DNA of 54,312 nt from Euzebyales bacterium (GTDB lineage: Bacteria > Actinomycetota > Nitriliruptoria > Euzebyales > JAHELV01), in contig DATHVN010000166.1 of NCBI GenBank assembly GCA_035461305.1, positions 1-54,312 of the forward strand, written 5' to 3'. The translations under genes were made by a program, and so were the position numbers. Shown in pieces: positions 1 through 54,312 of the stretch. The first letter of the stretch is position 1. Every line of letters begins with the position of its first letter. The notes beneath the pieces are model-generated. The model was not told the DNA's origin and did not search any database. It worked only from the letters and a program-made list of their open reading frames with translations.

Positions 1-104
1 CCGACTACTTCACCACCCGGATCGACCCCGAACGTCGCGCCCGTCACCTGACCCGCCAACTCGCCGACCTCGGCTACCAGGTCACACTCGCCAAGGCCGC
101 CTGA
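1..104 (+). pseudogene. C-terminal end of a transposase, cut by the window edge
   Basis: The reading frame open from base 3 gives about 33 residues ending at TGA 102-104. They include YFTTRIDPERRARH and end LGYQVTL followed by a short Ala-rich tail. This tail pattern (acidic-basic helix, then LGY-V-L and stop) is what I remember from the ends of IS110-type transposases, and the 17-bp sequence 74 bp downstream is shared with the IS110 remnant that follows. Only the end is inside the window, so I cannot say whether the gene is intact. The family call is partly inference; another IS family is possible. Confidence 0.5.
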
Positions 105-177
105 CCCCAGCCGCTCCACCGTCACCCGGCGTCACCCGCCGAGCAACCCCGCCACGCCCACATCCAAGACCACTTAC

Positions 178-194
178 GGTCATTCACGGATCAG
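178..194 (+). repeat. 17-bp IS end repeat, left copy
   Basis: GGTCATTCACGGATCAG occurs here, 74 bp after the transposase stop at 104, and again at 777-793 after the second IS110 remnant. The two copies are identical and in the same orientation. They are best read as the right-hand ends of two related insertion elements, one intact at this end and one internally deleted. Confidence 0.6.
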
Positions 195-324
195 TCAGAC
201 CCTATGGAGCGGCGGGCCGGTTGACGTGTCGACCGGTCATCACCCCCGCGCATGAAGTGTGCGGGGACTGGCCGATCCGAGGATGGGCCTCGGGCCGGAC
301 ACCCCAGTCACGGGGGTGCCGACC

Positions 325-731
325 ATGGCGCATGGTGTGATCGTTGCCGGCCTCGACGTCCATGCTGCCCAGACCCACGCGGCGCAGCTGGAGGCTGCGA
401 CCGGCCAACTGTCGACGAGCAGGCTTGCCGGAGGCGCCGGCCGGCGATGGCGCCGCCTGGGCCCGGGCGTGCGCGCCGTGTATGAGGCGGCCCCACCGGG
501 TTCGGCTGGCCCGCGCGGCCCGCGAGGCGGGGATCGATCTGCGGGTGGTGACACCGGGGTTGATCCCGAAGCGGCCGACGGATCGGGTCAAGACCGACCG
601 GCGCGACGCGGTCCGCGGCGCGGCTGCTGGCCGCCGGCGAGTTGTCCTCGCGCGGGTGCCCACCGAGGCCGAAGAGCAGTTCCGTGATGTGGTCCGCACG
701 CGGGAGGACGTCCGCGGCGATCTGATGCGCG
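325..731 (+). pseudogene. Degenerate N-terminal part of an IS110-family transposase
   Basis: From ATG 325 the protein reads VIVAGLDVH, the DEDD-transposase opening of IS110 (first catalytic Asp in GLDVH), then QTHAAQLEAATGQL. Within about 150 bases the frame is lost. In the next frame the family motifs return: AREAGIDLRVVTP, LIPKRPTDRVKTDRRDA, and later RVPTEAEEQFRDVVRTRED. At least two frameshifts separate these blocks, and the C-terminal half is absent, since the element-end repeat follows only 46 bp later. It cannot encode an active transposase. Family assignment is solid because the motif order matches IS110 exactly; the exact boundaries are approximate. Confidence 0.8.
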
Positions 732-776
732 GAGGCCCAGGACCGTCGCATCCAACCAGGGCGCGACCTCTCTCAG

Positions 777-793
777 GGTCATTCACGGATCAG
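777..793 (+). repeat. 17-bp IS end repeat, right copy
   Basis: Second copy of GGTCATTCACGGATCAG. It overlaps the stop codon (790-792 on the minus strand) of the VOC gene that follows, so the element end lies exactly at the 3' end of that gene. The insertion may have supplied its stop codon or removed its original last residues. Confidence 0.6.
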
Positions 794-1158
794 CGAGGCG
801 GCAACTGCTGGAGGGACCAGCCGTTGCCGTCCGGATCGCTGAACAACACGAACCTGCCCCACGGGTAGTCGCGGACATCGCTGGCCTCGACGCCGTTGGA
901 CAGCAGATGCTCGCGGGCCGCCTCGACGTCGGCCACCACCATCTGGATGCCCTCGACCGAGCCGGGTGCCATGCCGGTCATGCCGTGGTCGAGGACGATC
1001 GAACAGGCAGAACCGGGTGGGGTCAGCTGGACGAACCGGAGGTTCTCGTCGACCCGGTGGTCGTGGTCGGCGGCGAAGCCGACCCGGTCGACGTAGAAGG
1101 CCTTGGCCCGGTCGATGTCCGCGACCGGTACGGGGAGCAGCTCGATCTTCCAGTCCAT
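790..1158 (-). CDS. VOC (glyoxalase/bleomycin-resistance) family protein
   Basis: A 122-residue protein starting MDWKIELLPVPVADIDRAKA and containing FYVDRVGF, the usual beta-alpha-beta opening of a vicinal oxygen chelate domain. The second half gives GIQMVVADVEAAREHL, then FSDPDGNGW near the end, which is the standard VOC C-terminal signature. Length suits one VOC monomer with two beta-alpha-beta-beta-beta modules. The family includes glyoxalases, ring-cleavage dioxygenases and resistance proteins; nothing here fixes the substrate. The stop codon overlaps the 17-bp IS end repeat, so the extreme C terminus could have been altered by the insertion. ATG 1158 is the obvious start, as the domain begins at once. 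Confidence 0.85.
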   Translation of the reverse strand: MDWKIELLPVPVADIDRAKAFYVDRVGFAADHDHRVDENLRFVQLTPPGSACSIVLDHGMTGMAPGSVEGIQMVVADVEAAREHLLSNGVEASDVRDYPWGRFVLFSDPDGNGWSLQQLPPR

Positions 1159-1244
1159 CGTTCACGTCCTTGGTCGAAGGTGATCTGAACCGTATCGAGC
1201 GATGAGGACAGCATCTGTCCTAGGTCGTCACGTTCGGTGGAGGA

Positions 1245-2210
1245 TCAACTGAGCGCGTCGACCACCAGCTCGCGGACGTGCGGGTCGCGTAGGATCCGCC
1301 GGTGGCCCAGGCCGTGGGTGGCGACGAACGCCGCGCCTGGCCACCGGTCGGCGATGTCGCGCCCGTCAGCGATCGGCACGTCCGCGTCATCGGCGTCGTG
1401 CACGATGAGTCCTGTGGGTGCCAGGTCCGGCAGCGACCGGTCGACGTCGAGGACCTCCCACACGTCTTGGCCGAAGCGTCGCTGGTTCGCCCTGCGCAGC
1501 TCGTCGACGAGCGCGGGACGCAGCCTGGCCTGGTCGCCGAAGCGATCGAGCGCGCGGATCATGCGCCTGCCCGGCGCCAGCGCGACGAGGGTCTCCGGCG
1601 CGTCGACCCCGTCCTCGAAGGCAAGCAGCACGATCGGGAACCCCATGGAGTGCGCGACGACCGCATCGGGGCGCTCGTGGCGCAGTACTGCACCCGCGGC
1701 CCGGGCGAGCTCGAAGGCGTCCGTGGTGCGCCCGTCAGTCGTGCCGTGCGCCGGCAGGTCCGGCGCGACGACCCGCCAGCCCGCCGTGATGAGGCCCTGG
1801 GCGATGTGTCGCCAGTCCGCGGCGCGCCCTGCCCACCCGTGCACCAGGACCGCGGTCGGGCCGGCGCCACCGGTGAAGCCGCTCAGCGTGCGCCCGTCGT
1901 GGTGGAGCGACCACGGCCGCGTGTCGTTGGCGAGACCTGTGGCCGGCCGCCGGCTCGCTCGGTGGACCCATGGTGTCAGCCACAGGCGCAGCAGCGATCG
2001 CCGCGCCAGGCGCGGGTGGATGCGGCCCAGCGCCCGCGCCGTCACGTAGGAGCGTAGGAACGTGGGGCCACCGAGTGTCGGGCGCCGCCGTGCGCGCAGG
2101 CTCAGCAGACGGTCGGTCGGCCGCAGCGGCTGGGACCGACCGGACTCGAGGTCCAGCATGATCTCCCTGAGCGTCAGCACGACCGGCAAGGGGGTGGATG
2201 ATGCGCGCAT
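1245..2210 (-). CDS. Alpha/beta hydrolase
   Basis: A 321-residue alpha/beta-hydrolase-fold protein. The motif VLVHGWAGRAADW supplies the oxyanion-hole HG segment; VVAHSMGF holds the nucleophile Ser in a G/A-H-S-M-G elbow; IVHDADDADVPI carries the likely catalytic Asp; and THGLGHRRIL gives the catalytic His. An N-terminal extension of about 90 residues before the fold is rich in Arg and lacks a signal peptide. The reading frame stays open far upstream, into the divergent regulator, but the ATG at 2208-2210 (MRASSTPLPVV) fits the promoter space with the HxlR gene. It shares that intergenic region with a palindrome, so control by the neighbouring regulator is plausible. Substrate unknown. Confidence 0.8.
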   Translation of the reverse strand: MRASSTPLPVVLTLREIMLDLESGRSQPLRPTDRLLSLRARRRPTLGGPTFLRSYVTARALGRIHPRLARRSLLRLWLTPWVHRASRRPATGLANDTRPWSLHHDGRTLSGFTGGAGPTAVLVHGWAGRAADWRHIAQGLITAGWRVVAPDLPAHGTTDGRTTDAFELARAAGAVLRHERPDAVVAHSMGFPIVLLAFEDGVDAPETLVALAPGRRMIRALDRFGDQARLRPALVDELRRANQRRFGQDVWEVLDVDRSLPDLAPTGLIVHDADDADVPIADGRDIADRWPGAAFVATHGLGHRRILRDPHVRELVVDALS

Positions 2211-2257
2211 CGTCGTTGCTCCGGGCGCGGGCCGCGAACCGCCGCGACGTCGAGTAG

Positions 2258-2272
2258 GTTGCTTTTCGCAAC
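2258..2272. promoter_or_regulatory. Palindrome, candidate HxlR operator
   Basis: GTTGC-ttttc-GCAAC is a perfect inverted repeat with 5-base arms, 65 bp before the HxlR start and 48 bp before the hydrolase start. A further GCAACC lies at 2300-2305. Position between divergent genes suggests an operator serving both; this is inference from position and symmetry. Confidence 0.45.
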
Positions 2273-2336
2273 GCACTCTACCGAAGAACGTTTCCTTCTG
2301 CAACCCACGAGCGTACGGGCAGGTAGACTGAGCGCC

Positions 2337-2831
2337 ATGCCCCGCCGCGTGGACCTCTCCGCCTTCTCGTGCTCGGTCGCGCGCACCCTCGACGTCGTCG
2401 GCGACAAGTGGACGCTGCTGGTGCTGCGCGACGCCTTCTACGGCGTGCGCCGGTTCGAGGACTTCACGCGCGACCTCGGTATCGCGCGCAACATCCTGAC
2501 CGACCGGCTCGGACGGCTGGTCGACGCCGGTGTGCTCGAACGCCGGCAGTACGAGGAGCACCCGCCCCGGTTCGAGTACCGCCTGACCGCCAAGGGCCGT
2601 GACCTGCTGCCCGTGCTGCTGGCCATGATGCACTGGGGCGACACGTGGGCCGGCCCCGGCGACGACCCGCCCATCGATCTGATCCACGACGCCTGTGGAC
2701 GGACGACCCACGCCGTCACGGTCTGCGCTGGCTGCGGCGAGGAGCTCACGCCCTTCAATGTGCGCGTCGAGCCCCTGCCGCCGGTGATCAACGATGTCAT
2801 TGCGCGCCGTCGCGTCGCATCAACCGCCTGA
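2337..2831 (+). CDS. HxlR-family winged-helix transcriptional regulator
   Basis: A 164-residue protein with the HxlR signature: Cys in the opening segment (AFSCSVARTLDVVG), then DKWTLLVLRDAF, FEDFTRDLGIARNILTDRL as the recognition helix region, and RFEYRLTAKGRDLLPVLLAM for the wing. The C-terminal 60 residues add an extension with CAGCGEEL, a possible two-Cys metal site or redox pair. Family members respond to quinones, aldehydes or other electrophiles, often through the early Cys. It is divergent from the alpha/beta hydrolase with a palindrome between. ATG 2337 is chosen because the domain starts directly after it; a longer open frame upstream runs through the promoter region and is unlikely. 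Confidence 0.85.
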   Translation: MPRRVDLSAFSCSVARTLDVVGDKWTLLVLRDAFYGVRRFEDFTRDLGIARNILTDRLGRLVDAGVLERRQYEEHPPRFEYRLTAKGRDLLPVLLAMMHWGDTWAGPGDDPPIDLIHDACGRTTHAVTVCAGCGEELTPFNVRVEPLPPVINDVIARRRVASTA

Positions 2832-3138
2832 CCGCCCGGCGGACGGTCAACGCGACTGGGACCAAATATAACCCTTGACACGAGGGTGAGAGTTCCGCGC
2901 ATCGTGAGCGGTTGACCACCAGACGCGACATCCCGCCACACAGGGATGGAGCCGGGACGATGACGACGGCGACACCGCCGGCGGGGTTGTACGACGACCC
3001 CGAAGCCACAGGTCAGCTGTGCTGGGCGACCCTGGTTGCAGGCACGGTACGTGGCACTCGTGATGGCGCGGTAACGTGGAGGGGGCCGACCTGCCGGACT
3101 TCGAGGTCACGTCATCCTGCCGGGGGTGGCCTCCGCGC
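2832..3138. other. Convergent intergenic stretch without a recognised gene
   Basis: Lies between the ends of the HxlR gene and the LigD-type gene. An open frame at 2912-3202 on the plus strand has no recognisable domain and runs into the LigD gene. I see no clear hairpin with a T-tract. Confidence 0.4.
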
Positions 3139-4209
3139 TCATTCGTGTGAACGGGCTCTGCTGGGCGCAACTCGCGGCGGCTCGTCGGGCTGTTTGGGAT
3201 AGACCGGCGGCCACGGCGCATCCATCAACCCGTTCGCCCGGTCGCGCTCGTGCATCTCGAGCAGCGTGTCGAGCGACTGCGGGCTGTCGTTGATGCCCTC
3301 CCACGGGTCGCCGAGGGCGTCCAGCCGAGCGGGCAGGCTCGCGATCGTGAGCTCGTCGGGATCGATCTCGTCGAGCTCGTCCCAGCTGACGGGCGTCGAC
3401 ACCTGCCCACCCACACGGTCACGGACCGACCACGCGCCGAACACCGTCTTGTGCGGGGCGTTCTGGTTGTAGTCGAGGAACACACGCGTACCTCGCTCCT
3501 CCTTCCACCAGGCCGCTGTGATGAGGTCCGGCCGTCGGCGCTCCAGCTCGCGGGCGATGGCGACCGCCGCGTGTCGCACCTGGTAGGAGTCCCAGAGTCG
3601 CGCGAGCCGCACGTATACATGCAGACCGCGTCGTCCGGTCGTCTTGGGCCATGCGGTCACGCCGACCTCGTGGAGCAGCGTGCGCAGCTCGTGGGCCGCG
3701 ACGACGGCGTCGCGGAACACGGTGCCCGGTTGCGGGTCGAGGTCGAGGCGCAGCTCGTCGGTGTGGTCCGGGTCGTCGGCCGGGAACGGCCACGGGTGGA
3801 AACCGAGGCACCCGAGGTTGACCGCCCAGGCGAGGTGCGCGATGTCGCCGACGACCATCGCGCGCGACGGCGTGCCGTTCACGGTCATCACTGTTGTCGT
3901 CTGGAGCCAGTCGGGCGCGTTCTTGGGGACCCGCTTCTGGAAGAACGACGGTCCACCCGCGCCTTCGGGAAAGCGTTGGAGCATGACGGGCCGGCCACCC
4001 ATCGTGCGCATGACGGGCTCGGCGAACCGCTGGTAGTGCTCGACCAGGTCGAGCTTGGTCTCGCCGCGCTTCGGGAAGAACACCTTGTCCGCGCTCGTGA
4101 TCCGGACCTGGTGCCCGTCGATCGTCATCTCGTGCGCGGTCCCTGCCACGGGTGGCATCGTACCGGTCCGGTGGCGTGCCGGCTGCGGCCCGGATGTGGG
4201 TGCCGGCAC
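3139..4209 (-). CDS. LigD-type primase-polymerase (NHEJ polymerase domain)
   Basis: A stand-alone protein of about 340-356 residues matching the polymerase domain of ligase D, the archaeo-eukaryotic-primase-like enzyme that fills gaps with NTPs in non-homologous end joining. Visible motifs are ITSADKVFFPKRGETK, MVVGDIAHLAWAVNLGCL, the catalytic LRLDLDPQPG, TTGRRGLHVYVRL, RVFLDYNQNAPHKT and TPVSWDELD near the end. No ligase or phosphoesterase domain is attached and no Ku gene is in the window. The ATG at 4209 is 9 bp after the preceding gene; an internal ATG at 4158 begins closer to the conserved domain and could be the true start, since neither has a good ribosome-binding site. It may be translated with the SRPBCC gene upstream. 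Confidence 0.85.
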   Translation of the reverse strand: MPAPTSGPQPARHRTGTMPPVAGTAHEMTIDGHQVRITSADKVFFPKRGETKLDLVEHYQRFAEPVMRTMGGRPVMLQRFPEGAGGPSFFQKRVPKNAPDWLQTTTVMTVNGTPSRAMVVGDIAHLAWAVNLGCLGFHPWPFPADDPDHTDELRLDLDPQPGTVFRDAVVAAHELRTLLHEVGVTAWPKTTGRRGLHVYVRLARLWDSYQVRHAAVAIARELERRRPDLITAAWWKEERGTRVFLDYNQNAPHKTVFGAWSVRDRVGGQVSTPVSWDELDEIDPDELTIASLPARLDALGDPWEGINDSPQSLDTLLEMHERDRANGLMDAPWPPVYPKQPDEPPRVAPSRARSHE

Positions 4210-4218
4210 GCGCGGTCG

Positions 4219-4656
4219 TCAGGTACCGTCCTCGAGCAGGGCCTTGAGCCGTCGGTAGTCGGCGGTCACCGAGCGCTGGGCGAGGCGCTGCACGATCGGA
4301 GCAGCCAGGCGGAAGAACCGGCCGGGGTCGCCACTGATCGCCGCCTCGACGCGGCAGGTCCACGTGTCGACCGCCGTGACCGAGCGGGTGACGCGGATCG
4401 GGAACGGGCCGCTGGTCGACTGGATCGTGATCGATCGTCCCGGCTCGTGCCCGACCACCTCGAACTCGGTCACGACCTGCCGTCCCAGGAACGCCGCCTC
4501 CTGCCGGTACGTGGCGCCGACGCCGATCGGCGGCGGCGAGGTCCACGCACACGAACGCATGCCCTGCTGCCAGCGGGAGTTGTTGGATGCGTCGGCGATG
4601 AAGGCGAACACCTCGTCGGCGGGCCGTTCGATGGTCTGTACTGCTGCGAGGTTCAC
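4219..4656 (-). CDS. SRPBCC / polyketide-cyclase-like protein
   Basis: 145 residues with the START-like (SRPBCC) pattern: AAVQTIERPADEVFAFIADASN then RWQQGM, a central VGATYRQEAAFLGRQVVTEFEV and a long C-terminal helix (RLAQRSVTADYRRLKALLE). This fold forms a deep hydrophobic pocket for lipophilic ligands; ligand unknown. It follows the AHSA1-like gene by only one base and precedes the LigD-type gene by 9 bp, so all four genes from the ArsR gene at 5462 down to 3139 can form one minus-strand operon under the ArsR promoter. Confidence 0.8.
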   Translation of the reverse strand: MNLAAVQTIERPADEVFAFIADASNNSRWQQGMRSCAWTSPPPIGVGATYRQEAAFLGRQVVTEFEVVGHEPGRSITIQSTSGPFPIRVTRSVTAVDTWTCRVEAAISGDPGRFFRLAAPIVQRLAQRSVTADYRRLKALLEDGT

Positions 4657-4657
4657 G

Positions 4658-5131
4658 TCATCGTTCCTGTCTCACGCGTTTCACGACCTCGTCGGGGTGC
4701 TCCGCCCACGGGGCGGGCCCCGGATCGACGCCGTCGATCACCGCGCCGAGCCTTGTCAGGAACCGGTCCCAGCCGTGCTCGTGCAGCGTGGCATCGTCGC
4801 CGTCGAGGCCGCGGTGGGTCAGCCGCAGCCGGGTGCCGGTCGCGATGGGCGTCAGCTCGACGGTGACCTCGGTCGATCCCGCCGGCACCGGTATGGCCTC
4901 CGCGCGCTCCCAGCCCCACGTGAACACGAGGCGGTGGGGTGGATCGAGCTCGACGTACCGGCCGAGGCAGGCGTCCTTGTCGGCCAGCGTGAAGCGGAAC
5001 ACCCCGCCGGGGACGGGGTCGAGCTCCGCGTTGTCGCCGAGCCAGCGCACGAGGAGGTCTGGCTCGGTGAACATCGCAAAGAGGACGTCGGGCGGTGCGG
5101 CGATGTTGCGCTCGATCACGATGTCAGCCAC
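4658..5131 (-). CDS. SRPBCC (AHSA1-like) protein, coupled to ArsR
   Basis: 157 residues. The opening IVIERNIAAPPDVLFAMFTEPD and RWLGDNAELDPVPGGVFRF are typical of the activator-of-Hsp90-ATPase-like SRPBCC family, followed by VELDPPHRLVFTWGWE and RLRLTHRGL with a C-terminal helix. Start choice: GTG 5131 overlaps the ArsR stop as GTGGCTGA, giving translational coupling and placing the fold at residue 4. In actinobacteria such proteins are commonly paired with an ArsR regulator in a two-gene unit; the cellular role is generally unknown. A closely similar pair sits at 6337-7090 in the opposite orientation, and the two SRPBCC proteins share LVVERH/IVIERN, FTWGW, LRLTHR/IRLTHR and GWDRFL/GWEHYL blocks. 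Confidence 0.85.
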   Translation of the reverse strand: MADIVIERNIAAPPDVLFAMFTEPDLLVRWLGDNAELDPVPGGVFRFTLADKDACLGRYVELDPPHRLVFTWGWERAEAIPVPAGSTEVTVELTPIATGTRLRLTHRGLDGDDATLHEHGWDRFLTRLGAVIDGVDPGPAPWAEHPDEVVKRVRQER

Positions 5132-5462
5132 GACGTTGCGTCTCCTCCTCGGCGGCTGCCTGCAACGCGTCGAGACGGTCGTCCCAGAAGCCTGCGACCA
5201 GCGCCCGGATCCTCGCGAGGCGGTCGCGGTCGGCCCGGTACCACCGGCGGTTGCCGTCGACGCGTACCGCCACCAGGTTCGCGTCGCGCAACACGCGCAG
5301 GTGCTGGCTGGCCGAGGGCCGCGACATGCTCGTGTGCTCGGCGAGGTCGGTCGACGTCCGCTCGGCGCTCCAGACCAGTCGGAGCATGCGGCGGCGTCCG
5401 GGGTGCGCGAGGGCCCGGAGTGCCGCATCGTCGTACGCAGCCGCAGACGATTCAGTAGTCAC
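5124..5462 (-). CDS. ArsR-family winged-helix repressor
   Basis: 112 residues. Motifs ALRALAHPGRRRMLRLVW, STDLAEHTSMSRPSASQHL (recognition helix) and VRVDGNRRWYRADRDRL (wing) fit the ArsR/SmtB group that pairs with SRPBCC genes; no Cys or His metal-binding cluster is visible, so a metal sensor is unlikely. It starts at GTG 5462. A direct repeat of CACGCAA on the plus strand (5460-5466 and 5476-5482) covers the start codon and the sequence just upstream, and a TAACTT hexamer lies where a -10 box would give a leaderless transcript, so autorepression is likely. It overlaps the SRPBCC gene by eight bases. Confidence 0.88.
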   Translation of the reverse strand: MTTESSAAAYDDAALRALAHPGRRRMLRLVWSAERTSTDLAEHTSMSRPSASQHLRVLRDANLVAVRVDGNRRWYRADRDRLARIRALVAGFWDDRLDALQAAAEEETQRRG

Positions 5463-5482
5463 GCAATTAAGTTAGCACGCAA
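5460..5482 (-). promoter_or_regulatory. Candidate ArsR promoter/operator with direct repeat
   Basis: Read on the minus strand, TTGCGTG occurs twice with a 16-bp period, and the second copy contains the GTG start codon. Between them is CTAACTTAA, an A+T-rich patch that could be a -10 element for a leaderless mRNA. Inference from spacing only. Confidence 0.4.
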
Positions 5483-5555
5483 CAGGCGTCCAGGCGCAAT
5501 GCGGACGACCCCCTCGGGGCGCGGAGGGTCGTTCGCATCAGGTGGGAAGTGTTGG

Positions 5556-5708
5556 TCACGCGGGACGGACGCGCAAGCGTGCCCGTCGCGACGGCCAGGC
5601 GAATGTCCGGCGCGGTTTCCGCCGGGGGACGCGCGACCGGCGGGCCCGCTCGGCCTCCCGCGCACGGTCCGCCATGACAACGGCGACGTGATAGTCGATG
5701 TATGACAT
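5556..5708 (-). CDS. Small basic hypothetical protein
   Basis: A 50-residue open frame from ATG 5708: MSYIDYHVAVVMADRAREAE followed by an Arg-rich tail. The opening MSY-DY followed by a basic helix recalls short actinobacterial proteins of unknown function, usually placed alone. No Shine-Dalgarno sequence is visible. It is the best coding candidate in the 380-bp gap between the two ArsR modules but remains uncertain. Confidence 0.35.
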   Translation of the reverse strand: MSYIDYHVAVVMADRAREAERARRSRVPRRKPRRTFAWPSRRARLRVRPA

Positions 5709-5842
5709 TGGGGGTGCGCCTGTTCGAGGTGTGTGCACATCCTCGTAGAAGGTCCGCGCCCCGCCACGGGTGGTTTCTGCCCACATCTGTCCTGTCCCGC
5801 TGCCTGCCTACATGCCAGCCCGTCGCCGCGCCAGTGCGTTGC

Positions 5843-6256
5843 TCAGGCGCTGCCCTCGGCCTGATCCTTGAGGCCGAAGATGAACCGCGCCCAGGCCGGG
5901 GTGATGACGGGGATGATCGGGTTGGCGGGGTCGAACCCCTCGTGCGTGAACAGCAACCGTGTCCCCGTGCCCTCGTCAGGCTCCTCGACTCGCCATCGGA
6001 TCGTCGTGTCAGCCCACCACGGTGGGAACGCCAGCGTCGCCCATGCGAGGCTTCGGTCGCCGCGCTCTACGGCGAACTCGAACGACTGGGGGACGTCGGG
6101 AAACGAGATGCGGAACGCACCCCCGTCCTTGCCGGGGTCGCCGTCCACGGGTCGTGACCACCACCGTTCGACGCCGTCGGACGTCGTCAGTGCCTGCAGC
6201 ACGGTGCCGGGGTCGGCGTCGATGTTGAACTGCATGTGGATCGCGTAGTCGCCCAT
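5843..6256 (-). CDS. SRPBCC-domain protein divergent from ArsR
   Basis: 137 residues from ATG 6256, preceded by GGGAG at good spacing. MGDYAIHMQFNIDADPGTVLQALTTSDGVERWW is an SRPBCC opening (quoted here in two parts: MGDYAIHMQF and TTSDGVERWW), then FRISFPDVPQSFEFAV, TTIRWRVEE, RLLFTHEGF and a terminal helix WARFIFGLKD. It is divergent from the ArsR gene at 6337, and the 80-bp space holds an inverted TTTAGTC pair, so the regulator probably controls both directions. The open frame extends upstream to 6373 but that part overlaps the ArsR promoter and is not coding-like. Confidence 0.82.
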   Translation of the reverse strand: MGDYAIHMQFNIDADPGTVLQALTTSDGVERWWSRPVDGDPGKDGGAFRISFPDVPQSFEFAVERGDRSLAWATLAFPPWWADTTIRWRVEEPDEGTGTRLLFTHEGFDPANPIIPVITPAWARFIFGLKDQAEGSA

Positions 6257-6279
6257 CGGGGTGCTCCCGGGATCGTCTA

Positions 6280-6333
6280 TTTTAGTCACGGGTAGAATAC
6301 CACCCCCGTACGCTACTTCAACCTGGACTAAAG
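6280..6333. promoter_or_regulatory. Divergent operator region for the second ArsR module
   Basis: TTTAGTC at 6281-6287 and its complement GACTAAA at 6326-6332 form an inverted pair 38 bp apart, each next to one of the divergent start regions. Extended half-sites are ATTTTAGTCACG and, on the other strand, ACTTTAGTCCAG. The GACTAAA copy ends only four bases before ATG 6337, consistent with a leaderless or very short-leader transcript. Confidence 0.5.
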
Positions 6334-6336
6334 TGG

Positions 6337-6657
6337 ATGGGGATGGACCCATGGCAGATCGTCGCCGAGCCACGACGACGCGAGATCCTGCGGCTCGTCT
6401 GGGACGACGAGCTGTCTGCCGGCGACATCGCCGATCGGTTCGACGTCACCTTCGGCGCGGTGTCGCAGCACCTCGCCGTGCTCCGTGACGCAGGGTACGT
6501 CACGGTCCGTCGTGCCGGTAACCGCCGCTACTACCGCACGGACAAGGAGCGGCTCGGGCCGCTGCGGCCGGCGCTGGAGCTCATGTGGACGCAGACCCTG
6601 GACCAGCTCGCCGAGGCGGTCGAGGCCGAGCCGACGGAGCAGGCCGATGACGAGTGA
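6337..6657 (+). CDS. ArsR-family winged-helix repressor
   Basis: 106 residues: MGMDPWQIVAEPRRREILRL, SAGDIADRFDVTFGAVSQHL (recognition helix) and VTVRRAGNRRYYRTDKERL (wing). Like the regulator at 5462 it lacks metal-binding Cys pairs. A second ATG at 6343 is an alternative start. Its 3' end overlaps the SRPBCC gene by 11 bases, reproducing the ArsR-SRPBCC arrangement seen at 4658-5462, and it also has a divergent SRPBCC gene on the other side. Operator half-sites flank its promoter. Confidence 0.88.
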   Translation: MGMDPWQIVAEPRRREILRLVWDDELSAGDIADRFDVTFGAVSQHLAVLRDAGYVTVRRAGNRRYYRTDKERLGPLRPALELMWTQTLDQLAEAVEAEPTEQADDE

Positions 6658-7090
6658 GCCGGCGACGCTCGTCGTCGAACGTCATGTGGACGCCACACCC
6701 GCGGCGGTCTACGCCTACCTGACGGACTCGGAGCGCTGGGTGCGGTGGCAGGGCGCCGAGGCCACGATCGACGCCCAGCCAGGCGGCCTGTTCCGCATCC
6801 TGATGGGCAACGGCATGTGCGCGCGTGGGCAGTTCGTCGAACTGGTGCGCGACACCCGCGTCGTCTTCACGTGGGGCTGGATCGACATGCCGGACCTGCC
6901 CCCCGGCTCGACGATCGTCGAGATCGACCTCGAGCAGGACGGCGGCGGCACGCTGATCCGCCTGACACACCGCGACCTGCCAGCCGATCACGCGGACGTC
7001 CACCGCATCGGCTGGGAGCACTACCTGGCGCGCCTCGGTGTCTGCGCCGCCGGCGGCGACCCGGGGCCCGACCCTGGCGTCGGTGCCTGA
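6647..7090 (+). CDS. SRPBCC (AHSA1-like) protein, coupled to ArsR
   Basis: 147 residues from ATG 6647, which lies inside the end of the ArsR gene (11-base overlap), so translation is probably coupled. Motifs: ATLVVERHVDATPAAVYAYL, ERWVRWQG, AQPGGLFRILMGNGM, DTRVVFTWGWIDM and RLTHRDLPADHADVHRIGWE with YLARL. It is a near paralogue of the protein at 4658-5131. The fold binds hydrophobic ligands; the ligand and the signal sensed by the ArsR partner are unknown. Confidence 0.85.
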   Translation: MTSEPATLVVERHVDATPAAVYAYLTDSERWVRWQGAEATIDAQPGGLFRILMGNGMCARGQFVELVRDTRVVFTWGWIDMPDLPPGSTIVEIDLEQDGGGTLIRLTHRDLPADHADVHRIGWEHYLARLGVCAAGGDPGPDPGVGA

Positions 7091-7236
7091 TCTGTCCGAC
7101 CGCCGAGAATCGCGTCGCGAAGCGCCGGGCATGGGGACTGCGGAGGTCTCTCCCGCGAGGCTTGTCTTCAGATTGCGTAGGTGCGCGGCCATGGGACGGT
7201 CGGTGCGCTCTGCGGTGCGGTTCGTCCCTGGTCAAG

Positions 7237-7686
7237 TCAGGGGGAGGGGCACGCGTCCAGGTGCAGGTACTGCTGGCATTCGGCGTCGGTCAGGTCACGG
7301 GTCAGCTCGCTAAGCACCCGTTGATGCAGCGACCGCAGCTCGTCGGAAGGATTGATCCCGAGCTGGTCGGCCAGCCGGGCGCGGGCACGGTCGTAGGCGG
7401 CGAGGGCATCGCCCTGCCGGCCGGCGCGATCTTGCGCTCGCCCGCTGCTCTCGATGCGGTGAGCGCCAGGTGAACGCCGCAGGTGGGAGACGTAGCTCTG
7501 CAGGGAGCTGCGCGCGGCGGGCGGCGGATCGTCGTCCCACACCAACGCTGCCAACATGTCGATGGGCACGGTCTGGTTGGCACGGACCAGCAGGTGCGCC
7601 CGCACCAGCCGCTGCTTCGGTCCACCGAGCGGCTGGTCCCGGCCAGCCTCGGACACCCCCAGGGGACCAAGGCAACGGAACTGCAT
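7237..7686 (-). pseudogene. Collapsed SARP/AfsR-type regulator (both ends joined)
   Basis: An open frame of 149 residues that is too short for what it contains. It begins MQFRCLGPLGV and GGPKQRLVRAHLLVRANQTV, then LAALVWDDDPPPAARSSLQ and YVSHLRR, the OmpR-like DNA-binding domain of SARP regulators. It then jumps to DALAAYDRARARLADQLGI and PSDELRSLHQRVL, the end of the bacterial transcriptional activator domain. It finishes LTDAECQQYLHLDACP, a tail typical of very long AfsR-like or WD40-bearing proteins. So most of the activator, ATPase and sensor parts appear deleted in frame. A product could still be made but is unlikely to be a normal regulator. Confidence 0.65.
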
Positions 7687-7967
7687 GGTGGCCTCAGCGT
7701 CGGCGTCGCCAGCCTAGGCCCACCCGACGACAATGAAGCGCGTTGACAGATGTCACGCGATCAGGCAGGTCCGTGCCGAGCTGGGACGCCGCGAGCACAT
7801 CGAGGTCAGCCGGTTCGCCAACCAGGCGCGCGCCCTCACGCCGGCGCAGCCCGACCCGGACGTCACGCAACGCCGCCGGCCCGGAGTGCAGCCCTACCCC
7901 AGGCGAGTGCCCGTCCGCCGGACATCCACCGACGCCCCGCCGATCCAGCGAGGCGTCGGAATGTGCC

Positions 7968-8189
7968 TCAGGTGATTGCCGGGATCGGAAGGGCGCGCTG
8001 GCCGGGGAGCACGGGAGCCGGTGCGGCGTCCTGAGAGTCGGCGCGCGTCATGGACGCAGGGTCGACAGCCAGCGGAGGGACCAGGGTCGGTAGCAGCGAC
8101 GTCTGATCAGGCCCGGGCCGGGGGCGACGGCGCCGGAGATGTGAGCACACATAGACGCCGTTGCGGTAGTGCCAGCGGACGAAGACCAT
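7968..8189 (-). CDS. Possible small hypothetical protein
   Basis: A 73-residue open frame starting MVFVRWHYRNGVYVCSHLRR. The W-HYRNG-YV-H-RR opening resembles short actinobacterial proteins of unknown function with basic tails. The rest is Pro-rich and uninformative. The flanking bases 7687-7967 and 8190-8264 hold no gene I can support, and the area lies beside a collapsed regulator gene, so this may itself be a remnant. Confidence 0.3.
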   Translation of the reverse strand: MVFVRWHYRNGVYVCSHLRRRRPRPGPDQTSLLPTLVPPLAVDPASMTRADSQDAAPAPVLPGQRALPIPAIT

Positions 8190-8264
8190 GCACCCATTGT
8201 AGAACGGTTGTTCGGTGTGGAGCCCAGTCTCCGCATGTGGTGACCAGGCGCCACGCCCAGAGGC

Positions 8265-8582
8265 TCAGCGGCGCTTCGACGTCGCGTGGCCGACGGCGAT
8301 CGCCTCGCGCGCCCAGACCTGCAGCGTGTCGTGGTCCTCGAGCACGTCGACGGGTACCGACCAGTACGGCATGGTCATGAACTGCTCGCTGCCGGCGTCC
8401 GCGTAGCGCGCCCGCGTCGCGTCGTCGACCTTGAAGTGCAGGGTCGACTCGCTGTCGAGCAGCGCGAACATGTCGCCGTCCTCCCAGATCCCGTAGCCGC
8501 CGAACATCTTGCGGCCGGTGACCGCGCCGAGGGGCTCGAGCAGCTCCATCACGTAGGCGACGTAGCCGTCGTCGAGTGCCAT
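8265..8582 (-). CDS. TfoX N-terminal domain protein
   Basis: 105 residues: DDGYVAYVMELLEPLG, then TGRKMFGGYGIWEDGDMFAL, LHFKVDDATR, FMTMPYWSVPVDVLED and LQVWAREAIAVGH. This is the TfoX_N fold in full; the GRKMFGG-G block is its hallmark. TfoX_N proteins without the C-terminal domain are widespread and mostly uncharacterised; a competence role is known only for the two-domain gamma-proteobacterial protein. ATG 8582 is the chosen start. The first copy of a 58-bp tandem duplication begins at this start codon, so the second copy lies where the gene's own promoter would be. Confidence 0.88.
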   Translation of the reverse strand: MALDDGYVAYVMELLEPLGAVTGRKMFGGYGIWEDGDMFALLDSESTLHFKVDDATRARYADAGSEQFMTMPYWSVPVDVLEDHDTLQVWAREAIAVGHATSKRR

Positions 8583-8695
8583 CGCCCCGCTCCTTGTCCG
8601 TGACGGCCGAGGGTACCGCCGGGAACTCGGCTCGCGCCATCGCCTCGCTCCTCGTCCGTGACGGCCGAGGGTACCGCCGGGAACTCGGCTCGCGC
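8580..8695. repeat. 58-bp tandem duplication between divergent genes
   Basis: Unit 1 is 8580-8637 and unit 2 is 8638-8695; they differ at only two or so positions. The unit begins with CAT (ATG on the minus strand), so the duplication copied the tfoX-like start region. 58 is not a multiple of three, so the second ATG is out of frame with the gene. The repeat fills most of the promoter region shared with the DUF2252 gene. Confidence 0.85.
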
Positions 8696-8735
8696 CGCCG
8701 TTGCACACGCGGTCGGTCTGGGTAAGCAAACGGCC

Positions 8736-10355
8736 ATGAGCACCGACACCGCATCGCTGGACAACGCGACACGCAGGGAGCTGTACGCGCTCGCCAAGGA
8801 GCGCGGCCTCGAGGGACGCTCGTCGATGAGCAAGGAGGAGCTGGTCGCCGCGCTCCGCGACGGCGACCCGCCCGACGGTGATCCACCGTCGGCGGAATCT
8901 GACACCACCGATCAGTCCCCCGCGAAGGCCGCCGACCGCGGCGCACCGAAGGCCGCCGACGACACTCCCGTCACCGACACCAGCCACGGTGGCCAGCAGC
9001 CGGCAGGGTCGCGGTTCGAGGCCTTCAGTGCCCTCGCCGAGGCCCGCGCCCGCGGCGATCTCGTCATGCTGCCGCGCATCCTGGAGGGCAATGACCGGCG
9101 CCTGCACGTGCGGCAGACCCTGCGCGAGGACCACCAGACGCGCATCGCCAACCGTCACGAGGACGCGCAGGCCAAGTTCGACGAGCTGGCCGACTCGCTC
9201 TACTCGTTCTTCCGCGGCACGTGCCTGCTGTTCTACCGGGACCTGGCGGGTGAGGACGCGTGGATGCCCACGGTGCTCACCCTCGGCGACGTGCACCCAG
9301 AGAACTTCGGCGTGATGCCCAGCGCCGACAACGTGCCCATCTTCGGTGTGAACGACTTCGACGAGGCGTACTACGCGCCGTTCACGTGGGACCTCAAGCG
9401 CGGCGCGGTCGGCTTCATGATCGCTGCGCAGGAGGAGGGTGGCCACGGTCCGAAGCGACAGCGCAAGATCGCCCGGCGGTTCGTGCACGGCTACATCGAC
9501 GGCATCAGCCGGTACGCCGACGACCCGATCGAGCACGAGCACCAGGTGCGGATGGACAACGCGCCGAAGCTCATCCGCAAGCTGATCAAGAGCGCGACGC
9601 AGGACCGCGCCGAGTGGTTGGCCGACGACCACCACGACGAGTACGGGCGCGGGTTTCGCGCCGACGACGAGCTGGTGCCGATCAGCAGCCGCCGCGACGA
9701 GTTCCAGGCGCTGATCGACCGCTTCGTCGAGGAGAACGACATCGACGTGCCGCCCCGTGCCGGTGAGATGCGCGTCAAGGACGTCGCCGAGCGCAAGGGA
9801 GCAGGCACTGCATCCCTGGGCCTCGCCCGCTACTACATCCTGATCGAGGGCCCGAACGCTGACGGGTTCGACGACCTCGTGATCGAGCTCAAGCAGGCAC
9901 GCCGGTCCGCGCTGGCGGGGCTGGTCCCACCCTCGGAGTACGCCTTCGACGGACACGCCGACCGCATCGCCCATGCGCACGGCGTCCAGCTGGTGCGGGG
10001 TGACGTGTTCTACGGCCACATCGAGTTCGAGGGCATGAGCTTCATGTCACGCGAGCGCGCTCCGTTCCGCGACGACATCGACCTCGACGACCTGTCCAAG
10101 AGCCAGTGGATGGACTACGCCGCGATCTGCGGGAAGGCCCTGGCCCATGCCCACGCGCTGTCGGACGACGTCGGTCAACTCGAGCACGACATCGAACCCA
10201 AGATCGTCGCGGCGGTCGGCAGCCAGACGCTGTTCATCGACGACATCGTGCGGTTCGCCGAGGAGGCAGCCGACCGGGTGCGCCGCGACCACGAGCTGTT
10301 CACCGCCGACCACGAGCTGGGCGCGTTCGCCAGCGTCGACGTCATCTACCGTTGA
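8736..10355 (+). CDS. DUF2252 family protein with N-terminal Rho_N motif
   Basis: 539 residues. Residues about 9-40 (RRELYALAKERGLEGRSSMS, then KEELVAALRD) form a Rho_N/SAP-like helical motif, joined by a Pro/Asp-rich linker (about 45-90) to a DUF2252 domain. The latter shows LLFYRDLAGEDAW, TLGDVHPENFGVM, VNDFDEAYYAPFTWDLKR, KDVAERKGAGTASLGLARYY, KQARRSAL and a terminal YAAICGKALAHAHAL. DUF2252 has an aminoglycoside-phosphotransferase-like look (GDVHPENFG resembling the HGD-x-N catalytic loop, NDFDEA the metal-binding DFD), so a kinase-type activity is plausible but unproven. The same Rho_N motif occurs in the proteins at 18812 and 24662. ATG 8736 lies 40 bp after the 58-bp duplication. Confidence 0.88.
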   Translation: MSTDTASLDNATRRELYALAKERGLEGRSSMSKEELVAALRDGDPPDGDPPSAESDTTDQSPAKAADRGAPKAADDTPVTDTSHGGQQPAGSRFEAFSALAEARARGDLVMLPRILEGNDRRLHVRQTLREDHQTRIANRHEDAQAKFDELADSLYSFFRGTCLLFYRDLAGEDAWMPTVLTLGDVHPENFGVMPSADNVPIFGVNDFDEAYYAPFTWDLKRGAVGFMIAAQEEGGHGPKRQRKIARRFVHGYIDGISRYADDPIEHEHQVRMDNAPKLIRKLIKSATQDRAEWLADDHHDEYGRGFRADDELVPISSRRDEFQALIDRFVEENDIDVPPRAGEMRVKDVAERKGAGTASLGLARYYILIEGPNADGFDDLVIELKQARRSALAGLVPPSEYAFDGHADRIAHAHGVQLVRGDVFYGHIEFEGMSFMSRERAPFRDDIDLDDLSKSQWMDYAAICGKALAHAHALSDDVGQLEHDIEPKIVAAVGSQTLFIDDIVRFAEEAADRVRRDHELFTADHELGAFASVDVIYR

Positions 10356-10503
10356 CGGCAGCGGACGTCATCCACACCTGAGCCGCTCGGCCGCACAGCA
10401 GAGGGCACGCGTTCCCGTGACCCGCATCAGGTCCGTGCCGAGGGAGCTGCCACTCGATCGATAGGACGGACTGATGTGGTGGGTTGGCTCCCCGGGATGC
10501 CGG

Positions 10504-11637
10504 TCAGGACGTTTGGACGATGGGCAGCAGGCCCGGCGCGCGGTGGGCCTCCACCAGGTCGTCGCTCGGCCAGCGCTTGCGTGACCTGACCGACAGGCTG
10601 CGCAGGAGCTTCATCGCGACCGCGTCGTCCTCGGCGGGGCGCACCTCGACGAGCCCTGCGTCGATGACGCCGGTCATCCAGTCCTCACCGCGCTGGGTGC
10701 GCACCAGTGTGAGCGTCCAGTTGTCGTCCGCGCCGATGCCCCCGACCGAGATGTCGGCGTGCTCCGCTGCGAAGTCCGGACACTTCTTGCAGCCCTCCCG
10801 CGTGTACGGATGCAATTTCTTCAACGGGATCTCATGGTACTGACCGTCGCGGGTCCAGATCATGTAGCGGCCCTTGATGTTGATCTTGGTGACATCGGCG
10901 ATGTCGATGCCGTGCTCGGCGAGCACCTGGGCCTGCCCGTCGTAGGTGAACGTCTTGGAGCACAGCAGCCCGATGGTCAGGGCCAGCTTGTTCTTGAACT
11001 TGTTGACCCCGTAGGCAGACAGCGTCCCGTTGATCGACGCCTGGCACGACATGCCGACCAGCGCGACCTGCTTGAGCCGCTCGTCGGCCGCCTGCTCCAA
11101 CGCGAGCGGGTTCGCGGAGTACGTGTAGCGCGACCCGGCGGTGGCCAGCACGTCGGCGCGCGTCTTCGCCAGGAACGGCTCGGAGTCGAATGGCCCGCGC
11201 TTGTCGACGATCTGTGACGTCGCCGCCGCCTCGATCCTGCCGGTCTCCAGCCCCCAGATCAGCAGCACCGACACGAGCCCGCCGTCCTGGCCCGCCTCGT
11301 GCACCGCCTCGTCGGTCGCGCGGCACAGCAGCACCGACCGGGCGATGCCGTAGACCTCCTCGTGCTCGCGCGGGCGGCCGAACAGCTCGGCGTCCAGATC
11401 GGTCTCCCATGCCCGGAACCGAGGGCACGCCCGCGTGCAGATGTCACACCCGCGGTCGCCGATCCAACAGCCGTCGAAGGCGTTGCCCTCACCGATCTGC
11501 ACCGGCCAGTAGTCGTCGGTGTAGTCGAGGACGTCGCGCGGGCACGCCATCACACAGGCGGCGCAGCCAGTGCACAATCCGGTGTCGACGACCTCGTGGT
11601 AGAGCTCGTGCCAGTGGACGTTGTCTCGGTCAGCCAC
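10504..11637 (-). CDS. Coenzyme F420 hydrogenase/dehydrogenase beta-subunit family protein (FrhB-like)
   Basis: 377 residues from GTG 11637, which has AGGAGC four bases upstream. The N terminus carries two ferredoxin-type clusters: Cys22-x2-Cys25-x2-Cys28-x3-Cys32 followed by Pro, and Cys57/Cys64-x2-Cys67-x3-Cys71 followed by Pro. The body shows EAGQDGGLVSVLL, AGSRYTYSANP, VALVGMSCQ, NKFKNKLALTIGLLCSKTFTY (in parts) and GCKKCPDFAAEHADISVGGI, the FAD-binding FrhB/FpoF domain with its own Cys residues. Family members reduce or oxidise F420 or pass electrons between ferredoxin and partners. No partner hydrogenase or dehydrogenase subunit is adjacent, so its substrate is unknown. It stands alone between the DUF2252 gene and a decayed regulator. 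Confidence 0.85.
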   Translation of the reverse strand: MADRDNVHWHELYHEVVDTGLCTGCAACVMACPRDVLDYTDDYWPVQIGEGNAFDGCWIGDRGCDICTRACPRFRAWETDLDAELFGRPREHEEVYGIARSVLLCRATDEAVHEAGQDGGLVSVLLIWGLETGRIEAAATSQIVDKRGPFDSEPFLAKTRADVLATAGSRYTYSANPLALEQAADERLKQVALVGMSCQASINGTLSAYGVNKFKNKLALTIGLLCSKTFTYDGQAQVLAEHGIDIADVTKINIKGRYMIWTRDGQYHEIPLKKLHPYTREGCKKCPDFAAEHADISVGGIGADDNWTLTLVRTQRGEDWMTGVIDAGLVEVRPAEDDAVAMKLLRSLSVRSRKRWPSDDLVEAHRAPGLLPIVQTS

Positions 11638-11883
11638 AGATGCTCCTGACGCCCAGCCACCCCTCAGGTTCGCAGGCGAAGTGCCGCCCGACAACGGATT
11701 CCAAATATCTCACCGCGCCGTCGACGCTCATCATCGACGCGGCCCGTCCGACCGGCGGGTTGCTCGCCATGATCGTCGAGCGTCGCCGGCGCGCCAACCG
11801 GTGCGTGCATGCCCCTGCAAGCTGGGCGGCGATCACACCGGCCGGTCGGCTGCTCGACGGCATCCGTGCCGCCTCGTGGAGCG

Positions 11884-12924
11884 GGTGAGCAGCCTGGTCG
11901 TGGTGGCGTCGCGCCGCACCGACCGGCTGGCCCTGCCGCATGCTGCTCTGGTCGCCGCCGACGTGGTCACCGGGCCGCCGCCACCGATGGTGTCGAGATG
12001 CCTTCCGAGGTCACCGATCGATTGCTCGGAATCACCGCCGGACGTCCGACGCTGGCGCATGACGTCCTCGACGCCGCCGGTGTGTGGCCGCACGACGCGG
12101 TCGCCGGCGCGATCACAGGGCGCTCGACCTGGCAGTGGCTGCTCGATCACCTGACCGCCACCCTGGTCGCCGGCGCGACCGGCGACCAGCGCGCGGCGCT
12201 CGAGCTGGGTGTCGCCACCGGCTACTTCCACCCACCAGATCGTCACGAGCAGCCTGGACATGGCCACCCTGCGTCCCTGGCTCGTGGCCCTGGAGCAGGG
12301 GTGTGTGGGTGACTGCGCACCGCGTGGCGCGCCGCGGGTGGCCCGCCAGCTGCGCACGCTGGCGTCGCCGGGACACCGCGGCTACGCCGTGCTGCGCCAT
12401 CGGCCGGGCGCGTCCCGGTCACGCCGCGTCACGCGACGAGCTTCCTCAAGGAGCCCGGCCGGAGATCGACAGCTTCGAACGGTCGCTCGTCGCCGGCCGC
12501 CGCGGCGGAGGCCGACGGACGCGTGCGTGACGCGCTGGTGGCATACCGCGCGGCGGTCGGTCTTCTGTGGGGCGGCGACCACGCGTGCGACACGCCATTC
12601 GAGCAGTGGAGCATGGTCCCCCGCGAGCATCTGACGCCGCGCTACACCGACCCCCTCGACCGCATGAGCCGGCTGCAGCTCGACGCTGGCCAGATCGAGG
12701 CGTGCACGGCAACGGCCCACCGGATGCTCGATGTCGATCCGTCACACGAGGACGCGAACCGCCTGCTGATGCGCGTCTACGCCGGACAGGGCCGGGTGCA
12801 TCTGGCGCTGCGGCAGTACGAGCTATGCGTTCGTGCCCTGCGGGCGACGGTGGACGCGGCCCCGTCGGCTGAGACCGAGCGCCTGCGTGACGCCGTGGTC
12901 GCCGGCTCGGACGCGCGGGTCTGA
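11884..12924 (+). pseudogene. Decayed LAL/SARP-type regulator ending in a BTAD domain
   Basis: Fragments of one large regulator are spread over different frames. Near 11886 is SSLVVVASRRTDRLALP, like the sensor segment of LuxR-type ATP-binding regulators. From ATG 11998 come EVTDRLLGITAGRPTLAHDV and LDHLTATLVAGATGDQRAAL with GVATGYFHP; then after a frameshift SSLDMATLRPWLVALEQG. From 12523 a long clean block gives AYRAAVGLLWGGD, MVPREHLTPRY, LQLDAGQIEACTATAHRML and YAGQGRVHLALRQYELC, a bacterial transcriptional activator domain. At least three frame changes separate these parts. The last block is open (12523-12924) and could be expressed as a fragment, but a working regulator is unlikely. Confidence 0.6.
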
Positions 12925-13041
12925 CAGAACGAGGGCCTACACAGTGGGGTGGCGGCCGACCCCCAGTTGGGCCGGTGTGTGGGTGTTCTGCGTCAGCTTG
13001 CCCATGCGCCCGTGAGCGGGTTCAGCGTAACCAGTCCGCGG

Positions 13042-13596
13042 CTACACCATGTCGTCGTCGGACCACGCCGCATGCCGCTGCCGGCGCGCGAACGCGCGGA
13101 CCGTGGGGTGGCTCCGGCGCGAGCGCAGCACCCGGTCGGCAGCCTCCCGCGCACCGACGACCATCCCCACCCGTGCGAGCGCGGTCGCCCGGTAGCTCAG
13201 CAGGAGGGCCGTGACATCGTCGACGACGTCCACGCCGTGCGTCATCGCGAGCACGTCGCTGTGGCGCCGTGCGGCGCTCGACAGCGCCACCGCGGAGACC
13301 CGGGCATGGACCGTGACCCCGAGCTGACCTGCGATCGTCAGGGCGTCATCGTCCACGTCGCCGCCGGCGACCGCATCGAGCTGCGCACCGGCCGTGCCGT
13401 CGCGATCGTCGTCCACGATGCGCGCGAGCGCAGCCAGGACCGTGGCTGCGGCCCACGCCTCGGGGTGCGTGGCGGCCACGGTGTCGAACGCCTCGGGATC
13501 CGCGACGGGATCGGTGACGAGTGCCTGGAGCTGCTCGACCGGTCCTCCGCCGGCATGGCCCCGGATCGGTGTGACCGATGATGCGACTGACGACAT
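13042..13596 (-). CDS. Hypothetical protein, unrecognised
   Basis: 184 residues from ATG 13596, which follows GGAGGGGAG; a GTG 15 bases upstream is a poorer start. The composition is Ala/Val/Asp-rich with no signal peptide or Cys. Segments such as WAAATVLAALARIVDDD, DVVDDVTALLLSYRATALAR and VGAREAADRVLRSRR look like a bundle of helices. I do not recognise a family. It is divergent from the large helicase gene, sharing a 207-bp promoter region, and convergent with the decayed LAL regulator. Confidence 0.6.
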   Translation of the reverse strand: MSSVASSVTPIRGHAGGGPVEQLQALVTDPVADPEAFDTVAATHPEAWAAATVLAALARIVDDDRDGTAGAQLDAVAGGDVDDDALTIAGQLGVTVHARVSAVALSSAARRHSDVLAMTHGVDVVDDVTALLLSYRATALARVGMVVGAREAADRVLRSRRSHPTVRAFARRQRHAAWSDDDMV

Positions 13597-13803
13597 GGGA
13601 CTCCCCTCCACCTCCGCGGCTCAGCGCATGGACCTCCTCGGCCGGAACCGCGGTTCCGACGACGATAGGCCATCGCGGCGGGCATGTGCACATGAGGGAC
13701 GCCGTGTCACGAACATATCGATGAACTCTCGGAGCGTGGCCGGACGTCTCGGCCGGGCTGACGGGCACGGAGGGCGTCGCAGCGTCGGGCACACTGGGCA
13801 GCC

Positions 13804-16350
13804 GTGCCCACTCCGCTGTCCTCGTTCCTGCCCGCGGCGCCTGCCGACGTCGAGGCGCTGCTCGATGCGCTGACCGGTTGGGCGGCCGAGCGCGGGTTCG
13901 CCCTGTATCCACACCAGGAGGATGCGATCCTCGAACTGCTCACAGGCAGCAACGTCGTGCTGTCGACCCCGACGGGATCCGGCAAGTCGCTCGTCGCCCT
14001 CGCGGCGCACGCGCGGTCGGTGACCGGCGGAGGGCGTTCGTGGTACACCGCACCCGTCAAGGCGCTGGTCAGCGAGAAGTTCTTCGACCTGTGCTTCGAG
14101 CTCGGTGCGTCCAACGTCGGGATGATGACGGGCGACTCGTCATTCAACGCCGACGCGCCGGTGATCTGCTGCACGACCGAGGTGCTGGCGAACGTGGCGC
14201 TGCGGGACGGCGAGGCGACCGACGCCGAGACGGTCGTGCTCGACGAGTTCCACTTCTATGGCGACCCCGACCGCGGCTGGGCCTGGCAGGTGCCGTTGCT
14301 CAACCTCTCACAGTCATCGTTCCTCCTGCTGTCGGCCACGCTGGGCGACGTCACGTTCCTGGCCGACGACCTGAGCGCGCGCACTGCGCGCACGACGGCG
14401 GTCATCACGGGTGCCGAACGTCCCGTGCCGCTGTCGTTCGAGTACAGCCGCAGCCTGCTGCACCACACCATCGAGTCGTTGCTCGAGCGCGACGCCGCGC
14501 CGCTGTACATCGTCAGCTTCAGTCAGGCGGATGCGGTCGCGCAGGCCAACGCCTTCGCGTCGGTCACGGGGAAACTATCCGACGAGCGCAAGGTGGCCGT
14601 CGCCAACGAGCTGGCGAAGGCGCGCCTGACGTCGGGGTTCGGCCGCGACCTGGCACGCCTGCTGCGCAACGGCGTCGGCGTGCACCACGCCGGCATGCTG
14701 CCGCGCTACCGCCGCGTGGTCGAGCGGCTGACCCAGCAGGGTGCGCTGCGCGTCGTGTCGGGCACCGACACGCTCGGCGTCGGCGTCAACCTGCCGATCC
14801 GCACCGTCGTGCTCACGCGGCTCTACAAGTTCGACGGCACCGAGAACCGCCTCCTGACCGCCCGGGAGTTCCACCAGGTCGCAGGGCGCGCGGGCCGCGC
14901 GGGCTACGACACGCAGGGGCTGGTCGTCTGTCAGGCACCAGAGCACGTCGCCGAGAACGAGGCCGCCGTGGCCAAGGTGGCCGACGATCCCAGGAAGAGG
15001 CGCAAGCTGCGGCGGTCCAGCGCGCCGAAGGGCTTCGTCCACTACGACGAGGACACCTTCAAGCGCCTCCGAGAATCTCCGCCGGAGCGGCTCGAGTCGT
15101 CGTTCACGGTGACGCCCGGCATGCTGCTGCAGCTGCTCGACCGACCCGGCGACACCTGGGCCGCCGCCCGCAGCCTGCTGACTGACAACCACGAGCCGCG
15201 GGCGCGCCAGCGCACCCACATCCGGCGCGCGATCGGTCTGTTCCGCGCACTGCGTGACGCGGGAGCGGTCAGGCGCCTTGACGCGCCCGACGAGCACGGC
15301 CGCCTGGTCATAGTGGACCACGACCTGCAGGAGGACTTCGCGCTCAACCAGCCGCTCGCGCCATTCCTGCTGCACGTGCTGCCGACGCTCGACCGCGAGG
15401 GGGATGCCTACCCTCTGCTGGTGCTGGCCCTGGTCGAGAGCGTGCTCGATCATCCGTGGCCCATCCTGTACGCGCAGCAGGACAAGGCTCGCGACCAGGC
15501 GATGGACGAGATGAAGGCGGCCGGCATCGAGTACGAGCAGCGCATCGAGCTGCTCGAGAAGATCCGCTGGCCCCAGCCGTTCGCCGAGCTCATCTATGAC
15601 CGCTTCGACCGGTGGCGCAAGCGCAACGCGTGGATCGACGACCGCAACATCGCTCCCAAGGGCGTGGTCGCCGACATGTTCGACCGCGCGATGGACTTCC
15701 CCGAGTTCGTGCGCCACTACGGACTCAAGCGCAGCGAGGGTCGGCTGCTGCGCTACCTGTCGGACTGCCTTCGGACCACCGAGCGCACCGTACCTGACGA
15801 GCTGAAGACCGAGGAGGTCGAGGACGTGCTGGACTGGCTCGCCGCGGTGATCCACGCGACCGACTCGAGCCTCGTCGACGAGTGGCAGGCGCTGCTCGAC
15901 CCCGAGGCTGTCGATGCCGAGGCGGCGGTGGACGGCACCGTGGTCGTCGAGCGCGAGACTGATCACGACATCACGGCGGATCGCCGCGCGTTCCGCACGC
16001 TGGTCCGCACGCGGGCGTTCCGCTGGGTGCAGCTGGCCGCCACGCGGGCGTGGGACGAACTGGTCGAGGATCTGACCGCGGCGGGAGACAGCGGCTGGTC
16101 ACCCGAGCGCATCGCCGAGGCGTTCGCGCCCTACTTCGCCGAGCACGACGAGGTGCTGCTCACCGGCGACGCTCGCGGACCGTCGTTGTTCCAGCTCGAC
16201 GACACCGCCGGTGACATGTGGACGCTCGCCCAGGTGCTGCTCGACCCGCAGGATCATCGCGAGTGGTACCTCGACGTTGTGATCGACCTGGCCGCCAGCG
16301 CCGAGGTGGGGGAGATCCAGGCCACGCTGCGAGGCGTCGAGCGTCGCTGA
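13804..16350 (+). CDS. Ski2-like DEAD/DEAH-box RNA helicase (DUF3516 type)
   Basis: 848 residues from GTG 13804. Residues 35-38 (YPHQ) form a Q-like motif, TPTGSGKS at 55-62 is Walker A, TAPVKALVSEKF is motif Ia, CCTTEVLAN motif Ib, DEFH at 147-150 the Walker B box (followed by FYGDPDRGWAW), LLSATLGD motif III, VHHAGMLPRYR motif IV-V region, SGTDTLGVGVNLPIRTVVLT motif V and HQVAGRAGRAGYD motif VI. This order is characteristic of Ski2/Mtr4-like helicases such as HelY. The C-terminal half lacks Fe-S or nuclease motifs and matches the long helical extension I associate with DUF3516-bearing actinobacterial helicases; that name is from memory. Likely role: RNA remodelling or turnover. Confidence 0.85.
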   Translation: MPTPLSSFLPAAPADVEALLDALTGWAAERGFALYPHQEDAILELLTGSNVVLSTPTGSGKSLVALAAHARSVTGGGRSWYTAPVKALVSEKFFDLCFELGASNVGMMTGDSSFNADAPVICCTTEVLANVALRDGEATDAETVVLDEFHFYGDPDRGWAWQVPLLNLSQSSFLLLSATLGDVTFLADDLSARTARTTAVITGAERPVPLSFEYSRSLLHHTIESLLERDAAPLYIVSFSQADAVAQANAFASVTGKLSDERKVAVANELAKARLTSGFGRDLARLLRNGVGVHHAGMLPRYRRVVERLTQQGALRVVSGTDTLGVGVNLPIRTVVLTRLYKFDGTENRLLTAREFHQVAGRAGRAGYDTQGLVVCQAPEHVAENEAAVAKVADDPRKRRKLRRSSAPKGFVHYDEDTFKRLRESPPERLESSFTVTPGMLLQLLDRPGDTWAAARSLLTDNHEPRARQRTHIRRAIGLFRALRDAGAVRRLDAPDEHGRLVIVDHDLQEDFALNQPLAPFLLHVLPTLDREGDAYPLLVLALVESVLDHPWPILYAQQDKARDQAMDEMKAAGIEYEQRIELLEKIRWPQPFAELIYDRFDRWRKRNAWIDDRNIAPKGVVADMFDRAMDFPEFVRHYGLKRSEGRLLRYLSDCLRTTERTVPDELKTEEVEDVLDWLAAVIHATDSSLVDEWQALLDPEAVDAEAAVDGTVVVERETDHDITADRRAFRTLVRTRAFRWVQLAATRAWDELVEDLTAAGDSGWSPERIAEAFAPYFAEHDEVLLTGDARGPSLFQLDDTAGDMWTLAQVLLDPQDHREWYLDVVIDLAASAEVGEIQATLRGVERR

Positions 16351-16370
16351 GCAGCCCGCGCATGATCGAA

Positions 16371-16384
16371 GGACCGGCCGGTCC
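16371..16384. terminator. Perfect palindrome after the helicase gene
   Basis: GGACCGGCCGGTCC, 21 bp after the helicase stop codon. A GC-only stem without a T-tract, so at best a weak or factor-dependent terminator. Confidence 0.3.
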
Positions 16385-16501
16385 GCGGATCGTCACGGTT
16401 GAGGATGACGGCCACGAGCGGCCCTGCAAGCATGCGCGTGCACACAGCGCACGATCTGGTCATCAGGGGGCTGACCAGGTCGTCTCACGAAGGCCGCATT
16501 C

Positions 16502-17230
16502 ATGGAGCATCGTGCTGCAGGTGATCTACGCACTCGACCCGGACGGTGGTCACGGAGCGGTCCAGCCATCGGAGTCCTCCTGGGCCTCGTCTCCGATCTG
16601 CTGCTGGGAGGAGCGGCGTCACCGGCGCGTGCGGCGAGCTGCGAGAACGGATACGTGGCACTCACGTTCGACGATGGTCCCAGTCGCGCGAACACGGCGC
16701 GATTGCTCGACGTGCTCACAGCCCGGCACGCCCCCGCGACGTTCTTCCTCGTCGGGCGGAACGTCGCCGCCCGACCGGGCAGGGCGCGCCGCATCGCTCG
16801 CCTGGGTCACCGCATCTACAACCACACCTACGACCACGCCAATCTGACCAGCCTGTCCAACCGTCGCATCCGGCGGCAGATCCGCCGGGCCCAGCAGGCG
16901 TACAGCGCGGCGGATGCGCCGAGCAGCGGTCGCCTGGTGCGACCGCCGTACGGCGCGATCAACGCGCGCGTCCGGTTGGTCATTCGCGACATGGGGTTCC
17001 GTTCGGTCCTGTGGACCGTCGACACTCGCGACTGGGACTCGGCCACGACAGCCGACCAGATCGTCAGCCGTGTCATTCGTGGTCTCGCCCCTGGGGCGAA
17101 CGTGCTGCTGCACGACCAGGAGGACACGCAGGCCACCGTCACGGCGCTGCCACGTATCATCCGCGCGATCCGTCGCCGTGGGTACTGCCCGGGAGTCGTG
17201 AACCGGTACGGCAGGACCGTGGCGCCGTGA
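16502..17230 (+). CDS. Exported polysaccharide deacetylase (NodB domain)
   Basis: 242 residues. An N-terminal hydrophobic stretch (AIGVLLGLVSDLLLGGAAS, residues 22-40) ends PARA before ASCENG, a good signal-peptidase I site. The NodB domain follows: ALTFDDGP with catalytic Asp57 and metal-binding Asp58, NHTYDHANL with His108 and His112 as metal ligands, VRPPYGAIN, RSVLWTVDTRDW and NVLLHDQ with the catalytic His. All five NodB motifs are intact, so metal-dependent N- or O-deacetylation of an extracellular sugar polymer, such as peptidoglycan or chitin-like chains, is expected. It stands alone, convergent with the PPOX gene 17 bp away. Confidence 0.9.
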   Translation: MEHRAAGDLRTRPGRWSRSGPAIGVLLGLVSDLLLGGAASPARAASCENGYVALTFDDGPSRANTARLLDVLTARHAPATFFLVGRNVAARPGRARRIARLGHRIYNHTYDHANLTSLSNRRIRRQIRRAQQAYSAADAPSSGRLVRPPYGAINARVRLVIRDMGFRSVLWTVDTRDWDSATTADQIVSRVIRGLAPGANVLLHDQEDTQATVTALPRIIRAIRRRGYCPGVVNRYGRTVAP

Positions 17231-17247
17231 TCCGGCGCCCCGCAGCG

Positions 17248-17712
17248 TCAGTCCGGCTCCGCGAACTCCGGCGGCACGCCACCGGTCGCGATCGGACCCC
17301 AGTCGGTGATCTCGAGGTCGATCGCGACCTTGCCGCGGTCCCGCATGGCCCGGCGGTAGTCGTCCCAGTCGGCGTGTTCGCCGGCTGCCACTCGATAGTA
17401 GTCGACGAGACGCTCGACTCCGTCCTCGCCGTCGACGACGGACGCGGTGCCGTACACCTGGACCCACGGGCCGTCGAAGTCGTCCGACAGGACCACCGCC
17501 GCACACCGCCCGTCGCGGCGGACGTTGCGCACCTTCGCGCGGGACGGGTACGACGACACCAGCACGTGGCCGGCGTCGTCGACCGCGCCGACGACGGGCG
17601 ACGCCTGCGTGCGGCCATCGGCGCGGCGCGTCAGCAGCACGACCTTGGTCCTGCCACGGAGGAAGTCGATGAGCTCTTCCCGGCTGACACGGTCCTCGGT
17701 GGCGACGTTCAC
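17248..17712 (-). CDS. PPOX-class flavin/F420-dependent oxidoreductase
   Basis: 154 residues from GTG 17712, which has AGGAG five bases upstream. The split-barrel pattern is clear: VSREELIDFLRGRTKVVLLT, ADGRTQASPVVGAVDDAGHV, SSYPSRAKVRNVRRDGRCA, GPWVQVYGTASVVDGEDGVE and RVAAGEHADWDDYRRAMR. These match the pyridoxamine-5'-phosphate-oxidase-like group whose actinobacterial members often use F420 or FMN; the cofactor cannot be decided here. The last 20 residues (GPIATGGVPPEF) form a short tail. The longer open frame to 17739 has no better start. Confidence 0.85.
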   Translation of the reverse strand: MNVATEDRVSREELIDFLRGRTKVVLLTRRADGRTQASPVVGAVDDAGHVLVSSYPSRAKVRNVRRDGRCAAVVLSDDFDGPWVQVYGTASVVDGEDGVERLVDYYRVAAGEHADWDDYRRAMRDRGKVAIDLEITDWGPIATGGVPPEFAEPD

Positions 17713-17840
17713 GCGGGCTCCTTGGATCGGATGTGCCAACCGTTGTGCCCACGACGGGGTGCCGCCACCCGTCCGCCCGCGGTGTCAGGTCACGCGCAGA
17801 GTGAGCGCTCCGGACGGGCTTCGATGGGCGTGTGCACACC

Positions 17841-18100
17841 GGAGGCCCGCCGGGTTCCGCGGCCGGCTCGCGACCTGGGCGGCCGGCGCGATCGCTGATC
17901 TGACCGACGCGTGGCCGGCGATGCCGGCCGGCATCGCGAATCGTGACGCCGACCTGTCGGAACCGCTGCTCGCGGTCGCCGACGCCGCCGGCGGCACGTG
18001 TGCCCGACCGGGCACGTGTCACGGCTGCCACGTGGGCGTACCTCCCCATGAATCCGTGACGTCCGTGACGTCCGGGACAGACGCGGGTGGTGCGGCGTGA
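17841..18100 (+). pseudogene. Remnant of a DUF3631 protein from a mobile element
   Basis: In one plus-strand frame the bases encode ADLTDAWPAMPAGIANRDAD followed by LSEPLLAVADAAGG, which matches the core of DUF3631 (known form: MP-G-xDRxADVWEPLLAIADAAGG). The frame then runs to a stop at 18098-18100 with a VTSVTSGT-like tail often seen in phage or ICE proteins. No start codon or N-terminal part is present in frame. DUF3631 proteins are encoded on plasmids, prophages and integrative elements, so this is a footprint of such an element. Confidence 0.55.
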
Positions 18101-18567
18101 CCGCCCAGCCGTTGGCCCGGATGAGCACAAGGCGGTCGCACGCACGCTCGGCGTCTCCCGCGTCCGCGACCTGATCGTGCAGCAGCCCGAATCCGACCCG
18201 TACTACTGCGGCGGTCCCGCCGACCTGCGCGACGCCCGGTGGTTCGTGGAGCTGCTCGACGCGGTAGGGCTCGCCGACACCGATGGCATTCGCCTGCCGC
18301 GCGTCCACTGCCGCGGACGCGCTCACCGACGAACTTGACGCCGCCGGCCCAACAACGGCGAGCGGTACGCCAACGACCGCACGAGCTGGACGCGGCTGTG
18401 CATGGCCGGCAAGCACGCTCGGCGGCTCGAGCTGGTCGACCCGCGGCCGTCCAAGACCCGGCGCGGTCCTGCGGGATCTGGTGGTGATGTTGGCCGATGG
18501 CGGCGATGACTTCAGCACGCACGAGGTCAACCGGTCGCGGTACGACGCGTCGTGCATCTCCAACTGA
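18087..18567 (+). pseudogene. Decayed mobile-element DNA-binding-type protein
   Basis: Starting around 18087 the frame gives VRDLIVQQPESDPYYCGGPA, then ARWFVELLDAVGLAD and IRLPRVHCR. In a second frame near 18340 comes NNGERYANDRTSWTRLCMAG with KHARRLELVDP. I recall the pattern DPYY-GxPAD--AEWF-ELW--FGF plus Y-NT---W-YL---SKAARYLGLVD from hypothetical proteins carried by actinobacterial prophages and ICEs. The frameshift and changed residues show decay. The call is pattern memory, not a search. Confidence 0.4.
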
Positions 18568-18811
18568 CACGCCGGCTGCAGACACGACATGGCGCGGCCA
18601 CCTCCGCTGCCCATCGTCGGCGACGAAACGTGCTCGTGAACCTGCAGCGGTGATCCCGTTCGTGTCCGAGCCCTTCGGAGACGACCTTGACCGCACCGGC
18701 GCTCCCCGCTGTTCGACTTGGTCGAACCGTGGTATACGCCGCTGCGGCACTTCGATCGGGCAATCCCCAAACCCGTCGGGCATCGCCCGGAGGATCGGAC
18801 AGGTTACGGCG

Positions 18812-19648
18812 TCATTCGCGATGCTCCCGAGCCACGACCGTTTGATCGCTCTGGGTGAGAGCATCGATGAGTTCTTCCTTGCTCATCGAGGAGCGCCCCT
18901 CGAGATCGATTTCCTGAGCGCGCTCATAGAGCTCTTCGCGCGTCCACGCCCCGTAGGGCGAACTGCCGCGCATTCTACGCGATTCAACCTCCAATCTGGT
19001 GAGCGCTCGCTCCCAACGCGGACGCATCGGCGCAATGCCACCACCACCCACGGCGACAATGATGACGCCGACAACGAGGGCCAGCAGTGAATAGAACAGC
19101 CCGTTGACGATGGCGGGAGCAACGTGCAGTTGGCTCAATGCTGCGAAGACGCCGATGCTGATGATGATGATCGAGGCAGCGTTTGCCAGCACCGCACCGT
19201 ACGCCAACGAGCCAAGAGCCGCAGCGATGATCTCTCGAACGGCGGCGGCGATAGCCGCCGCTACGACCACAACGATGATGGCGACGAAGATGCGTGGCAG
19301 AAACGCAATGATGCCATACAGGAGCTCGGATACAGGATTCGGACCAAAGACACCGAAGGCAAGCTGCAGGACGAACAACATGATCGCATAGAACGCGATC
19401 TTGGCGAGGATGTCGCTGGCGTCGTACTGTGTACGCGCCAATGCGGTCTTCACGCCTCCTCGCTCCACGGCGCGGTCAAACCCTACGCGCTCGAGCACAG
19501 CGTTGACGATCCGCTGTAGGGCCTTGGCAACGAACCATCCAATGACCAGGATGGCCAAGAACGCGAGGAACTTGGGCAGGAAGTTCAAGACGGTGGATAA
19601 CCCCTCCTGGAGGGACTGCTCGATGTCGACTTGTGCAAGGACGGTCAC
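18812..19648 (-). CDS. TM-helix (MscS-related) channel protein with C-terminal Rho_N motif
   Basis: 278 residues from GTG 19648, preceded by GGAG at 5-base spacing. Four to five hydrophobic helices are visible: FLAFLAILVIGWFVAKAL (about 28-45), AFYAIMLFVLQLAFGV, IVVVVAAAIAAAV, IIIISIGVFAALS and LFYSLLALVVGVIIVAVGGG. ALQRIVNAVLERVGF and the paired TM blocks match the conserved TM-helix repeat of small-conductance mechanosensitive-channel relatives, but the MscS beta-domain is missing. After about 40 cytoplasmic residues comes WTREELYERAQEIDLEGRSS and MSKEELIDALTQSD, a Rho_N/SAP-like motif. Base composition is clearly less GC-rich than its surroundings, and it lies beside mobile-element remnants, suggesting acquisition by transfer. 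Confidence 0.82.
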   Translation of the reverse strand: MTVLAQVDIEQSLQEGLSTVLNFLPKFLAFLAILVIGWFVAKALQRIVNAVLERVGFDRAVERGGVKTALARTQYDASDILAKIAFYAIMLFVLQLAFGVFGPNPVSELLYGIIAFLPRIFVAIIVVVVAAAIAAAVREIIAAALGSLAYGAVLANAASIIIISIGVFAALSQLHVAPAIVNGLFYSLLALVVGVIIVAVGGGGIAPMRPRWERALTRLEVESRRMRGSSPYGAWTREELYERAQEIDLEGRSSMSKEELIDALTQSDQTVVAREHRE

Positions 19649-20446
19649 AAGAGCTCCTCTCGCCCGGCCTCAGTCTGGCGGGATGGCGCGCCCAGGTGTG
19701 GGTCCTGGGTTTCCGTGGGCTCTCTGTATTGACCTGTGGTGCACCGGTCAAACCTTTCTCAAGCGGTCGACTTCCTCACGCGGTCGGCGTCGTCCTGCCC
19801 GCGAGCCGACGACGACCGACGCCCGAGATGGCTTCGCGTTCGATGGCCCGACGAGCCCGCTGACTGCGCAGCACACTCGAGGAGACCTGCGCGAACGGCG
19901 GCAGACGGCGTGGAGCCAACGGAAGTACCGACCGCCCGAACCCCAGCCATACCTCAAACCCGAGGTGCGTGGGTTCTTGGAGATCCGAAGTCGGCGTACG
20001 CTGCAAGAGCGAAGCGAGCGCCGAGTGTCTCTGCACGTCAGGCGGCACGGGCCGCCGTGTCTACCCCGTGTGGGGGTCACGCCATGGAGATTGTGATCAT
20101 CCAAAGATGATGCGTACGTGACCCCGGCGCCCCGGCGCGGGGCCAACTCCACGTCTTCTACTGGCCAGGACACGCTCGTTGACTCACGACGTGTCGGCAC
20201 AGTGTCGGCGTGTTCGGCGAGCGCGAAGATGATGAGACTACGAATGCGGTCGGCAGTAAGGTGCGCCCGTCGGCGGCGGGCCTGGTGGAATCGGTCATGT
20301 CGGCACAGCGTTCCCTGATGAACCACGCCGTGACGGCGGGCATGTCGGTCAGGCGCTCCCGCGGCGGCGAGCAGCATCCCGCGCCCGCGCCGGTGCGCGT
20401 CCTGCATGATGACGCGATAGGTCCTCATGCAGGACGCGGAGGCTCG
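19649..20446. other. About 800 bp with no supported gene
   Basis: Several open frames cross this stretch on both strands, but none has a recognisable domain, start with ribosome-binding site or protein-like composition. It separates the low-GC channel gene from the broken disordered-protein gene and may be scrambled remains of transferred DNA. I see no tRNA-like cloverleaf that would mark an attachment site. Confidence 0.4.
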
Positions 20447-20976
20447 TCAGGTCTGCGCGGGGGCCGTCGAGAGTGCCGGGTTCTCATTCGCCCCAGGCGC
20501 CATGGACCCGCAGTCGTCGGCGGGCGGATCCAGTGTCGGGGTCGGCTCGGGCGCGGGCTCGCTGGTGCCTCCACCGCCGCCACCGGGTTCGCTGGCGCCG
20601 TCATCGCCATCGGTGTCGGCAGGTGGGTCCGGCCTGCTGTCTCCGCTGCCCGGCGGTGCTGTGTCCGTCGGTGGCTTGCTCGGTGCCGTCCTGCCACCGC
20701 TGTCAGCCGACGTGCCTGCGACGCCGCCCCTGTCCGTGCATCGCCGCGGACACTCGGGGCATCGCCGGTGTTGTCGCTGCTCTCTGCCCGCGCGGCGGTG
20801 TCCTGTGAACCGCCCGCGCGCCCACCTGTCGTCTCGGCGCCGGCGCCGGGGCCGTCACGCCGCGCGGTGTCGTCCGCGTCGTCGTCCGTCGTGCCGTCGA
20901 CGATGCTGGTGCTCGGCTCGGGTGGGGGCGGGGTCGTGATGTCCCCGAAGGCGTCCGACCTGGGCTCGGACGTCAT
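20447..20976 (-). pseudogene. Frameshifted gene for an acidic disordered protein
   Basis: From ATG 20976 the minus strand reads MTSEPRSDAFGDITTPPPPE then a Thr/Asp/Gly-rich chain to about 20720. There the composition abruptly turns Arg-rich, while the next frame becomes acidic and low-complexity: GTSADSGGRTAPSKPPTDT, SRPDPPADTDGDDGASEPGG, then GGGGTSEPAPEPTPTLDPPA and stop TGA 20447-20449. One single-base shift would join them. Just before ATG, in frame, is FAACTGAS, which looks like a lipobox, but a TAA (21007-21009) blocks any signal peptide. So it may be a lipoprotein stalk that lost its N terminus and frame. Confidence 0.5.
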
Positions 20977-21095
20977 GGACGCGCCGGTACAGGCCGCGAA
21001 CCGCCGTTAGGTGTGTAGCAGTCGCTCGGCGACACCACCGGCTGTCGGTCGCCACGGACGCGCAGTAGCCTGCGCAGCAGAAGGGGTGATGGCGG

Positions 21096-22049
21096 ATGGC
21101 CAGTGCGGTGACGGCCCGGTTCGCCGACGCGGTGCTGGTCGAGCTCGCCCTGGCGCTCGTCGGCGTCCGCCCACAGCTCGAGCGGTTGCTGCTCGCGCTC
21201 TTCTGTCACGGCCACGTGCTGATCGAGGACGTGCCGGGAACCGGCAAGACGGCCGCGATCCGCGGGCTCGCGGCGGCTACGGGCCTGGCGCCCGGGAGGA
21301 TCCAGGGCACGCCCGACCTGTTGCCCACACAGCTGACCGGCGTGAACGTCGTTGACCAGGCGACGGGGCGCTTCGTGTTCCAGCCGGGCCCGCTGTTCGC
21401 GTCGCTCGTACTGGTCGACGAGATCAACCGCACGACCCCGCGCACACAGGCGGCGCTGCTCGAGGCGATGGCCGAACGGCAGGTGACCGTCGACGGCGAG
21501 ACCCACCGGCTGCCCGAGCCGTTCGTCGTCGCCGCGACGCAGAACCCGGTCGAGCACGCCGGCACGTTCCCCCTGCCCGAGGCGCAGCTCGACCGCTTCC
21601 TGCTGCGCATCGAGATGGGGATGCCGGCACGCGAGGCGCGGCGCAGCATCCTCCAGCGTCACCGCGGGAGCGATCCGGTCACCGCGATCACGCAGGTCGT
21701 CGACCCGGCCGACCTGCCGGCGGTGTGGACGGAGGTGGCGGCCGTCCGCCTCGCCGACCCGGTCGAGGAGTACCTGCTGGACGTCTGCGACGCGACGACC
21801 GCCCACGACGACGTCGCGCTCGGCGCGAGCGTCCGGGGCATGCTGATGCTTGAGCGGGCCGTGCGTGCGCTTGCGGCCATGCGGGGACGCGACCACGTCC
21901 TTCCCGACGACGTCCAGGACGTCGCGGTCGCGGTGCTCGCCCACCGGCTCGTGCTGTCGACCGACGCGCACGTGCGCGGTCGTGACAGCCGCGACGTGGT
22001 CCGCGAGATCATCGCGAAGGTGCCGGTGCCGGCGGCCGGGGACGGCTGA
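21096..22049 (+). CDS. MoxR-family AAA+ ATPase
   Basis: 317 residues. Walker A is DVPGTGKTAAIRG (about 46-58), LVLVDEINRTTPRTQAALLE is Walker B with the MoxR-specific continuation, MAERQVTVDG follows, and AATQNPVEHAGTFPLPEAQLDRF is the sensor-1 to arginine-finger region typical of MoxR. The C-terminal lid contains GASVRGMLMLERAVRALAA. MoxR ATPases work as chaperones that load or activate partner proteins, generally with a DUF58/VWA-like protein encoded next door. Here the DUF58 gene starts 5 bp after the stop and a DUF4129-type membrane protein overlaps that, forming a standard three-gene operon. Confidence 0.92.
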   Translation: MASAVTARFADAVLVELALALVGVRPQLERLLLALFCHGHVLIEDVPGTGKTAAIRGLAAATGLAPGRIQGTPDLLPTQLTGVNVVDQATGRFVFQPGPLFASLVLVDEINRTTPRTQAALLEAMAERQVTVDGETHRLPEPFVVAATQNPVEHAGTFPLPEAQLDRFLLRIEMGMPAREARRSILQRHRGSDPVTAITQVVDPADLPAVWTEVAAVRLADPVEEYLLDVCDATTAHDDVALGASVRGMLMLERAVRALAAMRGRDHVLPDDVQDVAVAVLAHRLVLSTDAHVRGRDSRDVVREIIAKVPVPAAGDG

Positions 22050-22053
22050 CACC

Positions 22054-23235
22054 GTGTCGATGCGGCTCGGCATGGTGCTGATCGGCCTGGTCGCCGTGCT
22101 CCTGCCGGTGCCGGGCACCGCGCTGCTCGGCGGTGCGCTGTGGGCCATGGCGCTCGTGACGTGGCGCTGGTCGGCCGCGGTGCAGCGAGGCATCGCGGTC
22201 ACGTGGGCCGGGCCGTCGCGGGTGCAGCCAGACGCCACGACGACCGGCACGCTCACCGTGCGCAACACGTCGCGATGGCCCGTCGGGTGGCTCGAGGTGA
22301 CCCTTCGGCTGCCCGCCGCAGCGGCCGAGCCGCACGCCTTCCCGTTCGTGCTGCACCTGGCTGCGCGGAGCCGGCGCACGTTCGACGTCCGCTTCGTCGC
22401 CCGCGACCGCGGCGTCCACGAGCCCCGTGAGCTGTCGTGGCGCATCGCCGACCCGCTCGGCCTGGTGTCGCCAGCGGGCACGGGGACATGGCGCGGCGCG
22501 ACGGTCATCGTCCCACGGCTCGCGCCTGTGCGCAGGATGGTGCTGGCGGCGCGCTCGCCGCTCGCGCAGCTGCCGCAGTCACGCTCGCTGTTCGTCGACC
22601 GCACCGCGCTCGTCGGGGTGCGTGCCTACGAGCGTGGTGATCCGCTGTCGAGCATCCACTGGCACGCGACCGCCCGGACCGGCCAGCTGATGCGCACGGA
22701 GCACGAGCGGGCCGCGGCGCGTGAGCTGCTCGTCTGCCTGGACCTGGCGACCGAGGGCTACCAGCGGCGCGGACGCCCCCCGGTTGCCGAGGCCGCGATC
22801 AGCACCGCGGCGTCGCTGCTCGCCGACACGGTGATCACCGCGCGCCAGCAGGCGGGGCTGGCACTGTCACGGGATGCGTCGGACGATGGCACCGGATCGG
22901 TGCGCGTGTGGCCCGTGCGTGGCGGCGACCGGCACCTGCACGCCATGCTCGACACGCTCGCGCGCGTCAGGCTGCACGACGCGGTCCCGATCGGTGCGGT
23001 CGTGCAGCGCGCCTCGCGGGGCCTGCACGCGGGCACGTCAGTGATCATCGTCACCGGGATGGTCGACGACGCGCTCGGCGCGGCAGTCTCGGCCGTCGAC
23101 CGGCGCGGCCTGGCAGTCACGGTCGTCAGCGTTGGCAGCGGTGTGGAGTGGCAGTCGCGGCTGCCGTCACACGTGGCGGGCGCGCCGTGCGTGCCCGTGG
23201 CGTCGGACCGCGCGTTGCAGAGGTTGCCGCTGTGA
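22054..23235 (+). CDS. DUF58 protein, partner of MoxR
   Basis: 393 residues from GTG 22054 (ATG 22060 is an equal alternative). Two N-terminal hydrophobic segments (MVLIGLVAVLLPVPG and ALLGGALWAMALVTW) anchor it in the membrane. The middle contains the DUF58 core: DRTALVGVRAYERGDPLSSI, HWHATARTGQLM, then ARELLVCLDLATEGY, which begins a von-Willebrand-A-like fold. The C-terminal part (TSVIIVTGMVDD) completes it. Role by family: a membrane-linked adaptor handled by the MoxR ATPase. Its stop overlaps the next start as GTGA. Confidence 0.9.
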   Translation: MSMRLGMVLIGLVAVLLPVPGTALLGGALWAMALVTWRWSAAVQRGIAVTWAGPSRVQPDATTTGTLTVRNTSRWPVGWLEVTLRLPAAAAEPHAFPFVLHLAARSRRTFDVRFVARDRGVHEPRELSWRIADPLGLVSPAGTGTWRGATVIVPRLAPVRRMVLAARSPLAQLPQSRSLFVDRTALVGVRAYERGDPLSSIHWHATARTGQLMRTEHERAAARELLVCLDLATEGYQRRGRPPVAEAAISTAASLLADTVITARQQAGLALSRDASDDGTGSVRVWPVRGGDRHLHAMLDTLARVRLHDAVPIGAVVQRASRGLHAGTSVIIVTGMVDDALGAAVSAVDRRGLAVTVVSVGSGVEWQSRLPSHVAGAPCVPVASDRALQRLPL

Positions 23236-24584
23236 GATGGCTGCGGCGACCCGCTGCCGTGGCCAGCCGCCACCGCCCGTCGGCTACCGTCGTCCGGGTC
23301 GCGATGCTCTCTGTCGCGCTGCCGGTCGGCCTGCTGCTGTGGATGGTCGCTGCGGTCGTCGCCCCCCGCCTCGCGCCGGCCGCCGTGCTCGTCGCGACGG
23401 GCGCCGTGGCCGCGTGGGGCGGGCGCGTCGGTGTGCTCAGCGGCGGACGTCGTCCGGGACTGCTGCATCGCGGCGCCGTCGTGCTCACTCGCTGGAGCGC
23501 GCTGCTTGGGGTCGCGACGGTCGTTCGGATCGCCTCGCATGGCACGGCGGAAGATCTGGTCGGTGTGGGGCTGCTCGCGCCGGGTGTGCTCGTGGTCCTC
23601 GGGTTCCTCGCAGGGCGCGACATCGGACGCATCCACCGGAGGCAGGCTGACCCGCTGGCCGTGCCCGCGGCGCACCGTGGTGCCGACGCCGCGCTCATGG
23701 CCGCTGTGCTGGTCGGTGTCGTCGCCGCGACCACCGTCGTCGTGCTGGCCTGGACCAGCGACGCGTCGTGGACACCGTCCCGCTGGGCGTTGCCCACCTG
23801 GCTCGCCGTGGCGATCGCCGCTGTTGTGTCGGGCCGGCCCACCATGCTGCGCGCGCGGTCCGGGACGTCACCGTCGGCGTCCGGTGGCTGGCTCAAGGCC
23901 GCGGTGCCGCTCGTCGGGGTGGTCGTCGCGTTGACCCTGTGTGTGGCGGTCGCCCTGTCGGCCGGCCTCGAGCTGCGGCTGCGCGACGCGCTGCCCTCGC
24001 TGCCGTCATGGAGTCTGAACCTGTTCGATCCCGCGACCGACCGGGCAGCGCCGCAGCCTCGCAGCTGGGAGGAGTCGACCGCCGGCGTCGTCTGGCAGAT
24101 CGTCCTGCTTGTCGCGGTCGTCCTGCTGCTGACCGTCGGACGCTTCGCCCGCCGGCGCCGGCGGCGGGACCCAAACGGTCCGGGCCTGTCGTTGCGGATG
24201 CTGCTGCGGGCCCTGCTCGGCAGGGGCCGGGCGAGACGCGTCGTAGCTGACGACGAGGAGCGGGATCCGGACAGCCCGGTCGATGCGGTCGCCGACGCGC
24301 CGCTGGGGGCGGGAGCGACCGCCTGGGTGCAACGTTTCCGTCCACGGCCGCGCGATCCCGCGGCGGCGATCCTGCACGACTACCGCGTGGTCCAACGGCG
24401 GCTGCCCGGCCCTCGGCGGCGCCGTCCGTCCGAGACGGTGCTCGCGCACGCAGAACGCGAACACACGGCAGACCTCGCCGAGCTCGCGGACATGGTCTGC
24501 GCGATCCGGTTCGCTGGGCATGCTCCGACCGCGGACGACGCCGAGCGCAGCCGCCTGCTCGCCCGCCGGCTGACCCACGGGTGA
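23232..24584 (+). CDS. Membrane protein with C-terminal DUF4129-like domain
   Basis: 450 residues from GTG 23232, overlapping the DUF58 stop by four bases. About seven hydrophobic segments are visible (for example VAMLSVALPVGLLLWMVAAV, ALMAAVLVGVVAATTVVVL, VPLVGVVVALTLCVAVAL and WQIVLLVAVVLLLTVG). After an Arg-rich cytoplasmic stretch the last 100 residues give AAILHDYRVVQRRL, PSETVLAHAEREHTADLAEL and DDAERSRLLARRL, matching the DUF4129 helix pattern usually attached to transglutaminase-like proteins in MoxR operons. No transglutaminase Cys-His-Asp domain is present here. It likely forms the membrane component of the MoxR-DUF58 system. Confidence 0.75.
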   Translation: MRWLRRPAAVASRHRPSATVVRVAMLSVALPVGLLLWMVAAVVAPRLAPAAVLVATGAVAAWGGRVGVLSGGRRPGLLHRGAVVLTRWSALLGVATVVRIASHGTAEDLVGVGLLAPGVLVVLGFLAGRDIGRIHRRQADPLAVPAAHRGADAALMAAVLVGVVAATTVVVLAWTSDASWTPSRWALPTWLAVAIAAVVSGRPTMLRARSGTSPSASGGWLKAAVPLVGVVVALTLCVAVALSAGLELRLRDALPSLPSWSLNLFDPATDRAAPQPRSWEESTAGVVWQIVLLVAVVLLLTVGRFARRRRRRDPNGPGLSLRMLLRALLGRGRARRVVADDEERDPDSPVDAVADAPLGAGATAWVQRFRPRPRDPAAAILHDYRVVQRRLPGPRRRRPSETVLAHAEREHTADLAELADMVCAIRFAGHAPTADDAERSRLLARRLTHG

Positions 24585-24661
24585 GGCCCCGCCTCCTCTA
24601 CCGGCATCAACCGCTCGGGCTCCGGGCATCCTGCGCCGAGTCGACCAGGAGGGCAGTGCCG

Positions 24662-24919
24662 ATGGCAGCCGATGACCACGGACGGAGCGTCAAGGACGAC
24701 GAGCAGTACGAGGCGTTGCGCGAGGAGGGGATGAGCAAGGAGGCGGCCGCCCGCATCGCCAACACCGACCGCAGCGAGGCGGGCGAGCGGGGTGGAAGCT
24801 CGCCGCCGTATGAGGAATGGACCCGCGACGAGCTCCACGACCGTGCCCAGGAGCTCGACATCGACGGGCGGTCCGAGATGGACAGGGACGAGCTGATCGA
24901 GGCGCTGCGGAACCGCTGA
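24662..24919 (+). CDS. DUF7218/Rho_N small protein
   Basis: 85 residues with GGAGG about eight bases before ATG 24662. The first half, SVKDDEQYEALREEGMSKEA then AARIAN, is a helix-rich segment I know from actinobacterial proteins listed as DUF7218; the second half, YEEWTRDELHDRAQELDIDG with RSEMDRDELIEALRNR, is a Rho_N/SAP-like motif. The whole protein is charged and cytoplasmic with no enzyme motifs, so nucleic-acid or protein binding is likely. The Rho_N part is nearly the same as the tails of the proteins at 8736 and 18812. It stands alone after the MoxR operon. Confidence 0.82.
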   Translation: MAADDHGRSVKDDEQYEALREEGMSKEAAARIANTDRSEAGERGGSSPPYEEWTRDELHDRAQELDIDGRSEMDRDELIEALRNR

Positions 24920-24922
24920 CCT

Positions 24923-24988
24923 CGGGGGACCCCCCGCGGTATCCGAGGGACACGTTCGGCGGTGGCCCTCGGACGCCGGACGTGTCCC
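24923..24988 (+). terminator. Two hairpins after the DUF7218 gene
   Basis: First, CGGGGG-a-CCCCCcG at 24923-24936, directly after the stop codon. Second, GGGACACGT (24947-24955) pairs perfectly with ACGTGTCCC (24980-24988) around a 24-base loop. No T-tract follows. They may end transcription or separate it from the VOC gene at 25054. Confidence 0.4.
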
Positions 24989-25053
24989 TGCGCCTCTCGG
25001 GAGCCCTGGCCGGCCGGGATACGCTCGGAGGGTCGACGACGACAGGAGCTGCC

Positions 25054-25527
25054 ATGACCGTCTCACCCGTTCCCGAGCACCTGCACACGGTGACGCCGTC
25101 GCTGGTCTGCACCCCGTGTGCCGAGGCCATCGACTTCTACAAGCGGTCGTTCGGCGCCGAGGAGATCAGCCCGCCCATGACCGGCCCCGACGGGTCGGTC
25201 GCGCACGCGGAGATCCGCATCGGCGACAGCGTCATCATGCTCGCCGACGAGTGGCCGGGCGGGCCGACGCAGTCGCCGACGACCCTGGGCGGCTCGACGG
25301 CGGCGCTGTTCATCTACACCGATGACGTCGACGCGCTGTGGCAGCGGGCCATCGATGCGGGCGCTGAGGAGGTCTTCCCCCTGGAGGTCCAGTTCTACGG
25401 CGACAAGTCTGGCCGCGTCCGCGACCCGTTCGGCCACACGTGGGGCCTGGGGCAGAGCGTCGAGGACGTCAGCGAGGAGGAGATGGAGCGTCGCATGGCC
25501 CGGTTCTACGCCGACGCCGCCGACTAG
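25054..25527 (+). CDS. PhnB-like VOC-family protein
   Basis: 157 residues with AGGAG about five bases before ATG 25054. TVTPSLVCTPCAEAIDFYKR and SFGAEEISPPMTGPDGSVAH are the PhnB/YdeK-type VOC opening; SVIMLADEWPGG, AALFIYTDDVDALWQRAIDA and GDKSGRVRDPFGHTWGLGQ complete both halves, with the DPFGH-W signature near the end. The last 25 residues form an acidic helix. The family includes proteins called 3-demethylubiquinone-9 3-methyltransferase by old annotation, but no methyltransferase activity is implied. Substrate unknown. Confidence 0.87.
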   Translation: MTVSPVPEHLHTVTPSLVCTPCAEAIDFYKRSFGAEEISPPMTGPDGSVAHAEIRIGDSVIMLADEWPGGPTQSPTTLGGSTAALFIYTDDVDALWQRAIDAGAEEVFPLEVQFYGDKSGRVRDPFGHTWGLGQSVEDVSEEEMERRMARFYADAAD

Positions 25528-25754
25528 CGCGGACGTCTTGGATCGAGGACGCCCTCGGGGAACCCGCGCTGGTCGTGCCCGTGGGGGAGCACGTGGTGCC
25601 GGCGGGTCGGCTCCGGTGATGCTCACGACGCGCTGACGAGCGTGGCCGGCGCAGCAGTCGTCTGCCGGCCGGCGGAGGACGTGGCGCGCGCAAGAGGGGC
25701 GACATCCTGGATCACCCCATACGGGAGGGATCCGCCGCGGATGGGCGGAGACCG

Positions 25755-27998
25755 TCAGTCCACCGTCACCACCTGCCTGCGGTAATTACGGGCGTCGCCA
25801 TTGGGGTCGTAGCCGGCCTCGACGTTGCCCGCGGCGTCGACCGAGAACCAGTGGACGGTGGTGGTCCCAGGCTCCAGCTCGATGGGGGCCGCACTCTCGC
25901 GCAGACCGGCCGAGCGCACCATCGGTGAGGCGTACGTCGGCCGGCTTCCGTCGAGCGTGTAGTGGATCGTGACCGGCTCGGTGGCCGTGAACGTGACGTC
26001 ACGGCCGGTGACCACGAGGGTCGTCCGGGGCGGCGTGACGTCGTTGCCATGTGCCCGTGCGACCTCGAACAGGCCGATCAGCCCGCTCGCGAACTCCATC
26101 GCCTCCTCGAACCCCTCCTCGAACGGTGGCTGGAAGCCCACGGCGTCCCAGTCGCCTTCGTCCGGGTCCCACAGGTCGGCGCCCACCTCGAAGTCTTAGC
26201 CGTAGATGCCGGCGTTGTACCAGTGCTCGTCAGCCGAGTTGCCGGCTGCGGAGTACAGCACGTCGATGACGGGACCGGTGCGCCCAGGCCACACCGCGGT
26301 ACCGCGCCACCACTGCACCGCGGACAGGATGTGGCTGGAGGCCGCCCAGAAGTAGTCCTCCTCACCGAGCGTCGGTCGCGGCAGCGGCACGCGCCCCTCT
26401 TCGACGTACGCGCCGGGTGGCCACATGAAGTAGCCGCCGTACGAGTGGGTGTTCATCGCGAACTTGATGTTCGGGAACTGCTCGGTGAGCCAGACCTCGT
26501 TGCGCGCCTCGGGCTCTGACAGCTCCTCCGGTCCCGAGAACACCGCGCTGACGCACGAGCCGGACGCTCCGTCGTAGCCGTCGAACCCGGAACCGACACT
26601 GAAGTTGCGGTTCAGGTCGACGCCCCAGGCGTCGCGGGCGAACGGGTCGCTCAGGTTCGGCCCGCAGTGGTTGGTCAGGTTCTTGCGCTGGAAGCTGTAG
26701 TCATACAGCGAGTAGTGGCTGCCGTCAGGATTGACCGACGGGACGATGAAGATGTCCAACCCGTCGACCAGCCTCCTGGTCGCCGCGTCGTTTCTGTAGT
26801 TGCGCAACAGCCGTTCCGCTGCCTCGACCGCCACCAGCGGTGTCACCCATTCACGGGCATGCTCCTGCGAGTACGCGAAGACCCCCGTCCTGGAACCGTC
26901 GCGGTGCCTGCCGATGCGGATCGCCCGAACGGTGAACGGCTCGCGGGACACGGATGCGGGGGCGCTCAGGAAGTCCGACAGCTGCTCGCTACCGACCTCG
27001 GCGACGCCGTTCCCCGCATTGCCGCGGAACGTCGCGGCCGACACCAACGCCGAGGCATCCGGCGAGTCATTGATCGCCGCGACCACCTGCGCGGCCGTGC
27101 TGACCAGCGCCCCACCGCCATCGGTGGCCAGCGACACCACGATCGTGCCGTCCTCGACCGTGACGGTCAGTGGGCTGTCGGGCACGCCGGGATCCCGTGT
27201 CTGCAGCGCGAGGTCGTTGCCGCCTTCGTGACCCCACGCGTGGGACGTCACGTAGAACGCGGTGCTCGTGGTCGTACCGATCAGTGCCTGAGCGTGGCGG
27301 CGGTAGCCGTTGGTCTTGTACGGCAACTCGATGATCTCGGCGAGGTTCGGGAACTCGGCGGCCAGTGCCTCGATGCGGTCGTACACCTCGGTCGGATCCA
27401 TGTAGTGGTCGACGAAACCGGTCGCGACATGCGGGCCGTCGGCCTTGCGCGGTTCGCCCAACCACTCGACGACCTGCGCGGTGGTCTCGCCACCCATGGT
27501 GCTGGTGATCGTGACCTGTTCGGGGATCTGGTCGACGGGGATGGGCTCGCTGAACCGGTGGTAGAGGTACTGCCCGGCGTCGACGAATCGGCTCATGGTC
27601 TGACTGTTGCCGTCCCAGCTCACTGTCAGCACGGTCGAGCTGTCTGCACCGGCGGAGCTCTTCACCTCGACGTTGAGGTTCGTCTGTCCGCCGATGCTCT
27701 CGAACCACTCGGACCGAAGGACTGTGAGGGTGTCGGTGGCGAGGGCGGAGATCCGATCGAGCTCCTGCAACGTGGCCTCGCGCTCGGCTTCGACGGCTTC
27801 GACCTGCTCTGCTTCGACGACGACCTCGCCGACGGCGAAGCCCAGCCCTCGGAGCCGACCCTGCTCCCGGTCGGTCGCGACGGCGTGGACCTCCAGCCCG
27901 CCCGACACCGGCCTGCCGGCGGCCGCCGGCGCAGGACCCGTATCGGGGGACGAGGCGCTCGGGGCGCTCGCGGCCGACCAGGCCGCGCGACACGGCAC
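25755..27998 (-). pseudogene. Secreted-type M14 zinc carboxypeptidase interrupted by a stop codon
   Basis: The frame from GTG 27998 to TAA 26196-26198 encodes most of a large M14 carboxypeptidase: LIGTTTSTAFYVTSHAWGHE, FAYSQEHAREW (HxxE zinc ligands), IFIVPSVNPDGSHYSLYDY, GVDLNRNFSVG, PEARNEVWLTEQ and AMNTHSYGGYFMWPPG (third ligand). Directly after the stop, in the same frame, it continues DFEVGADLWDPDEGDW and a beta-rich C-terminal domain (FTATEPVTIHYTLDGSRPTY) to the TGA at 25755. In M14 enzymes the Glu of this F-E block is the catalytic base, so the stop removes it. No hydrophobic signal peptide lies upstream in frame. Readthrough or a sequencing error cannot be excluded, but loss of function is most likely. 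Confidence 0.75.
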
Positions 27999-28157
27999 GG
28001 GACGTGGCGGAAACGGGCCGGATCGCTACCAGGAACGCTGGATCCGATCAGCAGGCCGGGACCCGACGCGCCCATCCGGATCACGAACGGATGCACCAGA
28101 TCGGTACTCGCACCAGCCGAGCCGGTCGACGTCAGCGTGCCAGTCGGCCCCGTCTCC

Positions 28158-28241
28158 TTAGCCGTCGGCGATCTCCTCCCACACGGTCGTCCTGCCCGTG
28201 CCGTACACGCCGGTGAGCAGCACCCCCGACGGCGCTGTCAT
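28158..28241 (-). pseudogene. Truncated P-loop ATP-binding protein (27-residue stub)
   Basis: From ATG 28241 the frame encodes MTAPSGVLLTGVYGTGRTTV then WEEIADG and a TAA at 28158-28160. GVYGTGRTT is a Walker A with Arg in place of the essential Lys (expected GKT or GKS). It resembles the start of small actinobacterial P-loop kinases beginning VLLTGVYGSGKSSVAEEIA; everything after the first 27 residues is missing, and the M14 gene follows. Its start overlaps the NmrA-like gene stop as ATGA, so the original pair was co-translated. Confidence 0.6.
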
Positions 28242-29102
28242 AGTGTCGCCTCGAACGGCAGCGGTGGCCTCCCCGTGAGCTGCGCGACGGCGTCCGAGAC
28301 CGCCTCCCAGCGGTGCTCGCGGATCGACGCGAACATCGTGTCGTAGGCGTGGGCCCACCACGGATCAGTGCGCGCGTCCGCCATCAGCCGGCGGTGCTCG
28401 GGCGGCGTGACATCGACGTACTCGAGGTGTCGACCGATGGTGCGGCTGTGGCGGCTCGCGACGGCGGCCATGTCCAGGGCTTCGGGGCCGTGATGGCGTG
28501 GTGGCCGTTGGTGGGCGCACGGCACGCGGGCGCCGCCAGGCGCGGGCGACATCGGACCGCGCCACGAGCGAGACCCGACCATCGGCCGCAGGAACCCGGA
28601 GTCCGCCGCTGTCGACGGCGGCACGTGGCCACTGCGCGAGGTACTCGGCGAAGATCGAGGCGCGCGCGATCGAGAAGCCCATGCCGCTGTCGACGAGCAA
28701 CCGCTCCGTCGCGCCGTTGGTGACGGCGTAGGTGAACGGTGACGCCGGTCGGCGTCGAGCCCGCTGAGGTAGACCACATGTCCGATACCTGCAGTGCCCG
28801 CGGCGTCGACCACGTTGAGGTGCGCCAGCAGCACGCGGGCAGCGTCGCCGTCAGCGGAGACGAACACCAGCGTGTGGACGCCGTGGAACGCCTTGCGCGA
28901 GTGCCGGCGGATCGTGGTGGTCGGCAATTCGGTGTCCGACGCCCGCGGGCAGCTCTCCGGCCGCGGGCTCTGGCCGGACCAGCGCCGTGACCTCGTGGTC
29001 GGTGCCGGCGGCCAGCAGGCGGACGACGGTGCCGCCGACCACACCGGTGGCACCGGTCACCAGGAGGGCACGCGCGTCTCCGTCTCTCGTCCCAGACACC
29101 AA
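28238..29102 (-). pseudogene. Frameshifted NmrA-like NAD(P)-binding protein
   Basis: Parts of one protein alternate between two frames. First is ALLVTGATGVVGGTVVRLLA (dinucleotide-binding GATGxVG) and HEVTALVRP; then in the other frame AFHGVHTLVFVSADGDAARV and AGIGHVVYLSGLDA; then back: FTYAVTNGATERLLVDSGMG and FSIARASIFAEYLAQWP; finally the second frame again: EHRWEAVSDAVAQLTGRPPL. This is the order of an NmrA/YtfG-type short-chain-like reductase. At least three frameshifts make it non-functional. Boundaries are approximate at the 5' end, where TTG 29102 or GTG 29099 may have been the start. Confidence 0.72.
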
Positions 29103-29156
29103 CGGACTGCGCGGCCACGCCCGTCGTGGGGCCCGTCGCCGTGGCGGCGCCGGAGA

Positions 29157-29420
29157 CTACGGGAGCATCACGTGGTCGGCAAGGAACGTGCGTGCCGATG
29201 GTGTGTCGAGCCGGTGGGTGGAGTTGGTCGCACGGCAGAAGCTGTCACCGGTCGCGGTGATCGGGACCACGAGGTTGCTCGTATCGTCGCCGAGGAAGTG
29301 TGGCCCGCCCGCGTCGCCGTGGCACGTCCGTCGTCCGTCGAGGCTACATCGACAGCTGCAGCCAGCTCGTGCGCTGCACGTGCCGTCTGGTCGGAAGCGC
29401 TTCATCCCTGCTCCCTCCGC
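29157..29420 (-). pseudogene. C-terminal remnant of a trypsin-like (S1) protease
   Basis: The final frame reads GDAGGPHFLGDDTSNLVVPI then TATGDSFCRATNSTHRLDTP and SARTFLADHVMLP before TAG 29157-29159. That is the end of an actinobacterial S1 protease (GDSGGP motif, then CRATD-x-x-RLDTxSAR-FL). The catalytic Ser of GDSGGP is Ala here (codon GCG). A stretch in another frame, RTSWLQLSM followed by TAG, supplies the piece just upstream. The N-terminal two thirds with the His and Asp residues is absent. Confidence 0.65.
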
Positions 29421-29484
29421 CCATGTGTCCCCGATGTCCCCCGTGAACGTGGTGATGACGAACCGCACCGGCGCGGCGTGTCTG

Positions 29485-30234
29485 TCAATGGGTGTCCCCG
29501 GATGTCCCAGAACCGTTCCATGCGTCGCCGGGACGTTGGCCCACACCCCTCCCCGCCCGGAGCGGGGACGCAGCGTCGACCCGCTCGGCGAGCAGCCAGC
29601 GGGCGTCGTCGTCGAGCCAGTCAACGAACGCCAGGCCGGCGTCGTCGAGGAGGGTCGCGATCGCGGCGTCGTCGAGCAGCACCGCCTCGTAGTGCTGGGT
29701 CCAGGCGCGGCCACCGACGGTGTAGTGCGCGCTCGCGGAGAAGCGGCCGCCCTCGCGGTCGCGCACCTCGTGTCGGACATGCACGCCGCCCACCTCGCCC
29801 TCCTGCTCGTCCGGGCCGTCGAGCAGCGTCGGGTGGAACCGCTCGACGAGCACCGCGCCGTCCAGGCGGACGTGGCGGCGGCAGGCGGCGAGGTACGCAG
29901 GCGCTGCCGTCGGGTGGTTGACCAGGTGGCTGGCGAGCACCACGACGTCGAACGTGCGCCTCAGGTCGAGGTCGAGGATGTCGGCGCGTACAGCCTCGAC
30001 GGTGGGGGACAGGTGCGCGACCATCCCGGCATGGGCGTCGACGCCGGTGACCATCACGCCCCTGGCCGCAAGTGCGTTCGCCAGCCTGCCGACGCCGCAA
30101 CCCAGGTCCAGCACCAACCCGCCCGGCGGCACCTGGTCGGCGACCAGGTCGAGGGCGTCGTGCGGCGGCATCGCCAGGTACACCGCGACCGGCGAGCCGT
30201 CGGGTGCCACCTCGTCGCGCACGGTCCGCTCCAT
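29485..30234 (-). CDS. Class I SAM-dependent methyltransferase
   Basis: 249 residues. Motif I is LVLDLGCGVGRLANALAARG (SAM-binding GxGxG region), motif II VTGVDAHAGMVAHL, then VRADILDLDL and the acidic FDVVVLASHLVNH. The C-terminal half (GRAWTQHYEAVLLDDAAIAT, LLDDAGLAFVDWLDDD) resembles the substrate-binding end of small-molecule methyltransferases of the methyltransf_25 group. Substrate unknown. It is divergent from the hrpA gene with a 163-bp gap, and its 3' side faces decayed genes. ATG 30234 has only a weak ribosome-binding site. Confidence 0.85.
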   Translation of the reverse strand: MERTVRDEVAPDGSPVAVYLAMPPHDALDLVADQVPPGGLVLDLGCGVGRLANALAARGVMVTGVDAHAGMVAHLSPTVEAVRADILDLDLRRTFDVVVLASHLVNHPTAAPAYLAACRRHVRLDGAVLVERFHPTLLDGPDEQEGEVGGVHVRHEVRDREGGRFSASAHYTVGGRAWTQHYEAVLLDDAAIATLLDDAGLAFVDWLDDDARWLLAERVDAASPLRAGRGVGQRPGDAWNGSGTSGDTH

Positions 30235-30397
30235 CCGTCATCGTGCTCGACCAGAATGACCACTCGAGGGAGCCGGTGCGCTCAGATGGGCCGACTCGCG
30301 GGCGCTGGTCCACGCGCGGCGTGCCCACGTCGCCCACTGACGGCTACCGTCGTCGGGTCAGCACCCGTCCACCACCACCTCCAGCATCGGACCTGCC

Positions 30398-33300
30398 GTG
30401 GGCACCGCCGTCGCCGATCTGCGAGCGCGCCTGCCGCAGCTCACGCTGCGCGACCAGCGGCGCCTGCGCCGCCGGCTCGACCGCGCGCGCCGACACGACG
30501 GCGCGGCCCGCAACCAGGCACTGGCCGCCGTGGCCGGCGCGATCGACGCGGCCGAACAGCACGTGGCCCGCCGGCGGGACGCAGTGCCGGCGGTGTCGTA
30601 TCCGCCCGAGCTGCCAATCACCGCGCGCGTCGACGATCTGGCCGCGGCCATCCGTGACCACCAGGTCGTCGTCGTCGCCGGCGAGACCGGCTCGGGCAAG
30701 ACGACCCAGCTGCCCAAGATCTGCCTCGAGCTGGGTCGCGGCGTCCGGGGAATGATCGGGCACACCCAACCACGGCGGATCGCCGCCCGGACGGTCGCCG
30801 ATCGCATCGCCGAGGAGCTTGACGTGCAGGTCGGGGGACAGGTCGGCTACGAGTTCCGGTTCAACCGCCGGATCGGCGACGAGACCCTGGTCTCGGTGAT
30901 GACCGACGGGATCCTGCTCACCGGCATCGGTTCCGACCCCGCGCTGACCGCCTACGACACGCTGATCATCGACGAGGCGCACGAGCGCAGCCTGGCGATC
31001 GACTTCCTGATCGGCTACGTCGCGCAGCTGCTGCCGCGGCGCCCGGACCTCAAGGTCATCATCACGTCGGCCACGATCGATCCGGAACGGTTCTCGCGGC
31101 ACTTCGACGACGCGCCGATCGTGGAGGTGTCGGGGCGCACGTACCCGGTCGAGGTGCGCTACCGCCCGCTCGACGAGGCGCCCGGCGACGACGAGGACGA
31201 GGACAGCGACTGGGTCGAACGGGACCAGACCGAGGCGATCATCGACGCGGTCACCGAGCTGCGGACCGAGGGACCGGGCGACATCCTCGTGTTCCTGTCC
31301 GGTGAGCGTGAGATCCGCGACACCGCCGACGCGCTGGCGGACCTGAAGCTCGGCGACACCGAGATCCTGCCGCTGTACTCGCGGCTGGCGACCGCCCAGC
31401 AGCGCAGGGTGTTCCAGCCCCACAGCGGACGGCGGATCGTGCTGGCGACCAACGTGGCCGAGACATCGCTGACCGTGCCCGGCATCCGCTACGTGATCGA
31501 CCCCGGATACGCGCGGATCTCCCGCTACAGCGCCAGGCTGAAGGTTCAGCGCCTGCCCATCGAGAAGATCTCCCAGGCGTCGGCGGATCAGCGCACGGGT
31601 CGCTGCGGCCGCACTTCCGACGGCATCTGCATCCGTCTGTACAGCGGGGACGACTACGAGGCGCGGCCCGAGTTCACCGAGCCCGAGATCCTGCGCACCA
31701 ACCTCGCGTCGGTGGTGCTGCAGATGGCGGCACTGGGTCTCGGCGACATCGCACAGTTCCCGTTCCTGGATGCGCCCGACGCCCGCCAGGTCCGCAACGG
31801 GTTGATGCTCCTCCACGAGCTGGGGGCCATCGATCCCGACGCCGCACCCCGGTCGGGCTGGGGCCGACGACGTCGCGCCCGACGCGGCGACGGCGGTCCG
31901 TCCCTGACGCCGGTCGGGCGCACGCTGGCGCGGCTGCCCGTCGACCCCCGCCTGGGGCGCATGCTGATCGAGGCGGACCGCAACGGCTGCCTCGACGAGG
32001 TGCTGATCATCGCCTCGGCGCTGTCGATCCCCGACCCGCGCCAGCGGCCGGCCGACAGGCGACAGGCCGCCGACGAGCTGCACGCACGCTTCGCCGCCGA
32101 AGGCTCGGATTTCCTGACATGGCTGAACCTGTGGCACTACCTGCGTGAGCAACGCGACGTGCGGTCGGGCAGCCAGTTCCGCAGGCTGTGCCGCAGCGAG
32201 CACCTCCACTACCTGCGCATCCGTGAGTGGCAGGACCTGGTCACGCAGCTGCGGCGTCTGACGGGTGACCTCGGAATGCACCGAACCACCGAGCAGGCCG
32301 GACCCGACGCGATCCACCGCTCGCTGCTGGCCGGGCTGCTGTCACACATCGGCGTGCGCGACGGCGACGGCTTCGTCTACCGGGGTGCCCGCGGCGCGAC
32401 GTTCGCCATTCAGCCGGGGTCGGTTCTGTTCAAGACGGCACCGCAGTGGATCATGGCCGCCGAGCTCGTCGAGACGACCCGGCTGTGGGCACGTACCGTC
32501 GCGCGGATCCGACCGCAGTGGGCAGAGCAGGTCGGCGCCCACCTGGTCGTGCGCCACCACGGCGATCCCCACTGGTCGGCGAAGCGCGGGGCGGTCGTCG
32601 CCTCGGAGCGGGTCACGCTGTACGGGGTGCCGCTGGTCGCCGACCGGACCGTCGACTACGCACCGATCGATCCGGAGGCGGCGCGCGAGCTGTTCATCCG
32701 CCACGCCCTGGTCGGAGGCGAGTGGCACACGCAGCATGCCTTCTGGCGGCGCAACCTGGAGCGGATCGCCGAGGCTGAGGCGCTCGAGGACAAGCTGCGC
32801 CGGCGTGACGTCGTGGTCGACGACGACGTGCTGTTCGCCTTCTACGACGCGCGGGTCGGCGCCGAGGTGATCTCGACGCGGGCGTTCGACGCCTGGTGGA
32901 AGCGGATCCGCCGCGACCAGCCCCACCTGCTCGACCTACCGTGGGAGTTTCTGGTCGGCGACGTCGACGAGCGCCGGGACCGGTTCCCCGACCACGTGCG
33001 CCAGGGTGACCTCTCGCTGACCGTGACCTACCGCTTCGACCCCGGCGCGACCGGCGACGGGCTCACCGTGCACGTGCCGGTGACGGCGCTGAACCGCGTC
33101 GACCCTCGGGGGTTCGCCTGGCTCGTGCCCGGCCTGCGTGCCGAGTTGGTCACGGAGCTGCTGCGCGGGCTGCCGAAGACGATCCGGCGGGAGCTGGTGC
33201 CGATCCCCGACACGGCCCGCGCCGTCATGGTCGAGCTCGGCCCGGACCCCGGCCCGTTGCCAGACGCCATGACGCGCGCGGTCCGGCGGGTCGCCGGTGT

Positions 33301-34339
33301 CACCGTCGCGCGGGACGACTGGCGGCTCGACCGATTGCCCGAGCACCTCCGCGTGCGCTTCGAGGTGACCGATGATCACGGCCACGTGCTCGGCGAGCAC
33401 GAGGACCTCGCCGCGCTGCAGCGGCGGCTCGCGCATCGCGTGCAGGCGGGTCTCACCTCGGCCGCTGGGATCGAACGGCGAGGGTTGACGACGTGGGAGC
33501 TCGCTGACCTGCCTCGCACGTTCGTCCGCGAGCAGGCCGGCCATCGCGTGGAGGGCCACCCGGCGCTGGTCGACGAGGGTGACAGCGTGGCGGTGCGTGT
33601 GCTGGGCAGCCCGCGCGAGCAGCAGGTCGCGATGTGGACCGGCACCCGCCGCCTGCTCCTGTGCTCGCTCGGTGCGCCGGTGACGCGGGTGGACCGGCGG
33701 CTGGACAACGCGACCAAGCTGGCGCTCACCACCAGCCCGCACGGCAGTGTCACCGCGCTGCTCGACGACGTGCTGACGGCGGTGGTCGACGAGCTCATGC
33801 GGCGACACGGTGCGCCGGTGTGGGATGCAGACGCCTTCGACGCGCTGCAGTCCCGCGTGCGCGCGGATCTCGACGCACTGCTGCTCGATGTCGTCCACAC
33901 CGTCGCCAGGCTCCTCACGGCGGCGGGGGAGATCGCCGACCGGCTCGCCGGATGGGACCTCGACGGCACCCGCCTGGCCGTCACGGACATGACGACGCAG
34001 CTGCGGGGACTCGTGCACGCCGGGTTCGTCACGGCCAAGGGCGTGCGCCGCCTCGACGACGTCGAGCGGTACCTGCGGGCCCTGCGCCACCGGCTGGACA
34101 CGCTGGCGCGCGACCCCGAGCGCGACCGCGCCCGCACCGACGACATCGCAGAGGTGACCCGCGCCTACCGTGTCCGGCTCGCGCACCTGCCTCCGGAACG
34201 ACGGACCTCACCCGCCGTGCTCGAGATCCCCTGGATGATCGAGGAGCTGCGCGTCGGGCTGTTCGCCCAGTCGATCGGCACCGCCTACCGCGTGTCACCC
34301 GAGCGCGTGCTGCGCGCCATCGACGACCTCGCGACCTGA
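30398..34339 (+). CDS. hrpA: ATP-dependent RNA helicase HrpA
   Basis: 1313 residues from GTG 30398, close to the roughly 1300 of known HrpA. Walker A is GETGSGKT at 95-102, QPRRIAARTVADRIAEEL motif Ia, VSVMTDGILLTG motif Ib, DEAH at 192-195, ITSATIDPERF motif III, FLSGEREIRDTADAL motif IV, LATNVAETSLTVPGIRYVID motif V and QRTGRCGRTSDGICIRLY motif VI with Ser-for-Ala/Pro variation. The winged-helix/ratchet region (FPFLDAPDARQVRNGLMLL), an OB-fold and the long DUF3418-type C terminus (FAWLVPGLRAELVTELLRGL, PKTIRRELVPIPD) complete the family. HrpA acts on RNA, with known roles in mRNA processing and resolving stalled ribosomes. No downstream partner; a hairpin follows the stop. Confidence 0.95.
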   Translation: MGTAVADLRARLPQLTLRDQRRLRRRLDRARRHDGAARNQALAAVAGAIDAAEQHVARRRDAVPAVSYPPELPITARVDDLAAAIRDHQVVVVAGETGSGKTTQLPKICLELGRGVRGMIGHTQPRRIAARTVADRIAEELDVQVGGQVGYEFRFNRRIGDETLVSVMTDGILLTGIGSDPALTAYDTLIIDEAHERSLAIDFLIGYVAQLLPRRPDLKVIITSATIDPERFSRHFDDAPIVEVSGRTYPVEVRYRPLDEAPGDDEDEDSDWVERDQTEAIIDAVTELRTEGPGDILVFLSGEREIRDTADALADLKLGDTEILPLYSRLATAQQRRVFQPHSGRRIVLATNVAETSLTVPGIRYVIDPGYARISRYSARLKVQRLPIEKISQASADQRTGRCGRTSDGICIRLYSGDDYEARPEFTEPEILRTNLASVVLQMAALGLGDIAQFPFLDAPDARQVRNGLMLLHELGAIDPDAAPRSGWGRRRRARRGDGGPSLTPVGRTLARLPVDPRLGRMLIEADRNGCLDEVLIIASALSIPDPRQRPADRRQAADELHARFAAEGSDFLTWLNLWHYLREQRDVRSGSQFRRLCRSEHLHYLRIREWQDLVTQLRRLTGDLGMHRTTEQAGPDAIHRSLLAGLLSHIGVRDGDGFVYRGARGATFAIQPGSVLFKTAPQWIMAAELVETTRLWARTVARIRPQWAEQVGAHLVVRHHGDPHWSAKRGAVVASERVTLYGVPLVADRTVDYAPIDPEAARELFIRHALVGGEWHTQHAFWRRNLERIAEAEALEDKLRRRDVVVDDDVLFAFYDARVGAEVISTRAFDAWWKRIRRDQPHLLDLPWEFLVGDVDERRDRFPDHVRQGDLSLTVTYRFDPGATGDGLTVHVPVTALNRVDPRGFAWLVPGLRAELVTELLRGLPKTIRRELVPIPDTARAVMVELGPDPGPLPDAMTRAVRRVAGVTVARDDWRLDRLPEHLRVRFEVTDDHGHVLGEHEDLAALQRRLAHRVQAGLTSAAGIERRGLTTWELADLPRTFVREQAGHRVEGHPALVDEGDSVAVRVLGSPREQQVAMWTGTRRLLLCSLGAPVTRVDRRLDNATKLALTTSPHGSVTALLDDVLTAVVDELMRRHGAPVWDADAFDALQSRVRADLDALLLDVVHTVARLLTAAGEIADRLAGWDLDGTRLAVTDMTTQLRGLVHAGFVTAKGVRRLDDVERYLRALRHRLDTLARDPERDRARTDDIAEVTRAYRVRLAHLPPERRTSPAVLEIPWMIEELRVGLFAQSIGTAYRVSPERVLRAIDDLAT

Positions 34340-34347
34340 GCGTGGCG

Positions 34348-34367
34348 AGGACGCACGTGTGCGTCCT
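34348..34367 (+). terminator. Hairpin after hrpA
   Basis: AGGACGCA-CGTG-TGCGTCCT, an 8-bp perfect stem with a 4-base loop, 9 bp after the hrpA stop codon. No T-run follows, as is common in very GC-rich actinobacteria. Confidence 0.55.
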
Positions 34368-34472
34368 GTCGGCCACAGCCAGGTTCCGAGGACCTCCTGC
34401 GAAGCCTGGTGCTCTGCGCGCTGCGACGCGCAGGGTGCAGGTCCGCTCGGGACACTCGGGTGGCGGCCGGGC

Positions 34473-34680
34473 TCAGAGATCGTCGTACTGCGGATCGAAC
34501 TCCGCTCGTGCGGGCGTCCCGATGCCGTGCAGGATTGGTGTCACCGGGCCGCTGTCGAGCAGTTCGGTGGCAGAACAATCGCATCGCGGTTCACGGTCGG
34601 CTTACGCATGAACGACGCGCCGACGCTGTGCCCGTAGTGGTCGTACGGACGGGACGACCATGGGGGGCTGAGCCCCACCT
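34473..34680 (-). pseudogene. C-terminal remnant of an unidentified protein
   Basis: On the minus strand one frame gives YDHYGHSVGASFMRKPTVNR then DAIVLPP before losing sense, and the next gives ELLDSGPVTPILHGIGTPAR and AEFDPQYDDL with TGA at 34473-34475. The two join smoothly if one base is removed. The result looks like the end of a real cytoplasmic protein, but I do not recognise the family. It fills part of the 450-bp gap between hrpA and the DUF402 gene; the remainder (34368-34472 and 34681-34789) shows nothing I can support. Confidence 0.35.
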
Positions 34681-34789
34681 CGGGCGCGGATGGGCGGATC
34701 GCTGTCGTTGGCGTGCTGGGCATCGCGAGCGGTCGCGGGGTCGGATGGCCAGGCCTCTGCGTCCTGCGTGGGGTGTCCGGCGAGGGACC

Positions 34790-35383
34790 ATGTCCGCGAT
34801 GCACAAGCGCGACGGATGGGTCGTGGACGACGTGGAACCGGTGGCACAGGGCCGGCTGGTCCCCGGTGCACGCGTACCCGTGGCGTCGACGAAGTACAAC
34901 GGATCGATGCACTACCGGTACACCTGCACGGTCGCGGCTGATGAGGGCGACCGGCTGCTGGCGTTCGCAGCCGCGGGCACGCCGATGCGCAGCTACCGCG
35001 GTGTGCGACGCGCGGCGCGCCACTTCCTCCGCGTCCACGACACCGAGCACTTCTGGAACCTCGAGGTCATGTGGGACGCCGATTGGCGGCCGAGCAAGCA
35101 CTACGTGAACATCGCGATGCCGTCGACATGGGACGATGGCATGCTGAGGTTCGTCGATCTCGACCTGGACATCTCGTGGTGGGCCGACGGGCGGGTGCGG
35201 CTGCTCGACGAGAAGGAGTTCGCCGATCACCGCGCGAGGTTCGGCTACCCGCCATGGCTCGTCGAGCGGGCATGGGAGGCCGTCGATCAGGTGCGTGGGC
35301 TCATCTCGACGCGGACGGCGCCGTTCGACGGTGCGCTGTACGCCTGGCGCCCGCCACGGCACTGGGTCGACGCCGCCGGTTGA
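34790..35383 (+). CDS. DUF402 family protein
   Basis: 197 residues from ATG 34790, with AGGGA just upstream. The DUF402 core is visible in its second half: HFWNLEVMWDADWRPSKHYV, NIAMPSTWDDGMLRFVDLDL, DISWWADGRVRLLDEKEF and FADHRARFGYPPWLVERAWE. The DLD-x-x block and following D/E residues match the metal-binding site used by characterised relatives (FomD and SA0684-like nucleoside di/triphosphate phosphatases). The first 60 residues (YRYTCTVAADEGDRLLAFAA) form a beta-rich lead-in. Likely a nucleotide or phosphoanhydride hydrolase, acting alone. Confidence 0.8.
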   Translation: MSAMHKRDGWVVDDVEPVAQGRLVPGARVPVASTKYNGSMHYRYTCTVAADEGDRLLAFAAAGTPMRSYRGVRRAARHFLRVHDTEHFWNLEVMWDADWRPSKHYVNIAMPSTWDDGMLRFVDLDLDISWWADGRVRLLDEKEFADHRARFGYPPWLVERAWEAVDQVRGLISTRTAPFDGALYAWRPPRHWVDAAG

Positions 35384-35489
35384 GCTGCTCCCACGGGAGG
35401 TCTCGCCGGGAGTTCCGCCAGCACCGGCAGATGAACCGACACGGCGTCTGCTTCGTAGTACACAGCGACGAAGCGGTGAGGAGAACACC

Positions 35490-36071
35490 ATGAGGGTCCC
35501 ACGGATCGCGCTGCTGCTGGTCACGCTGCTGCTGGCCGCCGCGTGTGGGGGAGACGAGGCCGCCGGCGACGGCGGTGGTACGTCGGAGGTCGCGGCCGAG
35601 GCGTCGGAGGCCGCCGCAGCGCCATCCGAACCTGCGGCGTCGTCCGAGCCGGCCGCCGAGACGTCCGAGGACGCGTCAGCCGCCGGTGGGGGAGCGATCG
35701 AGGTCGCGTCGACCGACCTCGGAGACATCCTGGTCGACGGCGAGGGCATGACGCTGTACGTGTTCGACAACGACACCGGCGGCACCAGCTCCTGCACCGG
35801 TGACTGCGTCGCCAACTGGCCGCCGCTCACGGGTGACGTCACCGCCGGCGACGGCGTCGACGAGAGCCTGCTGGGCACGACCCAGCGCGACGACGGCTCG
35901 ATGCAGGTCACCTACGCCGATCAGCCGCTGTATCACTTCGCCGGCGATCAGGCGCCGGGCGACGTCAACGGCCAGGCGGTCGGCGGCATCTGGTGGGTCG
36001 TCGGCGCCGATGGTGAGAAGATCACCGACGAGGTGAGCCAGACGACCACGTCCGACGGCAACGGATACTGA
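35490..36071 (+). CDS. Secreted lipoprotein of the COG4315 / Lipoprotein_15 repeat type
   Basis: 193 residues with AGGAG before ATG 35490. The signal peptide RIALLLVTLLLAAAC has a lipobox with Cys19 as the lipidation site. An Ala/Glu/Ser-rich linker (about 25-70) leads to the repeat domain: ILVDGEGMTLYVFDNDTGGT, SSCTGDCVANWPPLTGDV, DGSMQVTYADQPLYHFAGD and GDVNGQAVGGIWWVVGADG. These two modules (LTLY-F--D, C-G-CA--WPP, PLY-F-GD--PGD--GQ) define the family, of unknown function, commonly found with ECF sigma factors. Five bases after its stop the sigma gene begins, so lipoprotein, sigma and anti-sigma form one operon. Confidence 0.9.
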   Translation: MRVPRIALLLVTLLLAAACGGDEAAGDGGGTSEVAAEASEAAAAPSEPAASSEPAAETSEDASAAGGGAIEVASTDLGDILVDGEGMTLYVFDNDTGGTSSCTGDCVANWPPLTGDVTAGDGVDESLLGTTQRDDGSMQVTYADQPLYHFAGDQAPGDVNGQAVGGIWWVVGADGEKITDEVSQTTTSDGNGY

Positions 36072-36076
36072 GTCCC

Positions 36077-36580
36077 ATGGGCAGACGGGGCGTCGACTCG
36101 GTGCGTGCGTTGCACGACGTCTACGCCGGTCCGCTCTACGTCTACGCCGTCCGCCGTCTGGGCGACGCCCAGGCCGCCGAGGAGGTGGTCCAGGACACGC
36201 TGGTCCGTGCGTGGCGCGCGCGCGACCGCTACGACGCCGACCGGGGGCCGGTTTCGGCGTGGCTGTTCGCCATCGCGCGCAACCTCGTGATCGATCGGGC
36301 GCGTCGCCGTGACGCACAGCCCGACGTCGTGCCGCTGCCGAGCCTGGCCGATCCCCTCGACGAGGTCGACCGCATGCTCGAGACGTGGCAGGTCGCCGAT
36401 GCGCTCGCCGGCCTCTCCGTGGCTCACCGGGAGGTCATCCTGGCGTGCCACTACCGGGGTCACACCGTGGGCGAGGCGGCGACGCTGCTGGGCGTGCCCG
36501 CGGGCACCGTGAAGTCCCGCCTGTACTACGGGCTGCGGGCGCTGCGGCTGAAGCTCGAGGAGATGGGGGTCGTCGGATGA
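36077..36580 (+). CDS. ECF-type RNA polymerase sigma factor
   Basis: 167 residues. Region 2: LYVYAVRRLGDAQAAEEVVQ and DTLVRAWRARDRYDADRGPV, then SAWLFAIARNLVIDRARRR. Region 4: LAGLSVAHREVILACHYRGH, TVGEAATLLGVPAGTVKSRL and YYGLRALRLKL. This is the SigK/SigL-like ECF group that works with a membrane anti-sigma. It starts 5 bp after the lipoprotein gene and overlaps the anti-sigma gene as ATGA. Its probable target is the promoter of its own operon upstream of 35490; I could not identify a -35/-10 pair with confidence. Confidence 0.92.
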   Translation: MGRRGVDSVRALHDVYAGPLYVYAVRRLGDAQAAEEVVQDTLVRAWRARDRYDADRGPVSAWLFAIARNLVIDRARRRDAQPDVVPLPSLADPLDEVDRMLETWQVADALAGLSVAHREVILACHYRGHTVGEAATLLGVPAGTVKSRLYYGLRALRLKLEEMGVVG

Positions 36581-37251
36581 CGCCCGAGCACCAGCAGCAG
36601 CGGGAGGCGCTGGCGGCCTACGTCCTCGGGGCGCTGGACCCCGGTGAGCGGCGGGCGCTCGAGCACCATCTGTCGGCGTGCCGGGACTGCACCGACGAGC
36701 TGACGCGCCTGACCCCCCTGCCCGGCCTGCTCGGCCGGGTCAGCGAGCAGGAGGTGCGGGCGGACCTCCTGGTGCCGTCGCGTGACCTGCTCGACGGCGT
36801 GATCCGACGCCTCGCCGACACCGAGCGCGTCCTGCGGCTGCAGGTCCGGCGCTGGCGCCTTGCCGCCATCGCCGCCTGCATCGCCGCACTGGTGGTCGCC
36901 GTCGTTGCGGTGGCGCCGTGGGACACCGGACCCGACCGCGTGATCGTCGCGGCGGAGCCGGCGGCCACGGGCGCGACGGCGACCACCGGCGAGGTCGCGG
37001 CAACCGCCTGGGAGTGGGGGACGACCGTGGAGCTCGACGCGGCCGACCTCCCTCGCCGCGACGGCTACGTGCTCTGGGCGGTCGCCGAGGACGGCCGCCG
37101 CGAGCGTGCCGGCACGTGGGGCGTCACGGCGTCGGGCCACGCCCGCGTGCGCGGCGCGAGCTCGATCGACCGCGACGACCTCGCTCGAGTCGAGGTCACG
37201 GACCGCGACGGCAAGGTCATCATGACGTTCGACTTCGTCGACGACACGTAG
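36577..37251 (+). CDS. Anti-sigma factor (zinc-finger, RskA-like)
   Basis: 224 residues. The N-terminal cytoplasmic domain holds HHLSACRDC, with His31-x3-Cys35-x2-Cys38 as the zinc-binding anti-sigma signature, preceded by AAYVLGALDPGERRALE. One TM helix follows (LAAIAACIAALVVAVVAVAPW, about 95-114). The exported part (VELDAADLPRRDGYVLWAVA, RAGTWGVTASGHARV, ARVEVTDRDGKVIMTF) is the RskA beta-sandwich. It should hold the sigma factor at the membrane until proteolysis releases it. The proposed signal is extracytoplasmic, possibly linked to the co-transcribed lipoprotein. Confidence 0.9.
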   Translation: MTPEHQQQREALAAYVLGALDPGERRALEHHLSACRDCTDELTRLTPLPGLLGRVSEQEVRADLLVPSRDLLDGVIRRLADTERVLRLQVRRWRLAAIAACIAALVVAVVAVAPWDTGPDRVIVAAEPAATGATATTGEVAATAWEWGTTVELDAADLPRRDGYVLWAVAEDGRRERAGTWGVTASGHARVRGASSIDRDDLARVEVTDRDGKVIMTFDFVDDT

Positions 37252-37379
37252 GCCGCAGGTTCACCGCGCGTCCGACGGCGGCAGCGGAACGCCGGCGCAG
37301 CCGGATGACCCGACTGTGACGTCTGGGACATGTGGGCGCTCGCCAACGACGGGCGGTCCAATCCTTATCCTTGACGCCC

Positions 37380-40300
37380 ATGCCCGCACTCGCGCTGTCC
37401 GTCACGCCGTACGGCCGTCCCGCGGCGGCGCGCCTGCGTGCGCGCCTGTCGGCGGCGAAGGCGGACGATCCGTTGCACCCGGTGACGGTCCTCGTGCCGA
37501 CCAACTACGTAGGGGTGTCGACCCGGCGTCTGCTCGCCTCGGGGGAGCTCGGTGCGGTCACCGCCCGCGGCGGGGGGATCGCCGGACTGACGCTGCTGAC
37601 CGTGTACCGGCTGGCCGAGCTGCTGGGAGCCCCGGCCCTGGCGGCGGCGGGCCGACGGCCGGTGTCGACGCCCCTGTTGGGTGCGGTCGTGCGGCAGGTC
37701 CTGCGCGCCGATCCGGGCATCTTCGCGCCGGTCGCCGAGCATCCCTCGACCGAGAAGGCGCTGGTGCGCTCGTACCGCGAGCTGTCGGACCTGACGCCCG
37801 ATGCGCTCGGCACGCTGGCGCACGGACCGGTCGAACGTGTGCGGCACGTCGTGCGGATCCACCGTGCGGTGCGCAGCAGCTTGGCGGCCGGGTGGTACGA
37901 CGAGGCCGACCTGATGCACGCAGCCGCCCAGGCGGTCCGCGACGGGTCCCCGGTGCTCGACGACCTCGGCACGGTGCTCGTCCACCTGCCCGAGCGCCTG
38001 TCGCTGCCCGCCGCCGCGCTGCTGCGCACGCTCGCCGACGCGATCCCCGTCGAGGTCGTCGCCGGGTTGACCGGTGCCCCGGACGCCGACGCCGACGTCC
38101 TCCGGTCGCTGCGCCGGCTGGGGCTCGAGCCACCGCCGATCGATGTCGCGAGACCGGAGGTCAGCCGGATCGTGTCGGTGTCCGACGCTGAGGAGGAGGC
38201 GCGATCGGCGATCGACCGCGTGCTCACGGCGGTCCGCGAGGGCGTCCCACTCGCGCGCATCGCCGTGCTCTACCCCCAGCCGGAGCCGTACGCTCGGATC
38301 CTCGACGAGCAGTTCGCCGCGGCCGGGATCGCATGGAACGGTGCCGCGGTCAGGCCGCTGTCGGACCGCATGGTCGGCCGGTGGCTGCTCGACCTGCTCG
38401 ATCTGGACGCCCTGGCCTTCGCGCGTCCGGCGGTCATGGGTCTGCTGACGTCCGCGCCGGTCGTCCGCCGGGCGACCGCGAGCGACGACAGCGGGAGGTC
38501 ACGTGGTGTCTGGTCCGTGCCCGCCGGTGCGTGGGAGCGGATCAGCCGTGAGGCGGGCGTCGTCGGTGGCCGGGCCGAGTGGCACGACCGCCTGACCCAC
38601 CACGCCGACGCCTGCCAGCGGCGCGCCGACGACCCCGATCCCGACGCCGAGGACTGGATGATCGAGCGCGACCGGCGGCAGGCGCGCCAGGCACGTGAGC
38701 TTGCGGCCACGGTCGGCGAGCTCACCCGCGAGCTCGACCGTGCCGCACTGACACGCAGCTGGAGCGGCCTGGCCGCGTGGTGCCGGCGTATGGTCGACGG
38801 TTGGATCTCACGGCGACGTGGCGACTGGCCCGAGGTCGAGCGGGACGCCACCGACCGGGTCGACGCCGCACTCGACCGGCTCGCCTGCCTCGACGCCACC
38901 GAGCCGGCGACCGACCTGGCGACCTTCCGGCGTGCGCTGGCCGCTGAGCTCGACGACGACCTGGGACGGGTCGGTGCACTCGGCCACGGGGTGCTGGTCG
39001 GCACACCCGCGTCCGCGCTGGGCGTCGACCTGGACGTCGTGATCGTGCTCGGCATGGCCGAGGGGCTGACGCCGACCCGCCCGCGCGAGGACTCGCTGTT
39101 GCCGGACGTCGCGCGGCGCACCGTCGAGGCGCAGCTGCAACCCCGCGACGACCGTGCCGGCACGGAGCACCGGCACCTGCTGGCGGCGCTCGCTGGGGCG
39201 CGGTCGCAGCGGATCCTGGTGTTCCCTCGCGGCGACCTGCGGCGCAGCACCGAGCACGCCCCGTCACGCTGGCTGGCCGACGCGGTCGAGCAGCTCAGCG
39301 GCCGCCGCAGGCTGCCGGCCCGGGCGCCGTGGCTCGAGACCGTCCCCTCGTTCGCGGACCGCGTCCGCACGGCCCGTGCGCCGGCGACCGCCCGCCAGTA
39401 CGCGCTGCGGGCGCTGGCCACCGCCCCACTCGGCCGCGACGGCCGGCTGCCCCACCACGCCTGCGTCGCGAACGACGCCGACCTGCAGCGCGCGTCCGCG
39501 CTGCTGCACGACCGGACCGCCGGCCACTTCGGTCGCTTCACGGGTCATCTCGCCGGACCGGCCGCAAAGCTGGCCGCCGATCACGTCCGTGACAGGGTCG
39601 CGTCGGCGACCACGCTGGAGCAGTGGCTGGAGTGTCCACATGCCTACCTGGTCCGGCATGTGCTGGGGGTCAAGCCGGTCGACAACCCCGAGGAGCTGTT
39701 GGAGATCTCCGCGCTGGAACGCGGCGACGTCGTCCATCGCGTGCTCGACGCCTGGCTGCGCGACCGGATCCGCGACGGCGTCCCTGCGCCCCACGAGCCG
39801 TGGCCCGCCGCGGCCGTCGAGGCGCTGCGGGCGCTGACCGACGCGGCGCTCGAGGATGCGGAGCAGCGCGGGGTGACCGGACACGCGGTGCTGTGGGCCC
39901 GCGACCGCGCCCGGATCGCCGGCGACCTGGAGGCCTTCATCGAGCGCGACCTCATTCGCCGGCGAGAGAACGGGTTGACGCCCGAGGCGACCGAGCTGCC
40001 GTTCGGGTTCCCCGGCGGGCTGCCACCCCTGCGGATCGAGCTGGGCGACGGGCGGTCGGTGCAGGTCCGCGGCCGGATCGACCGCGTCGACGTGGCTGCC
40101 GACGGCACGGTGTTCGTCACCGACTACAAGACCGGGAAGGCGACCTACACGACCGCCTCGAGCGACGACCCCCTGGCCGGGTCGACGCGCCTGCAGCTGC
40201 CGATCTACGGCCTGGCGCTGCGCGACCGCTACCCCGACGCGCCCGGCATCCACACCGAGTACTGGTTCATCACCCACGCCGGGCGGGGCAGGCGCATCGG

Positions 40301-40577
40301 CTACCGGCTGACCGACGACGTCGTCGCGCAGCTGCGGGCGGCGCTCGCACTGGTCGTCGACGGCGTCGACGCGGGCCTGTTCCCCGGGCGCCCGCCGGAC
40401 AAGCCGTCCTACGGCAGCCACGTGCAGTGCGTGTACTGCGACCCCGACGGCCTCGGGACCGCGCAGCTGCACCGTGCGTGGGAGCGCATCCGGACCGATC
40501 CTGCCCTGCGCGCCTATGTGCAGGCGGTCGAGCCCGATGTGCTCGACGAGGGTGCTGACGCGGGAGCGGCCGCGTGA
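37380..40577 (+). CDS. AddB-like PD-(D/E)XK nuclease subunit
   Basis: 1065 residues from ATG 37380. The N-terminal helicase-like half starts VTVLVPTNYVGVSTRRLLAS and has no Walker A lysine motif, as in AddB, where it is a scaffold. TSGV-like LVGTPASALGVDLDVVIVLG and MAEGLTPTRPREDSLL correspond to late helicase motifs. The nuclease domain carries GRIDRVDV with Asp901 and VTDYKTGK with Asp915 and Lys917. Of the four Fe-S cysteines of AddB, three are visible (Cys752 in WLECPHAYLVRH, Cys1017 and Cys1020 in QCVYCDPDG); the fourth is missing. With the next gene it forms a double-strand-break resection complex. GTGA overlap couples the two. Confidence 0.85.
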   Translation: MPALALSVTPYGRPAAARLRARLSAAKADDPLHPVTVLVPTNYVGVSTRRLLASGELGAVTARGGGIAGLTLLTVYRLAELLGAPALAAAGRRPVSTPLLGAVVRQVLRADPGIFAPVAEHPSTEKALVRSYRELSDLTPDALGTLAHGPVERVRHVVRIHRAVRSSLAAGWYDEADLMHAAAQAVRDGSPVLDDLGTVLVHLPERLSLPAAALLRTLADAIPVEVVAGLTGAPDADADVLRSLRRLGLEPPPIDVARPEVSRIVSVSDAEEEARSAIDRVLTAVREGVPLARIAVLYPQPEPYARILDEQFAAAGIAWNGAAVRPLSDRMVGRWLLDLLDLDALAFARPAVMGLLTSAPVVRRATASDDSGRSRGVWSVPAGAWERISREAGVVGGRAEWHDRLTHHADACQRRADDPDPDAEDWMIERDRRQARQARELAATVGELTRELDRAALTRSWSGLAAWCRRMVDGWISRRRGDWPEVERDATDRVDAALDRLACLDATEPATDLATFRRALAAELDDDLGRVGALGHGVLVGTPASALGVDLDVVIVLGMAEGLTPTRPREDSLLPDVARRTVEAQLQPRDDRAGTEHRHLLAALAGARSQRILVFPRGDLRRSTEHAPSRWLADAVEQLSGRRRLPARAPWLETVPSFADRVRTARAPATARQYALRALATAPLGRDGRLPHHACVANDADLQRASALLHDRTAGHFGRFTGHLAGPAAKLAADHVRDRVASATTLEQWLECPHAYLVRHVLGVKPVDNPEELLEISALERGDVVHRVLDAWLRDRIRDGVPAPHEPWPAAAVEALRALTDAALEDAEQRGVTGHAVLWARDRARIAGDLEAFIERDLIRRRENGLTPEATELPFGFPGGLPPLRIELGDGRSVQVRGRIDRVDVAADGTVFVTDYKTGKATYTTASSDDPLAGSTRLQLPIYGLALRDRYPDAPGIHTEYWFITHAGRGRRIGYRLTDDVVAQLRAALALVVDGVDAGLFPGRPPDKPSYGSHVQCVYCDPDGLGTAQLHRAWERIRTDPALRAYVQAVEPDVLDEGADAGAAA

Positions 40578-43500
40578 GCGTGCTCCCGCTGGCCGACGAC
40601 ATCGCCCGACGACGGGTGCGCAACGACCTCGACGCCACGGTGTTCGTCGAGGCGGGAGCGGGATCCGGCAAGACGTCGTCGCTCGTCGACCGCGTCGAGG
40701 CGCTCGTGCGCGACGGCGTCGAGATGCGCTCGATCGCGGCGATCACCTTCACCGAGAAGGCCGCGACCGAGCTGCGCGACCGGATCCGGCAGCGTCTCGC
40801 CGATGCCGCGGCCGAGCGGGACGGGTCCGACGTCGTGCTGCTCGATGCGGCGCTCGGCCAGCTCGACGCCGCGGCGATCTCGACGCTGCACGCGTTCGCC
40901 CAGCGGATCCTGACCGAGCACCCCATCGAGGCACGGCTGCCGCCCGACGTCGAGGTCCTCGACGAGGTCGCCTCGCAGCTGGCGTTCGCCGACCGGTGGC
41001 GGCGCTTCCGCGATCAGCTGCTCGACGCGCCCGAGCTGCGACGGACGGTCCTGCTGGCGCTCAGCTCGGACATCCGCCTCGACGACCTGCGCCACCTCGC
41101 GTCGGTGCTCGACGACAACTGGGACCTGGTCACAGAGCCCGGCCGGCTGCCGTGGGCGCGCGTGGAGCCGCCGACGTGCGACGCGACCGCGCTGATCGCC
41201 GAGCTCGCGACCCTGGTCGAGCGGCGTGGCGAGTGCGGTGACGAGGAGGACCTGCTGTGTGCGTACCTGCGTGAGGAGGTCGCGCCCTACGTCGAGCATC
41301 TCCGTGGCGCCAGCGACGAGTTCGACCTGCTCACCGCGTTGCGCGCGACCAGGCCGTCGCTGCGCTTCTCGTACGGCAGGGCGGCGAACTGGGTCGACAA
41401 GCAGGGGGTCCTCGACGACCTCGCCGCGGCCCGCGAGCACCGCGTGCGGATCGTCACCGACGTCACGCTCGGCGCACTGCACCGCATCGCGCTGGAGGTC
41501 GCCACCTTCACGTTGGACGCGGCCGAGGAGCGCCGGGCTGGCGGGCACCTGGAGTTCCACGACCTGCTCGTCATGGCCCGCGACCTGTTGCGCGACCCCG
41601 AACGGGGCGCGGCCGTCCGGGCACAGCTGGGCGCCCGCTACCAGCGCCTGCTGCTCGACGAGTTCCAGGACACCGACCCGATCCAGATCGAGCTCGCGGT
41701 GCTGATCGCCAGCACCGATCCGCACGCCGCGCGCCGCCCGTGGCCCGACGTCGAGGTCGAGCCGGGCCGCCTGTTCTTCGTCGGCGACCCCAAGCAGTCG
41801 ATCTACCGCTTCCGGCGCGCGGACGTCGACGTGTTCCTGCGGGCACGCGACACGCTGGGCGATCCGGTGCTGTCGCTGACCACCAACTTCCGGTCGTCGC
41901 CGGCGGTTCTCGCATGGGTCAACCACGTCTTCGGCCGGCTGATCACGGCCGAGCCGGGCTCCCAGCCCGCCTACGAGGCGTTGGATGCCGCGCCCAGCCG
42001 AGAGCCCGCCCCCGCCAGTCCCGGCGTGGTGCTGGTCGGCCGGGAGCACGCCGACGACCCCACCGCCGACGAGCTGCGCGACCGCGAGGCCGCGGACGTC
42101 GCCGCAGCCGTGCGCGCGGCGCTGCGGTGGCGGGTGACCGATCCCGACGACGGCTCCTGGCGGCGCGCGCAGCCCGGCGACATCGCGATCCTGCTGCCCG
42201 CGCGGACATCGCTGCCCGCGCTCGAGCGCGCGCTGGACGCCGCGGGCGTCGGCTACCGTGCGGAGACCAGCTCCCTGGTCTACTCGACGCGTGAGGTCCG
42301 CGACCTGCTGGCCGCCGTGCGCGCCCTGGCCGATCCGACCGACCGGTTGTCGTTGGTCACCGCCCTGCGGTCCCCGCTGTTCGCGTGCGGTGACGATGAC
42401 CTCGTGACCTACCGGCTCGGCCTGGGAGGTGCGCTGAACTTCCGCTGGCCAGACCTCGACGACCTGCCCCACGACGACCCGGTCGTCGCGTCGCTGCGGT
42501 ACCTGCGGCGGCTGTTCGACCAGCTGCCGTGGCTGGCGCCGTCGGAGGTCCTCGACCGCATCGTGCGCGACCGGCGGCTGTTCGAGCTCGGCTACGCCCA
42601 GCACCGGCCGCGCGACCTGTGGCGGCGGGTCCGGTTCGTGATCGACCAGGCGCGGGCGTGGAGCGCAGCCGAGGCCGGCACGCTGCGCCAGTACGCGGAG
42701 TGGGCAAGGATGCAGGCGTCGGAGACCACGCGGGTCGCCGAGACGATCCTGCCCGAGACCGACGACGACTCGGTGCGGATCATGACGATCCACGGCTCGA
42801 AGGGCCTCGAGTTCCCGGTCACGATCCTGTCGGGCATGTCCACCGCGGCGCGGACCGACCGGGGACGCGTGCAGGTGTCGTTCCCGCCCGGCGAGGCGAT
42901 GGGGCTGCGGATCGGGCGCGACCTGGCCACACCCGAGTTCGAGGACTTCAAGCCCATCGACGAGCAGATGAGCCATCACGAGCGGCTGCGCCTGCTGTAC
43001 GTCGCCTGCACCCGCGCGCGCGACCACCTGATCGTGTCGGTCCACCGAAGGGCGCGACGCCGGCCCGCTGACGCCGAACGCAAGCTGACGAACGCCGAGC
43101 TGATCGCGCGGGCCAGTGAGGACGCGCCGCACGCCGCCGGACTCGAACAGGCAGCGGTGTCGCCGCCCGTCCAGGAATCGCTGCCGCTGCTGTCCGACGT
43201 GCCACCGCTGCCGCCATTCGACGCCTGGGCTGCCGAGCGGGAGCAGGTGCTGGGCCGCAGCGGCCTGCGACGCACCGTCGGCGCCACCGACGTGGAGCTG
43301 CCCGCCGACGTCGAGCTGGACGACGAGGCGACCGCGGGCGTCGACAAGCAGCCTCGTGACCTCGACCTGGCCCCGTGGCTCAAGGGCCGCTACGGCACGG
43401 CGATCGGTCGCGCGGTCCATGCTGTCCTGCAGACGATCGACCTGGCGAGTGGCGACGGCCTGCGCGCGACGGCGGCGGCGCAGGCCGCGGCCGAGGGCGT

Positions 43501-43900
43501 CATCGGCCGGGAGGACGACGTCGAGCGGCTCGCTCGCGGGGCGCTGTCGACGCCCGCGGTGCGTGAGGCTACCGGCTGCCGGCGCTGGCGCGAGACGTTC
43601 GTCGCGGTGCCGCTGGGCGACCGCACGCTCGAGGGCTACATCGACCTGCTGTACCGCACCGACGAGGGTCTGGTGGTCGTGGACTACAAGACCGCGTCGT
43701 CGTCCGCCGACCTCGACGAGCGGGTCGCCGGCTACCGTGCCCAGGGCGGCGCGTACGCGGTAGCGGTCGAGGAGTCCACGGGTGAGCGCGTGGCCCGGGT
43801 CGTGTTCGTGTTCCTCACGGCCGACGGTGCGATCGAGCGTGAGCTGCCGCATCTGCGGGCGAGCATGGAGGCGGTGCGGGCCGCCGTCGCCGCGCCGTGA
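40574..43900 (+). CDS. AddA-like UvrD helicase-nuclease
   Basis: 1108 residues from GTG 40574, overlapping the AddB-like stop. Walker A is GAGSGKT at 28-34; AITFTEKAATELRDRIRQRL is motif Ia; ISTLHAFAQRIL motif Ic; LLLDEFQDTDPIQ motif II; FFVGDPKQSIYRFRRADV motif III; TTNFRSSP motif IV; VRIMTIHGSKGLEFPVTIL motif V; and RLLYVACTRARDHLIVS motif VI. The C-terminal nuclease has EGYIDLLY (Asp1024) and VVVDYKT (Asp1037, Lys1039). It is the motor and one nuclease of an AddAB-type recombination complex that loads RecA after break processing. Length and gene order (B then A) fit AddAB rather than mycobacterial AdnAB. Confidence 0.9.
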   Translation: MSVLPLADDIARRRVRNDLDATVFVEAGAGSGKTSSLVDRVEALVRDGVEMRSIAAITFTEKAATELRDRIRQRLADAAAERDGSDVVLLDAALGQLDAAAISTLHAFAQRILTEHPIEARLPPDVEVLDEVASQLAFADRWRRFRDQLLDAPELRRTVLLALSSDIRLDDLRHLASVLDDNWDLVTEPGRLPWARVEPPTCDATALIAELATLVERRGECGDEEDLLCAYLREEVAPYVEHLRGASDEFDLLTALRATRPSLRFSYGRAANWVDKQGVLDDLAAAREHRVRIVTDVTLGALHRIALEVATFTLDAAEERRAGGHLEFHDLLVMARDLLRDPERGAAVRAQLGARYQRLLLDEFQDTDPIQIELAVLIASTDPHAARRPWPDVEVEPGRLFFVGDPKQSIYRFRRADVDVFLRARDTLGDPVLSLTTNFRSSPAVLAWVNHVFGRLITAEPGSQPAYEALDAAPSREPAPASPGVVLVGREHADDPTADELRDREAADVAAAVRAALRWRVTDPDDGSWRRAQPGDIAILLPARTSLPALERALDAAGVGYRAETSSLVYSTREVRDLLAAVRALADPTDRLSLVTALRSPLFACGDDDLVTYRLGLGGALNFRWPDLDDLPHDDPVVASLRYLRRLFDQLPWLAPSEVLDRIVRDRRLFELGYAQHRPRDLWRRVRFVIDQARAWSAAEAGTLRQYAEWARMQASETTRVAETILPETDDDSVRIMTIHGSKGLEFPVTILSGMSTAARTDRGRVQVSFPPGEAMGLRIGRDLATPEFEDFKPIDEQMSHHERLRLLYVACTRARDHLIVSVHRRARRRPADAERKLTNAELIARASEDAPHAAGLEQAAVSPPVQESLPLLSDVPPLPPFDAWAAEREQVLGRSGLRRTVGATDVELPADVELDDEATAGVDKQPRDLDLAPWLKGRYGTAIGRAVHAVLQTIDLASGDGLRATAAAQAAAEGVIGREDDVERLARGALSTPAVREATGCRRWRETFVAVPLGDRTLEGYIDLLYRTDEGLVVVDYKTASSSADLDERVAGYRAQGGAYAVAVEESTGERVARVVFVFLTADGAIERELPHLRASMEAVRAAVAAP

Positions 43901-44874
43901 CCCGCACGCAGGTGACACCGCGCACCCTCGCGCGGCACCGTGCCGCTCGCAGGCGCCGGCGGCGTCACCGCGTGATCGGCGTGAGCGCGCAGGTCGTCGC
44001 GCTCACGGTCGCACTCGGCGTGCTGGCCGGCGTACTGTCGGGAGGGGAGTGGCCGTGGGTGCTCGTGACCTATCTGCGCTGGTCACAGACCCTGATCGCG
44101 GTCGTGGCGGCGGCCGTCCTGCTGCGGCTCCGCTGGTGGCGGTCGGGCCTCGCGTCCGCCGCCGTCGCGGCGGGCCTCGTGGTCAGCGTCGTCGCGCCGT
44201 TGCGGGCGCTGGAGACCGTCGCGGCGCCGCAGGACCGAACGCTGCGGATCGCCGTGCACAACACCGGTTACGGCGCCGGGGACGTCGAGGCCCTCGCACA
44301 GGCCATCCGTGACGCCGACCTCGACCTCGTGGTGCTGCTCGAGAGCGAGGACGTGGCCGGTGTGCTCGCCGACGAGCTCGGCGACCTGTCGCTGCTGCCG
44401 GCACCCGGACGCCGCGGCCGGGACACGACGCCGCCGATGATCCTGGCGCGGCGGTCGTGGCCCACCGACGTCGTGCCGCTCGGCGCGGCACGGCCGACGA
44501 CGGTCGTGCACGCACGGATCGCGGACCGCCCGCTCGACGTCGTCACCATCCACCCGCTGCCGCCGCTGACCGCGGGCTGGTCGGCCAGTCACGACCGCTC
44601 GATCGCGACGTTGGTCGACGACGTGCTGCCGCGCGACGGCCCCTACGTCGTCGCGTGCGACTGCAACACGACACCGTGGTCCCCGTCCATGGCACGTCTC
44701 CTGGATGCCGGCCTGCGGGGTCCCACGGTGGCGCCGACCTACGGTGCGCCGCTGCTGGGGATCCCGCTCGACCATGTGCTGCTCAGTGACGGCGTCGCTG
44801 CGGTGTCCCGCGAGCAGTGGCCGTTCTCGGGCAGCGATCACCGGATGATCGTGACCGAGGTCACCCTCCGGTGA
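43897..44874 (+). CDS. Membrane-anchored endonuclease/exonuclease/phosphatase (EEP) family protein
   Basis: 325 residues from GTG 43897, overlapping the AddA-like stop by four bases. Three hydrophobic helices come first (VVALTVALGVLAGVL, TLIAVVAAAVLLRL, AAVAAGLVVSVVAPL). The EEP domain follows: LRIAVHNTGYGAGDVEALAQ (Asn of motif 1), ADLDLVVLLESED (Glu metal ligand), DVVTIHPLPP, YVVACDCNTTPWSPS (Asp-Asn pair) and FSGSDHRMIVTEV (catalytic SDH). All catalytic blocks are present. The domain is predicted outside the cytoplasm. Homologues act on DNA, phosphoinositides or other phosphodiesters; coupling to a break-resection operon is unusual but may be only positional. Confidence 0.82.
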   Translation: MTRTQVTPRTLARHRAARRRRRRHRVIGVSAQVVALTVALGVLAGVLSGGEWPWVLVTYLRWSQTLIAVVAAAVLLRLRWWRSGLASAAVAAGLVVSVVAPLRALETVAAPQDRTLRIAVHNTGYGAGDVEALAQAIRDADLDLVVLLESEDVAGVLADELGDLSLLPAPGRRGRDTTPPMILARRSWPTDVVPLGAARPTTVVHARIADRPLDVVTIHPLPPLTAGWSASHDRSIATLVDDVLPRDGPYVVACDCNTTPWSPSMARLLDAGLRGPTVAPTYGAPLLGIPLDHVLLSDGVAAVSREQWPFSGSDHRMIVTEVTLR

Positions 44875-44949
44875 CCCCTCCCTCGCATCCAGAACCGCTC
44901 GCATCCTGCTCGACCCCGTCCCCACGTCGCGCGGGGCGTGGCGCTCGGC

Positions 44950-45660
44950 TCAGGCGACGGCGCAGGACCCGTCGGCGCAGTCCCGCGGGTCGTGGCCCGC
45001 GTGCGGGCCCTGGTCCGTCGCGGGCGGTGCGTCGTGGCGCACCTGCTCCATGACCCGCCTCAGCACCTCGGCCGGCTGCGCGCCGGACACACCGTAGCGG
45101 CGGTCGATCACGAAGAACGGCACGCCGGCGATGCCGTACGCCCGTGCCTGCCGCTCGTCGGCGCGCACGGCTTCCGCGTAGGCGTCACCGCCGAGCACCG
45201 CGTCGATCTCGGCGCCGTCGAGCCCCGCCTCGGTGGCCAGACGCCGCAACGCGTCGTGCGTGCCGATGGCCGCCCCCTCGGACAGGTAGCCGGCCAGCAG
45301 GCGGCCCTTCAGCGTGTGCTGGACGCCACGGTCGGCGGCCAGGTGCAGTAGGCGGTGGGCGTCGAACGTGTTGCCCGGTCGGGCCGCGGAGAAGTCGAAG
45401 GCCAGTCCTTCGGCCGCTGCCTGAGCGGTCATGAGGTCGATCATGGCCTGCGCACGGGCGGTCGACGTCCGGTACTTGGCGGCCAGCCTGTTGACGTAGT
45501 CACCCTCGATCACGGCCGGTGTCGTTGGGTCGAGCTGAAAGCTGCGGTAGCGGACCTCGACGTCGTCGCCGCCGGCCAGCCCCGCCAACGCCTGCTCGAA
45601 ACGCACCTTGCCGATGGCGCACCACGGGCACACCACATCGGACCAGATCTCGACCAGCAC
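44950..45660 (-). CDS. DsbA-family oxidoreductase (FrnE-like)
   Basis: 236 residues from GTG 45660 with AAGGAG six bases upstream. EIWSDVVCPWCAIGKVRFEQ carries the CPWC active site (Cys11, Cys14). The helical insert gives RYRSFQLDP, YVNRLAAKYRTS, FDAHRLLHLAADRG and the return strand GIAGVPFFVIDRRYGVSGAQ with the cis-Pro (GVPFF). This is the full FrnE/2-hydroxychromene-isomerase-like thioredoxin fold. The C-terminal tail HDPRDCADGSCAVA adds two further Cys, a possible regulatory or metal-linked pair. No signal peptide, so it is cytoplasmic. Confidence 0.88.
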   Translation of the reverse strand: MLVEIWSDVVCPWCAIGKVRFEQALAGLAGGDDVEVRYRSFQLDPTTPAVIEGDYVNRLAAKYRTSTARAQAMIDLMTAQAAAEGLAFDFSAARPGNTFDAHRLLHLAADRGVQHTLKGRLLAGYLSEGAAIGTHDALRRLATEAGLDGAEIDAVLGGDAYAEAVRADERQARAYGIAGVPFFVIDRRYGVSGAQPAEVLRRVMEQVRHDAPPATDQGPHAGHDPRDCADGSCAVA

Positions 45661-46015
45661 CGGAAACTCCTTCGTCGCGTCACCGTGGTCAACGCATCGG
45701 GACCGTCGCACCTTCCCGCCTGCTCCCGGCCCGAGCGTCGCGTGGGCGGCAGGGCCCGCGTGGGTGTCCGGCCACGCTCGTGGATGGGTGGTCGATGGGC
45801 CCGCTTGTGCGGACTGGCTGCCGCGCATCCGCAAGGCGTCGAGGATCATTGCTTTTCCCTGCCCGATCGCTAGTGTCCGCGCCGACCCCGCCGACGGCGA
45901 CCGCGACCAGCGGGTGCGGGGCTCGTCGGTGTGGAGCAGCGTCGTGCCGGAACGCGGAGCAAGCGGGGTGGAGGGGTTGCCGGAGAGCGGCGAGCTGCAA
46001 CGCGGCGGCGGACAG
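45661..46015. other. Intergenic region between divergent genes
   Basis: Contains the promoters of the DsbA-like gene (minus) and the Tat-exported gene (plus). Open frames cross it but none looks like protein. If the plus gene starts at GTG 45968 rather than 46016, the last 48 bases are coding. Confidence 0.4.
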
Positions 46016-47212
46016 GTGCTGTGGTCGCGGCGCCAGATACTGACCGGGACGTCGATCGGCATCGGCGCGACGCTGTTGTTCCACCAGGCGGCGCGCAACC
46101 GCGTCGACCTGCCCCCGTCGCAACCATTCGAGATCGCGGCCGAGCCCGACAGCTCGCAGGCGGCGCCCGGTCCCGCGCGTGTCGCGCAGCCGCCGCCCGG
46201 TCCCGCGCGTGTCGCGCAGCCGCCGCCACCACCGGACACCACGGCATTTGACGCCGGGGGGTCACGCGCGATCCACCGGGTGCAGCTGTCCGACCGCGGC
46301 CAGCCACGCGCGGTCGCGAGGAGCGACGCCGGGGTCCTGGTCATGGGGATGTCCTCGGACGGCGATCCGCTGGGCTGGCTGACCGACGACGGCACCCGGT
46401 GGGTCGAGCACACGCTCGGCACGCGCGATCGGCAGACGGCCGAGGTCTGGGGCGTCGCCCCGTACGCCGGCGACTTCGTGGCCGTCGGCTCGACGATCGA
46501 GCGTGTCGACCGGCGCATCGCCGAGAGTGGCATCGTGCCGGGGCCGAATACGCAGGTCACCTTCGTCGAGTGGCGGCGGACGCCGACTGTCTGGCGCACC
46601 AGCGACTGCACCGCGTGGACGGGGCAGTCGTTCGAGGACGTCGTCGGTCAGCATGCGGATCTGATCGCCGTGGCCTGTGACGGCACCCGCCTGGTCGCCG
46701 TGGGCGGCACGCTCGACCGGGACGGCGTCGAGGGTACCGGCGGCCTGGTGCTGACCTCGACCGATGGTGCGAGGTGGCGTCGGGTCGACCTCGGCGCCGA
46801 CGGCTCGATGAACGAGGGTTCCTTCACGGGGGTCGCGGTCGGTGACGACGGCTGGTATGCGACCAGCGTGGACATCGAGGGTGGCGCGGTCTGGCACTCG
46901 GCCGACGCGTCGCGCTGGTCGGTCGTCGACGGCTCCCGCAACGCCTTCCGTGGCATCGCGCTCCAGGGGATCGGCATCGATCGGAGTCGGATCCTCGTCG
47001 CCGGCACCCCGCTGTTCGAGCCCGAGCCCCGGTACTTCGTGTCGCGCACCGGCGGGCGCAGATGGGGGAAGGCGAAGCTCGACGTCTCGCTGCTGGCGGG
47101 ACCCGGCGCGCGGGTCGGCGACCTGAGTGTGATCGCCGGAGACGTCGTGGTCGTCGGCACCAATCGAGGGGTCCCTGTGCTCGAGGGCGGGGAGTTGCAT
47201 GTCGGCAACTGA
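46016..47212 (+). CDS. Tat-exported Asp-box (propeller-like) protein
   Basis: 398 residues from GTG 46016 (GTG 45968 is possible). The N terminus LWSRRQILTGTSIGIGATLL has a twin-arginine motif (SRRQIL) with a moderately hydrophobic segment. A Pro/Ala linker includes two copies of PGPARVAQPP. The rest is made of beta-repeats with Asp-box-like turns: LTDDGTRW, RTSDCTAW, TSTDGARWRRV, HSADASRW and SRTGGRRW, each near a VAVG or AVACDG strand, typical of sialidase-like or BNR propellers. No enzyme motif is visible. It overlaps the peptidase gene by 14 bases, so both products are probably made together and act at the cell surface. Confidence 0.75.
   Translation: MLWSRRQILTGTSIGIGATLLFHQAARNRVDLPPSQPFEIAAEPDSSQAAPGPARVAQPPPGPARVAQPPPPPDTTAFDAGGSRAIHRVQLSDRGQPRAVARSDAGVLVMGMSSDGDPLGWLTDDGTRWVEHTLGTRDRQTAEVWGVAPYAGDFVAVGSTIERVDRRIAESGIVPGPNTQVTFVEWRRTPTVWRTSDCTAWTGQSFEDVVGQHADLIAVACDGTRLVAVGGTLDRDGVEGTGGLVLTSTDGARWRRVDLGADGSMNEGSFTGVAVGDDGWYATSVDIEGGAVWHSADASRWSVVDGSRNAFRGIALQGIGIDRSRILVAGTPLFEPEPRYFVSRTGGRRWGKAKLDVSLLAGPGARVGDLSVIAGDVVVVGTNRGVPVLEGGELHVGN
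46165..46224 (+). repeat. 30-bp tandem repeat in the linker of the Tat-exported protein
   Basis: Two identical 30-bp units, 46165-46194 and 46195-46224, encoding the ten-residue PGPARVAQPP twice. In-frame, so it only changes linker length; such repeats are prone to copy-number change between strains. Confidence 0.85.
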
Positions 47213-47867
47213 GTCGGTCTACCGGACGATCGGCGGCATCCCCCTGCGGTACGTGCGGGTGTCGCCGGTGCTGAGGTCCGTCAATGTCCGCTCGACCCAC
47301 GACTTGGAGCACAAGCTCGACAACCTCTCGCACAACCTGGGGAGCGCCGTGCCCCCGTGGTACGGCGGCCTGCGCTGGATCGCGACGGCCGGCGTCTACG
47401 TCAACAGGCCCGGTTACCACGGCCTCGGTCGCGCGTTCGACCTCGACGTCGTCCGGTGGCGCAACGCCGCCTGCCGACCGATCCGTGGCCACCACCGCAG
47501 CCAGTATCTGTCGCTGCGCCGCCGCTACATCGGCGTCGACGCGCTGGCCCGGCGCTGGTTCAAGTACGTGCTCGACGCCGGGTACAACACCGCGCACCTC
47601 GACCACATGCATCTCGACGACGGCGGTGGCGCGCTGGTGTTCAACACCGGGTACCGGTCGGACACCGTGTTCGTCCAGCGGGCAGCGAACGTGATGATCA
47701 ACGCCGGACTCGTCATCGACGGCATCTACGGGCCGCTGACCGATGCGGCGTTCCACAAGATGAAGAACCGGGTCGACGTGCCGCACCGGGTGTCGACGAG
47801 CCCGCGCGTGTACCGCCGGTTCCTGTGGCGACTGGCGATCCACGCGCTGCGAAACCGCCCGCTGTGA
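47199..47867 (+). CDS. Extensin-like/LAS-type peptidase domain with peptidoglycan-binding domain
   Basis: 222 residues from ATG 47199, with GGGGAG upstream and 14 bases inside the previous gene. RYVRVSPVLRSVNVRSTHDL leads to YHGLGRAFDLDVVRW (His74, Asp81 or Asp83) and AHLDHMHLDDGGG (His136/His138), the H...D...HxH zinc layout of LAS metallopeptidases and extensin-like C-terminal domains. VFVQRAANVMINAGLVIDGI and YGPLTDAAFHKMK form a type-1 peptidoglycan-binding motif. No signal peptide is visible, so export would need another route or association with the Tat-exported partner. Likely role: cell-wall peptide hydrolysis or binding. Confidence 0.75.
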   Translation: MSATESVYRTIGGIPLRYVRVSPVLRSVNVRSTHDLEHKLDNLSHNLGSAVPPWYGGLRWIATAGVYVNRPGYHGLGRAFDLDVVRWRNAACRPIRGHHRSQYLSLRRRYIGVDALARRWFKYVLDAGYNTAHLDHMHLDDGGGALVFNTGYRSDTVFVQRAANVMINAGLVIDGIYGPLTDAAFHKMKNRVDVPHRVSTSPRVYRRFLWRLAIHALRNRPL

Positions 47868-47941
47868 CGTCGCGCTGATTCGTCGGGTGCACATCGCCGC
47901 GTGTGGTCGGGGATGTGCCCGACGGAAGAAGGGGACGCCGG

Positions 47942-48607
47942 TCAGGTGCGGATCGACCGTAGGGTGGCGAACACGACGAGGTTGTCGCGGTAGCTCCCCG
48001 CCTGCGCGTCGAAGTCGCCGCCGCACGTGACCAGCCGCAGGGTCGGCTCGGGCGTCGGGTAGTAGACCTCGTCGGTAGGGAAGCGCGTCTTGCGGTGCTG
48101 TTCGAGGCGGTCGACGGCGAAGACCGCGACCGAGTCGTCGGCGCGCCTCACGCGGATCTCGTCGCCGGGGCGCAGGTCGCGCAGCCGGTAGAAGACCGCC
48201 GGGCCGGTGGTGGAGTCGACGTGGCCGAGGATGACCGCGGCGCCGATGTCGCCTGGCCGGGGACCGCCACGGTACCAGCCGGCCCGCTGCCAGTCCTGGG
48301 GTGTCCTGATGGCGCCGTCGCGGTCGATCCCCAGCGGCTCGAGCCGGCTCGAGACGCCCACCGACGGCAGCCGGATCCCGACGGGTCGGGGTTCGGCGGT
48401 CCGGCCGCGCTCCGGCGACCAGTTCCGCAGCTCGTCGGAGGCGCGCTGGGGCGCTTCCTCGCGCCGCGCCGCCCAGTCGTCGAAGTAGTCGCCGATGCGC
48501 TCGTAGGCGATCTGCGGCAGCGCTGACGGGTCGCCGCAGCCGCCGAGCAGCACCGCCGACACCAGCAATGGGACGGCCATGCGGCGCACGGACCGTCCCC
48601 CGGTCAT
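47942..48607 (-). CDS. Class F sortase
   Basis: 221 residues. An N-terminal lipobox (LLVSAVLLGGC, Cys24) suggests lipid anchoring instead of the usual TM anchor. The sortase beta-barrel shows PVGIRLPSVGVSSRLEPLGI, WYRGGPRPGDIGAAVILGHV with catalytic His129, VFYRLRDLRPGDEIRV, and TLRLVTCGG with catalytic Cys195, then Arg207 in GSYRDNLVV. All three catalytic residues are present. Class F sortases are actinobacterial and poorly understood; no LPxTG-type substrate is encoded in the window. It overlaps the duplicated helical protein gene upstream as ATGA, so the two are co-translated and probably work together. Confidence 0.92.
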   Translation of the reverse strand: MTGGRSVRRMAVPLLVSAVLLGGCGDPSALPQIAYERIGDYFDDWAARREEAPQRASDELRNWSPERGRTAEPRPVGIRLPSVGVSSRLEPLGIDRDGAIRTPQDWQRAGWYRGGPRPGDIGAAVILGHVDSTTGPAVFYRLRDLRPGDEIRVRRADDSVAVFAVDRLEQHRKTRFPTDEVYYPTPEPTLRLVTCGGDFDAQAGSYRDNLVVFATLRSIRT

Positions 48608-49941
48608 GACGTGGACGTCGCCATCCCGCCGCCGCCGGTCGCCGCGCCACCGCGCGGCAGCCCGTCACGGACCGCGGCGCCGAGGGCCCGGCCCAGGCGG
48701 GTCGCGACGTCGTTCATGTGCGTGTAGGTCTCGTACGCCGTGTCGTGCGCCTGCTCGTAGTCCGTGCTGACGAACGACGAGATCTGGTCCAGCATCTGGT
48801 ACTGGTGGGTGGTCATGGCGTTGGTCAGCATGCGCGCCTTGACCTTGCCGCCGGTCGCCTTCGCCAGCGCCGGGCCGAAGCCGCGCATGGTGGCGTCGAG
48901 GCGGCGCTGGAGCTCGGTGCGCGCGGCCACGTCCTGCTCGGCGACCGCGACGGTGTAGCGCATCAGCAGATCGATGTGACGCACCCAGCGGCGGTTGAAC
49001 CGGCGGGCCTGGGCCTTGCCCAGCAGCGTCGACATCGCCCGGGTGAGCTCCGCCGTGTTGGCGTCCAGTGCGGTGGTGGCGGCGCCGAACTCGCTCGAGC
49101 CGTTCGCGCCGGCGCGGATGACGTCGATCGACAGCTCGACGTGCTCGTCCAGCAGCAGCGCCAGCGACGAGGTGATCTCCTCGCCCGGCGTGGTCGAGAT
49201 GCGCCGCGGGTCCTTGCCCGCCGCTGCGGCGGCGATGGCGGCGCCCAGCGGGTACATGTTGCCGAACGCCTCGCGCTCGAGCTCGTATGCCTGCGCGTAG
49301 TTGTGGGCGCCGTAGGCGTCGATCTGGAACAGGAGGAGGTCGACCTGCATCTGGAGCTTGGTGGCGGCCAGGTCGGTGCTCAGGCGGCCCCCGGTGGTAC
49401 GGTCGAGCAGCGCGGACTGGTCGGCGATCGTCGTGGACAGGTTCCGGCGCGCCTCGTCGCGGGCGGCCTCGTCGTCGTCGCGCACACCGGCCGCGTAGCT
49501 GAACAGGTGCTGGGTCTGCTGCTCCCACAGCTCGGCGAACTGTTCGGCGGCGTCGTCGCCGAGCGCCGGCTGCAGCGTCTCGCGCAGGTCCTGCGTGTTG
49601 CGCACCAGGACGGCGTTGGCGGTCTCGACGAACTCCGGATCGCCCGAGACGGTCGCCCGCATGAACCGCACGCTCAGCGTGGCGTGGTGCGCGAGGTGGG
49701 CCTGCAGCTGCGACCGCAGCTTGCGGCGCTGCGCCGGGGTCGCGCCGTCGCGGGTGAACACGGCGCTTGCCTCGGACCAGTCGTCGACGGTCGAGCCGCG
49801 GCCGATGAGGCGGTCAAGGACGCCTGGCTCCCCGGCGACCATCGGAACGATCACCGCGATCAGGGCCAGGACCAGCACGACCCGGACGACGACCGACAGC
49901 GTCGCGAGGACGCTTGTCGTCTGTCCGTTGCCGCCCGCCAT
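48604..49941 (-). CDS. Membrane-anchored protein with an internal duplication, unknown function
   Basis: 445 residues. One TM anchor (LSVVVRVVLVLALIAVIVPM, about 15-34) precedes two copies of a helical unit at about 75-237 and 257-424. Aligned pieces: ATLSVRFMRATVSGDPEF / VELSIDVIRAGANGSSEF; AVLVRNTQDLRETLQPALG / TALDANTAELTRAMSTLLG; EQFAELWEQQTQHLFSYA / RRFNRRWVRHIDLLMRYT; LLDRTTGGRL / ALAKATGGKV. The C-terminal tail is GGAATGGGGMATSTS. I do not recognise the domain. It sits directly before and overlaps the class F sortase gene, the likely partner. It is not an obvious sortase substrate because no LPxTG-type motif or C-terminal TM is present. Confidence 0.75.
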   Translation of the reverse strand: MAGGNGQTTSVLATLSVVVRVVLVLALIAVIVPMVAGEPGVLDRLIGRGSTVDDWSEASAVFTRDGATPAQRRKLRSQLQAHLAHHATLSVRFMRATVSGDPEFVETANAVLVRNTQDLRETLQPALGDDAAEQFAELWEQQTQHLFSYAAGVRDDDEAARDEARRNLSTTIADQSALLDRTTGGRLSTDLAATKLQMQVDLLLFQIDAYGAHNYAQAYELEREAFGNMYPLGAAIAAAAAGKDPRRISTTPGEEITSSLALLLDEHVELSIDVIRAGANGSSEFGAATTALDANTAELTRAMSTLLGKAQARRFNRRWVRHIDLLMRYTVAVAEQDVAARTELQRRLDATMRGFGPALAKATGGKVKARMLTNAMTTHQYQMLDQISSFVSTDYEQAHDTAYETYTHMNDVATRLGRALGAAVRDGLPRGGAATGGGGMATSTS

Positions 49942-50056
49942 CGCTCCCCCGTGCCCTTTCCCGCGCCTTCCGTATCAGCACGGTATCCGGGACGTGTGCG
50001 GCGCCCATCCCCGGAATTGGGTAACTCGGGGCCCGAGCGCGTGGATGCCACGACAT

Positions 50057-50094
50057 GGGGACGGATTCCATCGTGGGGCGCGCCTTGTCCCCAG
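50057..50094. repeat. GGGGAC-GTCCCC intergenic hairpin repeat, copy A
   Basis: TGGGGACGGATTCCA ends with TTGTCCCCAG after about 15 bases, giving a stem of GGGGAC with GTCCCC and a GC-rich loop. A second GGGGACGGA follows at 50114-50122. A very similar element with the same flanks (GGGGACGGATCGCA ... TTGTCCCCAG) is at 53465-53503. The rest of 49942-50178 shows no gene. Confidence 0.6.
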
Positions 50095-50178
50095 GTCGGT
50101 GGGACCGTTGACGTGGGGACGGACCGCGCCGTAGAGCCGTGTCGTGTCGCAGGACGAGCGGTCTCGATGTCGCGCCGG

Positions 50179-51420
50179 TCAGTCCGCCGTGGCGCAGGGG
50201 CTGGGGTCCTCGCGCAATGCGAGCATGCGTGCCGCGGCCTCGTCGAGGCGCGCCTCGGACAGCCGTCCGGCCCGGACGGCGGCGACCAGGCGGCGGCGCA
50301 TGCGTCGCGCCTGGGTCCCGTCAGTCGCGAGCACCGCGTCGGCACCGGCGCGCAGCGCCTGTTCGGCGGCCGCTGGGAAGCCCCAACGGCGGTGCACAGC
50401 GCCCATGCCGATCGAGTCGGTGATCGCGACGCCGTCGAAACCGGTCGCGCGCAGCAGGTCGTACGCGCGCGGCGACATGCTCGCCGGGCGGCGCCGGTCG
50501 AGGGTGCGGTAGCTGACGTGGTTGAGCATCACCACGGGCACGTCGTCGGCGATCAGGCGCTCGAACGGTGGGAGGTGCTCGTCCCGGAGCTCACGCCATG
50601 TCGCGGTCGACGGCACAGTGCGGCTGTGCGGGTCGACGTCGCTGGCGACCGCGCCGTGCCCGGGGAAGTGCTTGACGGTGGCGAGCACGCCCGCCCGGTC
50701 CAGGCCACGTGCGAACGCCCGCGCGTAGCGGCCGGCGACGTCCGCGGTGGGGCCGAACGCTCGGTCGCCGATCACCCCGCCGGCCGGACCGTCGTCGAGG
50801 TCGGCGAGCGGCGCGAAGTCCCAGTCGACGCCGAGGGCCGCGAGGTCTTCGCCGAGCGCGCGCGCGGCGGCGCGTACCTCGCGCGGCGCGCGGGTCGCCG
50901 CGAGGGTCCGCGGGCTCGAGGTCGGACCGAGCAGGTCGCGGAAGCTCGACACCCGACCCCACTCCTCGTCGGTCGCGATCAACGGGGTGGGCGTGGCACC
51001 TTCATGCAGCGCCTCGACGAGTGCAGCGACCTGTGACCTGCTGGCCACGTTGTAGCCGCTCAGGAACACACCGCCGACGCCGAGGTCGATCAGGTCGTCG
51101 ACCAGCGGGTCCGCCGGGTCGGTCACGTCGGGCATGCCGACGACCAGCACCAACGCGGCGCGACGTCGCAGCGGCAGGCGCTCGCAGGACGCTGGCAGCG
51201 TGACCGCCGCCGGTCGGGCATCCTCGGCCGTCCCCTCGACGCCCGCGGTCGAGGTCGGCGCGTCGGTCGACGGTGCCGACATGGCGGTGTCGGGGTCCGA
51301 GCCGTCGACGGCTGCGGCGCCACCGGTGACGGACGTGCGAGGTCGCGGCTGAAAGGCGGTCACGGCGAGCACGACCACGGCGAGCGTGGCAACGATCCAG
51401 GGCACGCGGCGTGGCGGCAC
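50179..51420 (-). CDS. Glycoside hydrolase family 3 (NagZ-like beta-N-acetylhexosaminidase)
   Basis: 413 residues from GTG 51420. One TM helix near the start (IVATLAVVVLAVTAF) and a Ser/Thr-rich linker place the enzyme outside the membrane. GH3 motifs: GVGGVFLSGYNV, PTPLIATDEEWGRVSSFRDL, ALGVDWDFAPLADLDDG, GVLATVKHFPGHGAVASDVD (NagZ K-H-F-PGHG-catalytic loop with the His general acid dyad), VPVVMLNHVSY and GFDGVAITDSIGMGAVHRRW with the nucleophile Asp (ITDSIGM). It should remove GlcNAc from muropeptides or glycans at the cell wall. Confidence 0.88.
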   Translation of the reverse strand: MPPRRVPWIVATLAVVVLAVTAFQPRPRTSVTGGAAAVDGSDPDTAMSAPSTDAPTSTAGVEGTAEDARPAAVTLPASCERLPLRRRAALVLVVGMPDVTDPADPLVDDLIDLGVGGVFLSGYNVASRSQVAALVEALHEGATPTPLIATDEEWGRVSSFRDLLGPTSSPRTLAATRAPREVRAAARALGEDLAALGVDWDFAPLADLDDGPAGGVIGDRAFGPTADVAGRYARAFARGLDRAGVLATVKHFPGHGAVASDVDPHSRTVPSTATWRELRDEHLPPFERLIADDVPVVMLNHVSYRTLDRRRPASMSPRAYDLLRATGFDGVAITDSIGMGAVHRRWGFPAAAEQALRAGADAVLATDGTQARRMRRRLVAAVRAGRLSEARLDEAAARMLALREDPSPCATAD

Positions 51421-51485
51421 CGCACTACGGTACGCCGACGCCGGTCCGCCGCCGTGGCCGCCAGGCCAGGGGCCATCGCCGTGAC

Positions 51486-51656
51486 GCGTTCCTCGGGCCA
51501 CCGAACGGCGGGCGTCGGAGGACGACCTTGCAGCCGACCGGGCTCCACGACGTCTCCCGGCTCGGGGACGGCGGCGCCGCGTTCCTCGGGCCACCGAACG
51601 GCGGGCGTCCGAGGACGACCTTGCAGCCGACCGGGCTCCACGACGTCTCCCGGCAC
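51486..51656. repeat. 93-bp period intergenic tandem repeat
   Basis: Two units start at 51486 and 51579. The first 75 or so bases are identical apart from one G/C change. The repeat lies between the GH3 start and the PhoD stop. On the minus strand it can be read as ETSWSPVGCKVVLGRPPFGG twice, but no start, ribosome-binding site or family supports expression. The surrounding bases 51421-51718 hold no gene. Confidence 0.8.
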
Positions 51657-51717
51657 GGCGTGCCACGTTCGCCGTCGTGTGGCAGCTCGTGCCGGTCTCC
51701 CGGCACGGCGTGCCACG
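51645..51717. repeat. Direct repeat with an internal hairpin
   Basis: The 23-base sequence beginning GTCTCCCGGCACGGCGTGCC occurs at 51645-51667 and 51695-51717. Each copy contains GGCAC-GGC-GTGCC, a stem-loop. The second copy abuts the PhoD stop codon and may act as its terminator. Confidence 0.7.
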
Positions 51718-51718
51718 G

Positions 51719-53341
51719 TCACCGCAGCCGCATACTGATCGCCGGGCGCAGCTCGGCGGGTCCGTACGGCCGCGTCTGGTGCGCTGTCTCGATGCGCAGA
51801 TCCGCCCCGCGGGAGTCGGCGTTGATCGTCGCCACGTGGTTGTCGAACAGCGTCCGGCTGACACGGTCCCACCGGAACGGCGACGGCCGGAGGCCGGCCA
51901 GGCGGGCGAGAACGCGGGCGACTGCGCGGCCAGGCAGGCCCACGCCGACCCGGTACGCTTTCAGCAGCATCGGCGGGACCGACTGCCGCATCGGCGACGC
52001 CACCACCTGGTGCACGGGCGTGTCGGCGTCGACGTGCAGGCGCGCCACGTAGCCATGGTGGACGTCGCCCGACAGCAGCGTCACCGTCTCGGGCCCGCCG
52101 GGCCGGGTCGCGGCGTCGATGACGAGCCGGATCATCCGTTCGAACCCCCGCGGGAACGCCGGCCAGTGCTCGAGGTCGGACTTCTGGCGCACCTGCTCGG
52201 CGAACCGTGCCGCACGTCGCCCCCACCCCCCACGCACGACCTGCTGGTTCCACCGCTCGACGTCGTGGACGCTGCGTGGCATCAGGACCGGCAGCGACGT
52301 GCCGATCAGCAGGTGCCGGCACGACTCGGAGGCCAGCGCCTCGAGCCACCGCCACTCGACCTCGTCGAGCATGTCGCGACGGTCCTCGATCAGCACGCGG
52401 GCGGCGCGGCTGTCCACGACGATCAGATGGACGTCGCCCAGCCGCCGATCGAAGCTCCACCGCACCGTCTCTGGGTCGCGATCCGCGGCATCGGCGAACG
52501 CGTCGAGCAGATCGCCGGCGTCGTCGGCAGCGCGGACCTGTTGGTACAGGTCGTCGTCGGCGAGCGCCTTCGGGCTGAGGTTGCCCAGGTGCTGGTAGAT
52601 CCAGTAGGAGACGAGCCCGCCGATGATCCGTTCGCGCCACCAGGCCGCCGCACGGATCTGCTCGCGCCAGTGCTGGGAGATGTTCCAGTCGTCGATGATG
52701 TCATGGTCGTCGAAGATCATCGCAACAGGCACCGTCGACAGTAGCCAGCGCACCAGCGGCGTCGACCAGCTTTCGCGGTACAGCTGCGTGTACTCCTCGA
52801 AGTCCGCGATCTCCTCGCCCGGCGGCTGACTGGTGTCCCGACGCTGGCGGATGAACGCACGCGTCTCGGGTGAGGCGTCATCGGCGTAGACCTGGTCGCC
52901 AAGGAGCAGCAGCAGATCGGGCCATTCGCGCGGGTCGCCGATCATCCGGTTGGCATACGCCGTCAGGGCGTCAGGCCCGAGCCCACGCGGGTCCTGGGCC
53001 CTGTCGAGCGTCCACGGCGGTTCGAGCGGCGCGGCGCCCCGGCACGACCCGAACGTGACCACCGCGCCACCGTCGCCGCGCGTCCGGATGACGGGGGCGG
53101 GTAGGTCGTAGTCGTCGGGTGGCCAGACGCGCGCGCCGTCCAGCGCCACCTCGTACGCGTACGTCGTCGACGGCTGCAGGTCGGTGATCCCGACCAGCGC
53201 GTAGTGGTGCCCGTGGACGCAGAACGTCCGTGCGGTGGTGCCAAGCACGCTGACCTCGCATGGCGCGTCGGTCTCGACCCACACCGTCGCCGCCGTGTCG
53301 TCGGCGAACCGCTGCAACGGTCCGAGTACCAGATCGACCAT
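51719..53341 (-). CDS. PhoD-like alkaline phosphatase family metallophosphatase
   Basis: 540 residues. An N-terminal fibronectin-like beta domain (LVLGPLQRFADDTAATVWVE, TTYAYEVALDGA) precedes the PhoD core: VVTFGSCRGAAPLEPPW, LLLLLGDQVYADDASPE (GDxxY metal site), VPVAMIFDDHDIIDDWN (DDHD), LIVVDSRAARV, HLLIGTSLPVLMPRS and TVTLLSGDVHHGYVARL (GDVHH). No signal peptide is visible, unlike secreted PhoD, so it belongs to the intracellular-looking actinobacterial subgroup. It may hydrolyse phosphodiesters. Its start codon ATG 53341 opens the fold at once. Confidence 0.9.
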   Translation of the reverse strand: MVDLVLGPLQRFADDTAATVWVETDAPCEVSVLGTTARTFCVHGHHYALVGITDLQPSTTYAYEVALDGARVWPPDDYDLPAPVIRTRGDGGAVVTFGSCRGAAPLEPPWTLDRAQDPRGLGPDALTAYANRMIGDPREWPDLLLLLGDQVYADDASPETRAFIRQRRDTSQPPGEEIADFEEYTQLYRESWSTPLVRWLLSTVPVAMIFDDHDIIDDWNISQHWREQIRAAAWWRERIIGGLVSYWIYQHLGNLSPKALADDDLYQQVRAADDAGDLLDAFADAADRDPETVRWSFDRRLGDVHLIVVDSRAARVLIEDRRDMLDEVEWRWLEALASESCRHLLIGTSLPVLMPRSVHDVERWNQQVVRGGWGRRAARFAEQVRQKSDLEHWPAFPRGFERMIRLVIDAATRPGGPETVTLLSGDVHHGYVARLHVDADTPVHQVVASPMRQSVPPMLLKAYRVGVGLPGRAVARVLARLAGLRPSPFRWDRVSRTLFDNHVATINADSRGADLRIETAHQTRPYGPAELRPAISMRLR

Positions 53342-53407
53342 GTCCGCTCCGAGCGCCTGCCGGCAATCTGCCGGCCGTCAGCGTGCCACGCGCCGTGCCA
53401 CGCTTGT

Positions 53408-53503
53408 GGGGAACGATCTCACATCCAGCGCCGGGGTCCCCAGAACGGGTGCGTGCGCGGCGCTGGGGACGGATCGCACCGCCCGGGCGCCGATTGTCCC
53501 CAG
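53408..53503. repeat. GGGGAC-GTCCCC intergenic hairpin repeat, copy B (double)
   Basis: First hairpin: GGGGA (53408-53412) with TCCCC (53437-53441). Second: GGGGACGGATCGCA (53465-53478) with TTGTCCCCAG (53494-53503). The second matches copy A at 50057-50094 in sequence, arm spacing and orientation. Located between the PhoD promoter and a decayed aldo/keto reductase gene. Confidence 0.6.
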
Positions 53504-53504
53504 A

Positions 53505-54085
53505 TCAGGTCTCGAGAACCGCCATCGCGGCTCGGGGTACCGCGTGCGGGACGCGACACCGACCGGGGCGATCCCGTCGAGGCGGCCACGTCGTCACTGG
53601 TGAGCACGACGTCGAGCGCACCGACGTTCTCCTCGACGCGGTGCGGTCTTGTCGTCCCGGGGATGGGCACGATGTCGTCGCGCTGGGCGAGCACACACGT
53701 CAGCGCCAGCTGCGCCGGCGTGACGCCCTTGTGGTTGGCCGTGGTTGGCCATGTGACGGATCGCCTCGACGAGGTCCAGGTTGCGTTGGAGGTTCTCGCC
53801 CTGGACCGCGGGTTGTGGCGTCGCCAGTCGTCCTCGGCGAGGTCGTCTGGGCTGGTGGTCTGTCCGGTGAGGAAGCAGCGGCCCAGCGGGCTGTAGGCCA
53901 CCAGGCCGATGCCCAACTCCGGCAGCGTCGGCAGCACCTCCGCCTCGACGTCGCGCGTCCACAGCGAGTACTCCGTCTGCACCGCGGTGATCGGATGGGT
54001 GTCGTGGGCGCGGCGGATCGTGTCCGGACCCGCCTAGGACAACCCCAGGAACCGGACCTTGCCGGCGTCGATCGCCGGTCGGCGA
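53505..54085 (-). pseudogene. Decayed aldo/keto reductase
   Basis: The family order is clear but broken. AIDAGKVRFLGLS then TAG at 54034-54036 (expected GAG in LSEAG), AGPDTIRRAHDTHPITAVQT, EYSLWTRDVEAEVLPTLPEL, IGLVAYSPLGRCFLTGQ; a frameshift near 53800 before GENLQRNLDLVEAIRHMAN; a ten-base tandem duplication GTGGTTGGCC at 53731-53740 and 53741-53750 that breaks MANH/KGVTPAQLALTCVLAQRD; then VPIPGTTRPHRVEENVGALD. The C terminus needs two more shifts to reach MAVLET and TGA at 53505-53507. The N-terminal catalytic Tyr-Lys region is missing. Removing ten bases would restore one junction exactly. Confidence 0.8.
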
Positions 54086-54312
54086 CATCTTCTCGATCTC
54101 GGCGTTGAGCTCGGCGCCCAGCAGCACAGCGAACGCCGACACGTACAACCACAGGAGCAGCACGAGGGGACCCGCCAGTGGGGCGGACACCGGATCCGAC
54201 ACCACCGATCCCGACGCGGACAGTCGTAACCCGGCGCTCCGACGAGCCAGAGCACCATCGCCAGGACGGCCCCGGGCACGTCCCGCCGCCACGGCGTCGT
54301 CCGCGGCGCGGC
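54085..54312 (-). pseudogene. Fragment of a BrkB/YihY-family membrane protein
   Basis: On the minus strand PGAVLAMVLWLVGAPGY appears in one frame and PLAGPLVLLLWLYVSAFAVL with LGAELNAEIEKM in another. These are the second-last and last TM segments of YihY/BrkB proteins (TPGAVLATVLW ... GGVIVLLLWLYLSALAVLLGAELNAEIE). The frame change between them and the direct join to aldo/keto reductase sequence near 54085 show a decayed, deleted gene. The upstream part lies beyond the window. Confidence 0.65.

Follow-up and report, generated by a model that had tools for sequence, protein, structure and literature searches.

A class F sortase gene coupled to a probable substrate that ends shortly after its sorting motif, without a C-terminal membrane segment

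In the window (the whole stretch of 54,312 nucleotides that was analysed), a class F sortase gene is coupled to the gene of a 445-residue helical protein, here named HEL (helical sortase partner), and we consider it probable from the sequences that the two are a dedicated sortase and its single substrate, with HEL retained at the membrane via its N-terminus. Of a sorting signal, HEL reads as having the recognition half only; it appears to work like a sortase substrate, yet the hydrophobic segment and the charged tail, two features that define the classical signal, are absent. The features of the gene pair are listed below, with the basis of each assignment in brackets.

47942-48607, minus strand: class F sortase gene, 221 aa (NF033748, PF04203, alignments)
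48604-48607, minus strand: ATGA stop/start overlap of the HEL and sortase genes (sequence)
48604-49941, minus strand: HEL gene, 445 aa (open reading frame, homologs, sortase adjacency)
48607-48624, minus strand: six residues after the motif, MATSTS, without hydrophobic segment or charged tail (sequence)
48625-48657, minus strand: class F sorting motif P429-R-G-G-A-A-T-G-G-G-G439 (seven invariant columns, single genome copy)
48667-49188, minus strand: helical unit 2, HEL residues 252-425, six helices (AlphaFold2, conservation)
49222-49737, minus strand: helical unit 1, HEL residues 69-240, six helices (AlphaFold2)
49837-49923, minus strand: N-terminal hydrophobic helix, HEL residues 7-35 (AlphaFold2 with low pLDDT, alignment)

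An earlier, sequence-only reading of the window had described a sortase gene overlapping that of a 445-residue partner by ATGA, and both open reading frames are borne out on the minus strand; the ATGA overlap is also present in the five nearest HEL-sortase pairs, with short overlaps or gaps elsewhere. The class F assignment made in that reading holds as well, the protein scoring 189.5 bits against the NCBIfam model NF033748, above the curated cut-off of 166, and matching PF04203 of Pfam with an E value of 1.5e-22. The active site was assessed from alignments, the AlphaFold2 model from three sequences having a mean pLDDT of 42. Of the three catalytic residues earlier named as intact, His129 and Cys195 are invariant among the paired sortases and are also aligned across sortase classes, whereas Arg207 does not stand, this residue being Arg, Thr, or Gly among the paired sortases and varying more widely across class F as a whole. 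The alignment places Asn209 of the window sortase (codon 47981-47983) where class E sortases and the class F sortases of Bacillota carry the catalytic Arg of the sortase superfamily. This Asn is no bar to class F membership, because Asn occupies the position in all 65 of the actinobacterial class F sortases sampled (L093-L152 among them). The catalytic Arg is present in a class F sortase of Planococcus (EERLVVYT) and in a class E-like enzyme (ERLIVFA). The lipobox LGGC, with Cys24, agrees with the earlier prediction that the sortase is a lipoprotein; it is kept in 9/10 paired sortases, and a lipobox pattern is found in about a third of the class F sortases sampled. The window enzyme thus resembles the class F sortases (NF033748, SrtF of Actinomycetota) in its score, in His129 and Cys195, and in the Asn at the Arg position, and differs from those of NF033748 in being a predicted lipoprotein that is probably dedicated to a substrate without a C-terminal transmembrane segment.

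The partner had been described as one transmembrane anchor followed by a duplicated helical unit, and this architecture is confirmed by the presence of one hydrophobic helix and two homologous halves, which align by BLASTP with 29% identity over 183 residues (E 7.5e-18) and reach a Smith-Waterman z of 25 against shuffles. The AlphaFold2 model of HEL, built from a shallow three-sequence alignment with a mean pLDDT of 67.6, shows two units of six helices each, with the C-terminal tail disordered (residues 430-445, pLDDT about 30). Helix 7-35 is a probable membrane anchor or signal-anchor and, with the lipobox in relatives, gives HEL an N-terminal export signal; by inspection, a lipobox is found in 5/10 motif-bearing homologs, and a hydrophobic segment lacking the Cys is found in the window protein and four relatives. 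HEL has no match in Pfam or NCBIfam, and profile searches of the PDB gave no meaningful match. Membership of the duplicated protein in a known unrelated family would have spoken against a partnership; no curated family covers it. Structural comparison of the model yielded no convincing relative: the best Foldseek E value was 0.068, and VIA-align Z values of up to 11.7, to designed helical bundles only, lie in a range that is uninformative for helical proteins. Four residues of unit 2, His267, Trp319, His322, and His379, are nearly invariant across the HEL family and His408/Met409 are frequent; the counterpart positions in unit 1, His142 and His199, are Gln in the window HEL.

The case for HEL as a substrate is carried by its C-terminal tail (...DGLPRGGAATGGGGMATSTS). 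The statement in the sequence-only reading that no standard sortase substrate lies nearby is literally true, but it overlooked the motif at the C-terminus of the partner itself, residues 429-439. The pattern P-x-G-G-x-x-T-G-x-G-G followed by 4-7 residues forms the end of 10/10 complete HELs directly followed by a class F sortase gene and of 0/29 complete HELs without an adjacent sortase, a contrast that does not amount to ten independent events because the homologs are related; on a HEL tree built without the tails, the motif/sortase state must have changed at least twice. The unpaired HELs number 31 in all (0/31 with the motif), two of them being cut by contig ends, hence the 29 complete proteins. 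In the alignment of the motif-bearing HELs the invariant columns are P429, G431, G432, T435, G436, G438, and G439, and beyond the nearest four the whole proteins are ~31-43% identical, the distant members sharing ~31% with the window protein. The genome of 4.24 Mb has a single copy of the coded motif, at 48626-48657 in the part encoding the HEL C-terminus, and a control search of the same 4.24 Mb with the reversed motif gave no match. Measured against a classical sorting signal, the recognition motif is in place near the C-terminus, the hydrophobic segment after it is missing in all ten motif-bearing HELs, and the window HEL has no basic residue after the motif and no positively charged tail. 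Cleavage is predicted between Thr435 and Gly436.

HEL homologs were found in 27/101 relatives and, by profile search, in 34/396 genomes across the phylum; genes in the fetched loci were called with a home-made caller based on codon composition. Where the end of a close homolog is intact, the next gene downstream encodes a class F sortase. The ten HEL-sortase pairs represent the family of the window, two further genera in the same order, and one distant family within the phylum (f17). Conservation of the pair beyond the strain had been set as a check on the partnership, and it is answered by these ten pairs in Actinomycetota and by further pairs on Planococcus plasmids, the HEL-class F sortase unit being present in two bacterial phyla. 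In family f17 the pair is followed by a gene for an LtrA-family membrane protein (L040:7723-8925 and L041:9762-10967), an assignment confirmed with PF06772 for L040 and made by clustering for L041.

The same motif is found beside other class F sortases, whose loci were fetched across the phylum and had genes called around each. A relaxed form of the motif in the last 75 residues is present in 19/58 same-strand neighbours versus 4/307 other genes (Fisher p 2e-13), and 18 of these 19 neighbours run on into a hydrophobic segment, 31-44 residues separating the end of the motif from the C-terminus; the one exception is another HEL. The motif, a membrane helix, and an Arg-rich tail mark the neighbours of class F sortases across Actinomycetota, which are otherwise diverse, proteins with an ice-binding domain and with DUF4397 among them, and variant motifs occur in other class F neighbours. 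The genome of the window itself encodes four further class F sortases (L093-L096), each near a protein with a related motif, a transmembrane segment, and a basic end. Two of these motif and membrane-segment proteins, those of L095 and L096, contain DUF4397, and L096 also adjoins ECF sigma/anti-sigma genes. NCBIfam already has models for class F sortases and for the GVDTG signal; the motif corresponds to NF058571, the GVDTG sorting domain (GVDTG_CTERM). The model matches class F sortase neighbours, two of them above its cut-off, and a scan of 101 genomes with it retrieved the HEL tail of L039 (G023:C281:10750-10803, E 1.1e-4, 25 bits). This match covers model positions 1-18 of 44 and is followed by the stop codon, with no membrane half. 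The window HEL gave no match to NF058571, a whole-domain score above 29 bits not being reached. Compared with the GVDTG sorting domain, HEL shares the motif half, G-x-x-T-G-x-G-G with an upstream Pro, and is without positions 19-44, which hold the hydrophobic segment and the basic tail.

Complete signals are found on HEL homologs outside the phylum. Three Planococcus plasmids (NZ_CP019643.1, NZ_CP019641.1, and NZ_CP016541.2) encode two-unit helical homologs with 24-31% identity that end in MPETGMGG, MPKTGMGG, and MPDTGFGG, each followed by a transmembrane segment and an Arg/Lys tail, and in 2/3 the gene lies directly upstream of a class F sortase gene. The sampling of Bacillota consists of these three plasmid-borne genes from one genus; a single-protein contig search gave two close relatives. 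Planococcus and window HELs alike have TGxGG where the helical part ends. Unlike the window protein, those of Planococcus carry a complete sorting signal and an N-terminus that reads as an ordinary signal peptide, and judged by these features the family appears in Planococcus as an ordinary sortase substrate. The NCBI product name on the Planococcus homologs is 'copper amine oxidase', with one of the three annotated as hypothetical; this name has no support from a copper amine oxidase domain, none being matched in the window HEL, in the three Planococcus homologs, or in the families listed for 15 diverse members.

Because the motif is also carried by the neighbours of other class F sortases, is represented in NF058571, and forms part of the complete signals of the Planococcus HELs, it is read as a substrate signal, and HEL is very probably a substrate of the adjacent sortase. 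The sequence-only reading had left the partner as either an unconventional substrate or a scaffold; the former is favored by the 10/10 versus 0/29 distribution, the motifs of the neighbours, and the Planococcus signals, and the latter gained no specific support. With pair conservation, the correlation of motif and sortase, the absent C-terminal transmembrane segment, and the complete Bacillota signals read directly from the genes, what we infer is where HEL is cut, that it is transferred by transpeptidation and to which acceptor, and that the mature protein keeps its N-terminal anchor. HEL would be exported and probably kept at the membrane by its N-terminus, through a hydrophobic segment in the window protein and a lipid in several relatives. 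The flexible C-terminal tail would offer G-A-A-T-G-G-G-G to the sortase, which is encoded by the translationally coupled gene downstream and is itself predicted to be a lipoprotein. An attack by Cys195 after Thr435 would then free the last ten residues of HEL, and Thr435 would be joined to an amino acceptor, most likely a cell-wall precursor. In such a scheme the N-terminal anchor would replace the C-terminal hydrophobic segment and positive tail of ordinary sortase substrates. Exogenous LPETG peptide without a transmembrane segment is incorporated by living S. aureus in a SrtA-dependent manner (PMC3929722), indicating that sortase recognition itself can do without a C-terminal transmembrane segment; the authors concluded that only endogenous exported substrates depend on the hydrophobic domain and the charged tail (PMC3929722). 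That conclusion weighs against the enzyme-substrate reading, as do the relatedness of the homologs, the variant motifs of other class F neighbours, the lack of a match of the window HEL to NF058571, and Asn209 in place of the usual Arg, the last being shared by every sampled class F sortase of Actinomycetota.

A possible, still tentative extension of this enzyme-substrate reading is that HEL tethers the membrane to the wall, with the N-terminus in the membrane, the C-terminus covalently in the wall, and a helical rod between them. It draws on the N-termini of the ten motif-bearing HELs, five with a lipobox and five with a hydrophobic segment of non-lipobox type, on the position of the motif at the extreme C-terminus, and on the elongated helical shape predicted for HEL. 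The Planococcus HELs do not fit it: with a signal that looks cleavable and a complete sorting signal, they would be ordinary wall proteins. Braun's lipoprotein is likewise helical, with its N-terminus in the membrane and its wall-attachment point at the extreme C-terminus, and in Gram-negatives it is attached through its C-terminal Lys by L,D-transpeptidases. The likeness is a functional analogy only, as the sequence is unrelated and the attachment enzyme is different. The fullest version, put forward more tentatively, would have the pair as a self-contained, N-terminally anchored enzyme and substrate in which the signal has shrunk to the bare motif and the product ties membrane to wall, as a sortase-based counterpart of Braun's lipoprotein.

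The tail could instead be a docking or pseudo-substrate element, with HEL a non-covalent scaffold or regulator, as might be suggested by the lack of a C-terminal transmembrane segment, the tight coupling of the genes, and the predicted membrane anchoring of both proteins. We regard this as unlikely, since the Thr-Gly and the flanking Gly residues are strictly kept, as they are in the neighbours with complete signals and in the Planococcus HELs, and the genes next to the pair encode no further substrate candidate. A functionless, decaying remnant of a former sorting signal is a much less probable description of the tail. The homolog L042, sister to L039, has no sortase and no clear motif and ends GTTSGARHSS, which seems to be a state of loss, and decay therefore does occur in the HEL family; in the ten paired HELs, however, the motif is strictly conserved down to ~31% identity and always accompanied by an intact adjacent sortase. 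That a frameshift into the frame of the sortase supplies a C-terminal transmembrane segment, or that a sequencing error hides one, can hardly be maintained: the ATGA overlap does bring the hydrophobic N-terminus of the sortase directly behind the tail, but ten separate genes stop 4-7 residues past the motif and their sortases start at varied distances and in varied frames.

The three-part signal of motif, hydrophobic segment, and charged tail has been regarded as obligatory for endogenous sortase substrates. In the limited literature searched, no account was found of a natural substrate ending at its sorting motif. Beside sortases of one class, homologous proteins are now seen in two forms, with a complete signal in Planococcus and with the motif only plus an N-terminal anchor in Actinomycetota, and this makes it testable whether membrane retention is all that the C-terminal segment provides. 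Current models of sorting signals miss motif-only substrates, and more of them may therefore exist. Few roles are known for class F sortases, and a clear substrate signal helps to assign them. The class F neighbours of Actinoplanes missouriensis were described in 2026 as having a signal peptide, a transmembrane segment, and a basic tail, with a pentapeptide motif not found, and no visible phenotype was reported for a quadruple srtF mutant (PMC13251363).

The homologs that are not paired with a sortase are almost all lipoproteins, and they lack the motif. A gene for a plastocyanin-like cupredoxin lipoprotein lies within three genes of 19/31 of them (with examples among L042, L050, L052, L055, and L164-L185), and among the paired loci L039 has a cupredoxin-related gene after the sortase; ECF sigma/anti-sigma genes recur near HELs. 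These cupredoxin-associated helical lipoproteins of Actinomycetota share the two-unit structure and the His/Trp pattern with the window HEL and, unlike it, have no adjacent sortase and no motif. The conserved His residues in each helical unit suggest a metal or redox module, and a metal or redox role of HEL is plausible. Two loci (L050:3270-6681 and L052:161-3312) contain operons where HEL is followed by a cupredoxin, a small secreted protein, and a class F sortase; here the small protein bears the signal, PxGGVxAGFGG and a transmembrane segment, and the HEL is without the motif.

Elsewhere in the window, an 88-nt direct repeat is present in two copies at 51478-51658 (94% identical, spacing 93), with no further copies elsewhere in the genome, and is located between a glycoside hydrolase family 3 gene and a PhoD-like gene. 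The convergent gene adjoining the pair (47199-47867, plus strand) gives a weak, sub-threshold match to the extensin-like C-terminus (PF06904) and possibly encodes a peptidoglycan-related protein.
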